Shown: positions 1 to 59,421 of the stretch, piece by piece
How the letters are laid out: every line of letters begins with the position of its first letter
Position numbering within the stretch: position 1 is the stretch's first letter
From: Mariniblastus sp.
GTDB lineage: Bacteria > Planctomycetota > Planctomycetia > Pirellulales > Pirellulaceae
DNA: 59,421 nucleotides
Assembly: GCA_023300235.1 (NCBI GenBank)
Contig: JALZWN010000143.1
Location: forward strand, 1-59,421
Direction of reading: 5' to 3'
Notes under the pieces: generated by a model
What the model was told of the DNA's origin: nothing
Seen by the model: only the letters and a program-made list of their open reading frames with translations
The model's database searches: none
Position numbers and translations under genes: made by a program

Positions 1-21
1 CAACTTCAGTTCCATCGTCAA

Positions 22-2607
22 ATGAATTTAAAAGCAACCTTCCTCGTCAACTGCTTGTTGTTTGTGATCCCGTGTAATTTTTTTGCGATCCCAACAACCG
101 CAATCGCTCAAGTTGCTGGGAAAACGCTGTCCACTAGTTCTCGCGACACCCTCGGGACCGAAACCAATCGTTCAGCATCGGTTCGTTTAGGCGACGTCGA
201 CGGCGATGGAGATTTGGACGCGGTTGTCGCCAACGGTCGGCATTGGCCGCAGCAAAACTTTTTGTTCTTAAATCAAGGCCGCGGTAAATTCTCGGTGATG
301 CGACCGTTGGGGAACGATCGAGCAACCTCCTACGCTTGCGAACTAGCGGACTTGGACGGCGACGGCGACCTTGATGCCGCGATCGGCAACGACATGGCGC
401 TTGGCCAAATTTTGCTCAACGACGGCGACGGGAACTTTGAAACTTCTGGCCCGTTTGGCAAAGTCGCCAGCGTTCGCAGTTTGACCGTCGCAGACATCGA
501 CAACGATGGCGACAACGATATCTTGGCGACTTGCCGAGGCATACAGAACCAGATGTACCTGAACGATGGCAAGGCCAATTTCACTGCCGGGCCGACCTAC
601 GGCACTCGTCGCGATTCGACGATCGACGTTGCTGTTGCGGACGTCAATCAAGACGGACACAACGACTTAATCCTCGCCAATCGCGACCAGCAACGAAGCT
701 CGGTGCTGCTAAATGATGGCAAGCTTGGCTTCAACCAACCGATTCCTTTTGGCCCAGCCAAAGGCCAGTCACGAGCGGTTGTCGTGGGCGATCTAAACGG
801 CGATGGCAAACTTGACTGGGCGACCGGCAACATCGGCCAACCGAATACAGTGTACCTTGGTGATGGCAACGGCGGCGTGAGCAAGTCGATTGCATTTGGA
901 GCCGCCGACAGCCGAACCTACTCGCTTGCCCTGTCCGACATCGATGGCGATGGAAGTCTCGACATCGTGGCCGGAAATGCTGGCCAGCCGAACGTAGTTT
1001 TCTTCAATGAAGACAAAGCGGGTCGCTTTCGGGAGGAATCGTTTGGTGCTGCGAACGCCACTTATGGATTAATCGCAGGCGATTTGAATGGCGACGGACG
1101 ACCTGACGTAGCGGTTGCGAACTCAGACGCGTTGAACTTTGTTTATATCAATGCAATCAAAAACAAGGTTTCCACCTTGCGCAAACTAAAACCAACTTCA
1201 ACCATCCAGGTCTCTGTAGCGCAGAAAGCGAAGACCGAACAAGCGGCCATTGACGAAACTCCATTTCGCAAACGAGCCGTCTACCAGCAAACCGACTGGC
1301 CCGCGTTTCGCGGCGCTGGCGGCAGAGGCGTCGCCGAAGGGTTCTCGATTCGCACTAAGTGGAATGGGGATCCGGCGGCCAATGAAACGCCCGCCGATCG
1401 CCAAGCCAACGGCATCCTCTGGCAAACCAAAGTCCCGGGCTTAGGTCATTCAAGCCCCGTGATTTTTGGAAACAAAATCTTCTTGGTCACCGCAGTGGCC
1501 ACAGCAGACGACGTCCCGCTACAAACCAAACGCGGCGGCAACACCGCCGCCGCCGATGACAACGGCGAACAAGAATGGCTCGTCCTGTGCTACGACAAAA
1601 CCACCGGCAACGAACTGTGGCGCAAGACCGCTCGCAAATCAAAACCACGAGCCACTCGCCACCCCAAAGCCACTCACGCCAACACCAGCGTTTGCGTCGA
1701 TGGTCAACACGTACTTGCGTTCCTCGGCTCCGAAGGCCTGCACTGTTACGACATGGACGGCAAACTGATATGGGAAAAAGATCTCGGCACGATCGACGTT
1801 AGCAAGTACGGCATCGGCTGGGGCTTTGCGAGTTCGCCAGCGATCCACGGCGATCGAATCGTGATCGTCTGTGATGCTCCGGATGATCCTTATTTGTCAG
1901 CGTTGCGGCTGAGTGATGGGGAAGAGATCTGGCGGAAGTCACGGCACGGAATTTGCGAACGCGGTTGGGGCACGCCTTTGATCGATGGCGATGGTGAAGA
2001 CGCTCAAGTGGTGGTCAACGGCTTCCCGTGGATTTTGTCTTATGATTTAAAAACTGGCGAAGAGCGTTGGCGAGTCAAAGGCGGCGGCGACAATCCGATC
2101 CCGTCGGCCTTCGAGGCTCATGGCAACTTTTACATCGTCAGCGCTCACGGTGGTCCGGCGCCGATCGTTGTTGTTCGCAAGGACGCGAGTGGCAACTTGA
2201 GTGAAGCCAAGGGCGAACAGGCTGACGCTCAAGCCAACCCCGGATTGGTTTGGCGATCGGAGCGAGGCGGATCGTACATGTCCACGCCGGTGGTTTACGA
2301 GGATTTTATTTACTTGGGCAACTCCAACGGATCGGTTCGCTGCTTCAACGCGAAGACCGGCAAGCCGGCTTATCAAGCTCGCTTGGGACGCGAGGCGGGT
2401 GTGATTGCCTCGTTGGTCGCCGCTGACGGTAAGATCTTTTGTGCTTCAGAAAACGGTAAAGTCTATGTCCTGCAAGCCGGTCTGAAGTTTGAAATCCTGG
2501 CCACTAACGAAATGGGTTCGCCATGCTTCGCGACGCCGGCGTTTTCACAAGGCGTGCTGTTTGTCCGGACCACCGATCGCTTGGTAGCCATTGGAGGCCA
2601 AGAGTGA
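22..2607 (+). CDS. Secreted FG-GAP/VCBS and PQQ-type beta-propeller fusion protein
   Basis: An 861-residue exported protein made of two propellers. Residues 1-30 are a signal peptide (basic start, hydrophobic core, cleavage after AIAQ). Residues about 50-375 hold at least six FG-GAP/VCBS repeats, each with a calcium-binding loop of the DVDGDGDLD or DLNGDGKLD type. After a short linker, residues about 420-861 form a PQQ-like (quinoprotein-type) propeller beginning near TDWPAFRGAGG, with WR-K and GxxxWxxKVPGLGHSSP strand motifs. Both folds are known from other surface proteins of the group, but no enzyme active site is evident, so a binding or structural role at the cell surface is inferred. 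The ATG at 22 has only 21 bases of upstream sequence in the window. The gene converges with the next one, 35 bases away. Confidence 0.88.
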   Translation: MNLKATFLVNCLLFVIPCNFFAIPTTAIAQVAGKTLSTSSRDTLGTETNRSASVRLGDVDGDGDLDAVVANGRHWPQQNFLFLNQGRGKFSVMRPLGNDRATSYACELADLDGDGDLDAAIGNDMALGQILLNDGDGNFETSGPFGKVASVRSLTVADIDNDGDNDILATCRGIQNQMYLNDGKANFTAGPTYGTRRDSTIDVAVADVNQDGHNDLILANRDQQRSSVLLNDGKLGFNQPIPFGPAKGQSRAVVVGDLNGDGKLDWATGNIGQPNTVYLGDGNGGVSKSIAFGAADSRTYSLALSDIDGDGSLDIVAGNAGQPNVVFFNEDKAGRFREESFGAANATYGLIAGDLNGDGRPDVAVANSDALNFVYINAIKNKVSTLRKLKPTSTIQVSVAQKAKTEQAAIDETPFRKRAVYQQTDWPAFRGAGGRGVAEGFSIRTKWNGDPAANETPADRQANGILWQTKVPGLGHSSPVIFGNKIFLVTAVATADDVPLQTKRGGNTAAADDNGEQEWLVLCYDKTTGNELWRKTARKSKPRATRHPKATHANTSVCVDGQHVLAFLGSEGLHCYDMDGKLIWEKDLGTIDVSKYGIGWGFASSPAIHGDRIVIVCDAPDDPYLSALRLSDGEEIWRKSRHGICERGWGTPLIDGDGEDAQVVVNGFPWILSYDLKTGEERWRVKGGGDNPIPSAFEAHGNFYIVSAHGGPAPIVVVRKDASGNLSEAKGEQADAQANPGLVWRSERGGSYMSTPVVYEDFIYLGNSNGSVRCFNAKTGKPAYQARLGREAGVIASLVAADGKIFCASENGKVYVLQAGLKFEILATNEMGSPCFATPAFSQGVLFVRTTDRLVAIGGQE

Positions 2608-2642
2608 GTTGAGTTGATCGAGAATCGAACAACGTAGGCTCA

Positions 2643-4847
2643 CTAGCGTCGTTCGAAGATGCGACGCAGGTTGTCGCCGATGCGAGTTTCTGGTTTGTCG
2701 TTGGTTGGGACCAGAGGAGCCTGAGCGACTAACCGGTCGTCCAATTCTACGCCCAGCCACCCGTCGTGAATCACCAAGCGGGAAATCATTAACGACTGGG
2801 CTTGGGGGCGATCACGGAATTGCTTCGGCAACGCGTTCATTGAGTAGATCGGTTCGAACAGCATCTTCATGACGGTGCTGACCACCGCTCGATCGCCAAT
2901 GCGAAGTCGTTTGCCGCGGCTGGTGACGCGTGTTCCCGAATCGTCTTGGACCAATCGGATTTGCATGCCGTCGGCTTGGATCTCGTAAGCAGCGGTCATC
3001 GATAGGCGACGTATTGGTTTGGCTGATCCACCGACTTGTAACGAGTCCATGTTGATGACGAATTTGATTCGGTTGTCTTCAAAGTCGATGCGGATCGGAT
3101 CGTGGGATGCGAATTTGAATTGGGCGTCTTTCTGTTCGTTGTCGGATTGCGCCTTTGCTTTGATTCCAATTACCTGTTTCAGGTGTGCGGCTAGTTCTTG
3201 GCTGTTGAACGATTCCCCATTTAGACCAAAGCGAGCGATGGCGTTGTTGATCAAAGACTGGTGCAATTGGATTGCGACCATCGATTGGTCGGTGGTTGCG
3301 GGGCGAGCGGTGTTGGCGGCCATTTGCTCGCTGCCGGCAAGGCGATAGCGAACGATGATCTCCGAGTTGGTGGTGGCAAGTTGCATCGGAGTCGGTTCTA
3401 GGTCCAACGCAATCAAAGGCTCCAGCAAGTTGTCGTTGGCGGACTGGCGGACAGTTTTGATTCCTTTGGCGATTTCCTCTTCGACGCGTGCCTCGGCAGC
3501 CTGGGATACTTTCCGGCGGAACAACTGGTTGGTTTCGGAGGATTGCTCGCGGACCTTTTTCGTGGCGACGCGGCGAGCGATGTTACCAAAAACTGGTACG
3601 TTATCGATCTTGGACTGAATGCCAACTAGCAACTGTTTGGCGTTCGAAGTTGAGTACGCTTCTTTGCTCGCGTCGATGCCGTTGGCGTCAACGGTGATTT
3701 CTTTGTAAACCAAAAAGTTGGCTTGGCCTTGGCTCATGATACGGAAGCCTTTGGTCTTCGCAACGGTTTTTGACTGCACGTGTCCGTTGGTTTGAATCTG
3801 AAAGTTGAGCCGATTTTCGTCTGGGATCAACGCGACATTCAATTCGTTACTGACTTGGCTGCTACCCGATATTTTGGCGCCTTGGATAGTTTCGGATACC
3901 GGTTCGGCGATGGTCGGCAGTTGAGGAAGCAAGCGATTCATGAAGGCTTCCGAGATTGTCAAACGAAAGTTCGCATTGCGGTAGTGGCTTTGGATCGCTT
4001 GGGCGGCTTGTTGGTAAGCCGGGTCGTTCGACCAAAGCAAGTCTTGGACGGTGTCGTTGAGCAGGTAGCCGCTACGAGAACTTGGCTGCGTCTCGTACAG
4101 CTCCAAACGGTTGGCAAGATTGGACGGATCGACTTTCCGGCTGGCGTGCGATTTCAACAGCTGAAGGTCGCCCTCAGAGAATAATGCTTGAACGTAGTTG
4201 GATTGAGTTGTTTGGAGTGAGGGTGAATAAATCCGGGTCAACGTTTTGCGAGCGGCCAAACGTTTTGCTTTTTCGTCGTCTTCGGCTGCGAAAGCGGTTC
4301 GGAGTTCGTCGAGCTTGAGGTATTCGGACCACTCTGCTGCAACGCCGCGTAGCTGAAGATGAACCGCTGCTTGAGATGGGGGGGTGTGGTCGCTGGCGGT
4401 CGCGTCGAATTTGGCCAGTGCCGACCATGTGGTGATGCGGCGGGCGAGTTGGTACTGGAGTTTCTGAAGCTGAGCCCAGGCCAACTGGCGATCGTTCGCT
4501 GACGAGATTGATTGCGAAATGTTGTGGTACAGCCGGTCGATGCTGAGCCGCTGTTGTTCCAGCCGAGCGATACGGGTAAGTCGCTGCTGCGGAGACAGGT
4601 CGCCGGCAGTGGCGGATTCAAGAACTTGCTTGGTTTGAGCGGCCCATTGGGCGACAGCAGGGTGCTCGGCCAGATGGTCGATTGTTTCGCTCAACAGCTT
4701 CGTTGAAACCCACGGCTTGGGTTCGCTCTGTGGAGCGGCCAAAGCGGCGCTGAACGCGGAAAGGGCTAGCGATAGCCCGATGATGCTAGCAAGCAGCAAG
4801 CGGGCAGGCGATAAAATGATCTTCGGTCGTTGAGAGGTGATTTTCAA
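2643..4847 (-). CDS. Secreted protein of unknown function, 734 aa
   Basis: I do not recognise a characterised family. The first 38 residues are a signal peptide (basic n-region, LLLASIIGLSLALSAFSAALA core, AxA cleavage), so the product is exported. The rest is soluble-looking, rich in Gln, Ala and Arg. It is helical in the first half (residues 40-330) and beta-rich and polar near residues 320-420 and 590-690. No catalytic motif or transmembrane segment was seen after the signal. The start codon is TTG, supported by a GGAGAA ribosome-binding site six bases upstream on the minus strand. The gene stands alone, convergent with the FG-GAP/PQQ gene. The frame is long and has a good signal peptide and ribosome site, so it is surely a gene; its function is open. 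Confidence 0.85.
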   Translation of the reverse strand: MKITSQRPKIILSPARLLLASIIGLSLALSAFSAALAAPQSEPKPWVSTKLLSETIDHLAEHPAVAQWAAQTKQVLESATAGDLSPQQRLTRIARLEQQRLSIDRLYHNISQSISSANDRQLAWAQLQKLQYQLARRITTWSALAKFDATASDHTPPSQAAVHLQLRGVAAEWSEYLKLDELRTAFAAEDDEKAKRLAARKTLTRIYSPSLQTTQSNYVQALFSEGDLQLLKSHASRKVDPSNLANRLELYETQPSSRSGYLLNDTVQDLLWSNDPAYQQAAQAIQSHYRNANFRLTISEAFMNRLLPQLPTIAEPVSETIQGAKISGSSQVSNELNVALIPDENRLNFQIQTNGHVQSKTVAKTKGFRIMSQGQANFLVYKEITVDANGIDASKEAYSTSNAKQLLVGIQSKIDNVPVFGNIARRVATKKVREQSSETNQLFRRKVSQAAEARVEEEIAKGIKTVRQSANDNLLEPLIALDLEPTPMQLATTNSEIIVRYRLAGSEQMAANTARPATTDQSMVAIQLHQSLINNAIARFGLNGESFNSQELAAHLKQVIGIKAKAQSDNEQKDAQFKFASHDPIRIDFEDNRIKFVINMDSLQVGGSAKPIRRLSMTAAYEIQADGMQIRLVQDDSGTRVTSRGKRLRIGDRAVVSTVMKMLFEPIYSMNALPKQFRDRPQAQSLMISRLVIHDGWLGVELDDRLVAQAPLVPTNDKPETRIGDNLRRIFERR

Positions 4848-5081
4848 CGAGCTTCTCCGGGGCGAACGGTGGGTACCATTTACTTATCGGAGCAAGTTGG
4901 CTGTAGGTTCGATACAAATTAAATCACTTCTGAGTTTTCGATGACAGCACTTGTTTTGCATGCAATTTCGCGACAGGCCGGCTTGCGGTGACTTTGCCGA
5001 ACAGGTGGTAAAGAGCCGAGTTTTTAGCACAACCGAATTTTACTTCGGCAAATTCGATTCAATGATCGAATTTGGCTGGAG

Positions 5082-5720
5082 TTATCGTTTCAGCGTTGCG
5101 ATGACTGCGGGCGAATATTCGCGGATCGCCCAGTCGTCGGCCAAGGGCAAATGGGTGTGCTCAAACCGGCGGTCCGATTCAACCACGAAAATGCTCTCCG
5201 GCGGGGCAAGCGAGATGAGGCTATCGAGCATGGTCATGAGTTCTTCGGTGCGGTCGACAAAGAAATCGTAGGGGGGGCAACAAAAAACCATCCACGGTTC
5301 GGCGGGGTGGTCGGCGGGGTTTTTGACGAACTGTCGCACCCAAAAGAACGTATCAGAGGCATGGACTTGTGCCGCTGCGGCGACGTCGAGTGTTTGAATG
5401 TTTTGCTGGATGATTTTGACGGTTGGAAAGTGGCGTTCGATCATTGTAGCCGCGGTGGCTCCGCGACTGACGGCTTCCAAGCCGATGGCGCCGGTGCCGG
5501 CGAACAGGTCGAAGACGGCTTTTTCTTTGACCCAGCCACCGACTAGGTTAAAAAGGGCTTCGCGAATATTGTCTTTCATGGGCCTGGTGACCGGATCGCC
5601 CGAGTAGTCGATGATTCGCCCACGGAAGGTTCCGCCAATGATGCGGAGTTTCCCTTGCGGCGCTTGGGCTTGGTTGGAGTTCCAGTTTTTCAGGTGTCTG
5701 CCGCGTTTATTTCGAGTCAT
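5082..5720 (-). CDS. rsmD: 16S rRNA (guanine-N2)-methyltransferase, RsmD family
   Basis: RsmD-type enzymes methylate G966 of 16S rRNA with S-adenosylmethionine in the cytoplasm. The 212-residue length fits. Visible family signatures are LRIIGGTFRGRII at the N terminus, the RPMKDNIREALFNL substrate-binding segment, and the SAM-binding glycine motif VFDLFAGTGAIGLEAVSRGA followed by the acidic MIER. The catalytic motif IV, normally (D/N)PP(Y/F), reads CCPPYDFF here, with Cys replacing the Asp. The start is ATG and the gene is single on the minus strand, divergent from the cyclophilin gene. Family assignment is strong; whether the altered motif IV keeps full activity is unknown. Confidence 0.88.
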   Translation of the reverse strand: MTRNKRGRHLKNWNSNQAQAPQGKLRIIGGTFRGRIIDYSGDPVTRPMKDNIREALFNLVGGWVKEKAVFDLFAGTGAIGLEAVSRGATAATMIERHFPTVKIIQQNIQTLDVAAAAQVHASDTFFWVRQFVKNPADHPAEPWMVFCCPPYDFFVDRTEELMTMLDSLISLAPPESIFVVESDRRFEHTHLPLADDWAIREYSPAVIATLKR

Positions 5721-5856
5721 GAAGTTTGTCGCAAGAGTCTTTGAGTGTGGTGAGCGAGTGGTTTGAAGTCGCTTCGCTTCTAATCTTTGAATGTTCGTTA
5801 TACTCTATAGTATTAGTAGTCCATCAAAATAGTATCCCCACTGTTTGAATCAGCTC

Positions 5857-7113
5857 ATGACGTTTTCATTTTCGACCATCAAATTGACGAGTTTGGCTCT
5901 CTTTTTCGCCTGTGTGCTTGGTATCAGCAGCGGTTGGGCTCAGATTATGCAACCGGATGAAAAGCCCGCGCCACCGCCTAAGAACGTGGTCTTGGCGTAT
6001 CCGGTCGGCCAATTGGAAGCGATGTCGTTGGACCAGTTGAATGCCGAATTGGACGGGTTATTGCCTGGTTTTCGTGAGTCTCTGAAGGCCATGTGGGCGG
6101 CCAAAGCCCAGTATCAGCACGCTTCAAAAAACGACTCTTACGGCTACGGCAAGGCTTGGCGGGAGAATGCAACGCTTGGGCAAGTGAGCTACCAAAAGAT
6201 CAAAGAGCTTTCGCTGGAGATTTATCTGAAGGCCCAACAGCCCACTGAGGATCAATTCCGTTTGGCGTTTCAAATGGCGTTAGTGTCCGGCGATGACGGC
6301 CGGATCGGGGCGGCCAATCGCGTGCTGAAAAAAATGCTGGAGCTTCGCCCAGACGATGAGTCGGTTTGGGGGAGTGCCGCTCGGATTGCGGCTTTCACCA
6401 ACGACTATCAAATCGCCGATCGCTTGCTTCAAGAGAAGCCCAAGCTGATCGAAGAATTGCCTCAGCAAGAGACGATTCTGTTTGCGACGCTTAAAGGATT
6501 TGGTGAGCGATGGGAAAAAGAGAAAACGATTCGTGAAGCCGAGGCCAAGGCTGATGATTTGCCGCGAGTTGAGTTCACGACTTCAAAGGGCAAGATCGTG
6601 ATTGAGCTGTTTGAAAATGAAGCCCCTGATACCGTGGGCAACTTTGTTCATTTGGTAGAATCTGGGTTTTACGAGGGTGCTTTCTTTCATCAAGTACTGC
6701 GGAATTTTCGGGCGCAAACTGGGCTGTACTCTAGAAATCGACGTCCGCCGACAGACTATGAGATTACCAGCGAGGCCAAAGCTGACAACGCACGTAAAAT
6801 TTTTCGTGGCACGATCGCGACAATCCCTCGAGGCTTCACCGTCGGTGCTTCGGAATTCAGTATCTATACCGCACCGAATCCGTTTGCGAACGAAGAATAC
6901 GAAGAAACGGTCTTTGGCCGAGTTATCGCGGGGATGGATGTCGTCGATATACTGAAAGTGAACGCTCGTTTTCGCAAAGGTTCGTCCGTCAGTGAGCGTG
7001 TAAATTCGAAGCAAGGCGATATGCCGGACGACTATATCGTGTCCGCAAAAGTTCTCAGGAAGCGGCCGAATGTGGATTATCAGCCAAAAAAACTATCAAC
7101 GAGCAAAAAATAG
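5857..7113 (+). CDS. Exported cyclophilin-like peptidyl-prolyl isomerase, first of tandem pair
   Basis: An exported protein with a C-terminal cyclophilin domain. The ORF track begins at an upstream TTG (5845); the ATG at 5857 gives a cleaner signal peptide (FSFSTIKLTSLALFFACVLG, cleavage after GWAQ). Residues about 40-230 are helical and TPR-like. The cyclophilin fold starts near VEFTTSKGKIVIELFENEAP and runs to GRVIAGMDVVDIL. The canonical FHRV motif is FHQV, so the catalytic arginine (R55 in human CypA numbering) is glutamine, and the QFFI element is degraded to EFSIY. Catalysis may therefore be weak or absent; a periplasmic chaperone or binding role is possible. A similar gene follows after 69 bases on the same strand. 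Confidence 0.85.
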   Translation: MTFSFSTIKLTSLALFFACVLGISSGWAQIMQPDEKPAPPPKNVVLAYPVGQLEAMSLDQLNAELDGLLPGFRESLKAMWAAKAQYQHASKNDSYGYGKAWRENATLGQVSYQKIKELSLEIYLKAQQPTEDQFRLAFQMALVSGDDGRIGAANRVLKKMLELRPDDESVWGSAARIAAFTNDYQIADRLLQEKPKLIEELPQQETILFATLKGFGERWEKEKTIREAEAKADDLPRVEFTTSKGKIVIELFENEAPDTVGNFVHLVESGFYEGAFFHQVLRNFRAQTGLYSRNRRPPTDYEITSEAKADNARKIFRGTIATIPRGFTVGASEFSIYTAPNPFANEEYEETVFGRVIAGMDVVDILKVNARFRKGSSVSERVNSKQGDMPDDYIVSAKVLRKRPNVDYQPKKLSTSKK

Positions 7114-7182
7114 CGTTTCGCTGATTCTGATAAATTCGATATGATTGACGACCGACGCAAACTGTTCCAATAAAGCAAAGCA

Positions 7183-8799
7183 ATGATCAACCCTTCTCAA
7201 GTGAACCTTCGAAATGTTGTTGCGAACTGCCTTACGGTTTCGCTGTTGATATTGCCCAGCTTCGCATCCGCTCAGGGATTGCTTGGGACGCCCAACGATT
7301 CTTCGGGGCTCCAAGTCGAATCTGCGTCTGACCCAGTCGTTCAAGAGCCCACCGTTGTGACGCTTCCGGGAGCGATCTCTGAATTCGGTTCCGCGACCAA
7401 AGAGGCTGGCTCGATGACCAAAGATGCTGCTGGTTCCACAACTAAAACCACCGATGCAACGAACAATGGTGGTGAATCGGAGGACGGGCTGACAGTGGAG
7501 GAACAGCGAGCAGCTTGGAGGGCTGAACTAGAGAAATTGACGTTTGCCGAGATTGTCAAAAAGATTCGCGACGATGAGAGGAAGATTAATTGGCGGTATA
7601 TAAACATCCCGCTAGGGTACGCAGCGAAGCAACGAGAGTTTCAAAATGCGATTAAGGCTTTGAAAGGCGAAGTCGTTGTTTTGAATGAATTGTTGGAGCC
7701 AGCGGCGGTTGAGGCTTTTCGTTCGGATCCGACAGGCAGTCGAGCTGCGGCAGCGAAAGTCTTTGAGGTGCTGGCGAGTAAGTTGTCGCCGCGTGGACGG
7801 GATTCAAGATACGATCCTCAAGAAGGCCTGCGTTTGGTGAACACGATTCTTGAAATCAAAGGCGGCGACATCGGCAAGGATCCGGGAGTTAGGCCGTTGC
7901 CTGAAGACGAATCGTTTATCAATGTGATCTATCAAGGCTACCTGGCGAGCTATGGTCTGCAAGACTTCGAAAGTGCCGAAGCGTTTATTTCGCGGCTAGA
8001 GAATATGGACATCGGGCTAGATCCAGAGGTGCGAAAGAACTTTGATGCAACCGTTGAAGCTTGGGAAGAAGAACAAGCACTGCGGGCCGAAGAGGCGCGA
8101 GTTGATAACTTGCCTCGAGTAAAGTTGGAGACAACTCATGGCGATGTGGTGATTGAGTTATTTGAAAACCAAGCTCCCAATACCGTGGCAAACTTTATCA
8201 AGTTGACCCAGGAAGGCTACTACGATGGTTTGGAGTTCTTCCAAGTTGTGCCCAGCAATTATGCTCGATCTGGCTGTACGACCAACGACGGAACCACACA
8301 TCCAGGCTATCGGATTCGCAATGAGTTTGAAAACGGCCGGAGACATTTTGCTGGAACAGTCGTCATGCAGAATGATGGTGAAGACACCGCTGGGGCCCAG
8401 TTTATTATCCTGCACCGACCGGACCCCAACCTCAAAGAAAAGGTCGTTTCGTTTGGTCGTGTCATCGAAGGACTAGAAAACGTTTACTCTTTTAAAACCG
8501 TAAACCGTATTCGCACTGCTGGTGGTGAGGCAACGATCATTAACAAAGCGACTGTGGTTCGTGCGCCATCGTTCGAGCACAAGCTAGAGACCATCGATGA
8601 TGCCTCGGGGTTGCTATTTGAAGACCCCGACAAGGTTCTACCGAAAGGCTCGTCGTCCCGGACATCAAACAATTCGGTTGCTCGACCTAAATCAAGCTAT
8701 CTTCCGACCACTCTGCCACCAAGTGGATTTTCGGCTCGCCCGGCTGTGGTCCCAAGTGGTTCGGCGAATCGTCCCTCGAGCGGTTCTGGCACTCGTTAG
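7183..8799 (+). CDS. Exported cyclophilin-like peptidyl-prolyl isomerase, second of tandem pair
   Basis: A 538-residue paralogue in architecture of the preceding gene. It has a signal peptide (LTVSLLILPSFASAQG), a Thr/Asp-rich low-complexity linker to about residue 100, a helical middle region, a cyclophilin domain from VKLETTHGDVVIELFENQAP at about residue 310 to GRVIEGLENVYSF, and a Ser/Pro/Arg-rich tail. The FHRV catalytic motif reads FFQV, so both the His and the key Arg are changed. The QFII strand that contacts the substrate is retained. ATG is the first plausible start; no clear Shine-Dalgarno sequence was seen. It is probably cotranscribed with its neighbour. Exported localisation is well supported, enzymatic activity is not. 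Confidence 0.86.
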   Translation: MINPSQVNLRNVVANCLTVSLLILPSFASAQGLLGTPNDSSGLQVESASDPVVQEPTVVTLPGAISEFGSATKEAGSMTKDAAGSTTKTTDATNNGGESEDGLTVEEQRAAWRAELEKLTFAEIVKKIRDDERKINWRYINIPLGYAAKQREFQNAIKALKGEVVVLNELLEPAAVEAFRSDPTGSRAAAAKVFEVLASKLSPRGRDSRYDPQEGLRLVNTILEIKGGDIGKDPGVRPLPEDESFINVIYQGYLASYGLQDFESAEAFISRLENMDIGLDPEVRKNFDATVEAWEEEQALRAEEARVDNLPRVKLETTHGDVVIELFENQAPNTVANFIKLTQEGYYDGLEFFQVVPSNYARSGCTTNDGTTHPGYRIRNEFENGRRHFAGTVVMQNDGEDTAGAQFIILHRPDPNLKEKVVSFGRVIEGLENVYSFKTVNRIRTAGGEATIINKATVVRAPSFEHKLETIDDASGLLFEDPDKVLPKGSSSRTSNNSVARPKSSYLPTTLPPSGFSARPAVVPSGSANRPSSGSGTR

Positions 8800-9146
8800 A
8801 ACCCGTGCGGTAACGCTTAATCTTCCTCGTTGCCGCCAAATTGGTCGATGATTGTGTAGTCGGTTGCAAGCATGTTGTTGGCGGATCATTTTAAGCCGTT
8901 GGTGTCATGGGATACATTCCGTGCACCTTGCTTGCTGTTGGCTACTCGAAAAGATGGACCAGAATGTCCACTTTACGGTAAACGCCAGTTTAGAGATTGA
9001 TTGATCGCCCCCAGGACGACAATAATAACACAAGGTGTTGCGCGAGTTTTGGTGTTAGCGATCCTCGATTCGCAAGCCGAAGACATTGCAGCCCTCTTCC
9101 AGATAAGCTTTTTACGTTTATTTCATATTGTTTTTAGGAAGTTATA
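8800..9146. other. Intergenic region upstream of the DUF1559 gene
   Basis: A 347-base gap. Its left part holds the decayed ATPase 3' remnant (8817-8915). The right part is AT-rich just before 9147 and ends in a TAGGAAG ribosome-binding site five bases before the DUF1559 ATG, so the promoter of that gene should lie at about 9000-9130. No other gene was seen. Confidence 0.6.
8817..8915 (-). pseudogene. Decayed remnant of the 3' end of a DUF3686 ATPase gene
   Basis: On the minus strand this stretch aligns without gaps, codon for codon and stop for stop, with the last 32 codons of the intact ATPase gene ending at 10462 (plus-strand 10462-10560). By hand count 71 of 99 bases match. The two translations share GLK, IIDQ, the following Gly, the Glu-Glu pair and the stop codon. 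The remnant carries an internal TGA where the intact gene has CGA (Arg), so it cannot encode the domain. Similarity fades beyond 8915. It lies in direct orientation to the intact end, with the DUF1559 and lipoprotein genes between them. Hand alignment only; coincidence is unlikely but no statistical score was computed. Confidence 0.7.
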
Positions 9147-10121
9147 ATGCGATCAAATTCTTCATCGCGAGGTTTTACCCTCGTCGAATTACTCGTGGTC
9201 ATTGCGATTATTGGTATCTTAATCGGGATGTTATTGCCTGCGGTGCAGCAGGTGCGTGAAGCGGCTCGCCGTACTCAGTGCTTGAACAATTGCAAACAAA
9301 TTGGTTTGGCTGCGCTCAATTATGAGAGCGCTCTGATGAGTTACCCTCCGATTGTATTTTCGGTCCCGGGCTCCACCTTGAGAGGCCATTCAACTTGGCT
9401 TCAACTGTTGCCTTACATGGAACAGCAAAGCTTGCAGGACGCGATATACGAACGAGCTCGAAACACTGTGACCGGAAGATCTCTTTTTAATTTGGACCAT
9501 GACACGCCGGTTGAGTTTGATTCTCCTGTATTCCTCCTCTGCCCAAGTATGATCGAAGCAGAGGTTGTAGTGGACGTTGAAGAAGGCAATCCGACCAATC
9601 AATCATCACGCGTCGACTTCTTGCCCGTCATTGGCACTTTTAAGTCACCGTCGGGCAACGGCAGCGGAATTAAAATAACTCCCGGGATTTCCGCTAACTT
9701 TGAACTCGATATTAATTTCTACACTCGGCCCTATAACGGCGTTCCGATAGGTGGTATCACCGACGGTACATCAAACACAATGTACGTTGGTGAGTCCCAA
9801 GGACAGATGTTTGGAAATAGGCGGACACAAGCCTCGAATATTTTCTCAAACACAGGGGCTTCGATCAACTATGGTTCTTTTTTTGGCCCCGGCGTTGACG
9901 CCTTTGTTGGCCTCGAAAATGTCTACCTCAATCCAATAATAACTCCTAGCGGAGATACGGAGCAAGTGTTCGCAGTAGACCAACTTAGCTCGCCACACCC
10001 AGGAACAGTAAATTTTACATTTGGTGATGGATCAACCCACGCTATTCCTCGCAGTACCGACGATGTCGTTTTGGACGGTTTAGCGACCTGTTCTAACGGT
10101 GAAGTTATCGGCGAATTCTAG
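9147..10121 (+). CDS. DUF1559 domain protein with type IV pilin-like N-terminal methylation motif
   Basis: A 324-residue member of the DUF1559 family, which is greatly expanded in planctomycetes. The N terminus has a prepilin peptidase site and hydrophobic helix (RGFTLVELLVVIAIIGILIG), followed by the family's LPAVQQVREAARRTQC segment. The middle is the beta-rich minor-pseudopilin-like domain, and the C terminus carries the H-x9-DG type motif (SSPHPGTVNFTFGDGS). The protein is thus likely processed at the Gly-Phe bond and assembled into, or displayed with, a type II secretion or pilus-like structure. AGGAAG five bases before the ATG confirms the start. A strong terminator follows, then a small lipoprotein gene. 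Function of the family is unknown. Confidence 0.93.
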   Translation: MRSNSSSRGFTLVELLVVIAIIGILIGMLLPAVQQVREAARRTQCLNNCKQIGLAALNYESALMSYPPIVFSVPGSTLRGHSTWLQLLPYMEQQSLQDAIYERARNTVTGRSLFNLDHDTPVEFDSPVFLLCPSMIEAEVVVDVEEGNPTNQSSRVDFLPVIGTFKSPSGNGSGIKITPGISANFELDINFYTRPYNGVPIGGITDGTSNTMYVGESQGQMFGNRRTQASNIFSNTGASINYGSFFGPGVDAFVGLENVYLNPIITPSGDTEQVFAVDQLSSPHPGTVNFTFGDGSTHAIPRSTDDVVLDGLATCSNGEVIGEF

Positions 10122-10177
10122 TAAAACTGCTCGAGTGATTTTCTGCCAGTTTAATCCATTGGCTCTGTCAATTTAAT

Positions 10178-10212
10178 GCCCATCCGTATCTTCGGGTGGG
10201 CCTTTATCTTTT
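10178..10212 (+). terminator. Intrinsic terminator after the DUF1559 gene
   Basis: A nine-base-pair stem (GCCCATCCG with CGGGTGGGC, one G-U pair) closes a TATCTT loop and is followed by CTTTATCTTTT. It lies 56 bases after the DUF1559 stop and before the lipoprotein ribosome site. The ATG at 10196 used by the ORF track for the next gene lies inside this stem, which argues for the downstream GTG start. Confidence 0.75.
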
Positions 10213-10228
10213 AAAGTTGGAGGTTTGC

Positions 10229-10405
10229 GTGTCCCGTTTACTTGTTGCTGTTGTCTTCGTCAGTTTCTTTGTCGGTTGTTACCCTCAGCCAGATGTGGAG
10301 CCGGTCCGACCTACCGCTGAGCACATTGAGCAAATGCGTAAAGCAACTCTTCCCGATGGAACGCCACTCTCCGGCGGTGGAGCAAGCGGCCGGCAAAAAA
10401 ACTGA
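10229..10405 (+). CDS. Small lipoprotein, 58 aa
   Basis: A small lipoprotein of a kind often found next to DUF1559 genes. I place the start at GTG 10229, not ATG 10196, because GGAGG sits five bases upstream of the GTG and the ATG is inside a terminator hairpin. The product then opens with Ser-Arg, a hydrophobic core (LLVAVVFVSFFV) and a lipobox-like FVGC, so Cys17 would be lipidated. The mature part is about 42 residues, Pro-rich (PQPDVEPVRPTAE) and unstructured-looking, ending GGGASGRQKN. No enzymatic role is visible. The neighbour relation suggests that it works with the DUF1559 protein, but this is inference. Confidence 0.65.
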   Translation: MSRLLVAVVFVSFFVGCYPQPDVEPVRPTAEHIEQMRKATLPDGTPLSGGGASGRQKN

Positions 10406-10408
10406 AAG

Positions 10409-10452
10409 CGAGCCAAACGCACGGAGTGCAGAACTCTCGCCGGGCTCGTTTT
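10409..10452 (+). terminator. Probable terminator after the small lipoprotein gene
   Basis: CGAGCC at 10409 pairs with GGCTCG at 10443, followed directly by TTTT. The 28-base loop contains a second small hairpin (GCAC GGA GTGC). It lies just after the lipoprotein stop and ten bases before the convergent ATPase gene end. The long loop lowers certainty. Confidence 0.5.
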
Positions 10453-10461
10453 GAGTCCGGT

Positions 10462-13400
10462 TTATTCTTCTTCCTCGCGACCGATTTGATCGATGATCTT
10501 GTCGTAGTTTTCAAGCGTGGCGTCGGCGGCTCGTTTCAAGCCGTCGGCTTCGGGGAATACTTCCGATAGCTTTAAGATCGGCTCCATCCACGTCTGTAAA
10601 ACCCGGAACTGGTTGCGAATGATGTCCAAGAAGATATTCGGGACCTTGTTGATGATCTCGATCTTCTGCTCCGACGGAGCCATTGCCATTGGGGTTGCAG
10701 CGCCCGGCGATCCACTGGCGGTTGCCGACAGGGCACCCGTTTCTAGCATCGTCTTCATTTGCTCAAGCGACTTATTAAAGCTCGATAGTTCGCTAACCAC
10801 TTGGCCGACTTGGTTCATCGTCGTGGTTTCGGTTTCTGTCGGTGCTTGTTTGGCGGTCAAGTGTTGCACGCCAGTGTCCAACGCCGATCGAATGTGGTGT
10901 AGACCTTCGCTAAAACTGGTTAGCTGCGCAATCACTTGGCCCAGTTGACCGTCGTCGCCGGCGGCACCGAGTACGAGATTCCGTTTGAAGGTCCGTTTGA
11001 TATCAGACCAGCGTGCGAGTTCTTCGCCAGCCAGTTTGCCCGTCAGTTCGCCCAGCTTGAGTAAGTTCGCTTGTGCGCCCGAGGTCAAGGTTTGGGCTTG
11101 GTTTAGGTAGTGACCGTCGATCAAGGTGTCCAGTTCTTGGTCGTTCATGATCGGAGCGATCGCTTCGGAGATTTTGTTCATATCACGATACGAACCTTGC
11201 AGCTTGAACGCCGGTTCGATTCGGTATTCGTCCGCTTGAGCGGCCGAGTCGATGTACTCGCGGTTGACGCGAAGAATTACGTCGCGAGCGATCAGCAATT
11301 TTTTCATCACCGATACGAACTCGTTGATCTCTTCGATCGAGTAGCTGCCTTCGAGCGTTTGCGGTTGGTCGTCGCCCTGTTCGGCCATCTTGATGATCGT
11401 GTAAACGTCGGCACGTGAACGAGAGTTTAAACGAGCCAGCGTCGAGTTGGACGTTAAGCAGTTTTCCAGATAGCTGAGTTCGAACGAACCTTCGTTGCCG
11501 CCGATGACGTCACCCAAGTTGTAGGTGTCCGCACGTGAGGCGAGCATGTCAGGGATCTGGAACTTCTCGCCCGATTCAGTGTACGGGTTACCGGCCATGA
11601 CGACCGCGACTTTGCGACCACGAAGATCGTAAGTCCGCGTCTTGCCGCCGAATACACCTTCGATACGACGCGTGGCGTCACACAACGAGATGAATTTTTG
11701 GAGTAACTCTGGGTTGCAGTGTTGAATGTCGTCCAAGTAGATCATCACGTTGTCGCCCATTTCCAGTGCGAGGTTTAGTTTTTCAACTTCTTCGCGAGCA
11801 CTGGCGTTGGGGGCTTCGGTCGGATCGAGCGAGGTGACTTCGTGGCCGATCGCCGGGCCGTTGATCTTCATGAAGGTAATGCCAAGTCGGTTGGCAATGT
11901 ATTCCATCAACGTCGTTTTACCGTAACCTGGAGGCGATACGAGCAACAGCAAGCCCATCAGGTCGGTACGTTTGTCTTCGCCAACAACGCCGATTTGCTT
12001 GGCGAGGTTCGCACCGACCATTGGCAGGTAGGTGTCGTTGATCAATTGGTTGCGGACAAAACTGGTCAACACGCGTGGCTTGAACTCTTCCAATTTGAGT
12101 TCTTCGCGGCGAGTGTCGATGATTTCCTTTTTCAAGTGCACATAGGCTTCGAAGGCTGGGACCGTCGTTGCTGCAAACAAGTTCAAGCGAACGATGAAGT
12201 CGTTGTAGTCCAGGTGATACGTTTTGCCTTCAACTCGGCGATGGTCGCCCAGCAGGCCCGTGACATTTTGTTCGGGCGAGATGGCGGTGGTGGTTCGTTT
12301 TTCGATGGAACCGTCGACCAGCATCATCGCTACTTCTTCGACGTAGCGAGCGTCTAACGAATCGGTCGATTGGTCAACGAAGGCAGCGATCCATTGCTTG
12401 GCGGCGCCAAAGCGTGCCACGGCGGTCAGTTGACTGCCGTTGATCGCAGCAAATTGGTCGGTCGCTGATTTCTTTTTCAGGAAGGCCAAGAACGAATCCG
12501 CGATGTGCTTCGCGTCTTGACTGCAAGCCAGTTTTTCTTGGGTGGAAAACTGATCAAACAAATAGTTAGCGGCTTCGCTGGCAAATTGATCATTCGCAAA
12601 CGGTTGGCGTTCTAGTTCTTGTTCAATCTCTGCGTGTAGAGCACTGACGTACTTTTGACGGTCGGTGATGTTGCCAAAGACCGTCCGCGCCGATTGGAGG
12701 ACGCTGAATTGGTTTTCCCAATCGGTGCGCCAGTCGGAGCCTTCTTTGATGAGCCAGAAGACGCCGGCCAATGTGCGGGCTTGGGTCGAGTACTTCAACA
12801 AGCCCAAGTTGCGGTCCAGCTTTAACAGTGGCTTGAGGATCTTGGCGGCGTCGTGATCGTGAACACCTTTGACGTAGCCTTCGCTGTATCGCGGGGCCAT
12901 GAAGGCTTGCACCGTTTCGAGAAGCCTCGCATCATCGTCGGCTTCGGTTGGGTCTTCTGATTTTGGTAGTTCAATTTCGCCAGCATTGATTTGATTCAAC
13001 ATCAAGTACGCTAAGTACTCGCCGCGGTAAACTTCGCGGTTTTCAGAAACCACCGGTTGGTTCCAAACGGCCTTCGTTGCCATGAGTTCTGGGTGGGTGA
13101 CTTTTTCGAAGTAGTTCGTACCACTTAAGTGGAAGAACATATCGCCGTCTTTGATGACGGTGGTCAATTCCAAGGCTTGCGTGTTGACCGAGAACTTATG
13201 CTTTCCGAACTGGATGATGTTCTGGCCATCGACGTACAGTTCGTTTTTGTCGCGCAGTTGGCGGACGGTATCTTCGCGAACCGTCTTTAGTCGGCTTTGT
13301 ACATCGTCGACTTTGACCGATTCGCCCATCTTCGCCAGTTTGTCGATGATGTCACGGACCTTGTCGATCATCAAATCACTAGCAAAGTAGCTGTTGATTT

Positions 13401-15801
13401 CGTCAACCGATTCAAAGTTTGAAACGCGAGACGCAATGCCTTTGATGATTCGATCGGCAGCCTGCATCAACGAGGTCGCTCGTTTGTTGCGAGATTCGAC
13501 CAGTTGTAGTTTTTTGGTATCGAAAGCCGCGTAGATCTCTTCACGCTTTTCGGCCAGCTGGATGATAAATTCGTCGAACTCAGCAAACTTGCCTTCGAGT
13601 TCTTCGACTTGCACCATCATCTTGGTTAAGTATTCATCGCAGCGTTCTGGCGAATCGCAAACGTCCAAGTAGTTCACGACCGCTTGGCTGATCAGTTTTA
13701 ACTGGCTGTTAAATTCAGCAGCGCCTTCGACAGACAGCAAGGCCTGTGATTTTTTCTTGAGCGTGGCGCGGGTTTGGTTCAGGCTGGAATAGATCGCTGA
13801 GATGTTGTCGATGATTCGAGTGCGTTGAGTGGCGTCTTCGATCTTCAGGTTGCTGACGATCTCGATCAGCATCTCAAGCTCCCCTGCCCCGGCAGCGATT
13901 TCCTGGTCCAGCTTTTTGGCTTGTAGGCCGGTCTTGAGGGCTTCGATTTGTTGAAGTTGGTCGGCGACACGCTGGGTGTAAGGGGCGAGTGAGTTTTCTT
14001 TGAGCAGGAACTCAACGCAGCGAGTGGACAGTCGGTCTGAGTTTTCAGCAACTTTGGTTTCTAGTGTTGCGACATCTTCGAGGTCGACGTACTTGAGTTC
14101 TTTCAAGCTGATGACTTGGCCGCGCACGGTGCGCAGTTCGGCCAGTGACTGCACAAAGTCGTCGATGTGTTTGAAGTGCCGACTGGTGGCGGTGACGACT
14201 GCATCGGTAGCTGCTTTGGCGACGGTCGCAAACTGTTCGGCAGTGTTCTTGCGAACGCGAACGACTTTGTCGAACTCGTCGACCGCAGCGGTCGCAGCAT
14301 CGCGGATTTGGGACAGCGGTTCTGATAGCTGGAACGTGTTTTCGTCGGTTAACCAGAAGTAGGAGTCTAAGATGTCGGTCGACTTCTTGACCAAGTCCAC
14401 GTACAAACTGGTGTAGCTGTCGTCTTGGTCGATCAGGTTCATGACCTCGTGCGATTCTGACATCGCGCGGACGATTTCTTTGTTGCCAATTTTGTAGACG
14501 TAAGAATCGGTTTGCTCGCCAACCTGAAAGTCTTCGCCAACGTAAGGCGTTTGCCAGACCTGCATCGCGTGGTGCTTTTGCGGATCGACGTCGGATTTGA
14601 AGTAAACCAATTCGCCGTTGTCAAAGATCGAGAAGCCACTGCAAACGATCGGCGTCGCGACGACTTGTTCGATCATGTTGTACGACAGCAAAACCTTTTG
14701 GCCGGTGTCTGGGTTTGAGAAGACGTACAAATAGTCTTCGCCGTTGCTGGCTGCGATGCGGCGTTCAAACTGCAGGTTGCTGACGTTGCTTTCAAAGGTT
14801 TTGAAAACACCGGTCTGCAGGTAATAGCCGTTGGAGAAAATCAGGCCGTGGTCTTCTGGCAAGAAAACACAGGCGTCGGCGATTGAATCCAAGCGTCGAG
14901 CGGTTTGAGTTTTTTCGTTGAAGACGAGGTAGCGATAAGCGTCTTCTTTGAATGGCTTGATCTTGAGCAAGATGATGTTGCCAACGATCGAGTAAAAGTA
15001 CTCGGCGTCGTCGAGCGTTTGATCGGGGTCGTCGACGGGTTCGGCGTAAATTCCGGAGCCGTCTTCGGTGTTGTCTTCGATTTTGATTGTCAGGTCGCCG
15101 CCGACGGTTTCTACAAACACGCGGTCGTCGATCGAAATGTGCGGGTGTTCGCCGTCGCGGTGTAGGTCGCGCTGAGTGCGAATCCATTTGAAATCGTGCT
15201 GGGGTGGTTTGACGATTTCGTGATCGCTGCGGTTGTCGATGTAGGTTAACGTGCCATCATCGCCAACGACAAATTTGAATGATTTGATGTCGGTGTGTGA
15301 TTTTCCGATTTGAAAAACCAGGTGCAAGTGTGGGCCCGCGGTGTAAAACCGTTGGAAGTGGGTGTCTTTGTAGTATTTGTATAGACCTGCGAAGTCCTTT
15401 AGGAACTGGGGATCGCTGAGCAATTCGAGCGATTGCTCGTGCATGCTGCCTTCGGCGAACTTGTAAATGCCAAAGACGTCTGCGAGGTCGGTGGTGGTTT
15501 TCAGGCCCAGGTGGACGTTGTAGCCAAAGATGAATTGTTCGCCCAGCGGGAAGATGTCTTGGGCGACGCAGTTGTTGGCGGTGGTGATCCGCTGAGTTGA
15601 AATCAGTTCGGTGGGGATGCTGCCGAAAACGGATCGGCGTTCCTCGTTCAATAAGCCAAGGCGCGAACGGAGTTCGGTCGCGTACGATTGCAAGCGGCTT
15701 TTGATGATCTCGTAGGTGCCACGTTCTAGCTGCGGTCCGGCGGATGCAGTTTCTTCGACGGGCGTGTCGAGATTTTCAGGTTGGTTTTGATCGGTGGACA
15801 T
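10462..15801 (-). CDS. DUF3686-type AAA+ ATPase (annotated family: ATPase involved in DNA repair), 1779 aa
   Basis: A very large cytoplasmic ATPase. Residues about 20-500 match what I recognise as the DUF3686 region, beta-rich with repeated propeller-like strands. Residues about 500-900 are long coiled coils (Glu/Lys/Gln-rich helices). The AAA+ module of MoxR/dynein-like type is in the last third: Walker A SPPGYGKTTLM near residue 1290, Walker B MIYLDDIQH near 1347, and sensor-1 VVMAGNPYTESG near 1403. A helical tail ends in acidic EEEE. There is no signal peptide or membrane segment. It is third in a minus-strand set after the YqiJ-like and flotillin genes, from which a 217-base structured spacer separates it. 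The DNA-repair label is a family name only; the context suggests membrane-microdomain-linked remodelling. Start ATG at 15801. Confidence 0.9.
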   Translation of the reverse strand: MSTDQNQPENLDTPVEETASAGPQLERGTYEIIKSRLQSYATELRSRLGLLNEERRSVFGSIPTELISTQRITTANNCVAQDIFPLGEQFIFGYNVHLGLKTTTDLADVFGIYKFAEGSMHEQSLELLSDPQFLKDFAGLYKYYKDTHFQRFYTAGPHLHLVFQIGKSHTDIKSFKFVVGDDGTLTYIDNRSDHEIVKPPQHDFKWIRTQRDLHRDGEHPHISIDDRVFVETVGGDLTIKIEDNTEDGSGIYAEPVDDPDQTLDDAEYFYSIVGNIILLKIKPFKEDAYRYLVFNEKTQTARRLDSIADACVFLPEDHGLIFSNGYYLQTGVFKTFESNVSNLQFERRIAASNGEDYLYVFSNPDTGQKVLLSYNMIEQVVATPIVCSGFSIFDNGELVYFKSDVDPQKHHAMQVWQTPYVGEDFQVGEQTDSYVYKIGNKEIVRAMSESHEVMNLIDQDDSYTSLYVDLVKKSTDILDSYFWLTDENTFQLSEPLSQIRDAATAAVDEFDKVVRVRKNTAEQFATVAKAATDAVVTATSRHFKHIDDFVQSLAELRTVRGQVISLKELKYVDLEDVATLETKVAENSDRLSTRCVEFLLKENSLAPYTQRVADQLQQIEALKTGLQAKKLDQEIAAGAGELEMLIEIVSNLKIEDATQRTRIIDNISAIYSSLNQTRATLKKKSQALLSVEGAAEFNSQLKLISQAVVNYLDVCDSPERCDEYLTKMMVQVEELEGKFAEFDEFIIQLAEKREEIYAAFDTKKLQLVESRNKRATSLMQAADRIIKGIASRVSNFESVDEINSYFASDLMIDKVRDIIDKLAKMGESVKVDDVQSRLKTVREDTVRQLRDKNELYVDGQNIIQFGKHKFSVNTQALELTTVIKDGDMFFHLSGTNYFEKVTHPELMATKAVWNQPVVSENREVYRGEYLAYLMLNQINAGEIELPKSEDPTEADDDARLLETVQAFMAPRYSEGYVKGVHDHDAAKILKPLLKLDRNLGLLKYSTQARTLAGVFWLIKEGSDWRTDWENQFSVLQSARTVFGNITDRQKYVSALHAEIEQELERQPFANDQFASEAANYLFDQFSTQEKLACSQDAKHIADSFLAFLKKKSATDQFAAINGSQLTAVARFGAAKQWIAAFVDQSTDSLDARYVEEVAMMLVDGSIEKRTTTAISPEQNVTGLLGDHRRVEGKTYHLDYNDFIVRLNLFAATTVPAFEAYVHLKKEIIDTRREELKLEEFKPRVLTSFVRNQLINDTYLPMVGANLAKQIGVVGEDKRTDLMGLLLLVSPPGYGKTTLMEYIANRLGITFMKINGPAIGHEVTSLDPTEAPNASAREEVEKLNLALEMGDNVMIYLDDIQHCNPELLQKFISLCDATRRIEGVFGGKTRTYDLRGRKVAVVMAGNPYTESGEKFQIPDMLASRADTYNLGDVIGGNEGSFELSYLENCLTSNSTLARLNSRSRADVYTIIKMAEQGDDQPQTLEGSYSIEEINEFVSVMKKLLIARDVILRVNREYIDSAAQADEYRIEPAFKLQGSYRDMNKISEAIAPIMNDQELDTLIDGHYLNQAQTLTSGAQANLLKLGELTGKLAGEELARWSDIKRTFKRNLVLGAAGDDGQLGQVIAQLTSFSEGLHHIRSALDTGVQHLTAKQAPTETETTTMNQVGQVVSELSSFNKSLEQMKTMLETGALSATASGSPGAATPMAMAPSEQKIEIINKVPNIFLDIIRNQFRVLQTWMEPILKLSEVFPEADGLKRAADATLENYDKIIDQIGREEEE

Positions 15802-15839
15802 GTTATTCAGTCGCTAGTCGGAAAACATTCAGGGCCTCG

Positions 15840-16003
15840 TCACAAACTCGCCTGTCACTGAGCGTAGCGTTGGGCGACAGATGCGAGAAGTTTGTGAAGT
15901 TCGTGAAGTTGAGGCGAAGGGGTTGAAGTGCGTCTTCGGCGACGAATGTCTGGTGTTAAAAACCGGACATCTGGATGCCAGTGTTGAGCCTCGCATTCGT
16001 CGC
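15840..16003 (-). other. Highly structured spacer between flotillin and ATPase genes
   Basis: Two strong foldable units lie in the 217-base spacer. The first is a hairpin with 9-bp perfect outer arms, TCACAAACT (15840-15848) and AGTTTGTGA (15889-15897), continuing inward through CGC/GCG and CTGTC/GACAG with small bulges. The second has 10-bp perfect arms, GCGACGAATG (15939-15948) and CATTCGTCGC (15994-16003). These enclose an 8-bp stem with one wobble (about 15947-15969, competing for two bases) and a CTGG-ATG-CCAG stem (15971-15981), so it can fold as a three-way junction. It starts 15 bases after the flotillin stop in the transcript. No T-run follows, so it is not a simple terminator. It could be an mRNA processing or stability element, an attenuator, or a dispersed palindromic repeat. 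Confidence 0.55.
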
Positions 16004-16018
16004 TCGGGTTAGTACGCG

Positions 16019-18067
16019 CTACGACTTAACCGCTTTGACTGCGTCCAGTATGGTGCCAGCGTTTTGGTCGGCGACTCCCGCACGGCTGGCGGTAGTCATC
16101 AATGATTGCAATTGGCCAAGGACTCCTTTGTCCGAAGTCGATGCCATCATCTTACCGATCAAGACTGCTACTGAAAGGTTTTTCAGGTCTTCTGAGGTCA
16201 CACCGAACATGTCGACGTACTTGGTGATCTGCTCTTGAAGTTGAGCAGGATCGCCGGTGAAGAAGGTATCCTTCACGTCTGAAAGCACTTCGCTGTTGCC
16301 GACCAAGCGATCGACTTGCTTGCCAGCAGTGATCGAGTTGACGATGCTGTCGAAGAACTTGTTGTCGCCGCCGACGATGTCGATGTTGGCATTGACCAAA
16401 GCTTCGGCAATCATCTTGGCTTGAGCTTCGGCGATCAGGCGTTGGGCGTCGATGGCTTGCAGTTCGATGTCCTTTTCCTTGTTCAGCTTGAGCTTGAACT
16501 CTTCGTGCTCGCGTCCGACACCGTCGAACAGCTTCATCGCTTCGGCTTTTTCGGTGATGCCTTGTGCGTCGGCTTTGAACTTCAGTTCAGCAACTTTGGC
16601 TTCGGCAGTACCTTCTTTTTCGATGGCGGCTGCTTTTTCCATGGTAACTTGAGCTTCGGCCAAGCCAAGAGCGGCGGTTTCCGCTTGAGTCGCTTCGGCC
16701 AGCATTTTCTTGGCCTCGGTTTGCTTTTCCGCCGCGGTGCGTTCAGCTTCTGCTCGAACGATCACGGTTTCGGCTTCCAGTTCAGCGGCTTGCTTTTCCG
16801 CTTCGGCTGCTTTGACTTCGGTGACCAGTTTCTGTTCGGCTGCTTCTTCGGCCGCGGTGACTGCGACTTGTTTTTTACGGTCAGCAGCAGCGAATTCGCG
16901 GGTGTCTTTGATCTTTTCTTCTTCTTCGACAACCGTTCGTTCGACCATCACGCGGTCTTTGATCACGTCTTGGATGTTTTTCTTTTCGACTTCGATCGCT
17001 TTTTCTTTTTCGATCTCTGCCAACGTAACGACTCGTTCGCGTTCGGCGATTTCCAAACCACGGTCTTTTTCGACGCGTTCGGTTTCGACGGCGTCGGTTC
17101 GTTCCTTGCTCTTGGCGGCAACGATCACGGCACGCATGCGGTTTTCTTCGGCGATTGCGATTTCTTCGTCGGCAGTGATCCGAGCCAATTCGGATCGCTG
17201 GCGTTCTTGTTCTCTGACGACAGCTGCTTCGGCTTCTTGACGAGCGGTGATTTCAGCGATTTCGCGTTCTTGTTTTTCTTCAGCGTCAACTTGCTGGCGT
17301 TCGAGTTGCAAAATGGCTTCGCGAGCTTCAACGTCTTGTTTCTTGAGTGTCTTTTCTTTTTCGCGAGTAATCTGGTTTGCCAGCGTGATCTCGTGAGAAG
17401 TCAAGTCGGTGATCTTCTTGATACCTTCGGCGTCCAGAACGTTGTTTGGGTTGAGCTTCTCAAGTTCGGTTTGTTCTAAGTAATCGATGGCACAATCGTC
17501 CAGGACGTAACCGTTCAAGTCGGAACCGATAACTTCAAGGATTTTGTTGCGGAACGCTTCGCGGGTATTATAAAGTTCGACAAAATCAAATTGCTTACCC
17601 ACGGTCTTCAGAGCTTCAGAGAACTTAGGCTCAAAAACGCCACGCAGGGATTCTAGATCAGACGCTCGGCGGCAGCCCAGGAAGTTTGCGACGCGTTTGA
17701 CGTCGTCGACTTCTTTGTTCACGCGAACAAAGAAAGCAACCTTGATGTCGGCACGGATGTTGTCTTTACAGATCAACCCGTCGACGCCGCTTCGGTCGAT
17801 TTCGATGCGTTTGACGGAGATGTCCATCATTTCGACGATGTGCAGTACTGGCACGACCATCATTTTGTCAAAGCTGACTTCGGTTCCGCCTTGACCGGTT
17901 TTGATTAACGCCGTTCCTTGGGGAACTTTGCGAAGGCACTTGATGTAGTAGGCGACGAAGCCAAGTCCTAAAATGGTTATTGGAATAGCCACGATCAATA
18001 AAATATCGAAGACTGTTCCGAACCATCCATTAAAAAATATGCCGGCAAAAATAAGTGTGTTATTCAT
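16019..18067 (-). CDS. Flotillin/YqiK-like SPFH-domain membrane protein
   Basis: A 682-residue flotillin. It has an N-terminal hydrophobic anchor at about residues 15-42 (LLIVAIPITILGLGFVAYYI), then an SPFH/band-7 domain at about 45-215 that includes ALIKTGQGGTEVSFD and the IEIDRSGVDGL segment. A very long Ala/Glu/Lys coiled coil follows (about 230-560), then the flotillin C-terminal region with the conserved ALVNANIDIVGG-type motif. Flotillins oligomerise in ordered membrane patches. The length and long coiled coil resemble E. coli YqiK. The ATG overlaps the stop of the upstream YqiJ-like gene by one base, so the two are almost certainly translationally coupled. That pairing is the known YqiJ-YqiK/NfeD-flotillin association. 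Confidence 0.93.
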   Translation of the reverse strand: MNNTLIFAGIFFNGWFGTVFDILLIVAIPITILGLGFVAYYIKCLRKVPQGTALIKTGQGGTEVSFDKMMVVPVLHIVEMMDISVKRIEIDRSGVDGLICKDNIRADIKVAFFVRVNKEVDDVKRVANFLGCRRASDLESLRGVFEPKFSEALKTVGKQFDFVELYNTREAFRNKILEVIGSDLNGYVLDDCAIDYLEQTELEKLNPNNVLDAEGIKKITDLTSHEITLANQITREKEKTLKKQDVEAREAILQLERQQVDAEEKQEREIAEITARQEAEAAVVREQERQRSELARITADEEIAIAEENRMRAVIVAAKSKERTDAVETERVEKDRGLEIAERERVVTLAEIEKEKAIEVEKKNIQDVIKDRVMVERTVVEEEEKIKDTREFAAADRKKQVAVTAAEEAAEQKLVTEVKAAEAEKQAAELEAETVIVRAEAERTAAEKQTEAKKMLAEATQAETAALGLAEAQVTMEKAAAIEKEGTAEAKVAELKFKADAQGITEKAEAMKLFDGVGREHEEFKLKLNKEKDIELQAIDAQRLIAEAQAKMIAEALVNANIDIVGGDNKFFDSIVNSITAGKQVDRLVGNSEVLSDVKDTFFTGDPAQLQEQITKYVDMFGVTSEDLKNLSVAVLIGKMMASTSDKGVLGQLQSLMTTASRAGVADQNAGTILDAVKAVKS

Positions 18068-18807
18068 TAGTTATTCTCCCACTTAGTTTGTTCAACTAAA
18101 AAGGTCCCGTCTTCATGGTTGTAAGAAATGATTTTTGCGACATCACCTTTGGTAAGGCGGTGTCCCGCTGCGACTCTGATGTTTAAAGTTATTTCTGGTT
18201 CGTTGTCTGGTTTGACTTCCATTTGACCGAAACGTTCGGTGACTTTGTCCGTCTTAACTGTGCCCTTCAAGCCGACCATTTTTAAACGGCCGCGATCTTC
18301 AGGGGCTGATTTGCGTCCGATTGCCGCTGCTGGAATCACGACGACTCGTGCGACCAGCAGTGCCACGATGCAGTTGGGGACAAACCAAAGTAACGATAAG
18401 GCAAACGAACCCGTTGGATTAAAAAGTAAATTTAGCGTGACGTTTGAGATCCAAAATCCAAGCATCAGTGCGGTGCCGACGATGACGACCGGTACGTCAC
18501 TCATGTACAAGAACTCAACCAACGGCCGGAGTGGGCTGTTGCCGGCATTGGAGCTTCCTCCTCCGCCATCCAGCTCAATGTCCGCGCCGCCTGCATCCAA
18601 AACGCTACCGCCGGTATCAACTTCGACTTCAGGTGCGACATCCAAGTCGAGATCAATGTCAACGCCGGGATCGACATCGATATCGATATCAAGTGTGTCC
18701 ATGCCTACTACTCCGACGATCATCAACATCCAGTATGCGACAATGGCGGTCATTGCCAGCGTGGGGAAGACGTTGGCTTCGTTGAACAGTAGGTAGATGG
18801 TTTCCAT
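18067..18807 (-). CDS. YqiJ-like (NfeD-related) OB-fold membrane protein
   Basis: An inner-membrane partner of the flotillin. It has a hydrophobic segment near the N terminus (ALTMTAIVAYWMLMIVGVVG region) and two further membrane spans in the middle (VPVVIVGTALMLGFWISNV and SLLWFVPNCIVALLVARVVV). The C-terminal soluble beta domain of about 80 residues fits an OB fold. Between the first and second spans is a striking alternating Asp/Val/Ile/Leu stretch (DTLDIDIDVDPGVDIDLDLD), then a Gly/Ser-rich hinge. The ORF track starts at TTG 18822; I prefer ATG 18807 (METIYLLF), although neither has a clear ribosome site. The one-base TAATG overlap with the flotillin gene indicates an operon. Confidence 0.82.
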   Translation of the reverse strand: METIYLLFNEANVFPTLAMTAIVAYWMLMIVGVVGMDTLDIDIDVDPGVDIDLDLDVAPEVEVDTGGSVLDAGGADIELDGGGGSSNAGNSPLRPLVEFLYMSDVPVVIVGTALMLGFWISNVTLNLLFNPTGSFALSLLWFVPNCIVALLVARVVVIPAAAIGRKSAPEDRGRLKMVGLKGTVKTDKVTERFGQMEVKPDNEPEITLNIRVAAGHRLTKGDVAKIISYNHEDGTFLVEQTKWENN

Positions 18808-18822
18808 GTTGGCGGGTAACAA

Positions 18823-19198
18823 TTGGGCGGCGGAAGGTTGTGTTATTTCACCAGGTGACCGAACGTTAGACCAAGGCTAATTGGCGCCAGTAAAACGCGG
18901 GGGCGGAGTGGCAGGCCCCAAGGGGCGTTTATGTCGGTCCGGTTCCCCTTTTAACGGTTGTTTTAATTGTTATTGTAAACGCAGAACTCCGGTTCGCTGT
19001 CGGGCAAAAGTGTGAAATCGTAAGTTCGCCTCTAGTTCGTCGTCGATCCCAGAATATTGCCGAAAAAGCCAGCGAATCTGTTTAGGTGTCGCTGGGCGTT
19101 AAAAGTTAAGGCCAAATCGCGTCGAAGCCGCTGCAAAGAACTGGTTTGGCGATTGACACTCGAAGCCGCCAATCGACAATAACCGCTCGAAATTTCAT
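18823..19198. other. Divergent intergenic region, YqiJ-like operon versus aspartate kinase
   Basis: This gap of about 376 bases must carry promoters for both directions. An inverted repeat CCAGCGA/TCGCTGG (19069-19095, 13-base loop) and a second CGATTG/CAATCG pair (about 19151-19177) lie in the leader of the aspartate kinase gene. A short GCCCC-AA-GGGGC palindrome is at about 18918. No classical lysine riboswitch architecture could be recognised. No gene seen. Confidence 0.5.
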
Positions 19199-19225
19199 AT
19201 GTCGATTAACCGAGCAAACAGCAGC

Positions 19226-21004
19226 ATGCCTCTTGTCGTTCAAAAATTTGGCGGAACCAGTGTCGCCGATAGTCAAAAAATTCTCGCCGCCGCTCGCAAA
19301 GCCGTTCGGGCTCAGCAACGCGGTAATCAAGTCGTGGTCGTCGTCAGTGCGATGGGCAAAAACACTGACACGCTGATTGGACTTGCAAACGAAATTAACG
19401 AACGTCCACCGGCTCGGGAGATGGACATGTTATTGTCGACTGGCGAACAGGTCAGTGTCGCGTTGATGGCGATGGCGATCGATTCGTTGGGGGCCAAAGG
19501 AGTTAGCTTGACTGGAGGCCAGATTGGCATCAAAACTGATAGCTCGCACACGAAAGCTCGAATCAATTCGATTTCCACCGAACGTGTCAAAGCGTTGTTG
19601 GACGATGGCAACATCGTGATCGCCGCGGGCTTTCAAGGCGTCGATGACAACCTGAACATTACCACGCTTGGCCGCGGCGGCAGCGATACGACGGCTGTGG
19701 CGTTGGCGGCGGTGTTGGGCGCGGATCAATGTGAAATCTACACCGACGTCGATGGCGTTTACACGACCGACCCGCGCGTGTTGCCGGAAGCTTGCTTGGT
19801 TCGTCAAGTCGGCTACGACGAGATGTTGGAGTTGGCTTCGTTGGGGGCTGGCGTGTTGCATAGTCGGTCGGTGGAGTTTGGCAAAAAGTTCAACGTGCCG
19901 ATCCACGTACGAAGTAGTTTGAGCGACGTGCCGGGGTCATTGATCGTCGACGATGCCGAAACCGCCGGGATGGTGGTTAGCGGCGCAGCGTTGACGAAGG
20001 ACGAAGCGATGTTGTCGATCGTGAACGTGCCGGATGTGCCGGGAGCGATTCACAAAATCTTCGCGCCAATAGCGGACAAGAAAATCACGGTTGATATGAT
20101 CGTGCAAAACGCTTCTGCCAACGGCGAAAGCACCACGATCAGTTTCACGATCCCAAAAGACGAGATCGATGACGCGAAAGAAGCCGTGGCCGGTGCCCTT
20201 GAGGAGCTTGGTTGCGAGCTAATGCCGGTCAACGATAACGTCTCGAAAGTTTCTGTCGTGGGGATGGGGATGGCCGAAAAGAGTGGCGTGGCGAATCGGA
20301 TGTTCCGTAGGCTGGCTGAAGGTGGCGTGAACATGAACATTATCACGACCAGTGAGATTAAGGTTTCCGCGTTGGTCAGTCGCGAGGTGGCTCGGGACGC
20401 TTTGAGGATCGTCCACTCGGAATTTGATTTGGACAAAATCGAACCGACGCCGGGTACGGAGGAAGTCAAAGAGCGAACTGCGTTGAGCCCCGAGGAAGTG
20501 ATCGAGCGGTTGCGGGGTTTGGGGATGGAAGACTTGACGATTGATGAGATCACTTTGGATGACACTCAGTCATTGGTGATTTTGACCAAGGTCCCCAACA
20601 AGCCAGGCGTGGCGGCTGAGTTGTTTGATCAAGTCGCCGCAGCGGGTGTGTTTGTTGATATGATTGTGCAGAGCCATGCCAGCGATGATGTGGCGGACAT
20701 TGCGTTTACGGTCGGACGCGACGATTTCGATCGCGCGGTGGCCAAGACGCAGGCGGTTTCCGATCAGTTTGGTTGCGAAGGGGTTTCTTCGAAGCGTGAA
20801 ATCGCGAAACTGTCGGTTTCGGGTGTGGGCTTGCGAAGTCATACTGGCGTGGCGATCGGAATGTTCGAGGCACTTGGTAGCGCCGGAATTAACTTGGACG
20901 CGATCAACACCAGTGAAGTGCGGGTGAATGTGATCGTTGACGGTTCGGCTGGTAAAGCAGCTGAAAAAGCATTGAAACAACAGTTTGCAAGTTCGTTGCG
21001 GTAA
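19226..21004 (+). CDS. lysC: Aspartate kinase with four ACT domains
   Basis: Catalyses phosphorylation of aspartate, the first step to lysine, threonine and methionine. The kinase domain (residues 1-250) shows the family start MPLVVQKFGGTSV, the GFQGVDDNLNITTLGRGGSDTTAVAL substrate/ATP segment and YTDVDGVYTTDPR. Four ACT domains follow, at about residues 262, 342, 450 and 529 (for example NVPDVPGAIHKIF and KVPNKPGVAAELF). The doubled regulatory half is known from cyanobacterial and planctomycete enzymes and implies end-product feedback control. The ORF track starts nine codons upstream at 19199. I prefer ATG 19226 because it matches the conserved N terminus; neither start has a good ribosome site. 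The gene is divergent from the flotillin operon. Confidence 0.95.
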   Translation: MPLVVQKFGGTSVADSQKILAAARKAVRAQQRGNQVVVVVSAMGKNTDTLIGLANEINERPPAREMDMLLSTGEQVSVALMAMAIDSLGAKGVSLTGGQIGIKTDSSHTKARINSISTERVKALLDDGNIVIAAGFQGVDDNLNITTLGRGGSDTTAVALAAVLGADQCEIYTDVDGVYTTDPRVLPEACLVRQVGYDEMLELASLGAGVLHSRSVEFGKKFNVPIHVRSSLSDVPGSLIVDDAETAGMVVSGAALTKDEAMLSIVNVPDVPGAIHKIFAPIADKKITVDMIVQNASANGESTTISFTIPKDEIDDAKEAVAGALEELGCELMPVNDNVSKVSVVGMGMAEKSGVANRMFRRLAEGGVNMNIITTSEIKVSALVSREVARDALRIVHSEFDLDKIEPTPGTEEVKERTALSPEEVIERLRGLGMEDLTIDEITLDDTQSLVILTKVPNKPGVAAELFDQVAAAGVFVDMIVQSHASDDVADIAFTVGRDDFDRAVAKTQAVSDQFGCEGVSSKREIAKLSVSGVGLRSHTGVAIGMFEALGSAGINLDAINTSEVRVNVIVDGSAGKAAEKALKQQFASSLR

Positions 21005-21101
21005 CGATTGCTGATCACTTCTAAGATTGCTGATCAATTCTACGATCGGTCACACGTTAGGTTCGTTCAGCTTGCGTTGAACGCTAAAGGATTAAAGCTC
21101 G

Positions 21102-21752
21102 ATGGACTCTTTGCACTTTTGTGTCGCGGTCGTGCCGCTGGCGGTTTACTTATTGATGATGGGGCTGCTGAATTTGCGCCGGCATCCGTTCGTGACCACG
21201 GGGGCTCGTGATGCGGCGACGTTGGGGATCGGAGTCGTTGGTTTTGTGATTGCCGGCCCGATGGAATTGTTTTTCCCTGAGGGGGCGGCCAGTCAGTTCG
21301 GGGCCTGGGTTTGGGTTTCGCTGATCGTATTTTACGGTTTGTGTGTGTCGCTGGTGGTGTTGCTGATGCGACCGAGGCTGGTGGTTTACAATGTGGCGTT
21401 GGAAGAATTGCGACCGGTTTTGAGCAAGATTGCGATGGAGTTGGATCCTAAGAGCCGGTGGATTGGTGATGCGTTGGTGATTCCAAGATTGAAGATTCAC
21501 ATGCATGTGGAAGCGGTTGAATTGCTGCGGAATGTGCAGATGCTGGCCGGCGGAAATCAACAGAGCATGGAAGGTTGGTTGCGGGTCGAGCGTGAGTTGA
21601 GGCAGCACATGGCCAAGGTGACGGTGGGGCCGAATGTCATGGGCGTTCCGTTTTTGATTGCGTCGGGCTTGTTGGCGGTTACGGCGGCGACCTATTTGAT
21701 TTTGGATGGTGAAGCGGTTCAGGTGGCGTGGGATAACTTCTTTCGTCGTTAA
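21102..21752 (+). CDS. Integral membrane protein of unknown function, 216 aa
   Basis: I do not recognise a characterised family. Residues 5-22 (VAVVPLAVYLLMMGLLN), about 42-58 and 67-90 (AWVWVSLIVFYGLCVSLVVLLM) are membrane spans, and 185-202 (FLIASGLLAVTAATYLIL) is a fourth. The soluble part between spans three and four (about residues 92-180) is amphipathic and carries EELRPVLSKIAMELDP and a Trp-Leu-Arg-Val-Glu-Arg-rich segment. It lies 97 bases after aspartate kinase on the same strand and before a bidirectional terminator, so it may be read with lysC. Function unknown. Confidence 0.8.
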   Translation: MDSLHFCVAVVPLAVYLLMMGLLNLRRHPFVTTGARDAATLGIGVVGFVIAGPMELFFPEGAASQFGAWVWVSLIVFYGLCVSLVVLLMRPRLVVYNVALEELRPVLSKIAMELDPKSRWIGDALVIPRLKIHMHVEAVELLRNVQMLAGGNQQSMEGWLRVERELRQHMAKVTVGPNVMGVPFLIASGLLAVTAATYLILDGEAVQVAWDNFFRR

Positions 21753-21800
21753 GTAGTGATGGCGGCGGCAGTGCCCTCGGCTGGTTGCTTCAGCGCATAA

Positions 21801-21830
21801 AAAACGACCGGGCGTGAGGCCGGCCGTTTT
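21801..21830. terminator. Bidirectional intrinsic terminator
   Basis: AAAACGACCGG and CCGGCCGTTTT form a stem with one mismatch around a GCGTGAGG loop. A-run and T-run flank it, so it can stop transcription from the membrane protein gene (plus) and from the convergent Cys-rich lipoprotein gene (minus). Confidence 0.75.
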
Positions 21831-21909
21831 CTTGATCAAGTTGATCTACACAAGATGTTTCTGAAGCACAGAGTTCTCGGGGGTAAAGAGTCTGTGCATT
21901 CGGTTAGGT

Positions 21910-22866
21910 TTAGTAACCAATCGTTGGTGGGTTTGGATCCAAGAAGTCGCGAGGAGCCCGAGTGGTGTAGTACGGGTAAGCGTACGTTGGGATCTGGCCA
22001 GCTGGTCCGGCTTGTCCGCCACCGTGAATCGTTGGATCGCGGTGTGGAATGGATCCTGCTCCGGGGCCTACGCCCAAAGCAGTTCTAGATGCTTGGAGGC
22101 GAGCGCGGCAGCTGCTGCAAAGACCACCCGGTCCGCCACAACCGCGTGTACCGCATCCGCCACTTTGGTGTGTTCGACTGCTGCGGCCAAAACTGAAGCC
22201 TCTTAGTAGACCGCGACGATCGTTGTGACTGGCAAGTTGAAGTCCGCTCCCTTGGGCTGCACCTTCGAAACCGTGTTCGACGCTGTCGCCCATCGAGAAT
22301 TCAACAGGTCCAGAAGCTGAGCAACCGCAATCGGTTCCCAGCATGGTTGGGGCTGGTGTGCCGCAACCGCAATCGCCAGCGGTGTCGATTTCAGCTGCAC
22401 CGTCGCAACCACCTGCACCGTCGCAACCACCTGCGCTTTTGCAGCCACAGCCACGACCAATGTTGCCGACGTTACTTTGCAAGCGACTTGCGACGCGATC
22501 AGCGAGTTGGGGTCGCTTGAGTTTGCATGTTCGGCATCCGCCGTTGCAGCCTTCTGCTTTGCAAGAAGGTCCTGCTTCACTCAAGCCTAGTCCTAGTCCT
22601 GTTTGTCCGCCGTAGTTTTTGTTGGCAAACGCGTTTGCACTACCGGAGTTGCCACAGTCGCCTGAGCAAGATTGGTCGCCACAGCTGCTCGTCTGGCCAC
22701 ATCCGCAACTGGATTCACCGCCTCCGGAGGAGCCTATGTTGCCTATGACGTTACCGCCGCCAAGGATGCCTTGGCCACAAGAGCCGCCGCAAGGGCTAGT
22801 GCTCGAGCAGCCCGCGAAGTTAAGGGCGAACAGGCATGCGCCCATAGCAAGCATAAGAGATCGCAT
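21910..22866 (-). CDS. Cys/Gly-rich lipoprotein, 318 aa, about 25 cysteines
   Basis: An exported lipoprotein: the N terminus MRSLMLAMGACLFALNFAGC has a hydrophobic core and ends in a lipobox-like FAGC. By hand count the protein holds 25 cysteines, mostly as CGC, CxxxC and GGCDGAGGCDGA repeats in a Gly/Ser background, in three clusters separated by cysteine-free stretches. The final 22 residues are Tyr/Pro-rich (YPYYTTRAPRDFLDPNPP). Similar Cys-rich surface proteins with a PRDF-NPP-type tail are common, as far as I know, in planctomycetes; their job is unknown. Disulfide cross-linking in the envelope or metal binding are the obvious options. The strong repeat content makes many shadow ORFs on the other strand. 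A perfect palindrome lies 97 bases upstream of the ATG. Confidence 0.82.
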   Translation of the reverse strand: MRSLMLAMGACLFALNFAGCSSTSPCGGSCGQGILGGGNVIGNIGSSGGGESSCGCGQTSSCGDQSCSGDCGNSGSANAFANKNYGGQTGLGLGLSEAGPSCKAEGCNGGCRTCKLKRPQLADRVASRLQSNVGNIGRGCGCKSAGGCDGAGGCDGAAEIDTAGDCGCGTPAPTMLGTDCGCSASGPVEFSMGDSVEHGFEGAAQGSGLQLASHNDRRGLLRGFSFGRSSRTHQSGGCGTRGCGGPGGLCSSCRARLQASRTALGVGPGAGSIPHRDPTIHGGGQAGPAGQIPTYAYPYYTTRAPRDFLDPNPPTIGY

Positions 22867-23221
22867 AGTTTCAAGTCCTTTTGAATACTGGGTCTGTTCC
22901 TCAAAGCCATCCTGGCTCTGTTGCGGAACATTATCTTGAGTGGCCGCATCAGGACGCTACGGTTGATTGCAATCAAAGAAACTCGGTTACGGGTGGCGAG
23001 TAAACTTTGAAGCGATCGCGGCTGATAGGCGATTGGCTTCTACGATTACGAAACGAACAAACACGTAGTTTGATCGGACGTACAAGCCTCATCGTCACTA
23101 CATCTAAGAGAATTGAGAAAATCCACAAAGTTGGGTGGAACCGCACGACCGTTCTAACACAATCAGTTTGCGTTAGGTGGTCTTGGTAGAATGTACGGGC
23201 GATTGGTCGATGGGTGAGGGT
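22867..23221. other. Intergenic region between Cys-rich lipoprotein gene and tyrS
   Basis: A 355-base region upstream of the lipoprotein gene and downstream of tyrS, both read on the minus strand. Apart from the 14-base palindrome listed separately I see no gene, terminator hairpin or repeat in it. Confidence 0.5.
22963..22976. promoter_or_regulatory. Perfect 14-bp palindrome, candidate operator
   Basis: TTGATTGCAATCAA is a perfect dyad 97 bases upstream of the Cys-rich lipoprotein ATG. Position and symmetry fit a dimeric regulator site; no regulator is identified. Confidence 0.35.
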
Positions 23222-24505
23222 CTAATCGGTAAACTTTAACACGGCGTACTTCTTTTTGCCGCTACGTAAAACGATCGTGGTTTCGCTGGCAAGATCGGCT
23301 GCTGTCAATCGATGGTTCAGGTTGTCGTTACGGCGATTGTTGACGTAGATCGAGCCTTGTTCGATCATCCGGCGAGCGTTGCCTTTACTATTTTGCAGGC
23401 CAGTTGCGACCAAGGCATCGATCAGCCCCAGCCCTTCTCCACCGAGTTGATCCATTGGGAAGCTGCTGTTGGGCACGTCCCCGAAAATTTGCATTAGGTC
23501 AGCGTCTTTGAGGTTCTCGATTTCAGCTCCGAAGAAAATCTCGGTCGCTCGCATCGCTTGATCCAAACCAGCTTGGCCGTGGATCAACAACGTGAGTTGC
23601 TCGGCCAGCTTCTTTTGGCTTTCACGTTGATGAGCGGCTGCTTCGCGAGCGGCGTCCAAGGCGGTGATTTCCTTGTGCGACAACTCGGTCAGGAATCGCA
23701 AGCACTTCGATACGTCCGCGTCGTCGACGTTGACCCAGTATTGGTAGAACTGGTACGGGCTGGTCCGTTCGGCGGACAACCAAATCGCACCGGATTCGGT
23801 TTTACCCATTTTGGCGCCGTCGGATTTGGTTAGCAACGGGCAAGTCATTCCGTATAGCTGTTGGCTGAGCATGCGTCGGCCAAGGTCGATGCCCGCGGTG
23901 ACGTTGCCCCATTGATCGCTGCCGCCAATTTGTAGTTCGCAGCCGAACTGTTTGTTTAAGTGAACAAAGTCGTAGGCTTGCAGCAGCATGTAGCTAAACT
24001 CGGTGTAGCTCAACCCCGCTTCGCTACCGAGGCGGCTCTTCACGCTGTCTTTGGTCAGCATCACACTGATCGGAAAGTTTTTGCCGACGTCGCGTAGAAA
24101 GTCGGTGTAAGAAAACTCTTTCATCCAATCGTTGTTGTTAACCAATACGGCCGATTGGTCGCCGCAGTCGAAGTCCAACACGTGTCGCATTTGAGCTTCG
24201 ATGCCGGCGATGTTGGCTTGGAGTGCTTCGGCGGACAGCAAATTCCGCTCGGCACTCTTGCCACTTGGATCGCCGATCATTCCGGTCGCTCCACCGACGA
24301 TCGCGATCGGGCGATGGCCTGCTTTTTGAAAGCGACGGAGCATCATCAGTGGCAGCAAACTGCCGACGTGCAAGCTGTCGGCGGTTGGGTCAAAGCCTGC
24401 GTACAGCGTTCGCGATCCAGATTCGAGCCATTGCGGCAGGTGATCGTCGGCGGTTGTTTGGTGGATCAGGCCTCGCCATTGGAGGTCGGAGAAAATATCA
24501 GGCAT
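23222..24505 (-). CDS. tyrS: Tyrosyl-tRNA synthetase
   Basis: Charges tRNA-Tyr in the cytoplasm. The 427-residue length matches TyrS. Visible class I signatures are the tyrosine/ATP pocket LYAGFDPTADSLHVGSLLPL (HIGH variant HVGS), GGATGMIGDPSGKS, the QIGGSDQWGNVTAGIDLGRR segment, and the KMSKS loop as KMGKT. The last 70 residues are an S4 RNA-binding domain (IYVNNRRNDNLNHRLTAADL). Start ATG at 24505. It is the last of three minus-strand genes after argS and a TPR gene, with gaps of 79 and 153 bases. No T-box leader is evident or expected in this phylum. Confidence 0.97.
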   Translation of the reverse strand: MPDIFSDLQWRGLIHQTTADDHLPQWLESGSRTLYAGFDPTADSLHVGSLLPLMMLRRFQKAGHRPIAIVGGATGMIGDPSGKSAERNLLSAEALQANIAGIEAQMRHVLDFDCGDQSAVLVNNNDWMKEFSYTDFLRDVGKNFPISVMLTKDSVKSRLGSEAGLSYTEFSYMLLQAYDFVHLNKQFGCELQIGGSDQWGNVTAGIDLGRRMLSQQLYGMTCPLLTKSDGAKMGKTESGAIWLSAERTSPYQFYQYWVNVDDADVSKCLRFLTELSHKEITALDAAREAAAHQRESQKKLAEQLTLLIHGQAGLDQAMRATEIFFGAEIENLKDADLMQIFGDVPNSSFPMDQLGGEGLGLIDALVATGLQNSKGNARRMIEQGSIYVNNRRNDNLNHRLTAADLASETTIVLRSGKKKYAVLKFTD

Positions 24506-24658
24506 TGCGATCAGTAGAAGAAAGACGTTAGGAACGGACGGGTTTGAAGGACCCAGAGCATAGTCGTGCGGTAAGAGTTCGGCAAATGGGAGGTTGGTCT
24601 TCTGCTGCTGGCGCTAGTTTTAGATTCCGGGAAACGCTTGTTGGCGGGGCGTTCATTG

Positions 24659-25687
24659 CTAGGGGATGTCTCGCATTGACATCGGCTGAGGGCGATCGCC
24701 ATTGGCAACGGATTCGATCAGGGCGTGCAAGTTTTGATTGACGTTGTCGTCGGGTTTGATTTTCAAAGCGGATTGGACCGATTTTTGAGCGGCCTCGATT
24801 CGCCCGGCCATGAGGTAGATGATTGACAGGTTTCCTAGTGTTTCGCAGTCATCGGGTTTGAGTGCGGCGGCTTTTTCACCGATTGCGACGGCTTCGTCGA
24901 ACTTGCCGAGTTCTAGACAAACGCCGCCAAGTTCGCGAGCGTAGCCTTCGACTTTGGGGTCGAGTTCGTTGCCTTTGACAAAGTGTTGGTAAGCGGCGCC
25001 GTACTGGCCCAATGCGATGTAGCCTTTACCGCAAAAGAACATCGCTTGAGCAAAGTCAGGATAGTCGGCGATCAACCGTTCAAGGTCGGCAACGGCTGAG
25101 TTGACGGCGTCGGCGTCGTCGCCGGTGACCGGTGGTTCGCCTGGGGTTTTGAAGTGCGGGCGGATGGCCTCACAAGCGGTTTGAAACAAAGCCTCTGGAG
25201 TTCGTGTGCGTCCGAGAAAAACTTCGTCGCCGCTCTGCTTGTCCAAGTAGATTTCGATGTTGCCTTCGACGCGTAGGAATTCTAAATCGTGCAAGTTCGT
25301 TTTGTCGCGAAACAGTAAACCCGATCCGATGGCGGGATCAAAGCCTTCGTGGGCGACGAGGTTTTCTGGATCCGATCCGGCTTTCCAAGCGACGATGGCC
25401 TTTTGGAAGTTGCCCAGTTCGAGCCACTCGCAGTAAGGGTAAATGTCGTGAGTGAACTCGTTGACCAATACCAAGTCGGGGTTGGGGCCGGTGGATCCAT
25501 TCAGGCCGACGGCTTCGAGTTTTTTAACAAACGCCATGGCGTCATCGTTGGACATGAACGAGCAACGCCAGATGTCGCCGTCGTTTAAGAACATGCGGTT
25601 GGGCGGCACGATGCGGTCGTCGTCCAAAAACGGCTGAACGAGCTCGCGTTTGGCGACGACGGAGAATCCTTCGATCGTGATGGACAT
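24659..25687 (-). CDS. TPR-repeat protein of unknown function
   Basis: A 342-residue cytoplasmic protein. Residues 1-165 form an unrecognised alpha/beta domain (MSITIEGFSVVAKRELVQPF onward, with a Trp/Phe-rich core). Residues about 185-335 hold three to four tetratricopeptide repeats, for example YGAAYQHFVKGNELDP, GKFDEAVAIGEKAAALKPDD and GRIEAAQKSVQSALKIKPDD. No signal peptide or membrane span. TPR arrays are protein-binding scaffolds; the partner is unknown. It lies between argS and tyrS on the same strand, so it may be cotranscribed with them. Confidence 0.82.
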   Translation of the reverse strand: MSITIEGFSVVAKRELVQPFLDDDRIVPPNRMFLNDGDIWRCSFMSNDDAMAFVKKLEAVGLNGSTGPNPDLVLVNEFTHDIYPYCEWLELGNFQKAIVAWKAGSDPENLVAHEGFDPAIGSGLLFRDKTNLHDLEFLRVEGNIEIYLDKQSGDEVFLGRTRTPEALFQTACEAIRPHFKTPGEPPVTGDDADAVNSAVADLERLIADYPDFAQAMFFCGKGYIALGQYGAAYQHFVKGNELDPKVEGYARELGGVCLELGKFDEAVAIGEKAAALKPDDCETLGNLSIIYLMAGRIEAAQKSVQSALKIKPDDNVNQNLHALIESVANGDRPQPMSMRDIP

Positions 25688-25766
25688 TCAAACTCTCGGA
25701 TTGAACGTGGGTAAGGTTGTCGCCGTCGAGCTGGAAGTCGAGGCGAGGCAAAGGTAAAAGCGAAGT

Positions 25767-27722
25767 TTACATTTTGTCGAGAACTTCAATGCCAAGCAAA
25801 CTCAAACCGGTTTTTAAGGTGCGCGCAGTTAAATCGCAAAGTTGCAGGCGGCTGGTTCGCAGTGAGTCCGACGAGGCATCTTTGACGCTGCATTGGTCGA
25901 AAAACTTGGCAAACAACTGGGCGGTTTCAAACAGATAATTGCACAAGATATTCGGGCGGTAATCAACCAGCATTTCATCGATCGCTTCAGAGAATTGAAG
26001 CAGCTTGACCGCGAGCTGTCGCTCGATCGGCTGTTCAAATTCGAAAGCCACCGGCGACTGACGAATGGCTGCGATGTCGGCTTCGGTTTTGCGGATGATG
26101 CCTTGGACGCGAGCGTAACCGTATTGCAGGTAGGTGGCCGAGTTGCCTCTGACGGATAACATTTTGTCGTAGTCAAACACGTAGTCGCTGGTACGTGCGT
26201 GGGATAGGTCGGCGTATTTGAGCCCGCCCAGACCGACGATTTTTGCGGCTTGAGCCAGTAAGTCGTCGGAGATGTCTGGGTTGTTTTCTTTGGCGATCGT
26301 GGCGGCTCGGGTTTCGGCTTCGTCGAGCAGGCCTTCGAGCCCGACGGTGTCACCCGAGCGAGTTTTGAAGGGTTTGCCGTCTTTGCCCATCACCGTGCCG
26401 AAGCTGACGTGGGTGAGTTCGGTTTCGTTGTAGCCCCATTTGTCGGCCACGTCGAACAGTTTGTTGAAGTGTTCAGACTGGCGATGGTCAACCACGTACA
26501 GACTGGCGTCGGTGTCGAAGTTTTCCATCCGGTATTTGATGGTGGCCAAATCGGTGGTGGCGTATAGGAACGCTCCGTCGCGTTTTTGAACGATCATCGG
26601 AGCGTCATGGTTGTCCAAGAAAACACAAATCGCCCCATCGCTCTCGCGGGTGAATCCTTTGGCTTCGAGGTCTTTCACGACATTGGCGAGTTGGTCGTGA
26701 TAAAAGCTTTCGCCGAGTTCTTTGTCAAAAACGATGTTTAGTCGCGAATAGATTTTTTGGATGTCATCGCGGCACATTGGAAGGAACTGCTTCCATAGGG
26801 CGAGGTTGGTTTCGTCGCCCGCGTGCAAGGCGGCGGTTTCCAACAACGCCGCGTTGCCGATCTCGGCGTGCTGCGCGGCGATTTTAGCGAGGCTTGGAGA
26901 GGTTTCGGTTGCTTGGAGGGTTGCTTGGGCGTCTTCGATTTTACCGGTTAGTTTCTTGGCGGCGGAGATGGCGTTGTTGAGCTCTTTCTTTTGTTTTTTG
27001 GCGGCCTTTTTATCGCCAGTTTCGGGCAACGCTTTGAGTTGTTCGACTTTCTGTTGCGCGGCGACGAGTTCGGCTTGGGTGGTCGGCAATTGTTTTTTAG
27101 TGGAATGGTAGTCCATGATTTGGCGAACAAACTTATACAGTCGCCCCAGTTCTTTGACCGGTTCGGTTTTAAAGGCTGACGAATCCAAAAAGTGTTTGTA
27201 GCCGTAGATGATCATTCCGAACTGGGTTCCCCAATCACCTAGGTGGTTGTCGGTGATCACTTCGTGGCCGGCGAAGCGCAAGACTTTGGCGATCGCGTCG
27301 CCGATGACGGTCGAGCGAATGTGGCCGACGTGCATGGGTTTGGCGACGTTGGGAGAAGAATAGTCGACGACGTATTTTCGCGGCGAGTCGGTAGCGGTTA
27401 CGCCCAGGCGATCATCTTTTATCGCGGCGGCGAGATGGTTGTTGAGCCAAGCGTCTGAGAGCGTCAGGTTGATAAAGCCGGGGCCAGCGATTTCAACGTT
27501 GGAGCAAAGCGAGTCCAGCGAGACGTCGGCGACTAAATCAGCGGCGATGTCACGCGGGGGTTTACCGAGTTGCTTGCCCAACGGCATCGCGCAGTTGGCT
27601 TGGTAGTCGCCGAACTTCGGATCGCCAGCGGGGCGGATCATGCCCAGTGCTTGCGTGGGGTCGTCGACCAATTTGGCGAGGGCGGCGGAAAAGTGTGATT
27701 TGATTTCTGAAAGAGCGTTCAT
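25767..27722 (-). CDS. argS: Arginyl-tRNA synthetase
   Basis: Charges tRNA-Arg. The 651-residue length is slightly above the usual 550-600 because of an insert at about residues 190-290 rich in Lys/Ala (KKAAKKQKKELNNAISAAKK). Other elements are canonical: the N-terminal Add1 domain, YSSPNVAKPMHVGHIRSTVIGD with the HIGH motif, GDWGTQFG, the YATTDLATIKYR segment, the degenerate KMSKS region FKTRSGDTVGLEGLL, and the C-terminal DALR anticodon-binding helices (VDYRPNILCNYLFETAQLFAKFF). Start ATG at 27722. It is first of the argS-TPR-tyrS series. Confidence 0.96.
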   Translation of the reverse strand: MNALSEIKSHFSAALAKLVDDPTQALGMIRPAGDPKFGDYQANCAMPLGKQLGKPPRDIAADLVADVSLDSLCSNVEIAGPGFINLTLSDAWLNNHLAAAIKDDRLGVTATDSPRKYVVDYSSPNVAKPMHVGHIRSTVIGDAIAKVLRFAGHEVITDNHLGDWGTQFGMIIYGYKHFLDSSAFKTEPVKELGRLYKFVRQIMDYHSTKKQLPTTQAELVAAQQKVEQLKALPETGDKKAAKKQKKELNNAISAAKKLTGKIEDAQATLQATETSPSLAKIAAQHAEIGNAALLETAALHAGDETNLALWKQFLPMCRDDIQKIYSRLNIVFDKELGESFYHDQLANVVKDLEAKGFTRESDGAICVFLDNHDAPMIVQKRDGAFLYATTDLATIKYRMENFDTDASLYVVDHRQSEHFNKLFDVADKWGYNETELTHVSFGTVMGKDGKPFKTRSGDTVGLEGLLDEAETRAATIAKENNPDISDDLLAQAAKIVGLGGLKYADLSHARTSDYVFDYDKMLSVRGNSATYLQYGYARVQGIIRKTEADIAAIRQSPVAFEFEQPIERQLAVKLLQFSEAIDEMLVDYRPNILCNYLFETAQLFAKFFDQCSVKDASSDSLRTSRLQLCDLTARTLKTGLSLLGIEVLDKM

Positions 27723-27932
27723 TCGGGCGGTCGACGGTTGTAGCGGAGTGATGGGCCTGCGATGGTATTTTGATCGCAGATTTTAGCAGAGGTAATGGCG
27801 ATGGAAGTAGTCAGATTCACGAGGAATTTTGGCTTGGTTGTGATAAAATCCCGGCTGGTTCAAACCCAGGCGGTTCCTGCGGCGGTTTCATGATAGAAAA
27901 CAGACCGACTTGCCGTGCTTGTGGTTCGATGA

Positions 27933-29849
27933 ATGGTTGTTTTTGAAGATTGCTTTTTTCTCAGAAAGTGTTTCGCTTTGCGTTGCATCGATTACCCCAC
28001 CCGAATTTTGTCAGTTTGCATGCTGGCAGTCGCTGTTTGTGCGAACACGTTTGCTGGCGAACCGGTCCGGCCGCATCCAACTTCGTTGGTGAACGCCGAG
28101 GTGTTCGTCAAGCGAAAGAGTTTGTCGATGCGAGTGACTTGCTTCGCCGAAGATCTAGAAATGCTGCAAGGCGTCGAGGCGCTGGAGACGGGGTTCTACG
28201 ATTCTGACGAAATCAAAGACGCAACCCAAGACCACGCAAAGTACTTGGCCGAGCGGTTGACGATTCGCGATGTCAAAGGCGAGCTGCTGACACCAAAAAT
28301 TAGCGAGATTGTTGATGCGGAAATCCCCGCCGGCGGTATCCCCGCTAACAAGCTAATGGAGTATCAGTTGGAGTTTGTGTTTGATTATAAATACGATACG
28401 CCGCCGGAGTTCATCACGATCCAGCAAAACATGGTGGCCGACGGAGCGTTGTTGCCTTCGGAATTTAGCGTGCTGCTCAAGCAGGCGGGGTCGGACAAAC
28501 CTTACCGAAAGATGCTCAAGCCGCTGGAAGCTGAGACCTTTCGATTTGACTGGGACAATCCCGCGTTGAACGAAGAGGATTCGGACGAAGATTGGCAAGC
28601 GTGGTTTGATGTGCAGCGCGAAAAAACGTTGGGCATTTCCAGCTACGGCAGCGTTTATTCTTTTATCTATATCACGGACCATGAAGTCCGACACGAGGTT
28701 TTGATTCCGCTGGCGACATTGGCGTTGTTGGTTGACATTGAGCGGGCAGATGAAAGTTTTTTGGAAGTCGATGAGCAAGCGGCGGCGGCTGAGAAAGTGA
28801 AAGCGTTTTTTGGGGCTGGCAATCCGGTTACGATTGACGGTATCGAAGTCAAACCGGTGTTTGACCGAGTCGATTTTTATGGGTTGGACTTGAGCGACTT
28901 TGCGGTGCGACCAGAAAAACGAAAAGTCTCGATGGCCAGTGGGCGGGTCGGGGTGATCATGTCTTATAGTGCCAAAAGCCGGCCGACGGAGGTTTCGGTT
29001 GAATGGGATTTGCTGAGCAACACCATTCGCGAAGTGGACTCGGTGGTGATCGCTTACCAACAGGTCGACAAAACTAAGTTCTCCAAATTTCTGAGTGAGA
29101 ACGTTTATCGCTGGACCGCGCCGGATCGACCTCCGTTGCCACCGATTACGGAATTGAGTGGAACGATCGATTGGCAGAAGTACCGACCGACGTTGACGGT
29201 ATCTTGGGCGACTATCGGTATGTGGATAGCTGCGGCGTTGCTTATGCTGGTGGGAGCGTTTTTTGCGAGTTCGGTTTGGCCGTACTTAATTCTGGCAGTT
29301 GGTAGTTTGGTCGGTTCCTATTTCGTTGCAGATCTCGCCGTCGCGACTTACGATCACCCTTGGCGGCAGCCCGAGCAGTTTCAGATTTCGGACGACGAAG
29401 CGGCCGATGTTTTTGGTCGGCTGCATGCGAACATCTTTCGAGCGTTTGACTACGTGGACGAAAGCGATGTTTATCAGGCGTTGGCCAAGAGCGTTGATGG
29501 CGACCTGTTGCGAGATTTATATTTACAGGTCAATGCATCGCTGCAAGTTCAGGAGCAAGGTGGTGCCGTTGCGGTGATTGAGAAAGTTCAGCTGGTAGAA
29601 GGGAATCTTCTGCCAGCGTCTGAGGCTGACAAGCGTTCTGCTGTCAGTTTTGGTTACCAGGCCAATTGGACTCTCGATGGGACCATTGAGCACTGGGGGC
29701 ATATTCACCAGCGGACCAATCGGTACCAAGCTCGTTTTGTGGTGGAGCTGTTGGGCGCAGAGGATCGCACGGGCGGCTGGAAAATTACAGGCATCCAGGA
29801 CCAGGAATTCAGGCCGGGGGTGGTCAAGCGTCGTTTGCGGAAGTTCTAA
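27933..29849 (+). CDS. Exported membrane protein of unknown function, about 620-638 aa
   Basis: I do not recognise a named family. The ORF-track ATG at 27933 adds a cysteine-rich lead; a TTG at 27978 or ATG at 28020 would place a signal peptide directly at the N terminus (TRILSVCMLAVAVCANTFAG). The exported part (about residues 45-420) is beta-rich, with long acidic segments. Two adjacent membrane helices follow at about 425-465 (TIGMWIAAALLMLVGAFFASSVW, YLILAVGSLVGSYFVADLAV). The C-terminal 180 residues are soluble, with ADVFGRLHANIFRAFDYVDES and a strand-rich end that looks like a SnoaL/NTF2-type cone. A surface sensor or assembly factor is possible but not shown. It stands alone. Confidence 0.8.
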   Translation: MVVFEDCFFLRKCFALRCIDYPTRILSVCMLAVAVCANTFAGEPVRPHPTSLVNAEVFVKRKSLSMRVTCFAEDLEMLQGVEALETGFYDSDEIKDATQDHAKYLAERLTIRDVKGELLTPKISEIVDAEIPAGGIPANKLMEYQLEFVFDYKYDTPPEFITIQQNMVADGALLPSEFSVLLKQAGSDKPYRKMLKPLEAETFRFDWDNPALNEEDSDEDWQAWFDVQREKTLGISSYGSVYSFIYITDHEVRHEVLIPLATLALLVDIERADESFLEVDEQAAAAEKVKAFFGAGNPVTIDGIEVKPVFDRVDFYGLDLSDFAVRPEKRKVSMASGRVGVIMSYSAKSRPTEVSVEWDLLSNTIREVDSVVIAYQQVDKTKFSKFLSENVYRWTAPDRPPLPPITELSGTIDWQKYRPTLTVSWATIGMWIAAALLMLVGAFFASSVWPYLILAVGSLVGSYFVADLAVATYDHPWRQPEQFQISDDEAADVFGRLHANIFRAFDYVDESDVYQALAKSVDGDLLRDLYLQVNASLQVQEQGGAVAVIEKVQLVEGNLLPASEADKRSAVSFGYQANWTLDGTIEHWGHIHQRTNRYQARFVVELLGAEDRTGGWKITGIQDQEFRPGVVKRRLRKF

Positions 29850-30200
29850 AATACGCTGTTTGCCAGACAAAACAGTGGGTTACGGCAAATACGTTCGTAG
29901 TTTTTTTGGAAAAAAAATCAAGCCAATAGCTAGCAGAGAGGTATATATAGGCATCCCGATTTGCATGTTAAATTTTGCTGGATATAGCGATCAAGTGGAT
30001 ATTGACCACCTAAATAGGCTGGTCTTGCCGGCTGACGGGAGATTTCGCTTTGCCCCGCTTTCGAGGAGTGCGATCTGATTGACGGCTGATTCTGGCTAGA
30101 TCAATCATCGGAACGGTTATGTCGATTGGACAAGAAGAGTCAAATAGTTTACAATTAGCAATTCCGTGAACGTTCCTGATTTGCACTTTGGTAGCAGTTA
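29850..30200. other. Intergenic region, 351 bases
   Basis: Follows the exported membrane protein gene and leads to the next plus-strand gene. It holds A/T tracts at about 29909-29930 but no convincing terminator. The stretch before 30201 should contain that gene's promoter. No ORF with signal or ribosome site was seen. Confidence 0.4.
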
Positions 30201-30920
30201 ATGAAGACTTTTATTACGACAACATTGTTTGCTTTCCTTCTACTTAGTGGCAGTTTGCAAATGCGTGTAATTGCTGATGAGATTGTCATCAGTGGAAATG
30301 AGCACGCTGTAACGGTCGGCGACTTCGATTTTATGCCGTGTAACACGGGAACCGCACAGGGTGCTTTGGCGGTATTAAGCCAAGGATCGAACGGAGAGAT
30401 GACCGCTGGCGATCTTTGGAAGTTCTTTTCCGATCGCGGCATTGATTCGGTTGAGAACTTAACGATCTGCATGGATTGGACTCCCGCTCAAGAGGTCTCC
30501 AGTGATATCGGTTTAACAAATCTTCATCTGAAGATTGAGGATCCGGATCAAGTGGGTGGTTTGATTACGAATGTCAGCTTGGGTGGCGACTCGTTGGTTG
30601 TTCCCGGTTTCGAGATCAGTTCGTTTAAGCCTGAGGCTAAACTTGGCGTCTCGTTGGGATACGATTTTATGAAGCGTTTTGGTCCTGAGAGCCCTGAGAA
30701 AATTCTTCTAAATTTTGGTGAGCCTACACAAGCGGGGTTCTTGCCAGAGTTTTCATTTGAAGGCAGTGCGGGTAAACCGGGCCGAATTCCAAATTGGTTT
30801 GGCTTGGTGGGATTCGTCTTGTTTTGGTTGGTCGCATTCAAATGCTTGGCCGTGGTGACCGCTCCGAAGGCTAATGTAGATTCAGCAGTTGCGACTCCGG
30901 GCGAGATTGCTTCTGTTTAG
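30201..30920 (+). CDS. Exported single-pass protein of unknown function, 239 aa
   Basis: A signal peptide (MKTFITTTLFAFLLLSGSLQ) is followed by a polar, beta-rich domain of about 170 residues and a C-terminal membrane helix (WFGLVGFVLFWLVAFKCLAV) with a 20-residue tail. The arrangement, Arg-Ile-Pro-Asn then helix, resembles envelope-sorting domains, but the helix is not followed by the usual basic cluster and no PEP motif is present, so I do not call it PEP-CTERM. A strong terminator follows. The family is unknown to me. Confidence 0.72.
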   Translation: MKTFITTTLFAFLLLSGSLQMRVIADEIVISGNEHAVTVGDFDFMPCNTGTAQGALAVLSQGSNGEMTAGDLWKFFSDRGIDSVENLTICMDWTPAQEVSSDIGLTNLHLKIEDPDQVGGLITNVSLGGDSLVVPGFEISSFKPEAKLGVSLGYDFMKRFGPESPEKILLNFGEPTQAGFLPEFSFEGSAGKPGRIPNWFGLVGFVLFWLVAFKCLAVVTAPKANVDSAVATPGEIASV

Positions 30921-30962
30921 CGGACAACCGCAGACGCTAGAAACGACGGTTGTCATTTATTG

Positions 30963-30999
30963 AAAAGAGCTTCTTGGTGATTCCAAGAGGCTTTTTTTG
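30963..30999 (+). terminator. Intrinsic terminator after the 239-aa exported protein gene
   Basis: GAGCTTCTTGG and CCAAGAGGCTT form a stem of about ten pairs with a TGATT loop, followed by TTTTTTT. It lies 43 bases after the stop codon. Confidence 0.8.
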
Positions 31000-31146
31000 T
31001 GCTTTCACAGCGGCGCGGAAACTGTTTTTCGAATTTCTATGACTGCATCGGATCGTTGGATCTGTTAAATTAACGTCTGCTGAGCCAAGTTTTCGCCGCA
31101 GAGAGTATCTTGCGGCTGGCGAAATTATTTGGTGCGTATCCTACAT

Positions 31147-31180
31147 CGCGACAAAGCAGAAAAAGCGTCGCTTTAAAAGG
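31147..31180 (+). repeat. Short dispersed repeat, copy 1
   Basis: CGCGACAAAGCAG followed by an A-rich spacer, TCGCTT and an A-run. A near copy lies at 42690-42722. Here it lies about 70 bases upstream of the cstA start. Confidence 0.45.
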
Positions 31181-31248
31181 TTTGTAGGGTAAGCTGATAG
31201 CAGTGATAAGTAGCCGTATTGTTAAGTTTTAGATAGCCGAGCCAAACT

Positions 31249-33162
31249 TTGTATACTCTGTTGATTGCGATTGGATCTTTTTTTGGGTTCATCATTGCTT
31301 ACCACACCTATGGGCGTTGGATTGCCACACGCGTGTTCAATTTGGATCCGACCGCGAAGGTGCCGAGTTGTGAGTTCGAGGACGGGGTTGATTTCGTACC
31401 GTCGAAAAAGTCGCTGGTTTTTGGGCATCACTTCACCAGCATTGCGGGAACGGGGCCGATCGTGGGACCGGCGATTGCTGTTTTTTGGGGCTGGCTGCCT
31501 GCTCTGCTGTGGGTCGTGTTCGGCAGTATCTTTATCGGGGCGGTGCATGACTTTGGTGCGTTGGTGGTGAGTTTGCGAAATCGCGGGCAAACCGTTGGCG
31601 AGATTGCTGGGCGGATGATTAGCCCGCGAGCGAAGTTGCTGTTTTTGTTTGCGTTGTTCTTTGCGTTGACGGTCGTACTGGCGATTTTTGGTTTGGTGAT
31701 CGCGTCGATTTTTGAAATATATAAAGGCAGTGTGCTGGCTGTTTGGGTTTCGCTTCCGATTGCGATCGTGTTTGGACTGGCAATGCGCAAAGGAAGCAAT
31801 GCGATGTTGCCAATGTCGATTATCTCATTGGTTTTGATTTACTTGGCAATATATGTCGGCGCTTATTATTTACCGATCTCGCTTAGTTTCGTCGGCAACC
31901 AGGTCGTTGGTTGGACGGTGATTTTATTGATCTATTGCGGGATCGCTTCGGTGTTACCGGTTTGGTTGTTGTTGCAGCCTCGGGATTATGTGAATAGCCA
32001 CCAGTTGTTCGTTGCGTTGACGCTGTTGATTGTTGGCTTGATTGTGGCTTGCTTGTCCGGCACTGCGGATTTGTTTGCTTCGGCACCGGCGATCACCCAA
32101 GACACACCCAAGGGGACGCCACCGATCTTCCCGTTTTTGTTTATCACGATCGCCTGTGGAGCGATTAGCGGGTTTCATTGCTTGGTGAGCAGTGGAACTA
32201 GCAGTAAGCAGTTGGAGAACGAAACGGATGCGCTGTCAATTGGCTATGGTGCGATGTTGCTGGAAGCGGCTCTGGCGGTGATGGTGATTTTGGCTTGTTG
32301 TGCTGGTGTTGGGATGGGAAAGTTTGAATCCAAAGAAGTCGTTCAGGCCGACGGAGAAACGCGGGTCGTTGTCGCAGCTGTGGAAGACGTGGACGGAAAC
32401 GCCCTGGTGGGGCGAGCGGCGTGGCGACAGACGTATCAGTTGGAATATTACGATGCTGAAGCCGGCGAAATGAAACAGAAGACTTGGAAAGAGTTTGGCC
32501 TTGGGAGCAAGATTGGTGCTTTTGTCGATGGCGGTGGAAATTTCTTGGCGGCGCTTGGGATTCCGTTGGCGATGGGAGTGAATATCATCGCCGTGCTGGT
32601 GGCCTGCTTCGCCGCAACAACGCTCGATTCCGCGACGCGGCTGCAGCGTTATGTGGTTCAAGAGCTAGGCGAAACGTTGCGTGTCAAACCGCTGACCAAT
32701 ATGTACGTTGCTACTTTTGTGGCGATCGTTTTAGGCGGTGCAATCGCGATGATTCCTAATGCGGATGGGCTGTACGGCAAAGGTGGTTTGTTGTTGTGGC
32801 CGTTGTTTGGTGCGACCAACCAGTTGCTGGCGGGCTTCGCGTTTTTGGTGACCGCTTTCTATCTGTGGCGCCGATCAAAGCCAGTGGCGTTCGTGTTGAT
32901 CCCAACCGTGATCATGATTGCCTTGCCTGCTGCGGCGTTGATGTGGCAGCTGTTCGATCCAACTTCGGGTTGGGTAATGCCGGGTGAAGGGCAGAATTGG
33001 TTGGCCGGGACGATCGGGTTGATCACGATTGGCTTGCAAGTCTGGATGGTTGTCGAAGCAGTGATCGCGTGGCCGAAGGTCAAGGGCGTTCTGGAGCCGC
33101 AACTGAGCGATGAGGAAATCGTTTCGACGAAGCTGAAAGAAAGTGGTGGGCGGTCTTGTTGA
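31249..33162 (+). CDS. cstA: CstA-family carbon starvation transporter (peptide/pyruvate)
   Basis: A 637-residue polytopic inner-membrane transporter of the CstA family, members of which take up peptides or pyruvate under nutrient limitation. Family signatures are YHTYGRWIATRVFNLDP, the long first cytoplasmic motif FGHHFTSIAGTGPIVGPAI, AVHDFGALVVSLRNRGQTVGEI, the ISGFHCLVSSGTSSKQL segment, and ATTLDSATRLQRYVVQEL. About 14-16 hydrophobic spans can be counted. A polar insert of about 80 residues (around 355-435) separates two spans and is rich in Glu, Val and Asp. The start is TTG; ATG alternatives would truncate the first helix. No companion YbdD-like small gene follows. No terminator was recognised. 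Confidence 0.93.
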   Translation: MYTLLIAIGSFFGFIIAYHTYGRWIATRVFNLDPTAKVPSCEFEDGVDFVPSKKSLVFGHHFTSIAGTGPIVGPAIAVFWGWLPALLWVVFGSIFIGAVHDFGALVVSLRNRGQTVGEIAGRMISPRAKLLFLFALFFALTVVLAIFGLVIASIFEIYKGSVLAVWVSLPIAIVFGLAMRKGSNAMLPMSIISLVLIYLAIYVGAYYLPISLSFVGNQVVGWTVILLIYCGIASVLPVWLLLQPRDYVNSHQLFVALTLLIVGLIVACLSGTADLFASAPAITQDTPKGTPPIFPFLFITIACGAISGFHCLVSSGTSSKQLENETDALSIGYGAMLLEAALAVMVILACCAGVGMGKFESKEVVQADGETRVVVAAVEDVDGNALVGRAAWRQTYQLEYYDAEAGEMKQKTWKEFGLGSKIGAFVDGGGNFLAALGIPLAMGVNIIAVLVACFAATTLDSATRLQRYVVQELGETLRVKPLTNMYVATFVAIVLGGAIAMIPNADGLYGKGGLLLWPLFGATNQLLAGFAFLVTAFYLWRRSKPVAFVLIPTVIMIALPAAALMWQLFDPTSGWVMPGEGQNWLAGTIGLITIGLQVWMVVEAVIAWPKVKGVLEPQLSDEEIVSTKLKESGGRSC

Positions 33163-33609
33163 TTTTGACTCGATTCGATTGCCGCAAGAATCTTGGTTCG
33201 TTCGGGGATTAAACGCCATTCGTTCGGGCTTTGCCAGTAACGCGGGTGCGAGATTTGCACTGCCTGATGAATACGATTGGAAGAATATAGCACCGAGGCG
33301 TTTGTTTCTTGCTTGCTCAATTGGCTGCAAAGCCAGCCCCCAGTTTAACGACGATCCGGTGGGCGGAGGCGACAGCGTGTAGCTGAGTACCACTGCCTAC
33401 AATGATTCGACAACATTGAATTCTTATACTGAAACTTGATTCGAAGCTTGATTCGAAGCTTGAGTTCCCCCCCCTCTTTGTGCGGACGGCCAGCAGTTCT
33501 AAGGGCGGCTGAAATATTAGAGAGTGATGTGGGTTGAATTGCCGCTGCCGCCTCCGCCTTCTGGTTGGTCGTTAAACTCAGCCACTAAATTCAGAGAAGC
33601 CCCAGAGCC
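33163..33609. other. Intergenic region between convergent cstA and a glycosyltransferase gene
   Basis: A 447-base gap with two and a half copies of a 12-base tandem repeat and an eight-C run (33467-33474). The overlapping 79-codon ORF at 33143-33382 has no ribosome site or recognisable domain and I do not call it. Confidence 0.5.
33435..33464. repeat. 12-bp tandem repeat, 2.5 copies
   Basis: CTTGATTCGAAG occurs twice head to tail (33435-33446, 33447-33458) and is followed by CTTGAG. It is immediately followed by a C8 run. Confidence 0.7.
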
Positions 33610-34806
33610 TTAAGCGTAAAGTTCTAGGTAGCCGTGCAGCATCGAATCGAAGGGGAAGTTCTTGGCGGCGTGGTCTTGGCCTTGTTGGGCGAGACGGCTG
33701 CCGGGTTCGGTTTGCTCGATCAAGTACTTGGTCCAGCGAGCGAATTCGTCGCGAGCCCCAAAGTTAGTAGCGAATCCTGTTGTTTGGTGGTCAATGACCG
33801 GGGCGGTACCAGGGCCTAGAACGCTGATCGCTGGGATGCCCATGGCCATCGCGGCCAACAGCGGTCCCGGGAGCGGGCTTTGAAGGTGCGAGTGCCAGTA
33901 GAAGTCTGACGCGGCGATGTAAGATTCAGGTTGCTCGGGCAGGCCCAGGAAATGAATGTGATCTTTCGCTTCGGTTTGCCTAGCAAATTTCTTTAGACGC
34001 CAAAGTTGGCTACCGGTGCCGATGATCGCAAAATGAAAGTCCTCGCGAATACAAGCCAATAGGTCCGTTGCCCAGATCAAGTCTTTCAATCGAGTCCGCG
34101 CTTCGAGGTCTGCGACGGTGATTGCGAGGCGAGCGTTCTCGGGCAGCGACAGCGAGTCGCGGATCGATTTACGCAGGTCGCAGCGGCTGATTGCACCGCG
34201 GTCGACAATGGCAATTTTTTCTTCTGGCGGATACTGGTCACCGACGCGGATGCCGGTGCGAATGATTTGTGTGTTTGCGGCGATCAATCCTTCGTCGGCC
34301 AGATCGTCGGCGACTTCTTCTTGCGGGACGATTAACGTGTCGATTTGAAAGCTTAACTTGTCTTCTAACAACGAGCGAACAAAATTCTTTTCGGGGTGTA
34401 AATTGAGCTCGGTGGCCATCAATCGAACTTCTGGCAAGTTGGTGGCCAGTGGTAGTTTTTGGATTGCGAGTAATGTCAGCCAGATGGCTTCGCCGCACCA
34501 GGCGTGGAGGGTGTCGGGTTCGACTAACCGAATCAGGTTTCGCAGTTCGCGAATCACCGTAAAGGCATCGCGGTGGGTGTGCAATGGCGTTCGGTCGTCA
34601 CCGTTGATGAAGAACACGCGGACACCGGCATCCACCCAGCGGGAGACTTCGTCGGTGCGTTGCCCCAGTACGGCAATGACGATGTCTTTTCCAGCGGCGG
34701 CGAGTTCGGATGCTAACGGAAACAGTAACTGAGCCGGCCCCAGAGGGTACAGGTGCTCGACGGTAAATAAGATGCGCTGGCTCACGGTAGTTTGGGCTCG
34801 ATTCAA
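33610..34806 (-). CDS. Glycosyltransferase, GT4-like (GT-B fold)
   Basis: A 398-residue cytoplasmic GT-B-type glycosyltransferase. The N-terminal Rossmann half begins RILFTVEHLYPLGPAQLLFP. The C-terminal nucleotide-sugar half shows the typical sequence of events: the hexapeptide-like HIHFLGLPEQPESYIAASDF and the donor-binding MAMGIPAISVLGPGTAPVID. The acceptor is unknown. The ORF-track start is TTG 34806; GTG 34785 (SQRILFTVEH) is an alternative. It lies 14 bases after the second glycosyltransferase gene and downstream of hpt, so the three form a likely operon. Cell-envelope polysaccharide or glycolipid synthesis is inferred. Confidence 0.85.
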   Translation of the reverse strand: MNRAQTTVSQRILFTVEHLYPLGPAQLLFPLASELAAAGKDIVIAVLGQRTDEVSRWVDAGVRVFFINGDDRTPLHTHRDAFTVIRELRNLIRLVEPDTLHAWCGEAIWLTLLAIQKLPLATNLPEVRLMATELNLHPEKNFVRSLLEDKLSFQIDTLIVPQEEVADDLADEGLIAANTQIIRTGIRVGDQYPPEEKIAIVDRGAISRCDLRKSIRDSLSLPENARLAITVADLEARTRLKDLIWATDLLACIREDFHFAIIGTGSQLWRLKKFARQTEAKDHIHFLGLPEQPESYIAASDFYWHSHLQSPLPGPLLAAMAMGIPAISVLGPGTAPVIDHQTTGFATNFGARDEFARWTKYLIEQTEPGSRLAQQGQDHAAKNFPFDSMLHGYLELYA

Positions 34807-34820
34807 TTTCCGGAATGAGA

Positions 34821-36023
34821 TTATGAGGAAGGTCGTGGTGCGTTGGGCGTCGAAACTTCATTTAAGTAGTTGCCGACGGTTTGTGAAATGTGAAAGTGAG
34901 TCATTGCCCATTCGGCCGCGGCCAACCCGATTTGGATGCGTTCGATCGGGGATTGGATTGTTTTCGCGATTGTGTTGGCGAGGTTTTCTGGGCTGCTGGC
35001 CGCTGCCGTGATGGTTTGCGTCTGGTCGGTCAAACCCAATGCCGTAGCGTTTGGTTCGGTCATGATCGGGCATAAGTTCGCCATCATTGCTCGGGTTAGC
35101 ATGGAGCACGCGATTGATCCTCGTAGCGGATGGACGTAGGCGTCGGCCGCGCGAAAGATGTCTTCGTAGTTGTCAAACTGTCCGGGCATGATAATCGAAT
35201 CGGTCAGGTTTTTGGAGACGATTGTATCCCAGACCTTTCGCGAGCGGGGACCTTGGCTGACGATGAAGAGCTTGGCGGCGGGGATTTTGCGCACGACGAT
35301 CTTCCATGCTTGAACGAGGTCTAGCATGCCTTTGTCGCCAGCGGCCAATGCGCCGCAGATCAACAGTGGTTGTTCGGGGGTGACAGCCAGCATGCCATGG
35401 GAGGCACCTATCGCTTGTCTGGCAACCGCTTTACTGCAGAACTTGGCTGGAGGTGGGGGCTGCGGAAGGATGCCTTCGGGGGTGATGACCAGTTTTGATG
35501 TAGGTAAGCCGGCCGTTTGGAGAATCTGAAAGGTGCTTTCAGATTCGACTAAAATTCGGTCGGCGAGTTTGAGCGAATTTGCTTGTCGATTGTTAACCAC
35601 GCTTGGGCTAGATGTCGAAGCAATGGCGTGGTCATGTAAGCGGACGATAAGCGGTGTTTGGCCAGCAAATGTTTTGGCGAGTGAGCTAAATTCCGAGAAC
35701 GCGTTGAAGAAAATCAAACCGTCGACGGGGTTCTGGTTGAGGTAACGAAGAAGGTTTTTTTGATAACGAAATCCACCCCATGGTGCGGACGTCGAGCGAT
35801 AGATTCGTTGCACGTCGAAGTTGCGAAAGCGAAACGAAGCTGGCAGGGAGGTATTCCAGCCAGGAGTGATGACTTCGACTTGATGGCCGTGTCGGACGAT
35901 TGCTTGGGCTAGGTCGCTGAGTGCGAGCGCATCACTGCCCGAGCAAGGCCAGAATTGAGGCGATAAGATCGCGAGTTTTTTTGGCTGAGCGACGTCGGTT
36001 GTCGGTTGGGTGAGCGTGCTCAT
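34821..36023 (-). CDS. Glycosyltransferase family 4
   Basis: A 400-residue GT4-type enzyme. The N-terminal half starts KLAILSPQFWPCSGSDALAL with a glycine-rich loop. The C-terminal half has PEGILPQPPPP, LLICGALAAGDKGMLDLVQAW, GQFDNYEDIFRAADAYVHP and a Met/Leu-rich end of the donor site. The usual EGFGLPxxE donor motif is weak here (SIACSMLTRAMMANLCP), a departure from most GT4 enzymes. Its start ATG lies 29 bases downstream of the hpt stop; the next glycosyltransferase follows after 14 bases. Substrate unknown. Confidence 0.85.
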   Translation of the reverse strand: MSTLTQPTTDVAQPKKLAILSPQFWPCSGSDALALSDLAQAIVRHGHQVEVITPGWNTSLPASFRFRNFDVQRIYRSTSAPWGGFRYQKNLLRYLNQNPVDGLIFFNAFSEFSSLAKTFAGQTPLIVRLHDHAIASTSSPSVVNNRQANSLKLADRILVESESTFQILQTAGLPTSKLVITPEGILPQPPPPAKFCSKAVARQAIGASHGMLAVTPEQPLLICGALAAGDKGMLDLVQAWKIVVRKIPAAKLFIVSQGPRSRKVWDTIVSKNLTDSIIMPGQFDNYEDIFRAADAYVHPLRGSIACSMLTRAMMANLCPIMTEPNATALGLTDQTQTITAAASSPENLANTIAKTIQSPIERIQIGLAAAEWAMTHFHISQTVGNYLNEVSTPNAPRPSS

Positions 36024-36052
36024 GGCGGCGAGGACTAAATCGGTTCCGTTTG

Positions 36053-36580
36053 TTAGGCATCGGTTGTCGCGATGTCCGCTGGCTCTAGTACGGCTAGGTA
36101 CGGCAAGTTGCGGTAGACGTCATTGTAGTCCAATCCGTAGCCGACCACGAATTCATCTGGAATATCAAAGGCAATGAAATCCGGACGCCAATCGACTTGT
36201 TGGCATCCGGTTTTAAGCAGCAAGACGGCCGATCGGAGGCTGCTTGGGCCGAGATCTTTGATCCGTTGGGTGACTTCTTGAAGCGTATTGCCGGTGTCGA
36301 AGATGTCGTCGATCAATAGTACGTCTTGCCCTGTGATGTCTAGCATCATTTCGGCGTTGATGGTGAGCGTACCGCGTTCGGTTCCTTTGTAGCTGCTGGT
36401 TTGCACGACACCGACTCGCAACGGCATTTTGAGTTTTCGAATCAAGTCGGCCATCAGTACAACGCTGCCGGTGAGTACGCCCACGATGGTAAGCGGTTGG
36501 TTGCCGTAGGTTTCGTTGATTTGCCGCGCCATTTCTTGGACGCCGTCATTGAGTGCTTTTTCGTCGAGAAGAATTTTCAC
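36053..36580 (-). CDS. hpt: Hypoxanthine phosphoribosyltransferase
   Basis: Salvages hypoxanthine/guanine to nucleotides with PRPP. The 175 residues match the bacterial enzyme. Visible signatures are the GVLTGSVVLMADLIRKL loop, RVGVVQTSSYKGTERG, the PRPP-binding VLLIDDIFDTGNTLQEV, and the purine-contacting DFIAFDIPDEFVVGYGLDY. The start is GTG at 36580. It leads the hpt-GT-GT minus-strand series. Confidence 0.95.
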   Translation of the reverse strand: MKILLDEKALNDGVQEMARQINETYGNQPLTIVGVLTGSVVLMADLIRKLKMPLRVGVVQTSSYKGTERGTLTINAEMMLDITGQDVLLIDDIFDTGNTLQEVTQRIKDLGPSSLRSAVLLLKTGCQQVDWRPDFIAFDIPDEFVVGYGLDYNDVYRNLPYLAVLEPADIATTDA

Positions 36581-37106
36581 GGGGCGTTCTTCGTAGTTGA
36601 GCTGTTGTCGGTGGATCGATGAAGTCGAATTCTAATGCTTTGCAAGTTGTAATTACAGGGCCGGGCCGACTGCTTGGCGAGATCGTTGTCTTTCAGGGCG
36701 TGGTAGAGCGTTCCTTCAAGGGGGCTTTCTCGAATTAGTCCTTTTCAGATCGCGTAAACATGGCCCCCTCCCTAGCATTGGAGCAGGCTATCTAAATGCT
36801 CTGAGCTGATACCCGCCCACTACATTACCGGAAGAACCAAAAAAAGGCGCCTGTTTATTCAGTGCCAATCGCTTTGTGAACAACGCTAATTTCACGGAGG
36901 CAAAGGCGACTATGGGGGCTTCGCTGACGCGGCGGGCTGCCATTTATGGGGGCTGTCTGATTTGTAAAATTGATTCGCTCTGGCAGTGCACCTAGTTGCT
37001 TTGCCAGGCTGTGAATTGACAGGCTTCCTGCATTGGTGCATGAAAAAACGGCCAGTTGATTGGGATCAACTGGCCGTGAGTTTTTAAGGTTGGTTATTGA
37101 GGAGCG
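36581..37106. other. Intergenic region upstream of hpt, 526 bases
   Basis: Contains the terminator of the DUF1598 gene at its right end and presumably the hpt promoter at its left. A 27-codon ATG ORF at 36912 has a GGAGG 11 bases upstream but no other support. No RNA gene recognised. Confidence 0.4.
37042..37086 (-). terminator. Strong intrinsic terminator after the DUF1598 gene
   Basis: Perfect 13-bp inverted repeat, ACGGCCAGTTGAT and ATCAACTGGCCGT, with a four-base loop. On the minus strand it is followed by TTTTTT; A/T runs lie on both sides, so it could act both ways. Confidence 0.9.
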
Positions 37107-38537
37107 TTAGTCCCACCACCATTGTTCTGCATTGAGGCCAGACAGGTCGATTCCGTCGCGAACTCCGTTCAGCTTGCCCGCTGTGTCGACAGTGATGTAT
37201 TCAGAGTTGAGAGCGATCTTCGCTTGGATTGCTACGCCACCTGCGATCGGTGACATGAATTTTCCGTTCTTCCAGTATGCGTTGGCGATTGGAGCAACTT
37301 GCGTGGCGGCCGAGTATTTTTCAACGGGGAACAGGTTCTCGTCGCCAAGCACGCCCAGTGACCAGTCAGCTTGGCTGTACAAATCCATTTTTTGAATGAA
37401 CGCAGCAGTGATCGACATGTCGATCACGTTGCGAAGTTCAGCCCAGATTGGAGTCGCTTCGGCAAGCTTTGCGTATGTTTTGGTAAAGCTGTTAGTGAAC
37501 GCTCGGCTGGCTCGGCTGGACTTTCCAGTGCCTTTGCGTTTGCCATCGGCGGTAACGGATTCGTCTTCACCGACAAGCTTGACACCTTCACCGGCAATCT
37601 CCATTGCGGTGCGGTCGTCGTTGATCGTGACACAATTGTAGTCAGGTTGGAAGAACCAGCGTTGCAGGCTGTTGCTGCCACTGACAGGATTCGCTTTGGC
37701 AACAAACGAAGTGATGCCTGATACGGCAGGACGCTCGAGCTCCAGGCCGATTAGCTTCATGCGATAATCGGCTTCGACCAAAACACGCGCGAAGTCGGAC
37801 TTGGGTGAGATGCCTGTTACCTTGACGGTTTGTGGGCCAAGGGCTTCTTTGAAAGACGCAACGACTTTGTTTTCCATTCCCGGGCCGAACTGGCCAGAAC
37901 TTTGCCACTGCTTTAAAACTCTTTGAAGACGTGTGATGCCTTCCTGGGTGGGATCGATCGAGCAAGTGATCAGCGATGGTTTGTTCATGTCAGGAGCAAA
38001 GGCTCGTAGAGCAACAACCAAATCTTCAAGCTTTAAGGTCGCTCGGCCTGAGTGCATGCCAACGACAAAGTTTTCTGCACTGAAGAAGAAACCTTCTGCA
38101 GGTCCGGCAATGACGATGTCTTTGGTTTCTGGGTAGAAGAACACGTGAGTAATCTTCGTGAGTCCGGCCAAGTACTTCATCTCCGCAGGAATCGGCTTGC
38201 CGGCTTCGATTAGTTTAGCTACTTCGCTCTCCAATCGATTAAGCGAAACTTTGCGAAGCTGACTGACTTGTTGCAAATCTTTGTTCAAGGCAACTTTGGC
38301 TGCGTTGAAACGCTGAGCGTTTAGGCGTTGAGCGTTTTTCGGAATCGGCCGAGGGGCCAGAAGTCCCTCGGCGCTGATTAATACACCACCGACTTGTGGA
38401 GCGTCGCCATCTCCATCTCCATCTCCATCTCCATCACCGTCGTCGTCCTGAGCCATTAGTGCTGAGGATGAGAGTGTCAGTGCGCAGGCAAAGACGAACA
38501 AGAATTTGAGTAGCCAAGTCCAATTGCGAACAAGCAT
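37107..38537 (-). CDS. Secreted DUF1598-like protein, 476 aa
   Basis: I match this to DUF1598, a family known mainly from planctomycetes with no known function; the match is from memory. There is a signal peptide (FLFVFACALTLSSSALMAQ), then a very acidic DDDGDGDGDGDGDGD tract of hexanucleotide repeats (plus-strand CCATCT near 38410). The domain starts at PQVGGVLISAEGLLAPR and includes PAEMKYLAGLTKITHVFFYP and DIVIAGPAEGFFF. The rest is mixed alpha/beta to the Trp-rich EQWWWD end. A GGAGA ribosome site is seven to eight bases upstream of the ATG. Strong terminator after the stop. Confidence 0.82.
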   Translation of the reverse strand: MLVRNWTWLLKFLFVFACALTLSSSALMAQDDDGDGDGDGDGDGDAPQVGGVLISAEGLLAPRPIPKNAQRLNAQRFNAAKVALNKDLQQVSQLRKVSLNRLESEVAKLIEAGKPIPAEMKYLAGLTKITHVFFYPETKDIVIAGPAEGFFFSAENFVVGMHSGRATLKLEDLVVALRAFAPDMNKPSLITCSIDPTQEGITRLQRVLKQWQSSGQFGPGMENKVVASFKEALGPQTVKVTGISPKSDFARVLVEADYRMKLIGLELERPAVSGITSFVAKANPVSGSNSLQRWFFQPDYNCVTINDDRTAMEIAGEGVKLVGEDESVTADGKRKGTGKSSRASRAFTNSFTKTYAKLAEATPIWAELRNVIDMSITAAFIQKMDLYSQADWSLGVLGDENLFPVEKYSAATQVAPIANAYWKNGKFMSPIAGGVAIQAKIALNSEYITVDTAGKLNGVRDGIDLSGLNAEQWWWD

Positions 38538-38844
38538 TTAGGTCTCCAGGGGATGTACTTGATGCCCAATGCGGGATGCCCAATGCTTGCGCAGGCAGTC
38601 CATGAGGGAATCGTCAGTTGGGTGTTTCTTCCACGATAATATTAGTTGCAGAATCGTAGATCCACAATAACTTTCGGGGTTTTCGCGCGATTGGGCGCAC
38701 TCAACTAGCACAAACCGGGAATTGCCGGTTCTGCCGGAATTCCAGTGTGCTCTTTTGCGAGATCCCATACGAGACTGGCCGATCCTAAGGTGTTGCAGAT
38801 TGGCTGATGGTGACAAATTGGCAGCCGCGGTTTGCCTGTCGAAT
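38538..38844. other. Intergenic region between the FAAL fusion gene and the DUF1598 gene
   Basis: A 307-base gap. It has an inverted repeat GGAATT-g-CCGG / CCGGAATTCC (38718-38743, five-base loop) that could be a weak terminator for the upstream FAAL fusion on the minus strand, although no T-run follows. The DUF1598 promoter should lie at about 38560-38700. Confidence 0.45.
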
Positions 38845-41800
38845 TCAGCTCTTCATGCCGACGTCATCAAGGCCATGCTCATCATCGAGGGCGCGGAATG
38901 ATTTTTCATCGCCGCTTTCTTGGATGGCTTTCCAGTGTTTGGCGATCTTTTCCACCGAGTTTCTGATCTGAGCTTCGGTGTGTTTTGCGGTCATGAAGAT
39001 TCGTACTCGGGTCTCTTTTTCAGGGACGGCCGGGTACAAAATCGGCTGGGCGTTGATTCCGTCGTGGAACAGGGCTTCGGAAAGTCTGAGTGCTTTGACG
39101 CTGTGTCCGGTCATGACGGGGACGATGGCGGTGCCTTGGGCCATGCCAGTATCGATGCCGGCCTCGCGAGCAAGTTCAAGAAACAGTTTGGCGTTGCTTT
39201 GTAGTTTGGCGACCAGTTCAGGTTGTGCTTTCAAAATGCGCAACGCCCCCAAAGCGGCTCCTACATTGGCTGGTGGCATGCCCGCGGCAAACACGTAACC
39301 GGGAGTTGTGTAGCGTAGGTATTCGATCAATTGTTGGGAGCCACCGATAAAACCTCCGCAGCTGCCAAGTGATTTTGAGAGTGTGCCCATCCAAAGTTCG
39401 ACTTCTTTACGATCGACGCCGGCGACTTCTGCGATACCGCGTCCGGTGTCGCCGAGGGTTCCGATGGAGTGGGCTTCGTCCACGTATAGCCACGCTTTGT
39501 GTTTATTCTTGACGTCGACAAACCGCTGCAGTTCAGGGTAGTCACCGTCCATGCTGTAGAGCCCCTCGATCGCGATTAAGACTCGGCGGTAGTCACCACG
39601 GATGTTCGTGAGTGTTTGGTTGAGCTCGCGCCAGTTGTTGTGTTCGAATGGTCGGCGGCGGGCTCCTGAGAGTTCGGCGCCTTGGACGATGCTGTTGTGA
39701 GCAAAGCTATCGTGAATGATCAAGTCTCCGGGGCCAACGAGGTGGCCGATCACGGATTCGTTACACGCGTGACCGCCGGGGAAAGTCATCACGTCTTCCA
39801 CGCCGATGAACTCGGCAAGTTCAGCTTCGAGTTCGCGGTGGATGGTTTTTTCGCCAGAAACGATGCGGCTGGCGGAAACGCTGGTGCCAAATTCGTCGAT
39901 TGCGCTTTTGGCAAATGCACTTACGTCCGCTAGGCCGGATAGGCCAAGGTAATTGTAGCTGGCGTAAGAAATTAACTCGCGTCCGTCGATGCGTGTGGTG
40001 TCGCTGATGCGGCCTTCGTGAACGCTAAAGAACGGGTTGCGAATGCCGGTTTCTTGGATGTCTTGCTGGATGCTTTTGAGTCGCAAGAACTCGGGCATTT
40101 TTTCCAGTACGTAATACGACTCGGGAACTGGGCCGTTGTTCTTGGCGGCGGCTCCGTTTGTGTTGGCGACGCCAGCGACTCCGTTGACCGGTTGAGTGCC
40201 GATGTGTTCTTGGATCGCAGTGGCGACCTCGCGGACGGTGTGGACTTCTTGTAGTACGTCTTCGGGCATCCGCCCGCCGAACATCGTTTGCAAGCTTTCG
40301 GCGACGTCCAAGCGTTCGAGTGAGTCGAGACCTAGGTGAACGATGTTGGTGTCGACGGTGACGTTTTTGGCGCGGTCTTGGCCGACTTTTTCGACGAAGT
40401 GAATTACGGCGTCGACGACGACCGATGACAATCCGCTTTCGTCGGTCGAATTCGTCGCAACTGCAGGCGCGGCGATGGCAACTGGTTCGGCTTCGGCGTG
40501 ATGGGATTCTTCCCACGCACTCCAGCGAGCGATGACGTGTTTGTCGAGGTTGTTTTCGAAGTTCTTTTTACAAGCGTGGCGTTGGACTTTGCCGGAAGAG
40601 GTTTTGGGGATGCTGTAGGCACGGACCAAGACGATCGCGTCGGGCGGCAGGTCATGTTCTTCGTTGATCGACGCCCGGATGGCTTCGATGACCTCGTGTT
40701 TGTCGGATTTGATTTTGCCTCGTTCGCTGCGTTCAATTTCGCAGTAGATCACCAAGTGTTCACGGTCCCAGCGAGTCACCGCAAACGCGGCCGCTCCACC
40801 GGATCGGGTTAACGGGTGGCATTGTTCAACTGTCGCTTCGATGTCTTGCGGATATCGGTTGACCCCGCGAACGATGATCATGTCTTTCAAACGACCGGTA
40901 ACGAACAGTTCGCCGCGGTCCATGAAGCCAAGGTCGCCCGAGCGGACGTAGATTTTGCCGTTGTCAGGGTTGAGTCGCGCTTTGAAGGTTTCGTTGGTTT
41001 CTTGTTCGCGCTTCCAGTACCCTGCCCCGCAGCTGGGGCTGTTGATCCAGATTTCGCCGATCTTGTCGTCGGGGAGCGGGCGGCGCGTTTCGGGGTGAAC
41101 GATCAGGACTTCTTCTTCGTCGATCACAGCGCCGCAGCCGACGAGCATTTTTGCGTTCGGGTCGTTTTTGTCCACTCGAACGACGGCGTGTTGGACGATC
41201 TCGTTTTTGTCAAACGGTCGGACGACGGGCGGTTTTTTGTGGTCTCCACCGGTGACGATCAATGTGGTTTCTGCCAAGCCGTAGCACGGGTAAAAACTCG
41301 TGTAATCGAAACCGTAGGGTTCAAACTTTTCAGCGAACTGGCGCATCACTTCCTCACGCACGGGTTCGGCTCCGTTGAAAGCGCACTTCCAAGAAGACAG
41401 GTCGAGTCCTTCGCAGTCTTCGGGCGTGATTTTCATCGTGCACCATGCGTAGGCGAAGTTCGGTCCGCCGCTGACCCAGCCTCTGTATTTTGAGATTGCT
41501 CGAAGCCAACGAATCGGACGAGTCAAAAAAGCGACCGGTGACATCAAGGTGTCTTCGATTCCGCAGTACAGCGGATTCAAGATTCCACCGACCAGGCCCA
41601 TGTCGTGATACAGCGGTAGCCAGCTGATGCAGGTTCCGTGCACCGGTTCCATGCGGAATGACTTGGTGATCAATCGGCAGTTGGCCAAAAGGTTTTGTTG
41701 CGTGATCATCACGCCTTTGGGATTGCCTGTGGAGCCGGAGGTGTATTGGATCAGGCCAAGATCGTCAGGCTTAAGGTTTGGTTTGACCCAGTCGTCGGCG

Positions 41801-42318
41801 TAGTGCGGGTCGATTGATTCGGTGGCCAGCCATGGGATGCGTTGCAAGCCTGGTGAGTCTTGGACAAAGTCTTCGCAGCGTTTAATGATGGTTTGCGTAG
41901 TCAGTGCGACGGCGGCTTCGGCATCGAGTGAAATCGAACTGATTCGATTCATGTTGCGGTTGCGTCGCGGCGGGTAGGCCGGGATCGGTGTGACGGCGGC
42001 GTAGTGACATCCAAGGAACGCTGCTAAAAAATCCAGCCCTGGATCGTACAGCATGAGCGCGCGTTTGCCGGCGTAGCCATGAGCGACAAGGTAGGCTGCA
42101 ATGGCTCGCGCTTTTTTGTCCAACTGCGCGTACGTCAGTTCTGCCGGATTGTCTAATTCACCGGCTTCTAGAAAACGATATGCGGTACGATCGGGCATCG
42201 CTGCCGCCCAGTAACGCAAGCGTTCTAGTAAGTTAGTTTCGGGAGGCGAAAATGGCCGGAATAATTCTTCAACATCCACTACAAGCGAACTCCGGGAAGG
42301 GCGAGGCTTCTGATCCAA
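38845..42318 (-). CDS. Fusion of fatty acyl-AMP ligase, acyl carrier protein and alpha-oxoamine synthase
   Basis: A 1157-residue, three-domain enzyme. Residues about 20-600 are a fatty acyl-AMP ligase: AFLGCHYAAVTPIPAYPP, the P-loop YTSGSTGNPKGVM near 190, and YVRSGDLGFMDRGELFVTGR. Residues about 625-705 are an acyl carrier protein with the phosphopantetheine site LGLDSLERL (Ser near 661). Residues about 745-1140 are a PLP alpha-oxoamine synthase related to BioF/serine palmitoyltransferase: SYNYLGLSG, FPGGHACNESVIGH, the DEAHSIGTLGDTGRGIAE segment, and TLSKSLGSCGGF with the PLP lysine. The inferred reaction is loading an acyl chain to the carrier and condensing it with an amino acid, with decarboxylation, to an alpha-aminoketone. 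The start is TTG 42318; GTG 42279 with GGAG 10 bases upstream is an alternative. No other biosynthetic gene adjoins it. Confidence 0.9.
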   Translation of the reverse strand: MDQKPRPSRSSLVVDVEELFRPFSPPETNLLERLRYWAAAMPDRTAYRFLEAGELDNPAELTYAQLDKKARAIAAYLVAHGYAGKRALMLYDPGLDFLAAFLGCHYAAVTPIPAYPPRRNRNMNRISSISLDAEAAVALTTQTIIKRCEDFVQDSPGLQRIPWLATESIDPHYADDWVKPNLKPDDLGLIQYTSGSTGNPKGVMITQQNLLANCRLITKSFRMEPVHGTCISWLPLYHDMGLVGGILNPLYCGIEDTLMSPVAFLTRPIRWLRAISKYRGWVSGGPNFAYAWCTMKITPEDCEGLDLSSWKCAFNGAEPVREEVMRQFAEKFEPYGFDYTSFYPCYGLAETTLIVTGGDHKKPPVVRPFDKNEIVQHAVVRVDKNDPNAKMLVGCGAVIDEEEVLIVHPETRRPLPDDKIGEIWINSPSCGAGYWKREQETNETFKARLNPDNGKIYVRSGDLGFMDRGELFVTGRLKDMIIVRGVNRYPQDIEATVEQCHPLTRSGGAAAFAVTRWDREHLVIYCEIERSERGKIKSDKHEVIEAIRASINEEHDLPPDAIVLVRAYSIPKTSSGKVQRHACKKNFENNLDKHVIARWSAWEESHHAEAEPVAIAAPAVATNSTDESGLSSVVVDAVIHFVEKVGQDRAKNVTVDTNIVHLGLDSLERLDVAESLQTMFGGRMPEDVLQEVHTVREVATAIQEHIGTQPVNGVAGVANTNGAAAKNNGPVPESYYVLEKMPEFLRLKSIQQDIQETGIRNPFFSVHEGRISDTTRIDGRELISYASYNYLGLSGLADVSAFAKSAIDEFGTSVSASRIVSGEKTIHRELEAELAEFIGVEDVMTFPGGHACNESVIGHLVGPGDLIIHDSFAHNSIVQGAELSGARRRPFEHNNWRELNQTLTNIRGDYRRVLIAIEGLYSMDGDYPELQRFVDVKNKHKAWLYVDEAHSIGTLGDTGRGIAEVAGVDRKEVELWMGTLSKSLGSCGGFIGGSQQLIEYLRYTTPGYVFAAGMPPANVGAALGALRILKAQPELVAKLQSNAKLFLELAREAGIDTGMAQGTAIVPVMTGHSVKALRLSEALFHDGINAQPILYPAVPEKETRVRIFMTAKHTEAQIRNSVEKIAKHWKAIQESGDEKSFRALDDEHGLDDVGMKS

Positions 42319-42737
42319 ATGCAGTTAGCAAACACAAACGATTATCGAGTCGGCTAGATGCTGGTTTTGGAGCGACCTTTAAAAGGCAGTAGCTTACCAA
42401 AAACCCTGATTTTGTTCAGCGCTGGTTCGGCTGAAACCGTACGTTCGGCGTTCCTTAAACCCAAGATTCGGTTAATTTGTTTGAAAATGAGCGACTTTTT
42501 TGCATCCGAGCGATGATAAACCCCATTTTGAGGCCGAAGGTCTCGTGCTGCGGCGGAGAGGTGGGGTGCGTAACAGGTCTTCTCCGAGGCGTGAGAGTGC
42601 GTAGAAACCTAAAACGCCAAACGGCAATAGTCGCCTGCTTAACCTGCGCCCATCAGACCGCCAGCACATGTCAGGCTTATTCTTTCCTTCGCGACAAAGC
42701 AGTAAGTGCTTCGCTTAAAAAGTTAATCGGTGAGCGT
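42319..42737. other. Intergenic region between the FAAL fusion gene and dprA
   Basis: A 419-base region. It holds an inverted repeat CGGAGA/TCTCCG (42554-42586), a short repeat copy at 42690 and the likely promoter of the FAAL gene near its left end. I see no gene in it; the 65-164-codon ORFs in the track lack ribosome sites or domains. Confidence 0.45.
42690..42722 (+). repeat. Short dispersed repeat, copy 2
   Basis: Shares CGCGACAAAGCAG, then TCGCTT and an A-run, with the copy at 31147. It is 15 bases downstream (in the minus reading) of the dprA stop. Confidence 0.45.
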
Positions 42738-43934
42738 TTATACGCGGACAAACGTTGTTCCTGTAATTCGGCGGATCAGGCGGCGGGTCTCCAGCACCGC
42801 GATGGTCGCGAGGACGCGTGGGGTGGGCAGTTCGACTTTGGCGACGATCACATCAAACGCGGTGGGATCTTGGTTGATCGCGTTAAGGATTTTTCGTTCT
42901 TGCTCGGACAACTTCAGTTCGGCTGGATGGCAAATGGTGTTTTCCGAATCGATTTGAGCGGGTGCGAATAAAGGCCCTAGTTCGTCCAAAATATCGTCAA
43001 CGCTCTGCACCAGTTTCGCGCCGTCTTTGAGTAGTTTGTGACAACCAAAAGACATTCGGCTATCGATTCTGCCGGGCACCGCAAAAACTTCGCGGCCTTG
43101 TTCCATGGCAAGCCGAGCGGAAATCGACGCCCCGCTGCGCGAACCGGCCTCGACCACGACTACGCCGAGGCTCAACCCCGAAACGATTCGATTGCGGCGA
43201 GGAAAACAACCGCTCTTGGGCGCCACTAGCGGGAGTGCTTCGGAGAGCACGGCGCCGTTGGCTTTGATCTCGTTGGCAAGATCTGTGTGTTCGCTTGGGT
43301 AGACGTTTAGGATTCCGCCGCCCAAAACCGCGATCGTTCGGCCACCGGCTTCGAGTGCGGCGCGATGGGCGACGCCGTCGATGCCTCGTGCCAAGCCCGA
43401 GATAACCGTAACGCCAGCAAGCGCCAAACCGCGTGCTAATTGCTCGGCGACTTTTTTTCCGTACTGGGTTGCGTGCCGAGACCCAACGATGGCGACGGCG
43501 ATTTCGTCGACGGGTTTGAGTTCGCCGGCACAAAACAAAACGCTGGGCGGGTCGTAGATCTCGTCCAAAATCGCGGGGTACTCGCGGCTGCCGGCGGTCA
43601 GGATATCGATGCCATGTTCGTTGCACAGATCGATCTGTTTTTGAACGCTGGCGTCATCGGGCGCCGCGGCGATGGCGGAGACGATGCGCGGTCCAACTCC
43701 GGGTACGTTTCGCAACGCCGAAGGTGCCGCGTCGAGCACTTCGCTGGGCGAGCCGAAATGCTTCACCAGGTCGCCAAAGGTTTTGGGGCCGACGCCGGGT
43801 ACTAGTTTTAGTCGCAGGCCGGCTTCGATTTGGTGAGCTTTGACTTGGTGATTCTGTGGGACGCTGATCTCGGGTGCGATCGGCAAAGCGGTTGCAGGCT
43901 GCTGGGGTTTGGGTCGAACGTCGTGGCCACTCAA
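42738..43934 (-). CDS. dprA: DNA processing protein DprA
   Basis: Loads RecA on incoming single-stranded DNA during natural transformation. The 398-residue protein has a disordered Pro/Gln-rich lead, a helix-hairpin-helix pair at about 48-95 (LVPGVGPKTFGDLVKHFG, NVPGVGPRIVSAIA), the Rossmann DprA core at about 105-320 (VAIVGSRHATQYGKKVAEQL, ISGLARGIDGVAHRAALEAG, TIAVLGGGILNVYPSEH, RNRIVSGLS), and a C-terminal winged helix. The start is TTG 43934, supported by a strong GAGGAGG seven bases upstream. It follows aroB after 41 bases on the same strand. Confidence 0.96.
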   Translation of the reverse strand: MSGHDVRPKPQQPATALPIAPEISVPQNHQVKAHQIEAGLRLKLVPGVGPKTFGDLVKHFGSPSEVLDAAPSALRNVPGVGPRIVSAIAAAPDDASVQKQIDLCNEHGIDILTAGSREYPAILDEIYDPPSVLFCAGELKPVDEIAVAIVGSRHATQYGKKVAEQLARGLALAGVTVISGLARGIDGVAHRAALEAGGRTIAVLGGGILNVYPSEHTDLANEIKANGAVLSEALPLVAPKSGCFPRRNRIVSGLSLGVVVVEAGSRSGASISARLAMEQGREVFAVPGRIDSRMSFGCHKLLKDGAKLVQSVDDILDELGPLFAPAQIDSENTICHPAELKLSEQERKILNAINQDPTAFDVIVAKVELPTPRVLATIAVLETRRLIRRITGTTFVRV

Positions 43935-43975
43935 AACTCACCTCCTCGAATCCAAAAGAATCACGAATTGAAGCA

Positions 43976-45085
43976 TCAGTCGTTGTGCAGGCTTTCCAAA
44001 ATCGTTTCGTCGTCTGGGGCTTGCATCAATTCAACGTTGCCGATTTCGGTCGGCAAAATCAGTTTTAGTTTTCCGTGCGAGACCTTTTTGTCGCGTTTCA
44101 TTGCTTTGATCAAATCGGCATGCCGCTCGTCGGGGCAAATCGTAGGCAGGCCGATGGCCTCGAACAGCGCCGTTTGGCGTCCCATGAACTCCTGATCGAC
44201 CAAGCCGAGATTGCGTGCCAGTCGTCCGGCGCAGGTCATGCCGATGGAGATCGCTTGTCCGTGCAGGTAGCGACCGTAGCCAAAGACCGTTTCGATGGCG
44301 TGGCCGTAGGTGTGCCCGTAGTTCAGGATCGCTCGACGACCGCTGCGTTCGGTTTCGTCGGCTTCGACGACTTCGGCTTTGCAGCGACAGCACCAGGCAA
44401 TGATCTGGGTCATTGTTTCGTAGTCGCGATTCATGATTTTTTCGACGGACGCTTCGATCGTTTCAAATAACGGCAAGTCCATGATCAAGCCGTACTTAAT
44501 GACTTCCGCCATGCCGGCGATGTAGTTGGGTTCGTCCAACGTCGACAAGACTTGCGGGTCGATGATGACGGCTTTGGGTTGCCAAAACGCGCCGACCATG
44601 TTCTTTGATTTTGGCAAATTGATGCCGACTTTGCCACCGACGCTGCTGTCAACTTGTGCCAACAACGATGTTGGAATTTGGATGAAGTCGATTCCGCGGC
44701 CGAGCGTTGCTGCGAGAAAGCCAGCCAAATCGCCGACGACGCCACCACCGAGCGCGATCACGACGGAGTCACGATCGGTGGCCAGTTCCAATAGTTGTTG
44801 CCAAGCGACGTCGCAGGTGGCAACCGATTTGGACGGCTCGCCGGGAGCCACGACGTACGAGTCGACTCGGCTGGCGATGCGGTTGAGAACGGCGGTGGTT
44901 GAATCGAGGTAGATCGCGGCCACGTTTTCATCGCTGACCAAGACGACGTGCCGGTTTTCGATAAATGGTTTGAGCGTTTGATCGGCGGCCGAGAGGGCTG
45001 CGGGGCCGAGCGTGATTCGGTAGCTGCGCTGGCCAAGGCTGACGGCGACTTCGTTGTTATTGGGAGTTGGTGATTCAGTAGTCAA
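43976..45085 (-). CDS. aroB: 3-dehydroquinate synthase
   Basis: Second step of the shikimate pathway, converting DAHP to 3-dehydroquinate. The 369-residue length is normal. Signatures are the NAD-binding ALGGGVVGDLAGFLAAT, IQIPTSLLAQVDSSVGGK, GINLPKSKNMVGAFWQP, the metal ligand region RAILNYGHTYGHAIE and a MKRDKKVSHGKLKLILP end. Start is TTG 45085. It is cotranscribed with dprA (41-base gap). Confidence 0.96.
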   Translation of the reverse strand: MTTESPTPNNNEVAVSLGQRSYRITLGPAALSAADQTLKPFIENRHVVLVSDENVAAIYLDSTTAVLNRIASRVDSYVVAPGEPSKSVATCDVAWQQLLELATDRDSVVIALGGGVVGDLAGFLAATLGRGIDFIQIPTSLLAQVDSSVGGKVGINLPKSKNMVGAFWQPKAVIIDPQVLSTLDEPNYIAGMAEVIKYGLIMDLPLFETIEASVEKIMNRDYETMTQIIAWCCRCKAEVVEADETERSGRRAILNYGHTYGHAIETVFGYGRYLHGQAISIGMTCAGRLARNLGLVDQEFMGRQTALFEAIGLPTICPDERHADLIKAMKRDKKVSHGKLKLILPTEIGNVELMQAPDDETILESLHND

Positions 45086-45496
45086 AGAACTGGGCCGGTG
45101 GTCGGGAAAGGTTGTTGTCTGGTTGGGAAAAAGTTGCCGAGGCGCTCAGGCGATGTTGGGCGTCCTAGGCTACGGCGTTGGATCGATTAGCCAGTTTCGC
45201 CAGATTTTGGTCGGATCGCAAGTCAGTTGTGGCTTTTGTTGTTTGTTTTTAACGGTGTTAAAAAGGAATTCCTGGCGGGTTTGAGGTGACCGGCTGAGCG
45301 AACCGGTGTTGGCCTGGGTGTGTCGGATTGTGTTGGTTTTGCGGGTGTTTTGTGTCTTGTCGACCGGGCAACGTGGGCAATTTATCCTTTTTTTTGGAAT
45401 CAAAACGGGGGGGCGTTACTGGGAAGCTAGGTTTCGTCTGTATCTCCAAAACGTTTTGGGGTTTGAAATCATTTGACGTTTAATCCAGTTGATTCC
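45086..45496. other. Divergent intergenic region, aroB versus PEP-CTERM gene
   Basis: A 411-base region rich in G/T on the plus strand. It contains a C/G homopolymer (seven G, 45407-45413), a T9 run near 45390 and the palindrome listed below. Promoters for both directions should lie here. Confidence 0.5.
45446..45459. promoter_or_regulatory. Perfect 14-bp palindrome, candidate operator of the PEP-CTERM gene
   Basis: CCAAAACGTTTTGG is a perfect dyad 37 bases before the ATG at 45497. The AAAACGTTTT core resembles LacI-family operators. No regulator gene is nearby. Confidence 0.45.
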
Positions 45497-46093
45497 ATGA
45501 AACGAATATTCCTTGCCTTGTTGCTGACCATATTGTTTTGCGGCACCGCTCAAGCTGATTTTTTTGTGGATAACTTCTCGATTCTGGACGAGGTCGGCGG
45601 CGGAGCTACCTCGATCGGCTCTAACGGTATTTCGGTTGAAGTCACCGACAACACTGGGACGACGACTGGAACCGTTTTGGACGATGTCTCCAGCCGTTAT
45701 ATCTTTACCGCTAACAACATTGGAGATTCGTTCGTCGTTTCTTACGACTGGGCGGGTGTTTTCGATGATTTGCAGTCAGTCTCGGGCCTCCAGTTGACCC
45801 AATCGCCAGTGGGCTTCTTTGGTAACTGGACGCTGACAATCGACACAGGCGTGGGAACTCCGGTAGCCTTGGGGCCAACCATTCCAACGCTTCTGGGAAC
45901 GCCGATCGAATTGGATGACGCGACTGAGTTGACTTACACGTTTACTTATAACGGCGGCAGCCCGTTGGGGTTCGGAATTGGATCGCTGGGCGGGACATCC
46001 AATCCTTTGTTTGCGACGCCTGAGCCGACTGCGTTCATGATGCTGGGGGTAGCCGGATTGATTATGGCATCCCGTCGACGCCGCACAAGCTAA
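45497..46093 (+). CDS. PEP-CTERM sorting domain protein
   Basis: A secreted 198-residue protein that should be anchored or sorted by an exosortase. The ORF track begins eight codons upstream at 45473; ATG 45497 gives a proper signal peptide (MKRIFLALLLTILFCGTAQA). The mature part is a beta-rich domain with Asp/Thr/Ser/Gly-rich strands (about residues 20-165). The C terminus is the sorting signal PEPTAFMMLGVAGLIMASRRRR: PEP, hydrophobic helix, arginine cluster. Its exosortase is not in the window. A terminator follows. Exopolysaccharide-related genes lie downstream. Confidence 0.9.
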   Translation: MKRIFLALLLTILFCGTAQADFFVDNFSILDEVGGGATSIGSNGISVEVTDNTGTTTGTVLDDVSSRYIFTANNIGDSFVVSYDWAGVFDDLQSVSGLQLTQSPVGFFGNWTLTIDTGVGTPVALGPTIPTLLGTPIELDDATELTYTFTYNGGSPLGFGIGSLGGTSNPLFATPEPTAFMMLGVAGLIMASRRRRTS

Positions 46094-46122
46094 ATAAAGC
46101 AAACATTCAATCGCTGGATGTT

Positions 46123-46150
46123 AGCCGCTGGGCTGTCAGCGGCTTTTTTA
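46123..46150 (+). terminator. Intrinsic terminator after the PEP-CTERM gene
   Basis: AGCCGCTG and CAGCGGCT form an eight-bp perfect stem with a GGCTGT loop, followed by TTTTTT. It lies 30 bases after the stop codon. Confidence 0.85.
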
Positions 46151-46264
46151 TTGCGCGTAATTGAGTTTCAGGACGATAGCTAAAAAGCGGCCCCCCCCCT
46201 CTTGCGGAGGGTTCTTTCGTGCCGATTTTCTGGTTGTTCTGCAGCAAAGCCAACTTCTTACGCC

Positions 46265-47941
46265 ATGTCTACCAAACCAAAGACCAAGAAACGAAACAGC
46301 TCGGCGATCGCCAAGTTAGCGCTGACGGTCAGCGACTTGTCGGATGCGTTGACGTTACTGGTGAAGCGTCCCGTTAAAGACATCCAAGGCGTGGTGCGAT
46401 ACGAAAGAAAGCAGATCGGTAAGCGTTACAAACGAAAGCGTTCGTCTCTCTGGCGATTGCCGTTTACGTTTGGAGCTTCTCTGCTGTCGGTGTTGGCCAA
46501 GATCTTGTTAGCGCCGTTGGAGCTGTTGGCGACGATTTTTCAGAGGGAAAAATACTCGCGGACGTTGTTGCTTGTTTTGGTTCCCAGTTTTTGCCTGTTG
46601 CTTGGGTGGGCTGGCTATGCGTGGTTCGGATTTCAAAGTCAGCAAGCGATCGTTAGCTTACGAAGTCAAGCGACTGCGGCGTTGGGGCAGCACGATTTTG
46701 CGGAGGCGGCTAGTTGTTTTGAAAAGCTACAGTCTGCTCAGGTAACGCTGACCCCAGAAGAAAAGTTCCGTTGGGCTCAGTCGCTTTCTCAAACGAATCA
46801 GGCCGATCGAGCCAACGCATTGCTGCACGAATTGGCACCGGGGCAAGGTCCGCAGGTTGGATTTCCCCCGGCTCATCAGTTCGCCGCGGTGTCACTGGTA
46901 AGAACTCACAAACAGCCCTATTCGGCAGAAGTGAAGCGATTGTTGAACTGGCATTTGGATGCGGGTGGTGTTTCAGAGGCGGCAGATGTGAACTTTGCTC
47001 GCGCGTTGTATTGCATTTCAGTAGGACAAACTGAGTCGGCGATCGAAGCGATGGAAGTTGCAGCGTCGGCCAATCCCGAATTGAATCTCAATTTGGCTCA
47101 GCTTTACAAGCAAATCAATCAACCAAAGCAAGAGCAGGCGGCGTTGTCGGTTGCCCAAGAGAAATTTGAAAGTCGGTTGCAAGCCGAATCGGCAGACCAT
47201 CAAGCTCGAATTGCGTTAGCGCAGATTTATTTGCGTCAGCGAAATCCGAACCTCGCACAACAGAACTTGCTTGCCGGAGTTGAGTTGGCTCCGGAGATGT
47301 TTCGGCCGCAGTTGTCGGGTTTTTATATGCAGAAGTTTCGTAGCTTGCCGGCTGCGGCGAGCGTTGAGATGAAGATCGATGCGTTGGTGAATGCTTGGCG
47401 ATACGATTGGCAAAACGTAGCGACTTGCCAAGCCATCATTCGACTTTATCGCCAGCAAGAAGGGCCACAGCGCGAGTTCGTTTTGACGGTCATTCAGCAG
47501 GCTGCCGCCGAGCAGCCGGCTGCCGCGTTGCCACAATTCGCGTTGGGTATTATCCACCGGCTTGAAAATCGACTGGAAGAATCTGCGTTGTCAATTCAAG
47601 CGGCTCATCGACGATTGAATCCCGACCAACCTGGGTTCACGGTGGTGGCCAATAATCTCGCTTGGCTGCTGGCCCATGCTCAGCAACCTGATCTGGAGCA
47701 AGCATTTAAGTTGGCTGAGATGGCGGTTGAGCGAGAACCGAAAGAAGGTGGTTTTCGGGACACGTTAGCCACTGTGTTAATGAAGCAGGGACGACATCAG
47801 CAAGCGTTGATCGAGTTTCAGAAGGCGCTGCCGACAGTTCGAGACAAATCACCGGTGCACTTAAAGATGGCTGAAATTTACGACCAGCTCGACCAACCTG
47901 AGTTGGCGGACCTGCACCGCAATCGATCCCAGCCAGAGTAG
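46265..47941 (+). CDS. TPR-repeat membrane protein, first of a paralogous pair
   Basis: A 558-residue protein. The ORF track starts at TTG 46202; I prefer ATG 46265 (MSTKPKTKKRNSS), since the upstream 63 bases include a C9 run and lie just after the terminator. The N terminus is very basic. Two hydrophobic segments follow (LLSVLAKILLAPLELLATIF at about 60-85, and LLLVLVPSFCLLLGWAGYAW at about 95-120). From about 130 to the end runs an array of helical TPR-like repeats, for example QPDLEQAFKLAEMAVEREPK and GRHQQALIEFQKALPTVRD. The orientation leaves the TPR array outside the membrane or in the periplasm. It is cotranscribed with the next gene (59 bases). Similar TPR proteins are linked to polysaccharide export systems, but the role here is inferred. 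Confidence 0.83.
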   Translation: MSTKPKTKKRNSSAIAKLALTVSDLSDALTLLVKRPVKDIQGVVRYERKQIGKRYKRKRSSLWRLPFTFGASLLSVLAKILLAPLELLATIFQREKYSRTLLLVLVPSFCLLLGWAGYAWFGFQSQQAIVSLRSQATAALGQHDFAEAASCFEKLQSAQVTLTPEEKFRWAQSLSQTNQADRANALLHELAPGQGPQVGFPPAHQFAAVSLVRTHKQPYSAEVKRLLNWHLDAGGVSEAADVNFARALYCISVGQTESAIEAMEVAASANPELNLNLAQLYKQINQPKQEQAALSVAQEKFESRLQAESADHQARIALAQIYLRQRNPNLAQQNLLAGVELAPEMFRPQLSGFYMQKFRSLPAAASVEMKIDALVNAWRYDWQNVATCQAIIRLYRQQEGPQREFVLTVIQQAAAEQPAAALPQFALGIIHRLENRLEESALSIQAAHRRLNPDQPGFTVVANNLAWLLAHAQQPDLEQAFKLAEMAVEREPKEGGFRDTLATVLMKQGRHQQALIEFQKALPTVRDKSPVHLKMAEIYDQLDQPELADLHRNRSQPE

Positions 47942-48000
47942 TTGCTTTGGGTTGGCAAGCAGGCAACGTTTTCAAAAAATAAAGGACCTCGTCTTCCGCG

Positions 48001-49878
48001 ATGACTCGAACGCATTCATCAAAATCGGATCACCTTGGCGTCGAGCGATCGGCGGGGGGCTCTCGTTCGATCCAGCGTAGCCGTCAACGCAGGCGTCGCA
48101 AGTTCTTCAGCAAGATTGCGGACACGGTTTGGCAAGTGTTGATCGCCCCGATCAAACTGCTGTTTTTGCCTACCTGTTTGATTGAGTTGTTCTACTTTAG
48201 AGGAATTAAAACAGGACGCCGACGAGGTGTTAGGTCGGCTGGGCAGCGTATTAGGTACGGTTGGAAAGAAAGCTTGAGATTGCCGTATCGATTGATTTCG
48301 AAAGGGTTTAAACGCCAAAATTTGAAAGACTTGGCATTTTTGTTGCCCTCGGTAGCCGCGGTTGGATTGGTGTGTTTTGTTGGCTTTCAGCTTTCGGCCA
48401 ACGATCAGCGGATTCAAGATCGCTACAGCGCGGGTGCGCGTGAGGCGTTGTTGAGCGGGAACTTGGATCTGGCGAGTACTTACTTTCGACGATTGTTCGA
48501 TCGTTCTTCGTTGTCGGCGACCGAGTCATTACAGTGGGTCGTGGTGTTGCGTGCTGCTGGCGAGTACGACCGGGCCGACCGGCTATTGGCGATGTTGGCG
48601 CCCGATGATGGGCAAGGCTGTCCTGCGGCGCATGCGATGCGGGCGATTGAATTGGCGGGGCACGTCGATGGCCGGCGGACGTTTGGTGATCGGAATGTCG
48701 GGGAAGAGGTTAATTTAGATATCGCTTGGATCCAGCCGCCTGACTCAAGCAAAGTTGATCGCGCGATTGAGCAGTTGAGGACGCATCTTCGCAGTGCCAG
48801 TGAAGGTGATCCGCGGATTCATTTGGCTTGGGCGAAGTATTGGTTGTGCCAACGAGATATCGAAGCGGCATGCGAGCGAATCAGGCAGGCTACGCAATCG
48901 CATGAGTTGTCGGCTGAGGCAGTTCATTTGATTGATCGACGCTTGGAGGCAGAGCATTTAGAGCGGCAGGAATGGGGGCAGTTGGTGGAATCGAAGGAGA
49001 GATTGCTCGCCGAAGCTAAAGAACTATTCGAAGGCAAGTTGAAGTTGGATCCTTTGGATCACCACGCTCGGATTCAACTCGCCGCCACAATGGTCAGCCA
49101 AGGCAATTTGCAGCCCGCGAAAGCCTGTTTGCGCGAGGGGATTGTATTTCATGCGGATCCGTCGTTGCGACGTGGGTTGGCAGATGTTTTTGTGCTGGAG
49201 TATCGAGCGAAAACGTTGGAGGAAGGCCGGCAGAAGGCGGAGCAGATTGAAGAAATTTTGCGCGAGCGTGTGATCAAGCTGAAAGCGGCAATCGAGGCCG
49301 ATTCGAGTTATATGTTGCCTTACGCATGCCTAGCGAAATTGCTTAGCGGGCAAGTCGATGCAGATGCAGATGCAGATTTCGCGATTGGCCATTCGGCGGT
49401 GGGTGTGTTTCAGTGGTTGGTCACTTCCGACAGTCCGTCAGCTTTGGATCACATTGGATTGGCGTCGTTGTATTGGCGGCAAGGCGAGCGAGACCGGGCC
49501 GATTGGCATTTAGATCAAGCATGGGCCATCGATCCACAGGTCGGCGAGAAAGCACATCGGTTGGCGGCGGCATTTGTTTTCTTTTCTGAATCGCCCGATT
49601 TGCCGTGGGCAAGGAACCTAGTGGACCGCGCGTTGTTGAGTTGCCCGGACTCTGCGGAAGTTCTATTGTCTCACGGGCGTGTTTTGTTGGAGCAAGGCGA
49701 GGCGGAATTGGCGGTCCGGCAATTGAATCGGTCGCTCGAAAAGTCCCGTTTCCCCGAAGAAGTGCATGAAGCCCTGGAAGTTGGCTACGTGAAACTGGGG
49801 GATCTGTTGCTGGCTCACAAGCATTCTGGCTTGGCCGAGGCGGCTCGCACCCGTCGGATCGTTTCCAAGTGGAAATAG
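48001..49878 (+). CDS. TPR-repeat membrane protein, second of a paralogous pair
   Basis: A 625-residue paralogue of the preceding gene product: basic N terminus (RSRQRRRRKFF), two hydrophobic segments (IAPIKLLFLPTCLIELFYF and LAFLLPSVAAVGLVCFVGFQ), and TPR-like helices from about residue 135 on (RYSAGAREALLSGNLDLAST, GEAELAVRQLNRSLEKSRFP). Conserved shared landmarks include LNG-type gaps and LAPDDG near 190-200, which match LAPGQG in the first copy. A DADADAD tract near residue 455 is a hexanucleotide repeat. The stop codon lies inside the first of three 19-base tandem repeats. Confidence 0.85.
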   Translation: MTRTHSSKSDHLGVERSAGGSRSIQRSRQRRRRKFFSKIADTVWQVLIAPIKLLFLPTCLIELFYFRGIKTGRRRGVRSAGQRIRYGWKESLRLPYRLISKGFKRQNLKDLAFLLPSVAAVGLVCFVGFQLSANDQRIQDRYSAGAREALLSGNLDLASTYFRRLFDRSSLSATESLQWVVVLRAAGEYDRADRLLAMLAPDDGQGCPAAHAMRAIELAGHVDGRRTFGDRNVGEEVNLDIAWIQPPDSSKVDRAIEQLRTHLRSASEGDPRIHLAWAKYWLCQRDIEAACERIRQATQSHELSAEAVHLIDRRLEAEHLERQEWGQLVESKERLLAEAKELFEGKLKLDPLDHHARIQLAATMVSQGNLQPAKACLREGIVFHADPSLRRGLADVFVLEYRAKTLEEGRQKAEQIEEILRERVIKLKAAIEADSSYMLPYACLAKLLSGQVDADADADFAIGHSAVGVFQWLVTSDSPSALDHIGLASLYWRQGERDRADWHLDQAWAIDPQVGEKAHRLAAAFVFFSESPDLPWARNLVDRALLSCPDSAEVLLSHGRVLLEQGEAELAVRQLNRSLEKSRFPEEVHEALEVGYVKLGDLLLAHKHSGLAEAARTRRIVSKWK

Positions 49879-49920
49879 TAGCTCCAAGTGGAAATAGTAG
49901 CGCCGGGTGGAAATAGCAGG
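49864..49920 (+). repeat. Three 19-bp tandem repeats across the stop codon
   Basis: TCCAAGTGGAAATAGTAGC occurs exactly twice (49864-49882, 49883-49901) and once with changes (49902-49920, GCCGGGTGGAAATAGCAGG). The first copy holds the last codons and TAG stop of the TPR gene, so further copies do not change the protein. Confidence 0.85.
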
Positions 49921-50563
49921 ATTCAGGGGGTAAATCGAGCGTAAGTACCTCAGTCCCTTTGTTTTGCGTACCTTGTCAAGCCCTCGCAGCTTGGTTTTAT
50001 CGTTTTGTTCTGGGGGGAAAGGGTAGGTGCTAGCAATTCTATCGCGTTAAAAACGGGATTCTGGGTAGTTCAGTCTTTTTAGTATTCTGCCTATCGCTTA
50101 TAAAACTCCCAGTCTGCTCTGCAGGCTGTTCGACGGATGGAGGTCGTTGACTGTGTCATAGGTTGAGGAAAATTCGCCTTGAGGCATTTGCCACTTGATT
50201 GTTTGAAAGGATTTCACATGCCCAACTTGTTTTATCTCTCTCTGCCTTGTGCACAGGCACTGGCTGCTTGCCAGATTCACCCAACGGATTTCACGAAAAG
50301 AAAGTTGCAATTGGTTTAACCGATACAAAGCGATGTCGAGCATAAGGTTGCTTTGACTGATCGCTACTATCCGCATCAGGACTTGCGAAGTTGCGGGGGT
50401 AAGTTGGCTTTTCGGCCTAGGTCGTTATTTGAGTGCTAAATTTCATTATCACACAAGCCCCCCGCCCCCCCCAGCAACTGTGTTTTAGGAACCAGCAAGA
50501 TACCCGATCGGCTTTCGGTATTACTGGCCTTCCTCCTCACAGCAACTCCCTCCCCATTCGATT
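49879..50563. other. Long intergenic region upstream of the glycosyltransferase gene, 685 bases
   Basis: Holds the last two 19-bp repeat copies, a C5-G-C8 run (50459-50472) and the probable glycosyltransferase promoter. A 34-codon ORF at 50218-50322, preceded by GAAAGG, starts MPNLFYLSLPCAQALAAC; it has some signal-like character but is too weak to call. The minus ORF at 50098-50376 has no ribosome site. No RNA gene recognised. Confidence 0.45.
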
Positions 50564-51799
50564 ATGATTATCTGTCTAACATCTAACACGGCGTGGAATC
50601 TCACCCACTTTCGTCTAAAGCACATCATGGCGCTTTTGGACATGGGGGTTGAGGTGCATGCAATTGCTCCTCCGGACGGAACCGAGGATAAATTGGCGGA
50701 GTTGGGGGTGAAGTTTCATCCTTGGATCATCGAGCGTCGCAGCATGAATCCGACCAAGGAGCTGGTTTCGATTCGTCGTTTGCAAAAAATCTATCAAGAC
50801 ATCCAGCCGGATTTGGTACACCACTACACCGTTAAGGCGGTTTTGTACGGAACCGCAGCGGCTCGACTGTGCGGCATCAAAGGGATCGTCAACAGTGTTA
50901 CGGGGCTGCCTTACATAATCGTTTCCCCGAAGAAAGGTATCCTCAAGCGAATGGCTCGCTGGGTTGCAATGCGGTGGTACGGTTGGGCGGTTTCTGGCAA
51001 GCATAACGCCACGATTCTTCAGAACGAAGACGATCTAGAATTGCTTAGTTCGTTCGCACCTGAGGTTACCAACAATGCGATTGTCACCAACGGTTCGGGT
51101 GTCGATCTCCAGCGTTTTGCTCAGCAGCCCAAGCGAAATCAATATTCAGATTCACCAGTCAACGTTTTGTTTGTTGGTCGATTCTTGAAAGAAAAAGGCG
51201 TCTTCGAATTGATGGATTCAGTTCGAGAGATGCGAAGTCAAAATGTGCCGTTTGAGATGCACATGTGCGGTGACTTCGACCCTGGTAATCGTTCCAGTGC
51301 GACGGTCGAGGATCTAGAGCAGTGGAAGCAGGAAGGCTTGGTTGACTGGTCTGGCAGGCTGGATGACGTTCGTGGCAAACTGGCCGCAGCGGACATCGTC
51401 GTTTTGCCTAGTTATCGGGAAGGCACCCCGAGATCGCTTTTGGAAGCGATGTCCGTTGGCCGTCCGCTTGTGACGACAGACGTACCTGGTTGTCGCAACG
51501 TCGTCGAAGATTCGGTGAACGGATTTTTGGTTGAATCGCACAATCCTTCGATGCTTGCTGGTGCGATGTCGAAGTTGATCGAGGATGCGAGTATGCGTGA
51601 GCGAATGGGCGAAGCCAGTCGTGAGATTGCCGAAGCGAATTTTGATGAGCGAGAAGTGATTCGGCAGACGGTGGAAGTTTACTGCAAGCTCTCTAGCAAA
51701 ATGCCAGCGGCTGATCAGTGGACCGAAGAAACTGGAAATGCGATTCCGGTGCTGTCCGAGCAGCTTGTGTTCGACGCCCCAGTTCCAATTGCAAGTTAG
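50564..51799 (+). CDS. Glycosyltransferase family 4, PglA-like
   Basis: A 411-residue GT-B glycosyltransferase. The N-terminal half (LTSNTAWNLTHFRLKHIMALLDMG, VHHYTVKAVLYGTAAARLCGI) matches the diacetylbacillosaminyl/undecaprenyl-sugar transferases (PglA/CapM type). The C-terminal half has VNVLFVGRFLKEKGVFELMD, WSGRLDDVRGKLAAADIVVLPS and the donor site YREGTPRSLLEAMSVGRPLV (EGxPRSLLEAM, GT4). It therefore likely adds a sugar to a lipid-linked intermediate of an exopolysaccharide or glycoprotein glycan. Start ATG at 50564, no clear ribosome site. It lies before a tandem acyltransferase gene in the presumed envelope cluster. Confidence 0.92.
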   Translation: MIICLTSNTAWNLTHFRLKHIMALLDMGVEVHAIAPPDGTEDKLAELGVKFHPWIIERRSMNPTKELVSIRRLQKIYQDIQPDLVHHYTVKAVLYGTAAARLCGIKGIVNSVTGLPYIIVSPKKGILKRMARWVAMRWYGWAVSGKHNATILQNEDDLELLSSFAPEVTNNAIVTNGSGVDLQRFAQQPKRNQYSDSPVNVLFVGRFLKEKGVFELMDSVREMRSQNVPFEMHMCGDFDPGNRSSATVEDLEQWKQEGLVDWSGRLDDVRGKLAAADIVVLPSYREGTPRSLLEAMSVGRPLVTTDVPGCRNVVEDSVNGFLVESHNPSMLAGAMSKLIEDASMRERMGEASREIAEANFDEREVIRQTVEVYCKLSSKMPAADQWTEETGNAIPVLSEQLVFDAPVPIAS

Positions 51800-51820
51800 T
51801 GTTTGAAAAAGCTGAATGTT

Positions 51821-51845
51821 AAGGCGGTTGGATCCGCCTTGGTTT
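51821..51845 (+). terminator. Probable terminator after the glycosyltransferase gene
   Basis: AAGGCGG and CCGCCTT make a seven-bp stem with a TTGGAT loop, followed by GGTTT. The T-run is short, so efficiency is uncertain. It starts 22 bases after the stop. Confidence 0.55.
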
Positions 51846-52123
51846 CGTTAGCTTAGCTTGCTCGCCTTCGTTCTATCGGTGAAGTGGTAGTGCTCACTTC
51901 GATCGGTAAGCTGCCTCGGATTCGCGATCCCGGCGATCGACTAACTCGTTGTGGGCATCGCCGACGGGGGTGTCTGGCGTTTAGATCGGCGGCGGACGGC
52001 TTAAGGCGAATGGTCAAACGAGGGCAAGGCTACGTTGTGTCCTAAAAATTGGGGGGACTGTCGGGCGCGTTTTGTCTGACTTACTGAGTGGGTGAGTGAG
52101 TGCCTTGTAAGTCGATCTTTAAG

Positions 52124-52160
52124 GCGTGCGGTAGTGTACCGCGTGCACTGACGCGTTTTT
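52124..52160 (+). terminator. Hairpin plus T5, possible attenuator or small-RNA terminator
   Basis: A perfect GCGGTA-GTG-TACCGC hairpin (52128-52142) sits inside GCGT (52124-52127) and ACGC (52151-52154), then GTTTTT. It lies about 130 bases before the acyltransferase ATG and 325 after the previous gene. Confidence 0.4.
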
Positions 52161-52291
52161 GCATCATCCCGCAAATTCGTAAGTCCCCTGAGTACTTTTT
52201 AGGTAGATTGTTTTTTCGTGTTGTAAATATCGCAGGCGGCAGGTCTCTAACGGGGCACTATTACACCCCCACCCTATAGCCTGCCTCGCCG

Positions 52292-54700
52292 ATGAATTTA
52301 ATAGATGTTTCTTGTTCGCCGTCTTTCGCCAATGCCACGTTTGCTGCTTCAGTTGCACGGCAGATTTCTAAACCTAATCTTCGCGCACGTTGGGTTGAGA
52401 TTGCAGATATTGAAGCCCGGACGGCCGCTTGGGAGTTTTTGGCTCAAAACGCAGTCCAGTGTAATCCCGCGTTCGAATCAAATTTCTTGATTCCAGCGTT
52501 GAAGTATTTGGCTTCGGAATCAGTGCGTGTGCTGATCGTAGAAGACTTGAATGCTCCGCAAGGAGAAACGTTGGTCGGCGTCGTGCCGATTGAAACCAAG
52601 CAGGTTTACCGGTTGCCGTTTAAGGCCGCTGAAGTTTGGAAGCATGACCAGTGTTTCAACTCAACTCCCTTGTTGTCAAAAAAACATGCTGCGGAAATTT
52701 GGGCAATTGTTTGTGAGCGACTCGCTGCGGATGGTTACTCTTTGCTGAGTCTCGATACGGTCTCGGCTGCTCCGGAATTCGACTGTTTGTTAAAGAATCA
52801 TGAAGCCAACAAAGGCGTCACTCGATATCAACGCGACTACTTTGAGCGAGCAGCGTTCGCCCCGAAGGTTGAAGCGGAAGAGTACGTTAAAAACCGCGTT
52901 TCCAAAAGTCGCAGGAAAAAACTGGAACTTTGTCATAGGAAGCTCGCCAAGGTCGGCGAAGTGACTTGGGAGCGTTCAACCGAGCGGAGTAACTTTGAGC
53001 AATTGGCCGAAGATTTTCTTCGCATCGAATCATCAGGCTGGAAGGGGGCCGAAGGCACTGCCCTAGCCTGCTCAAAATCCACACGAGATTTTTACCGCGA
53101 TCTCATTCGAAAGAGTGCAGCCTTGGGAAAAGCCCGATTTTTGACGCTCAACCTTGATGGGAAAGTGGTCGCTTTAATTTCGGACATCCAGTCTGGATCG
53201 ACCGTGTATTGCTACAAAACTGGCTATCAGAATTCTTTTGCCGAGTTCTCGCCGGGCAGTCAAGTTGAACTCGAAAACATTCAACAGCTTTTTCGAGATG
53301 ACGTTCAGCTTGCCGACTCGTGTACGATGCCGGGCACCTCGAACCTCGACCATCTGTGGGGCGAAAAGCTTGCGTTTCAAAATGTGATTTTTAGTTTGAA
53401 GCCTGGGCTGGCGCAAGCGGCTGTGAAAGCACTTCCCCAGATCCAATCGCTTGTGAAGAAAGTTCGAAGCATACGTTCAAAAAAGATCAGTCGCCAGTCG
53501 CCAAAAAGCACGACGAAGCAAGTATCCAACGTTGGCTCTCCCGCGACAGGTCTCCAGCAGGCTCCCGCGTCAAAGCGAGATGTTTGTGAGGCTCGCGTTG
53601 CCGAGGGCTTCCGCGAATTGGGGCAGTGTTCTGAGTGCAGCGATGACGCTGCGTTGGACCGAGACGTCGTTCAAACGGTAGAGGAATTTGAAGCGATTCG
53701 CGGTGACTGGGAGCGATTTGACACCGATCCGATGAACAGTTTTTCATGGAACCTGTCATGGTGGAAAGCCTTTCAAGTTAATGGCGATTTGCGATTGCTG
53801 ACTTTTAAACGGGCCGGGAAAATCGTCGGTGTCGCTCCGTTTTACATCGATCGTTGGTTTGGTTTGAAGCGTTTTCGTTTTCTAGGATCTGGCGATACTT
53901 GTACCGATTACGTTGACTTGGTTTGCGATCCGCAGTACTACGAGGCTTGTGCAAAGTCACTCTCGGAGTACCTCGTGGGGCAAGCGTTTGACGTGGTTGA
54001 ACTGGAATGCCCGAAAGATAATCGTCTGTCGGACGCGCTGACGGCATCGTTGGAGACTGTTTACGATTCGGATGATCGAGAGGTGGAGCCGAGTTGGGTG
54101 CTGGAGTTGCCCGAGCAATGGGGTGATTTCCTGAAAGGGCGTCGATCTTCTTTGCGACGGAAAATCAACAAAGCGGTTCGTCGGCTTGAATCGGGCGAAT
54201 TGAGGATCACTTCGGTTTCCCAAGGGTTGCCGATCGAAACCGCAATGGAGACGTTACGGGATCTGCATACTCAGCGAATGAACAGCACTGGAAGGCCGGG
54301 CGTGTTCGCAGACGAACGGTTTGATGAATTTCTGACCGAGGCGGTGATGGAGATGAGTCAGAAAGGCCAAGTCGAAATCATTGTGGCGTACAAAGATGAT
54401 GATCCGGTTGGAGTGCAGATCTATTTTGATTCGATGCAGGGCTATCAACTGTATCAGTCGGGTTACTCTCCTGCAGCAATGAAGTTGGAGCCTGGGCATC
54501 TGCTTTTTACAGAGATGATCAAAAGAGCGATCAATCGTGGCGACGAGCGTTTTGATTTCCTTCGCGGCAATGAGCCTTACAAGGAGTATTGGGAAGCGAC
54601 GGCTAAGAAGCAAAACAAGCTGCGGTTGGTCGCAAAGCGATTGCTGCCGCGGTCACTGGCCAGGGTGATCAAAACGGGGCGGCAAGTGATTCGACGTTAA
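52292..54700 (+). CDS. Tandem fusion of two FemAB/CelD-like GNAT acyltransferase halves, 802 aa
   Basis: Two GNAT-type (Acetyltransf_6/CelD, FemAB-related) modules in one chain. The first spans about residues 20-370 with the basic substrate helix RVSKSRRKKLELCHRKL and a YKTGYQNSFAEFSPG core. After a low-complexity Ser/Gln/Lys linker (about 390-450), the second begins at VQTVEEFEAIRGDWERFDTD and contains WNLSWWKAFQ, the corresponding GRRSSLRRKINKAVRRLE helix near 615, YQLYQSGYSPAAMKLEPGHLL and DFLRGNEPYKEYWEAT. Family members acylate or aminoacylate cell-wall or exopolysaccharide units. Both halves keep the Tyr-Gly-Tyr and Arg-Gly-Asn/Gly-Glu-like core, so both may be active. No membrane span or signal. 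Confidence 0.88.
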   Translation: MNLIDVSCSPSFANATFAASVARQISKPNLRARWVEIADIEARTAAWEFLAQNAVQCNPAFESNFLIPALKYLASESVRVLIVEDLNAPQGETLVGVVPIETKQVYRLPFKAAEVWKHDQCFNSTPLLSKKHAAEIWAIVCERLAADGYSLLSLDTVSAAPEFDCLLKNHEANKGVTRYQRDYFERAAFAPKVEAEEYVKNRVSKSRRKKLELCHRKLAKVGEVTWERSTERSNFEQLAEDFLRIESSGWKGAEGTALACSKSTRDFYRDLIRKSAALGKARFLTLNLDGKVVALISDIQSGSTVYCYKTGYQNSFAEFSPGSQVELENIQQLFRDDVQLADSCTMPGTSNLDHLWGEKLAFQNVIFSLKPGLAQAAVKALPQIQSLVKKVRSIRSKKISRQSPKSTTKQVSNVGSPATGLQQAPASKRDVCEARVAEGFRELGQCSECSDDAALDRDVVQTVEEFEAIRGDWERFDTDPMNSFSWNLSWWKAFQVNGDLRLLTFKRAGKIVGVAPFYIDRWFGLKRFRFLGSGDTCTDYVDLVCDPQYYEACAKSLSEYLVGQAFDVVELECPKDNRLSDALTASLETVYDSDDREVEPSWVLELPEQWGDFLKGRRSSLRRKINKAVRRLESGELRITSVSQGLPIETAMETLRDLHTQRMNSTGRPGVFADERFDEFLTEAVMEMSQKGQVEIIVAYKDDDPVGVQIYFDSMQGYQLYQSGYSPAAMKLEPGHLLFTEMIKRAINRGDERFDFLRGNEPYKEYWEATAKKQNKLRLVAKRLLPRSLARVIKTGRQVIRR

Positions 54701-55119
54701 TCCATCTGTCTATGCTCGTGAATGGCGTTTGCACCCTAAATGGCCTCTTAAGGCGTTGGCTGAAGGCCTAAACTTTGTGCACACTAGGCCGTAGATGGCG
54801 ATTGATTTGGCCTTGGAATTAGGTAATGAAGGAAATGTGCTCTTAGATTGAGCATTGATTGATCGATTGACGCGCATTGATGACACGTTAAAGGAATTTT
54901 GTTTTCAATCCCAATTAGCTTCAAAAAAAACTAAGCCTGCTTCGCTTCCGCAAAAGTGGCTTGTGGGTTTTTAAGCAACCTTAAGCCAGTTTGCCAAACG
55001 CTCGGTCGCTTCGCCGCACAACGTTTGGCCTCCGTTTTGCTTTCGAAGAGATCACGCATTGCAAACACCGCTGTCCGGAAGCGGTAAGTCTTGATGCAGT
55101 TCCTCTTGCGAAAATACAA
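54701..55119. other. Leader region of the nitrate-assimilation operon
   Basis: A 419-base region between the acyltransferase gene and the DmsBC fusion. A GGCCTA/TAGGCC dyad lies at 54765-54790. The 3' part can fold (listed separately). The ORF-track start at 54991 falls here, but the upstream 43 codons are not domain-like. Confidence 0.5.
54993..55085 (+). other. Foldable leader upstream of the nitrate operon
   Basis: Two hairpins: GCCAAACG (54993-55000) with CGTTTGGC (55022-55029), eight perfect pairs, and ACCGCT (55067-55072) with AGCGGT (55080-55085), seven-base loop. They lie in the last 130 bases before the operon's ATG. A regulatory leader is possible; the match to the known two-hairpin ANTAR (NasR-type) target is not good. 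Confidence 0.35.
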
Positions 55120-56859
55120 ATGGCGAGTGCCTCACACAATTCTGCGAATCAGGCCACGTTGAGTGATTCATCGGCGGCGGATGCTTCGGTTGGATTGATT
55201 GATCGACTCCTCCAAAAACAACAACAACTCACTGCGGTCGAACGCTTCGCCCAGCAACAGGACGCTCGGCTCAAGCCAGAACTTTCGCCCGTTTATCGCG
55301 ACTTGATTCCGTTGGAAAAGCCCAGCGAAGGCGAACAGTATTCCTTCGAAGTTGACTTGGATGCCTGCAGTGGATGCAAAGCCTGTGTCGCTGCCTGCCA
55401 TAATTTGAACGGTCTTGAAGAAGACGAGCTGTGGCGAAATGTCGGTACGTTGGTCGGTGGCAATACCGAACTTCCTGTCATTCAGCACGTAACTGCGTCG
55501 TGTCATCATTGTTTGGAACCGGCTTGCATGGGCGGCTGCCCGGTCAACGCTTACGAAAAAGATCCGATCACCGGAATCGTCGAGCACTTGGATGACCAGT
55601 GCATCGGTTGCAAGTATTGCATGTTCATGTGCCCTTACGACGTGCCGACTTACAGCAGCAAAAAAGGCATCGTCCGTAAATGCAATATGTGCTCGGATCG
55701 TTTAGCCGTCGGTGAAGCCCCGGCCTGCGTGCAAGCTTGTCCGCACGAAGCGATTAAGATTCGCAAAGTCAGCCGCGAAGAAATCATCGAAAACAGTGAA
55801 ACGGATCAGTTGGTCCCCGGTGCTCCCGATGTCCACCTGACCTTGCCGACCACACGATACAACACGAAGAAGGTTCTCCCGAGAAACCTGTTACCCAACG
55901 ACTATTACGTATCCAAGTCACTGCACGCTCACTTTCCGTTAGTGTTTATGCTGACGTTGACGCAGATGGCGTTTGGGATCTTTGCCGCTTGTTTCTTTGT
56001 TCAGCAAGCGTACCCGTCGATTTCGGCTGGGTTGTTTGCGAGGTTGGACGCGATTGGTTTCGCAATACTCTGTGCGGGACTGGGCGTGGCGACGTTGCAC
56101 TTGGGTCGACCATTCAAGGCTTATCGAGCGATGGCGGGTTTGCGAACGTCATGGCTGTCGCGAGAAATTTTGTGTTTCAACCTGTTTGCTGGGGCCGCTT
56201 CAGGGTTGTTGGCTTGGGGTTGGTTGGCAATGCCTGAGCAAATTACGGGCATCTCGCGAACACTTCCTGCCGCCGCGACGGTGATTGCCGGCGCGATTGC
56301 GGTGGCCAGTAGTGCGATGCTTTACATCGCGACCAAGCGTCCGTTATGGACGGCGTTTCGAACGAGCAGCTTTTTCTTTTTAACGGGAGCAATCGTCGGC
56401 ATCGCGACGGTGATGCTCGCGATGCAGTGGGCTTTAGTGGATTCAAAATCGAGTGCATGGCTGTTCGGATCGATTACCGAATCCGGATCGTTCGACATCG
56501 CAGCGGCGTTGAACGTGCTGGCCCAAGCCTTGATGTTGTTCACTGTTTGTAAGCTCGCGATCGAAGGATCTATCTTTGGAAATCTCTGGTCGGTTCAATT
56601 CACTCCTCAGCGACATGCCGCTTCGCTGATGGCCGGTGAACTTCGCTGGACGCTGATCATTCGCTTCGCTTTGCTAGTGTCTGGCGGATTGTTGTTGCCG
56701 TCGTTGTTTTTAGCGAACGCTCAAGCGACTGATGCGGCTGGCAGTGGAGCGGTATTGATGACGTTTTCGGCCGTGATGTTGTTGGTTGGAGAGTTGTTTG
56801 AACGATACATGTTCTTCGCGGTCTCTGTAGCTCGTCGGATGCCAGGAGCACCGAACTAA
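55120..56859 (+). CDS. DmsB-DmsC fusion: four-cluster ferredoxin plus quinol-oxidising membrane anchor
   Basis: Electron-transfer partner of the molybdoenzyme encoded next. I use ATG 55120 ([10 protein letters not shown]) instead of the track's 54991, because the domain starts later. Residues about 70-235 are DmsB-like with four cysteine sets: [50 protein letters not shown] and [24 protein letters not shown]. Residues about 270-575 are eight hydrophobic helices of the DmsC quinol-oxidising anchor ([21 protein letters not shown], the [24 protein letters not shown] motif). It should pass electrons from quinol to the catalytic subunit. The stop TAA overlaps the next ATG by one base. Fusion of DmsB and DmsC in one chain is notable. 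Confidence 0.93.
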
Positions 56860-59093
56860 TGAACAAACCAAAAGTTGACGACACGAAAACAGCCAGTAAG
56901 CTGCCGATCCCATCGCCTTTTGAACGCGTTTTTGACGGTCCGTTGACGCAAGATTTATTGTTGCGGCCGGCCGATTTCGGTCTTGGGATGCTACCTGATC
57001 GCGTGCAACCGGACGCCACGACAAAAGTAGTGTGTGGGTTTTGTAGCACGGGTTGTTCACTGAACGTTCACCTTCGCGAAGGCGAAGCCATCAACCTCAC
57101 CCCAGCCACGGATTACCCCGTCAACATGGGGATGGCTTGTCCTAAAGGCTGGGAGGCATTGGCGCCACTGAAGTCAAACGATCGCGGAACGACGCCGCTG
57201 TTGAAAGATCGCTCGGGCAGGTTGCAGCCGACCGATTGGGCGACCGCGATGGAGCAGTTCACCGGCCGCTTCAGAGCCATTCAAGCCGAACACGGCGCCG
57301 AGTCGGTTGCGTTTTTGGGGACCGGCCAAATGCCAACCGAAGAACTCGCGTTCCTTGGCGCGCTTGCGAAATTTGGCATGGGCATGAAGCACGGCGACGG
57401 GAACACTCGCCAATGTATGGCCACCGCGGTTGTCGCTTACAAACAATCCTTTGGCTTCGATGCTCCGCCTTACACTTACGACGACTACGAGCATTCGGAT
57501 GTGATGGTGTTCGTCGGTGCGAATCCTTGTATCGCTCATCCGATCATGTGGCAGCGGGTGTTGCGCAACCAAAACAATCCAGAAATCATCGTCGTCGATC
57601 CGCGGACCACCGAAACTGCCGTCGCCGCGACACACCACTATGCGATCGCACCAAAGTCTGATCTGACTTTGTTCTACGGTATCGCGAATATCTTGATCAG
57701 CGAAGGTTGGATCGATCCAGATTTTATCGACAGGCACGTCAACGGCTTTGAAGATTTCAAACAGCACGTCAGCGAGTACTCAGCCGAACGAGTTGCCAAG
57801 GCAACTGGGATTTCGGTCGAGCGGTTAACCTATCTGGCGTTGGCGATCCATCGCGGAAAACGAGTTTCGTTTTGGTGGACGATGGGGGTCAATCAAAGCT
57901 ACGAAGGCGTCCGCACCGCTCAGTCGATCATCAATTTAGCGTTGATCACCGGAAACATCGGCAGGCCAGGCACCGGAGCCAATTCGATCACCGGCCAGTG
58001 CAACGCCATGGGTTCGCGGCTGTTTAGCAACACGACCGGCTTGTTGGGTGGGCATGATTTTGGCAACCCACAGCATCGCGAAAAAGTCGCCGGCATTTTG
58101 GGCATCGACGAATCGGTGATCCCGCACGAAGCCAGTGACCCGTACGATGAAATCATTAACAAAATCCTCAAAGGCAAAATCAAAGGCCTCTGGATTTTGG
58201 CGACCAATCCGGCTCACTCTTGGATCAACCAAAACTTTTGCAAAGACGTTTTGGATCGGCTGGATTTTTTGGTCGTCCAAGACATGTACCACTCGACCGA
58301 GACGGCCGTGTTGGCGGATCTGTATTTGCCAGCGGCTGGTTGGGGCGAGAAGGACGGCACGTTCATCAACAGCGAACGTCGCATCGGCGTGATCAAAAAG
58401 GTTGCTCGAGCACCGGGCCAAGCGTTGTCGGATTTCTCGATTTTGCAGCTGGTCGCATCTTACTGGGGCTGTCAGGACATGTTCAAAGACTGGAGCGATC
58501 CAGAAGCCGTGTTTAAGATTCTGGCGAAGCTTTCCAAAGACCAACCCTGTGACATCACCGGCATTTCCGACTATCGAATGCTCGACGACAACGGCGGGAT
58601 TCAATGGCCGCTGCCAGAGGGTCAGGCTTTAGAGAACAATCAACGCCGATTGTTCGAAGATGGACGCTTCTTTCACGCCGACGGCAAAGCAAAGCTGTTG
58701 TTCGAAGATCCTAAACCAATGCCCGAACCGGCAACGACAGCGTATCCATTTTTGCTGATGACGGGTCGAGGGACTGCGGCTCAATGGCACACGCAGACTC
58801 GCACCGGGAAATCGGCGGTGTTGCGGCGGTTGTATCCGGCCGAGGCCTACGTCGAAGTCAATCCGCGCGACGCCAAGCGTTTGAAGCTGCGGGCTCATCA
58901 ACGCGTTTTGGTTCAATCGCAACGCGGCTCCATCGACGCTCGAGTCGCCATCACGCCGACGGTGCAGATCGGCCAAGTCTTTATGCCGATGCACTACGAG
59001 GACGTCAACCAACTTACACTCGCACATTTTGATCCTTATTCGCACCAGCCTTCTTACAAGAACTGCGCTGTGAATATTGTTCCCACGGACTAA
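56859..59093 (+). CDS. nasA: Assimilatory nitrate reductase catalytic subunit, molybdopterin oxidoreductase
   Basis: A 744-residue molybdopterin enzyme of the NasA/NapA-NarB class. The first iron-sulfur site is CGFCSTGC with a downstream CPKG (residues about 58-90). The molybdenum-ligand segment is [16 protein letters not shown] with Cys near 184, as in NapA/NasA. Then come [15 protein letters not shown], the [13 protein letters not shown] motif and the C-terminal molydopterin-binding domain. There is no twin-arginine signal peptide, so it is cytoplasmic, unlike the periplasmic NapA or the exported DmsA. It is translationally coupled to the DmsBC fusion (one-base overlap) and followed after 46 bases by a probable NirA gene. 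Nitrate as the substrate is inferred from motif and neighbours; a different oxyanion remains possible. Confidence 0.88.
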
Positions 59094-59139
59094 ATCCTTC
59101 CTTAGTTCAGGGCTTGGCGACAAGTCCGCGAAAGATCCC

Positions 59140-59421
59140 ATGACTGATTCAGAAAACCCAAACCAGAGTGACGACTCTGGAAAATCAAAGGGCTTCTCGC
59201 CCGAGCAACAAAATTACCTGCAGGGCTACGCGTTAGGCGCCGACGTCGCGCGGACCGTTCGTGGGTTGCCAGTGATCTCCGATAGCGCGATTAGATCCAA
59301 TGACGCTGTCGTCCAAGTCGGACCCGTCGGTGCAAACGTGGTTGGCCCGGACGCGATCACCCATGCCGCCGTAGCGGCGACCGAGAGCAGCGGCGGCAAG
59401 CTGTGCAACGAAGAAAAAGCC
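59140..59421 (+). CDS. Probable NirA-family nitrite/sulfite reductase, 5' part only
   Basis: An open frame of 94 codons without a stop runs to the window edge, which is why the ORF track omits it. It starts at ATG 59140 (MTDSENPNQSDDSGKSKGF), 46 bases after the nitrate reductase stop. The segment SPEQQNYLQGYALGADVART resembles the N terminus of planctomycete NirA-family ferredoxin nitrite reductases as I remember it; the later catalytic siroheme and iron-sulfur motifs are off the window. Position after a nitrate reductase supports the call. An Ala/Val-rich region follows. Confidence is moderate because only the N terminus is visible. Confidence 0.6.
   Translation, partial: MTDSENPNQSDDSGKSKGFSPEQQNYLQGYALGADVARTVRGLPVISDSAIRSNDAVVQVGPVGANVVGPDAITHAAVAATESSGGKLCNEEKA

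Follow-up and report, generated by a model that had tools for sequence, protein, structure and literature searches.

Exported TPR-cyclophilins with degenerate catalytic sites in a paralogue array of Mariniblastus-like Pirellulaceae

The dependence of cyclophilin roles on catalysis is debated, and non-catalytic cyclophilins are known mainly from eukaryotes. Two adjacent genes of the planctomycete Mariniblastus sp. (family Pirellulaceae) bring this problem to the bacterial envelope: both encode exported cyclophilins in which glutamine stands at the place of the catalytic arginine, R55. How much of the catalytic site is left in these proteins, was the arginine lost once or twice, and what could such proteins do in the cell? 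The genes lie in a 59,421-nucleotide stretch of DNA analysed as a whole (hereinafter, the window), which is contig C143 of a fragmented, metagenome-type assembly (4.73 Mb in 311 contigs). Our literature searches on planctomycete cyclophilins found no work, and those on pseudoenzyme cyclophilins found nothing directly relevant.

Domain layout and catalytic site

The two genes are arranged in tandem, with 69 nt between them, and their products, P0001 and P0002, have the following layout (positions in the window):

5857..7113, + strand: gene of P0001, type A exported TPR-cyclophilin, 418 aa (open reading frame; type from the N-terminal model and full-length tree)
5857..5940, + strand: probable Sec signal peptide of P0001, residues 1-28, cleavage after GWA (SSGWA/Q; by eye)
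6010..6552, + strand: helical domain of P0001, residues 52-232 (AlphaFold2 model, family profile, weak Pfam TPR matches)
6562..7056, + strand: cyclophilin domain of P0001, about residues 236-400 (Pfam, AlphaFold2 model, structure search)
6691..6693, + strand: CAA codon of Q279 of P0001, at the place of catalytic R55 (alignment)
7183..8799, + strand: gene of P0002, type B exported TPR-cyclophilin, 538 aa (open reading frame; type from the N-terminal model and full-length tree)
7183..7272, + strand: probable Sec signal peptide of P0002, residues 1-30, cleavage after ASA (SFASA/Q; by eye)
7495..8103, + strand: helical domain of P0002, residues 105-307, a homologue of the type A domain (model, profile-profile match)
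8113..8568, + strand: cyclophilin domain of P0002, about residues 311-462 (Pfam, AlphaFold2 model, structure search)
8242..8244, + strand: CAA codon of Q354 of P0002, at the place of catalytic R55 (alignment)
8605..8796, + strand: C-terminal tail of P0002, residues 475-538, probably disordered (pLDDT below 50)

The P0001 gene could alternatively start at 5845, where there is an in-frame TTG. The cyclophilin fold, which a sequence-only reading of this DNA had recognized in both proteins, is indeed kept: both match PF00160 (P0001, E=3.9e-27, 95.9 bits; P0002, E=8.2e-31, 107.8 bits; curated cut-off, 21.7), and the AlphaFold2 models, built from orthologue alignments, consist of an all-helical domain, a long joining helix and then the cyclophilin beta-barrel, with mean pLDDT of 83.0 for P0001 and 74.4 for P0002. 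Both models match solved cyclophilins in a structure search (TM-score on target about 0.8); the top 50 matches of the whole models were to cyclophilin domains only, with none to the helical domain. The same reading described signal peptides and long helical N-terminal extensions, and both are found again, the former by eye and the latter in the AlphaFold2 models, in which the signal-peptide regions form helices (residues 10-27 of P0001 and 9-28 of P0002). Both proteins are presumably periplasmic.

The helical domain is predicted to consist of a long helical hairpin and about two TPR-like hairpins; in the P0001 model, the long hairpin is followed by the TPR-like hairpins (about residues 128-199) and a linking helix. 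We term the domain TPR-like because its family profile (52 members) matches consensus TPR proteins (CTPR3, E=2.8e-10; longer designs, lower E) and single sequences match Pfam TPR models weakly, below the cut-off. Homology links the helical domains of the paralogue types A, B and C, described below, to one another and to those of the remaining family members (hhalign probability, 97-99.8%).

The motif at R55 reads FHQV in P0001 (Q279) and FFQV in P0002 (Q354). Alignment to human CypA bears out the loss of the arginine noted in the earlier reading, with Gln in both proteins and most other pocket residues also lost. In human CypA numbering, the site of P0001 is Q55, F60, R61, Q63, I101, E111, S113, A122 and E126, the changes besides that of R55 being M61R, A101I, Q111E, F113S, L122A and H126E; the site of P0002 is Q55, N60, Y61, R63, Q101, Q111, I113, L122 and V126, with the further changes H54F, F60N, M61Y, Q63R, A101Q, F113I and H126V. 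When nine positions are scored against the human CypA reference (R55, F60, M61, Q63, A101, Q111, F113, L122 and H126), two remain canonical in each protein, namely, F60 and Q63 only in P0001, and Q111 and L122 only in P0002. The Gln at R55 is the lesser share of the change, nearly all of the catalytic site being gone in both proteins. Cyclophilins that lack R55 could keep weak isomerase activity.

The loss of R55 is neither a chance event nor a genome-wide feature because the other cyclophilins of the same genome with a readable site keep R55, and so do 79 of 86 homologues in the rest of the family, from 58 other genomes. The seven R55-less genes elsewhere in the family are single copies read in G006, G013, G023, G028, G037, G092 and G112; in a profile search, these seven genomes and four close relatives were each found to encode one TPR-cyclophilin, besides ordinary cyclophilins. 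A sole TPR-cyclophilin without R55, often with the motif FYQV or FHQV, was seen in several other Pirellulaceae genera (loci L117, L119, L124-L128 and L260). Loci of named planctomycetes, among them Blastopirellula marina, Lacipirellula, Fuerstiella and Planctomicrobium, show the canonical site, which, on the simplest reading of these sequences, is probably the ancestral state. A locus of a Blastopirellula sp. metagenome-assembled genome (L222) holds three TPR-cyclophilins, one dead (LRLM) and two canonical.

The three-gene array and the census of R55

Nearly all Mariniblastus-like Pirellulaceae (28 genomes of the genus group) carry three tandem paralogues, A-B-C. In the genus, the order is divergent rsmD, then A-B-C, then nth, with the gene of a 734-aa protein beside rsmD; the array order is the same in genus g48, and A, B and C are also in order in genome G017. 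The median gaps within the array are 31.5 and 121.5 nt, and such short spacing suggests co-transcription. In the present genome, A and B lie side by side, divergent from rsmD as in the relatives, and the array is broken after B, with the following neighbours:

2643..4847, - strand: gene of a 734-aa protein that matches no Pfam family, a conserved neighbour of rsmD in most arrays of the genus (synteny)
5082..5720, - strand: rsmD-like 16S rRNA methyltransferase gene, the conserved left border of the array (Pfam PF03602, synteny)
9147..10121, + strand: DUF1559 pseudopilin-like gene, where relatives have type C and nth (Pfam PF07596, PF07963, synteny)

Neither type C nor nth follows B here: type C resides on the reverse strand of contig C111, at about 10.0-11.5 kb, and nth on contig C55, near the contig end. 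Given the fragmented, metagenome-type assembly, a misjoin between the type B gene and the DUF1559 gene is possible. A promoter and terminator scan of the locus came out near the shuffle expectation and was uninformative. The 734-aa protein has a signal-like start. Further downstream, positions 10462-18822 (- strand) encode a row of proteins of 1779 aa (AAA-like ATPase region), 682 aa (flotillin-like) and 251 aa (NfeD-like), named by sequence reading.

The assignment of the genes to types comes from models of the N-terminal domains from which the test sequences had been left out. For the N-terminal domain of P0001, the A model gives 119.6 bits and the B model 29.2; for that of P0002, the B model gives 139.5 bits and the A model 8.6; and for the cyclophilin gene on contig C111, the type C model gives 144.6 bits, the next in-array type scoring 7.4. 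This type C copy has a near-intact site (8/9).

The three types differ in what remains of the catalytic site. R55 is kept in 17 of 30 type A, 0 of 29 type B and 27 of 30 type C proteins, and the mean number of canonical positions out of nine is 5.8, 3.5 and 8.6, respectively. The residue at this place in type B is L, Q, Y, F, K, V or W; this variety rules out that Gln is fixed, a point that the sequence-only reading had left to alignment. Of the 29 complete sets, 28 contain one or more copies that have R55 and no fewer than 8 of the 9 site positions, the exception being G134. Type C is dead in G132, G135 and G136, where type A is intact, which indicates that the live role can move between paralogues. 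The dead type C proteins of these related genomes (L156, L158 and L149, respectively) have S55 and R61. A rule that each set retains a live copy fits 28/29 sets, but with so few losses of type C (3/29) the fit is not statistically beyond chance, and live-copy retention is therefore to be read as a pattern only.

Eight type B proteins (L147, L148, L149, L154, L155, L157, L158 and L159) end, after a variable and probably disordered tail, with a short, conserved [SA]FDLL motif a few residues from the C-terminus. The motif, which could serve for docking, is absent from P0002 and from the clade with HLID and LRIQ motifs.

Selection, function and descent

The reading that we consider probable is that P0001 and P0002 are conserved pseudo-isomerases that act as protein-binding scaffolds in the envelope, beside an active paralogue. 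P0001 and P0002 are, respectively, the type A and type B members of the three-member set of exported TPR-cyclophilins of Mariniblastus-like Pirellulaceae; on this reading, the cyclophilin fold would be retained as a protein- or peptide-binding surface, the TPR-like domain would be a scaffold for binding partners, and proline isomerisation would be left to the active paralogue, here type C on another contig.

One line of support is selection on the dead copies. Across eight close species, dead A has a cyclophilin-domain dN/dS of 0.041, dead B of 0.053 and intact C of 0.070, and the array neighbours rsmD and nth give 0.046 and 0.039; all these values are approximate, the median dS being near 1. 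For the window genes themselves the best identities are about 36%, too distant for this test, and the calculation was accordingly run on sister species, which carry other dead residues (HLID..., LRIQ...). In these eight species, the cyclophilin domains of dead A and B are under purifying selection as strong as that on intact C, and neutral decay is excluded. Because the relatives' dead copies are held by selection beside a working copy, binding rather than isomerising is the probable role. The purifying selection on equally degenerate orthologues supports a non-catalytic envelope function, and so does the persistence of a sole R55-less copy in several other genera. On these two grounds, the non-catalytic envelope function proposed in the sequence-only reading stands as the best inference. 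Going by the published cases compared below (PPIL2, SDCCAG-10, PPIL4, CYP38, SurA and PpiD-YfgM), P0001 and P0002 are likely to lack isomerase activity and to have a binding or scaffold role in the envelope, and dead A and B presumably cooperate with the active copy. Alternatively, the dead cyclophilin domain might bind nothing itself and only cap the TPR domain structurally.

A more specific proposal, which we put forward tentatively and regard as rather doubtful, is that an envelope folding complex has type B as its obligate dead subunit: this lineage would have lost the catalytic arginine before the genus diversified and would have been kept from then on as the non-catalytic partner of an active sister. 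If this were so, type B and its active sister would form a bacterial pseudoenzyme-enzyme pair of cyclophilins.

Three other explanations have to be weighed against conserved pseudo-isomerases. An unlikely one is a hetero-oligomer of A, B and C in which the dead subunits position clients for a single live subunit. The conserved order and close spacing of the three genes, the live copy in 28/29 complete sets and the TPR-like domains as possible assembly surfaces are compatible with such an assembly, but C is unlinked in this genome, several other genera manage with one dead copy alone and, with type C lost in 3/29 sets, the retention of a live copy is not statistically beyond chance. Also improbable, for these window genes, is relaxed decay, whereby the catalysis of A and B is no longer maintained in the presence of the active paralogue and the genes are heading for loss. 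Site substitutions do differ among lineages, the branches of the window A and B are long (about 1.0 vs 0.5 for C of the same genome) and the array is broken up in this genome; nevertheless, the open frames are full-length, the folds are well predicted, dN/dS on the dead domains of the close species is 0.04-0.05 and type B is present, always without R55, in 29/29 readable genomes of more than one genus. Still less credible is that a different residue sustains catalysis, for example, a basic one moved to position 60, 61 or 63 (R285 in P0001, R362 in P0002), with altered substrate preference. K or R occurs at these positions in 11 of 31 R55-less motif types, including those of both window proteins, and in 0 of 13 R55-bearing ones, but by our own estimate (not simulated) random replacement at three sites would yield a similar share, about a third, so that we do not count it as evidence; moreover, such a residue is absent from many dead copies, and the losses extend to F113, A101, H126 and, partly, Q63 and Q111.

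The sequence-only reading took the same loss in adjacent genes as a sign of shared descent, and this view fails. In the full-length tree, P0001 falls within starred type A sets and P0002 within a starred type B set, and constraining them to be sisters costs 77.7 log-likelihood units (p-AU 0.0008); the cyclophilin domain alone, too short and too fast-evolving, leaves their pairing undecided (p-AU 0.55). Given this tree and the N-terminal typing, P0001 and P0002 are old paralogues, each of which lost the arginine separately; as R55 is often still present in type A orthologues, the change from R to Q in P0001 is lineage-specific. At least 7 changes between R and not-R are required on quick trees. 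A single recent duplication of one dead gene, to which we attach almost no credence, would account for the shared residue (Gln, codon CAA) and the adjacency, and the cyclophilin domain on its own permits the pairing, but it is ruled out by the clearly different types of the N-terminal domains and the full-length trees, and the sister species hold both types in the same order with other residues.

If conserved pseudo-isomerases are the correct reading, catalysis has been repeatedly removed from the same exported bacterial protein, with the fold held by selection and live and dead paralogues in one array. How far cyclophilin roles depend on catalysis could then be tested by removing genes in this family, of which many members have been sequenced. 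A family-wide set of planctomycete envelope proteins that have been little studied also emerges from the survey.

Comparison with known systems

Periplasmic folding factors of the isomerase class provide one parallel: SurA includes an isomerase domain that is inactive, and PpiD has the TPR protein YfgM as its partner (PMC9643414). Unlike P0001 and P0002, these have the parvulin fold and unrelated sequences, and in PpiD-YfgM the TPR and the isomerase are on separate chains. Cyp40, like P0001 and P0002, joins a cyclophilin to a TPR domain, but the cyclophilin comes first and the TPR last, and the protein is cytosolic, active and Hsp90-binding (PMC4721547). Divergent pockets in cyclophilin folds are found in human PPIL2, PPIL6, SDCCAG-10/CWC27 and PPIL4, of which PPIL2 and SDCCAG-10/CWC27 bind peptide without measurable catalysis and PPIL4 has Asn at R55 (PMC2911226). 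The human non-catalytic cyclophilins are, however, mostly nuclear or spliceosomal, with other partner domains and no exported TPR-like domain.

In architecture only, the two proteins resemble CYP38/TLP40 of the plant thylakoid lumen, which is exported and has a divergent cyclophilin domain after a helical bundle at the N-terminus; no isomerase activity was measured for it, and it binds its client through the cyclophilin domain (PMC7959726). In contrast to P0001 and P0002, CYP38 keeps R290, F294, Q372 and F374 (PMC7959726), and it is not part of a tandem set with an active paralogue of the kind seen in the Pirellulaceae array. CYP38 is absent among the matches listed (60 of 135) for the helical-domain profile against solved structures.

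The nearest bacterial cyclophilin precedent that we found is AquaCyp300 of marine Alphaproteobacteria, with 6/9 site positions changed and lower activity (PMC4898713). Like the Pirellulaceae set, the AquaCyps are exported bacterial cyclophilins with extra domains and paired paralogues (PMC4898713). Unlike P0001 and P0002, AquaCyp300 keeps R55, F60 and Q63, and the NIC domain of the AquaCyps is made up of extensions at both termini together with a 40-50 residue insertion rather than of TPR-like helices (PMC4898713). An insertion of this kind, between beta-strands 4 and 5, is absent from the window proteins, in which positions 63 to 101 span 36 residues (P0001) and 34 residues (P0002), against 38 in CypA. 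Non-catalytic cyclophilins are thus already known; what is unusual in the Pirellulaceae is a conserved bacterial array that combines live and dead exported paralogues.

Follow-up and report, generated by a model that had tools for sequence, protein, structure and literature searches.

A giant DUF3686 AAA+ ATPase co-inherited with a flotillin and a YqiJ-like protein in Mariniblastus sp. as a candidate flotillin motor

Flotillins are known as ATP-independent scaffolds. Their pairing with a YqiJ/NfeD-type membrane protein is older knowledge and is exemplified by YqiJ-YqiK of E. coli and YuaF-FloT of B. subtilis, both NfeD2-SPFH2 pairs (PMC2636767), and the FloA-NfeD pair of S. aureus holds unfolded proteins without ATP (PMC11222466). 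Operons in which a band-7/flotillin protein and a YqiJ/YuaF protein are accompanied by an AAA+/beta-propeller protein were described by Ravi et al. 2024 (PMC11237479). In that work, the ATPase was reported to be present "in some cases", both within a CesT/Tir-PspA operon and in abbreviated operons, and PspA encoded elsewhere was suggested to serve the latter (PMC11237479). The name DUF3686 is not used by Ravi et al. and was not met in the literature searched; from the identical architecture and neighbours, we infer that their ATPase is a DUF3686 protein.

Here we describe a locus from Mariniblastus sp. that has the membrane partners of the Ravi et al. operon, an AAA+ protein with an N-terminal propeller and a coiled coil, and, in relatives, optional PspA, CesT, and PLD genes. 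It differs from the full operon in that PspA and CesT are missing from the operon and PspA is not detectable in the genome. With YqiJ-YqiK and YuaF-FloT it shares an operon that places a long flotillin gene behind the gene for a NfeD/YqiJ-like protein, whereas those pairs have no ATPase. Likewise, the FloA-NfeD holdase combines a flotillin with a NfeD-type partner but works without ATP; here, a dedicated ATPase joins the pair. HflK/C-FtsH, an SPFH cage with an AAA+ protease, also joins an SPFH assembly to an AAA+ motor; however, FtsH is a membrane-anchored M41 protease, whereas the 1779-residue DUF3686 ATPase contains a propeller, no transmembrane segment was found in it, and it matches no peptidase family in Pfam. 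The MoxR AAA+ proteins (CbbQ, NorQ, RavA) have the same motor fold and the same arginine and sensor residues, but are about 300 residues long and VWA-paired, unlike this much larger protein with its propeller and coiled coil, which has no VWA gene nearby. The earlier note had presented the ATPase as an open third member beside the known YqiJ-YqiK pair. Its standing as a fixed partner is borne out below, although a third member had already been reported by Ravi et al. 2024. What is new is the near-obligate linkage seen from the side of the ATPase, the finding that the ATPase and one flotillin subfamily are present or absent together, the agreement of their trees even between phyla, and a case in this clade that speaks against dependence on PspA.

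The window is the whole of contig 143, 59,421 nucleotides, from a Mariniblastus sp. genome of 4.7 Mb that is distributed over 311 contigs and is 94.8% complete. The minus strand carries, in this order, the genes for a YqiJ/NfeD-like protein, a flotillin, and the giant ATPase (Table 1). The open reading frames and the sequence agree with the earlier note, which had read three adjacent minus-strand genes and a one-base overlap, TAATG, in which the upstream stop codon TAA runs into the flotillin start codon ATG ("aactaatgaat"). The first open reading frame extends over 18067-18822 on the minus strand if an alternative TTG start at 18822 is used. The spacer ahead of the ATPase gene has no clear terminator or promoter on the minus strand, the scan result being within chance, and it folds modestly better than shuffled sequences (z -2.2; 4/200 shuffles were equally good). 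The module is flanked by a divergent aspartate kinase gene, a convergent pseudopilin gene, cyclophilin genes, and tRNA synthetase genes. The neighbours checked within about 10 kb encode a pseudopilin, two cyclophilins, a methyltransferase-like protein, aspartate kinase, Tyr-tRNA synthetase, Arg-tRNA synthetase, and a TPR protein. Two long open reading frames near the module (window 21910-22866, 318 aa; 27933-29849, 638 aa) are without a Pfam match at E 0.001.

Table 1. Positions of the module and its parts in the window
Feature	Coordinates	Strand	Description
YqiJ/NfeD-like membrane protein	18067..18807	-	246 aa, ATG at 18807; 3 hydrophobic stretches; C-terminal OB-like region
Long flotillin (SPFH/Band_7)	16019..18067	-	682 aa, ATG start
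Spacer between flotillin and ATPase genes	15802..16018	-	217 nt
Giant DUF3686 AAA+ ATPase	10462..15801	-	1779 aa, ATG start
DUF3686 domain	14356..15675	-	ATPase residues 43-482; Pfam
Long helical/coiled-coil region	13237..14325	-	ATPase residues about 493-855; contains DUF7902 (604-686)
AAA+ motor	11032..12069	-	ATPase residues about 1245-1590; Pfam and structure model

The full-length flotillin, with its coiled coil, returned no Pfam match and was recognized only when its N-terminus was scanned alone (Band_7, E=3.4e-9), a result that confirms the long flotillin proposed from the sequence. The protein consists of a hydrophobic N-terminal membrane segment, the Band_7 domain, a long coiled coil, and a conserved C-terminus. 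It thus has the SPFH domain, the membrane anchor, and the adjoining NfeD-type gene that characterize SPFH2 proteins. A sequence search of solved structures with the flotillin returned nothing. The assignment of the upstream gene, which had been taken for an OB-fold membrane protein of the YqiJ type, stands with one qualification. The hydrophobic stretches agree with the three transmembrane segments of the YqiJ/YuaF-type protein in the Ravi et al. 2024 operon, and 12/36 members of the family match YqiJ_N and 3/36 the NfeD C-terminal domain, but the copy in the window scores only E=0.43 against YqiJ_N, below the Pfam cut-off. We therefore use the YqiJ/NfeD name for this protein because members of its family match one or the other profile.

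The ATPase is a DUF3686 protein, matching the full profile of PF12458 (1-448) with E=4.2e-186 and 619 bits against a cut-off of 25. Additional Pfam matches are DUF7902 (E=2e-27) and, at about residues 1285-1414, AAA (E=1.8e-8) and AAA_5 (E=7.5e-7). When the full protein was compared by sequence with solved structures, only P-loop similarity to CDC48/RuvB emerged. Structure models support the architecture read from the sequence in the earlier note, that is, a propeller-like DUF3686 region, long coiled coils, and a MoxR-like AAA+ motor. Residues about 61-420 are modelled as a beta-propeller, with a mean pLDDT of 90 over residues 1-560, and the structural neighbours of this part are nearly all propellers (best Z 9.2). 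Between this part and the AAA+ domain, the model shows a stretch of long helices (493-855), then a small beta domain and a helical linker. The motor residues comprise the Walker A sequence SPPGYGKTT, the Walker B sequence YLDDIQH, which ends in DD instead of DE, sensor-1 N1405, the arginine R1423, and sensor-2 R1539, and all of them are 100% conserved across 122 sequences. Among solved structures, the modelled motor comes closest to two members of the MoxR family, CbbQ (Z 15.9, 251 aligned) and NorQ (Z about 15), and then to dynein AAA1 and the second domains of ClpA/ClpB. The model contains a pre-sensor-1 beta-hairpin (strands 790-795/798-803 in model numbering, corresponding to residues 1379-1392). 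Elsewhere in the model, a loop leads into an unbroken helix (744-759, model numbering), with no clear beta-alpha-beta helix-2 insert. Based on these models, the assignment of the motor as MoxR-like is supported.

Gene linkage was scored with profiles built in this analysis on two sets, 40 planctomycete loci and the best 80 of 538 contig matches in other genomes; the denominator was the 100 loci whose contig reaches 3.3 kb or more beyond the DUF3686 gene on its upstream side. In this sample, which is not an unbiased census (close relatives are over-represented in the planctomycete set, and the other set leans toward relatives of the planctomycete query), a flotillin gene lies within 6 kb upstream of the DUF3686 gene in 98/100 loci and a YqiJ-like gene in 95/100. 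The order YqiJ-flotillin-ATPase is nearly always kept, and the linked loci span Planctomycetota, Bacteroidota, Verrucomicrobiota, Desulfobacterota/deltaproteobacteria, Bacillota, and others. In the two loci with no local flotillin (L112, L119), the same flotillin type is found beside its own YqiJ gene elsewhere in the genome. Loci from a plasmid collection gave 11/11 for flotillin and 10/11 for the YqiJ-like gene; the records fall in four phyla (Gammaproteobacteria, Actinomycetota, Deinococcota, and Bacteroidota), and the carriers are Pseudomonas, Vibrio, Photobacterium, Halomonas, Proteus, Streptomyces, Nonomuraea, Deinococcus, and Hymenobacter. The earlier note had proposed the ATPase as a fixed third member and had suggested scoring the neighbours of DUF3686 genes, with a preponderance of loci lacking flotillin or YqiJ as the outcome against it. 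That outcome failed to appear, and these counts, together with the joint presence and absence of the genes and the congruent trees described below, support the proposal.

Some loci depart from the usual arrangement. A Bacteroidota locus (L148) has the YqiJ-flotillin pair divergent from the ATPase gene, so that linkage outlasts the loss of operon order. Two Verrucomicrobiota loci (L160, L167) have flotillin and ATPase genes without a recognisable YqiJ-like gene and with a PLD-like gene downstream; in these, the membrane partner may have been replaced.

Within the phylum, presence of the genes is all-or-none, contig ends aside. Among 294 genomes of the phylum, DUF3686 is found in 39 and the triad-type flotillin in 41, which include the same 39; in the two extra cases, only 51 and 263 bases of contig remain beyond the flotillin gene. 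Within the phylum genomes examined, every triad-type flotillin whose downstream DNA was readable was accompanied by the ATPase. In a set of 60 relatives, DUF3686 and the triad-type flotillin each occur in 26 genomes, and the four discordant genomes are explained by cuts at contig ends. Two of the relatives have only a distant SPFH match, which is a distant flotillin/NfeD pair without the ATPase in G041 and a marginal SPFH match in G030. Other flotillin subfamilies (150-240 bits) occur without a DUF3686 ATPase, and DUF3686 was found in 0/14 control genomes, E. coli among them. The module is missing from more than half of the close relatives and is therefore accessory.

The trees are congruent as well. 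Distances for the ATPase and the flotillin correlate with r=0.88 over 103 loci and with 0.83 when only between-phyla pairs are used, whereas swapping partners within phyla gave a mean r of about 0.35 and never reached the observed value in 500 trials. The YqiJ-like protein, which is short and fast-evolving, gave correlations of 0.63-0.68. Since the same cross-phylum nearest neighbours recur in all three genes, as in the planctomycete/lentisphaerian pair L075/L156, the gene trees suggest that the module has been transferred between phyla as a block. Chance adjacency was rejected on the linkage, presence/absence, and tree tests. Taken together, the three genes form one co-inherited module, and we conclude with high confidence that they share a function, although co-inheritance does not imply physical contact.

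Our working model, to which we give an even chance of being correct, is that the soluble ATPase is a dedicated flotillin motor that acts on the flotillin/NfeD scaffold by ATP-driven remodelling. Together, the flotillin and its YqiJ/NfeD-like partner would assemble into an oligomeric inner-membrane scaffold, and the ATPase would dock there, with the N-terminal propeller and the coiled coil as its probable contacts. Powered by ATP, the MoxR-like AAA+ ring would then reshape the scaffold, open it, or take it apart, or would pull on the proteins contained in it, and the ATPase would serve as the dedicated motor of an otherwise ATP-independent flotillin holdase. In some lineages, the ESCRT-III-like protein PspA and a CesT-type chaperone would join without being required. 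The model starts from computed results, namely the gene structure, the domains, the intact motor residues, the near-obligate linkage, the all-or-none presence in the phylum, the matching trees, and the lack of a detectable PspA here and in complete relatives, and to these it adds a putative physical contact, docking site, substrate, and direction of work, as well as a predicted membrane localisation and energy-driven remodelling. Points against the motor model are that the ATPase gene has its own 217-nt leader, that 2/100 loci do not lie beside a flotillin gene, that the module is accessory, and that many flotillin/NfeD pairs of other subfamilies, as in E. coli and G041, do without such an ATPase. 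A flotillin subfamily that is almost never without a giant ATPase is a concrete and testable candidate for an energy-driven flotillin machine. A more specific and tentative version is a membrane-remodelling machine independent of PspA, in which a flotillin/NfeD cage and a giant MoxR-like motor, docked through the propeller, have spread between phyla as a unit. If true, this would be a flotillin disassemblase or an energy-driven flotillin holdase.

The name under which the ATPase circulates points in another direction. Both the Pfam description and the genome annotations call it a DNA repair ATPase, RuvB and MCM are among the PDB neighbours of the motor, and the Bacteroidota loci carry a divergent HTH regulator with an S24-like (LexA-like) domain. 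The similarity to the RuvB P-loop is weak, however, and lies below the cut-offs (RuvB_N, 24.7 bits versus 27; NCBIfam RuvB, 25 bits versus 282), and no ABC/SMC family was found among the Pfam matches of the ATPase up to E=1, so that an ABC/SMC/Rad50 head is lacking and the motor is instead an AAA+ domain closest in structure to CbbQ and NorQ, which remodel protein complexes. No repair gene recurs in 118 neighbourhoods, and none is among the neighbours checked within about 10 kb here, as the earlier note had stated. The view that the protein is a repair enzyme placed beside the flotillin incidentally is highly improbable, incidental placement being untenable because the membrane partners are fixed, and identity as a DNA-repair ATPase was rejected. 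The earlier note's doubt was justified, and the widely propagated annotation, which finds no support beyond itself, should be corrected. A defence system was likewise rejected, with no useful PADLOC match and the ATPase carried by no phage. The structural proximity to CbbQ and NorQ, which activate single client enzymes, also fits a chaperone of the MoxR type devoted to the maturation or insertion of one specific membrane or metallo-protein complex, for which flotillin and YqiJ would be only a membrane anchor. We consider this unlikely: no constant client gene lies beside the module across phyla, no VWA-domain partner was matched in the neighbours scanned or among the identified recurrent clusters in relatives, and flotillin and YqiJ are the only constant partners.

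Another rival reading is an arm of the phage-shock (PspA) response to membrane stress. Just as Vps4 drives the disassembly of ESCRT-III, the ATPase could disassemble PspA/ESCRT-III-like polymers, while the flotillin would bring PspA to the membrane, an arrangement outlined by Ravi et al. 2024 (PMC11237479). In 17-19 of the sampled loci, most of them from Bacteroidota, genes for a CesT/Tir chaperone and for PspA do stand immediately before YqiJ-flotillin-ATPase, and PspA genes share one gene run with the triad in the plasmid pQBR103. In the present locus, however, the CesT/Tir-PspA dyad is absent, and the 94.8%-complete genome gave no match to PspA_IM30 (PF04012) in a search that was positive in 9/14 controls, nor any member of the divergent planctomycete PspA-like family. 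G033 and G042, module-bearing relatives assembled as single contigs, likewise gave no PspA match. Among the 60 relatives, PspA occurs in 7/26 genomes with the module and 14/34 without it (Fisher p=0.29, a descriptive value because the genomes are related). On this genomic evidence, PspA is an optional partner of the module in this clade, given its absence from the searches of these three genomes and the lack of association in the 60 relatives. We regard a phage-shock arm as doubtful, and the idea that the operon relies on PspA elsewhere in the genome fails in this planctomycete order.

The optional genes vary with lineage. Those recurring in the sampled loci are PspA (19), the CesT-type chaperone (17), the HTH/S24-like regulator (21), and the PLD-like gene (6). 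The regulator is a divergently encoded HTH_3 protein of Bacteroidota (L158:4804-5556 and 20 further loci) whose S24/LexA-like C-terminal domain scores just below the Pfam cut-off; its catalytic serine is not evident by eye, and it may sense stress without self-cleavage. On pQBR103, a Pseudomonas plasmid (L176:1043-14247), a yjf-type operon and the triad form one gene run, in the order YjfI-PspA-rhomboid-DUF2491-DUF350-DUF1190-glutathionylspermidine synthase and then YqiJ-flotillin-ATPase. Five loci from planctomycetes and a lentisphaerian (L079:8063-10925, L081:6-2350, L087:5-2599, L094:2716-5335, and L156:4135-6708) encode a PspA-like coiled-coil protein, the one scanned copy of which is without a Pfam match, together with a second AAA protein whose AAA domain occupies its second half. 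Ravi et al. 2024 (PMC11237479) mention a PspA plus two-AAA pair, which the pair found here beside the module resembles.
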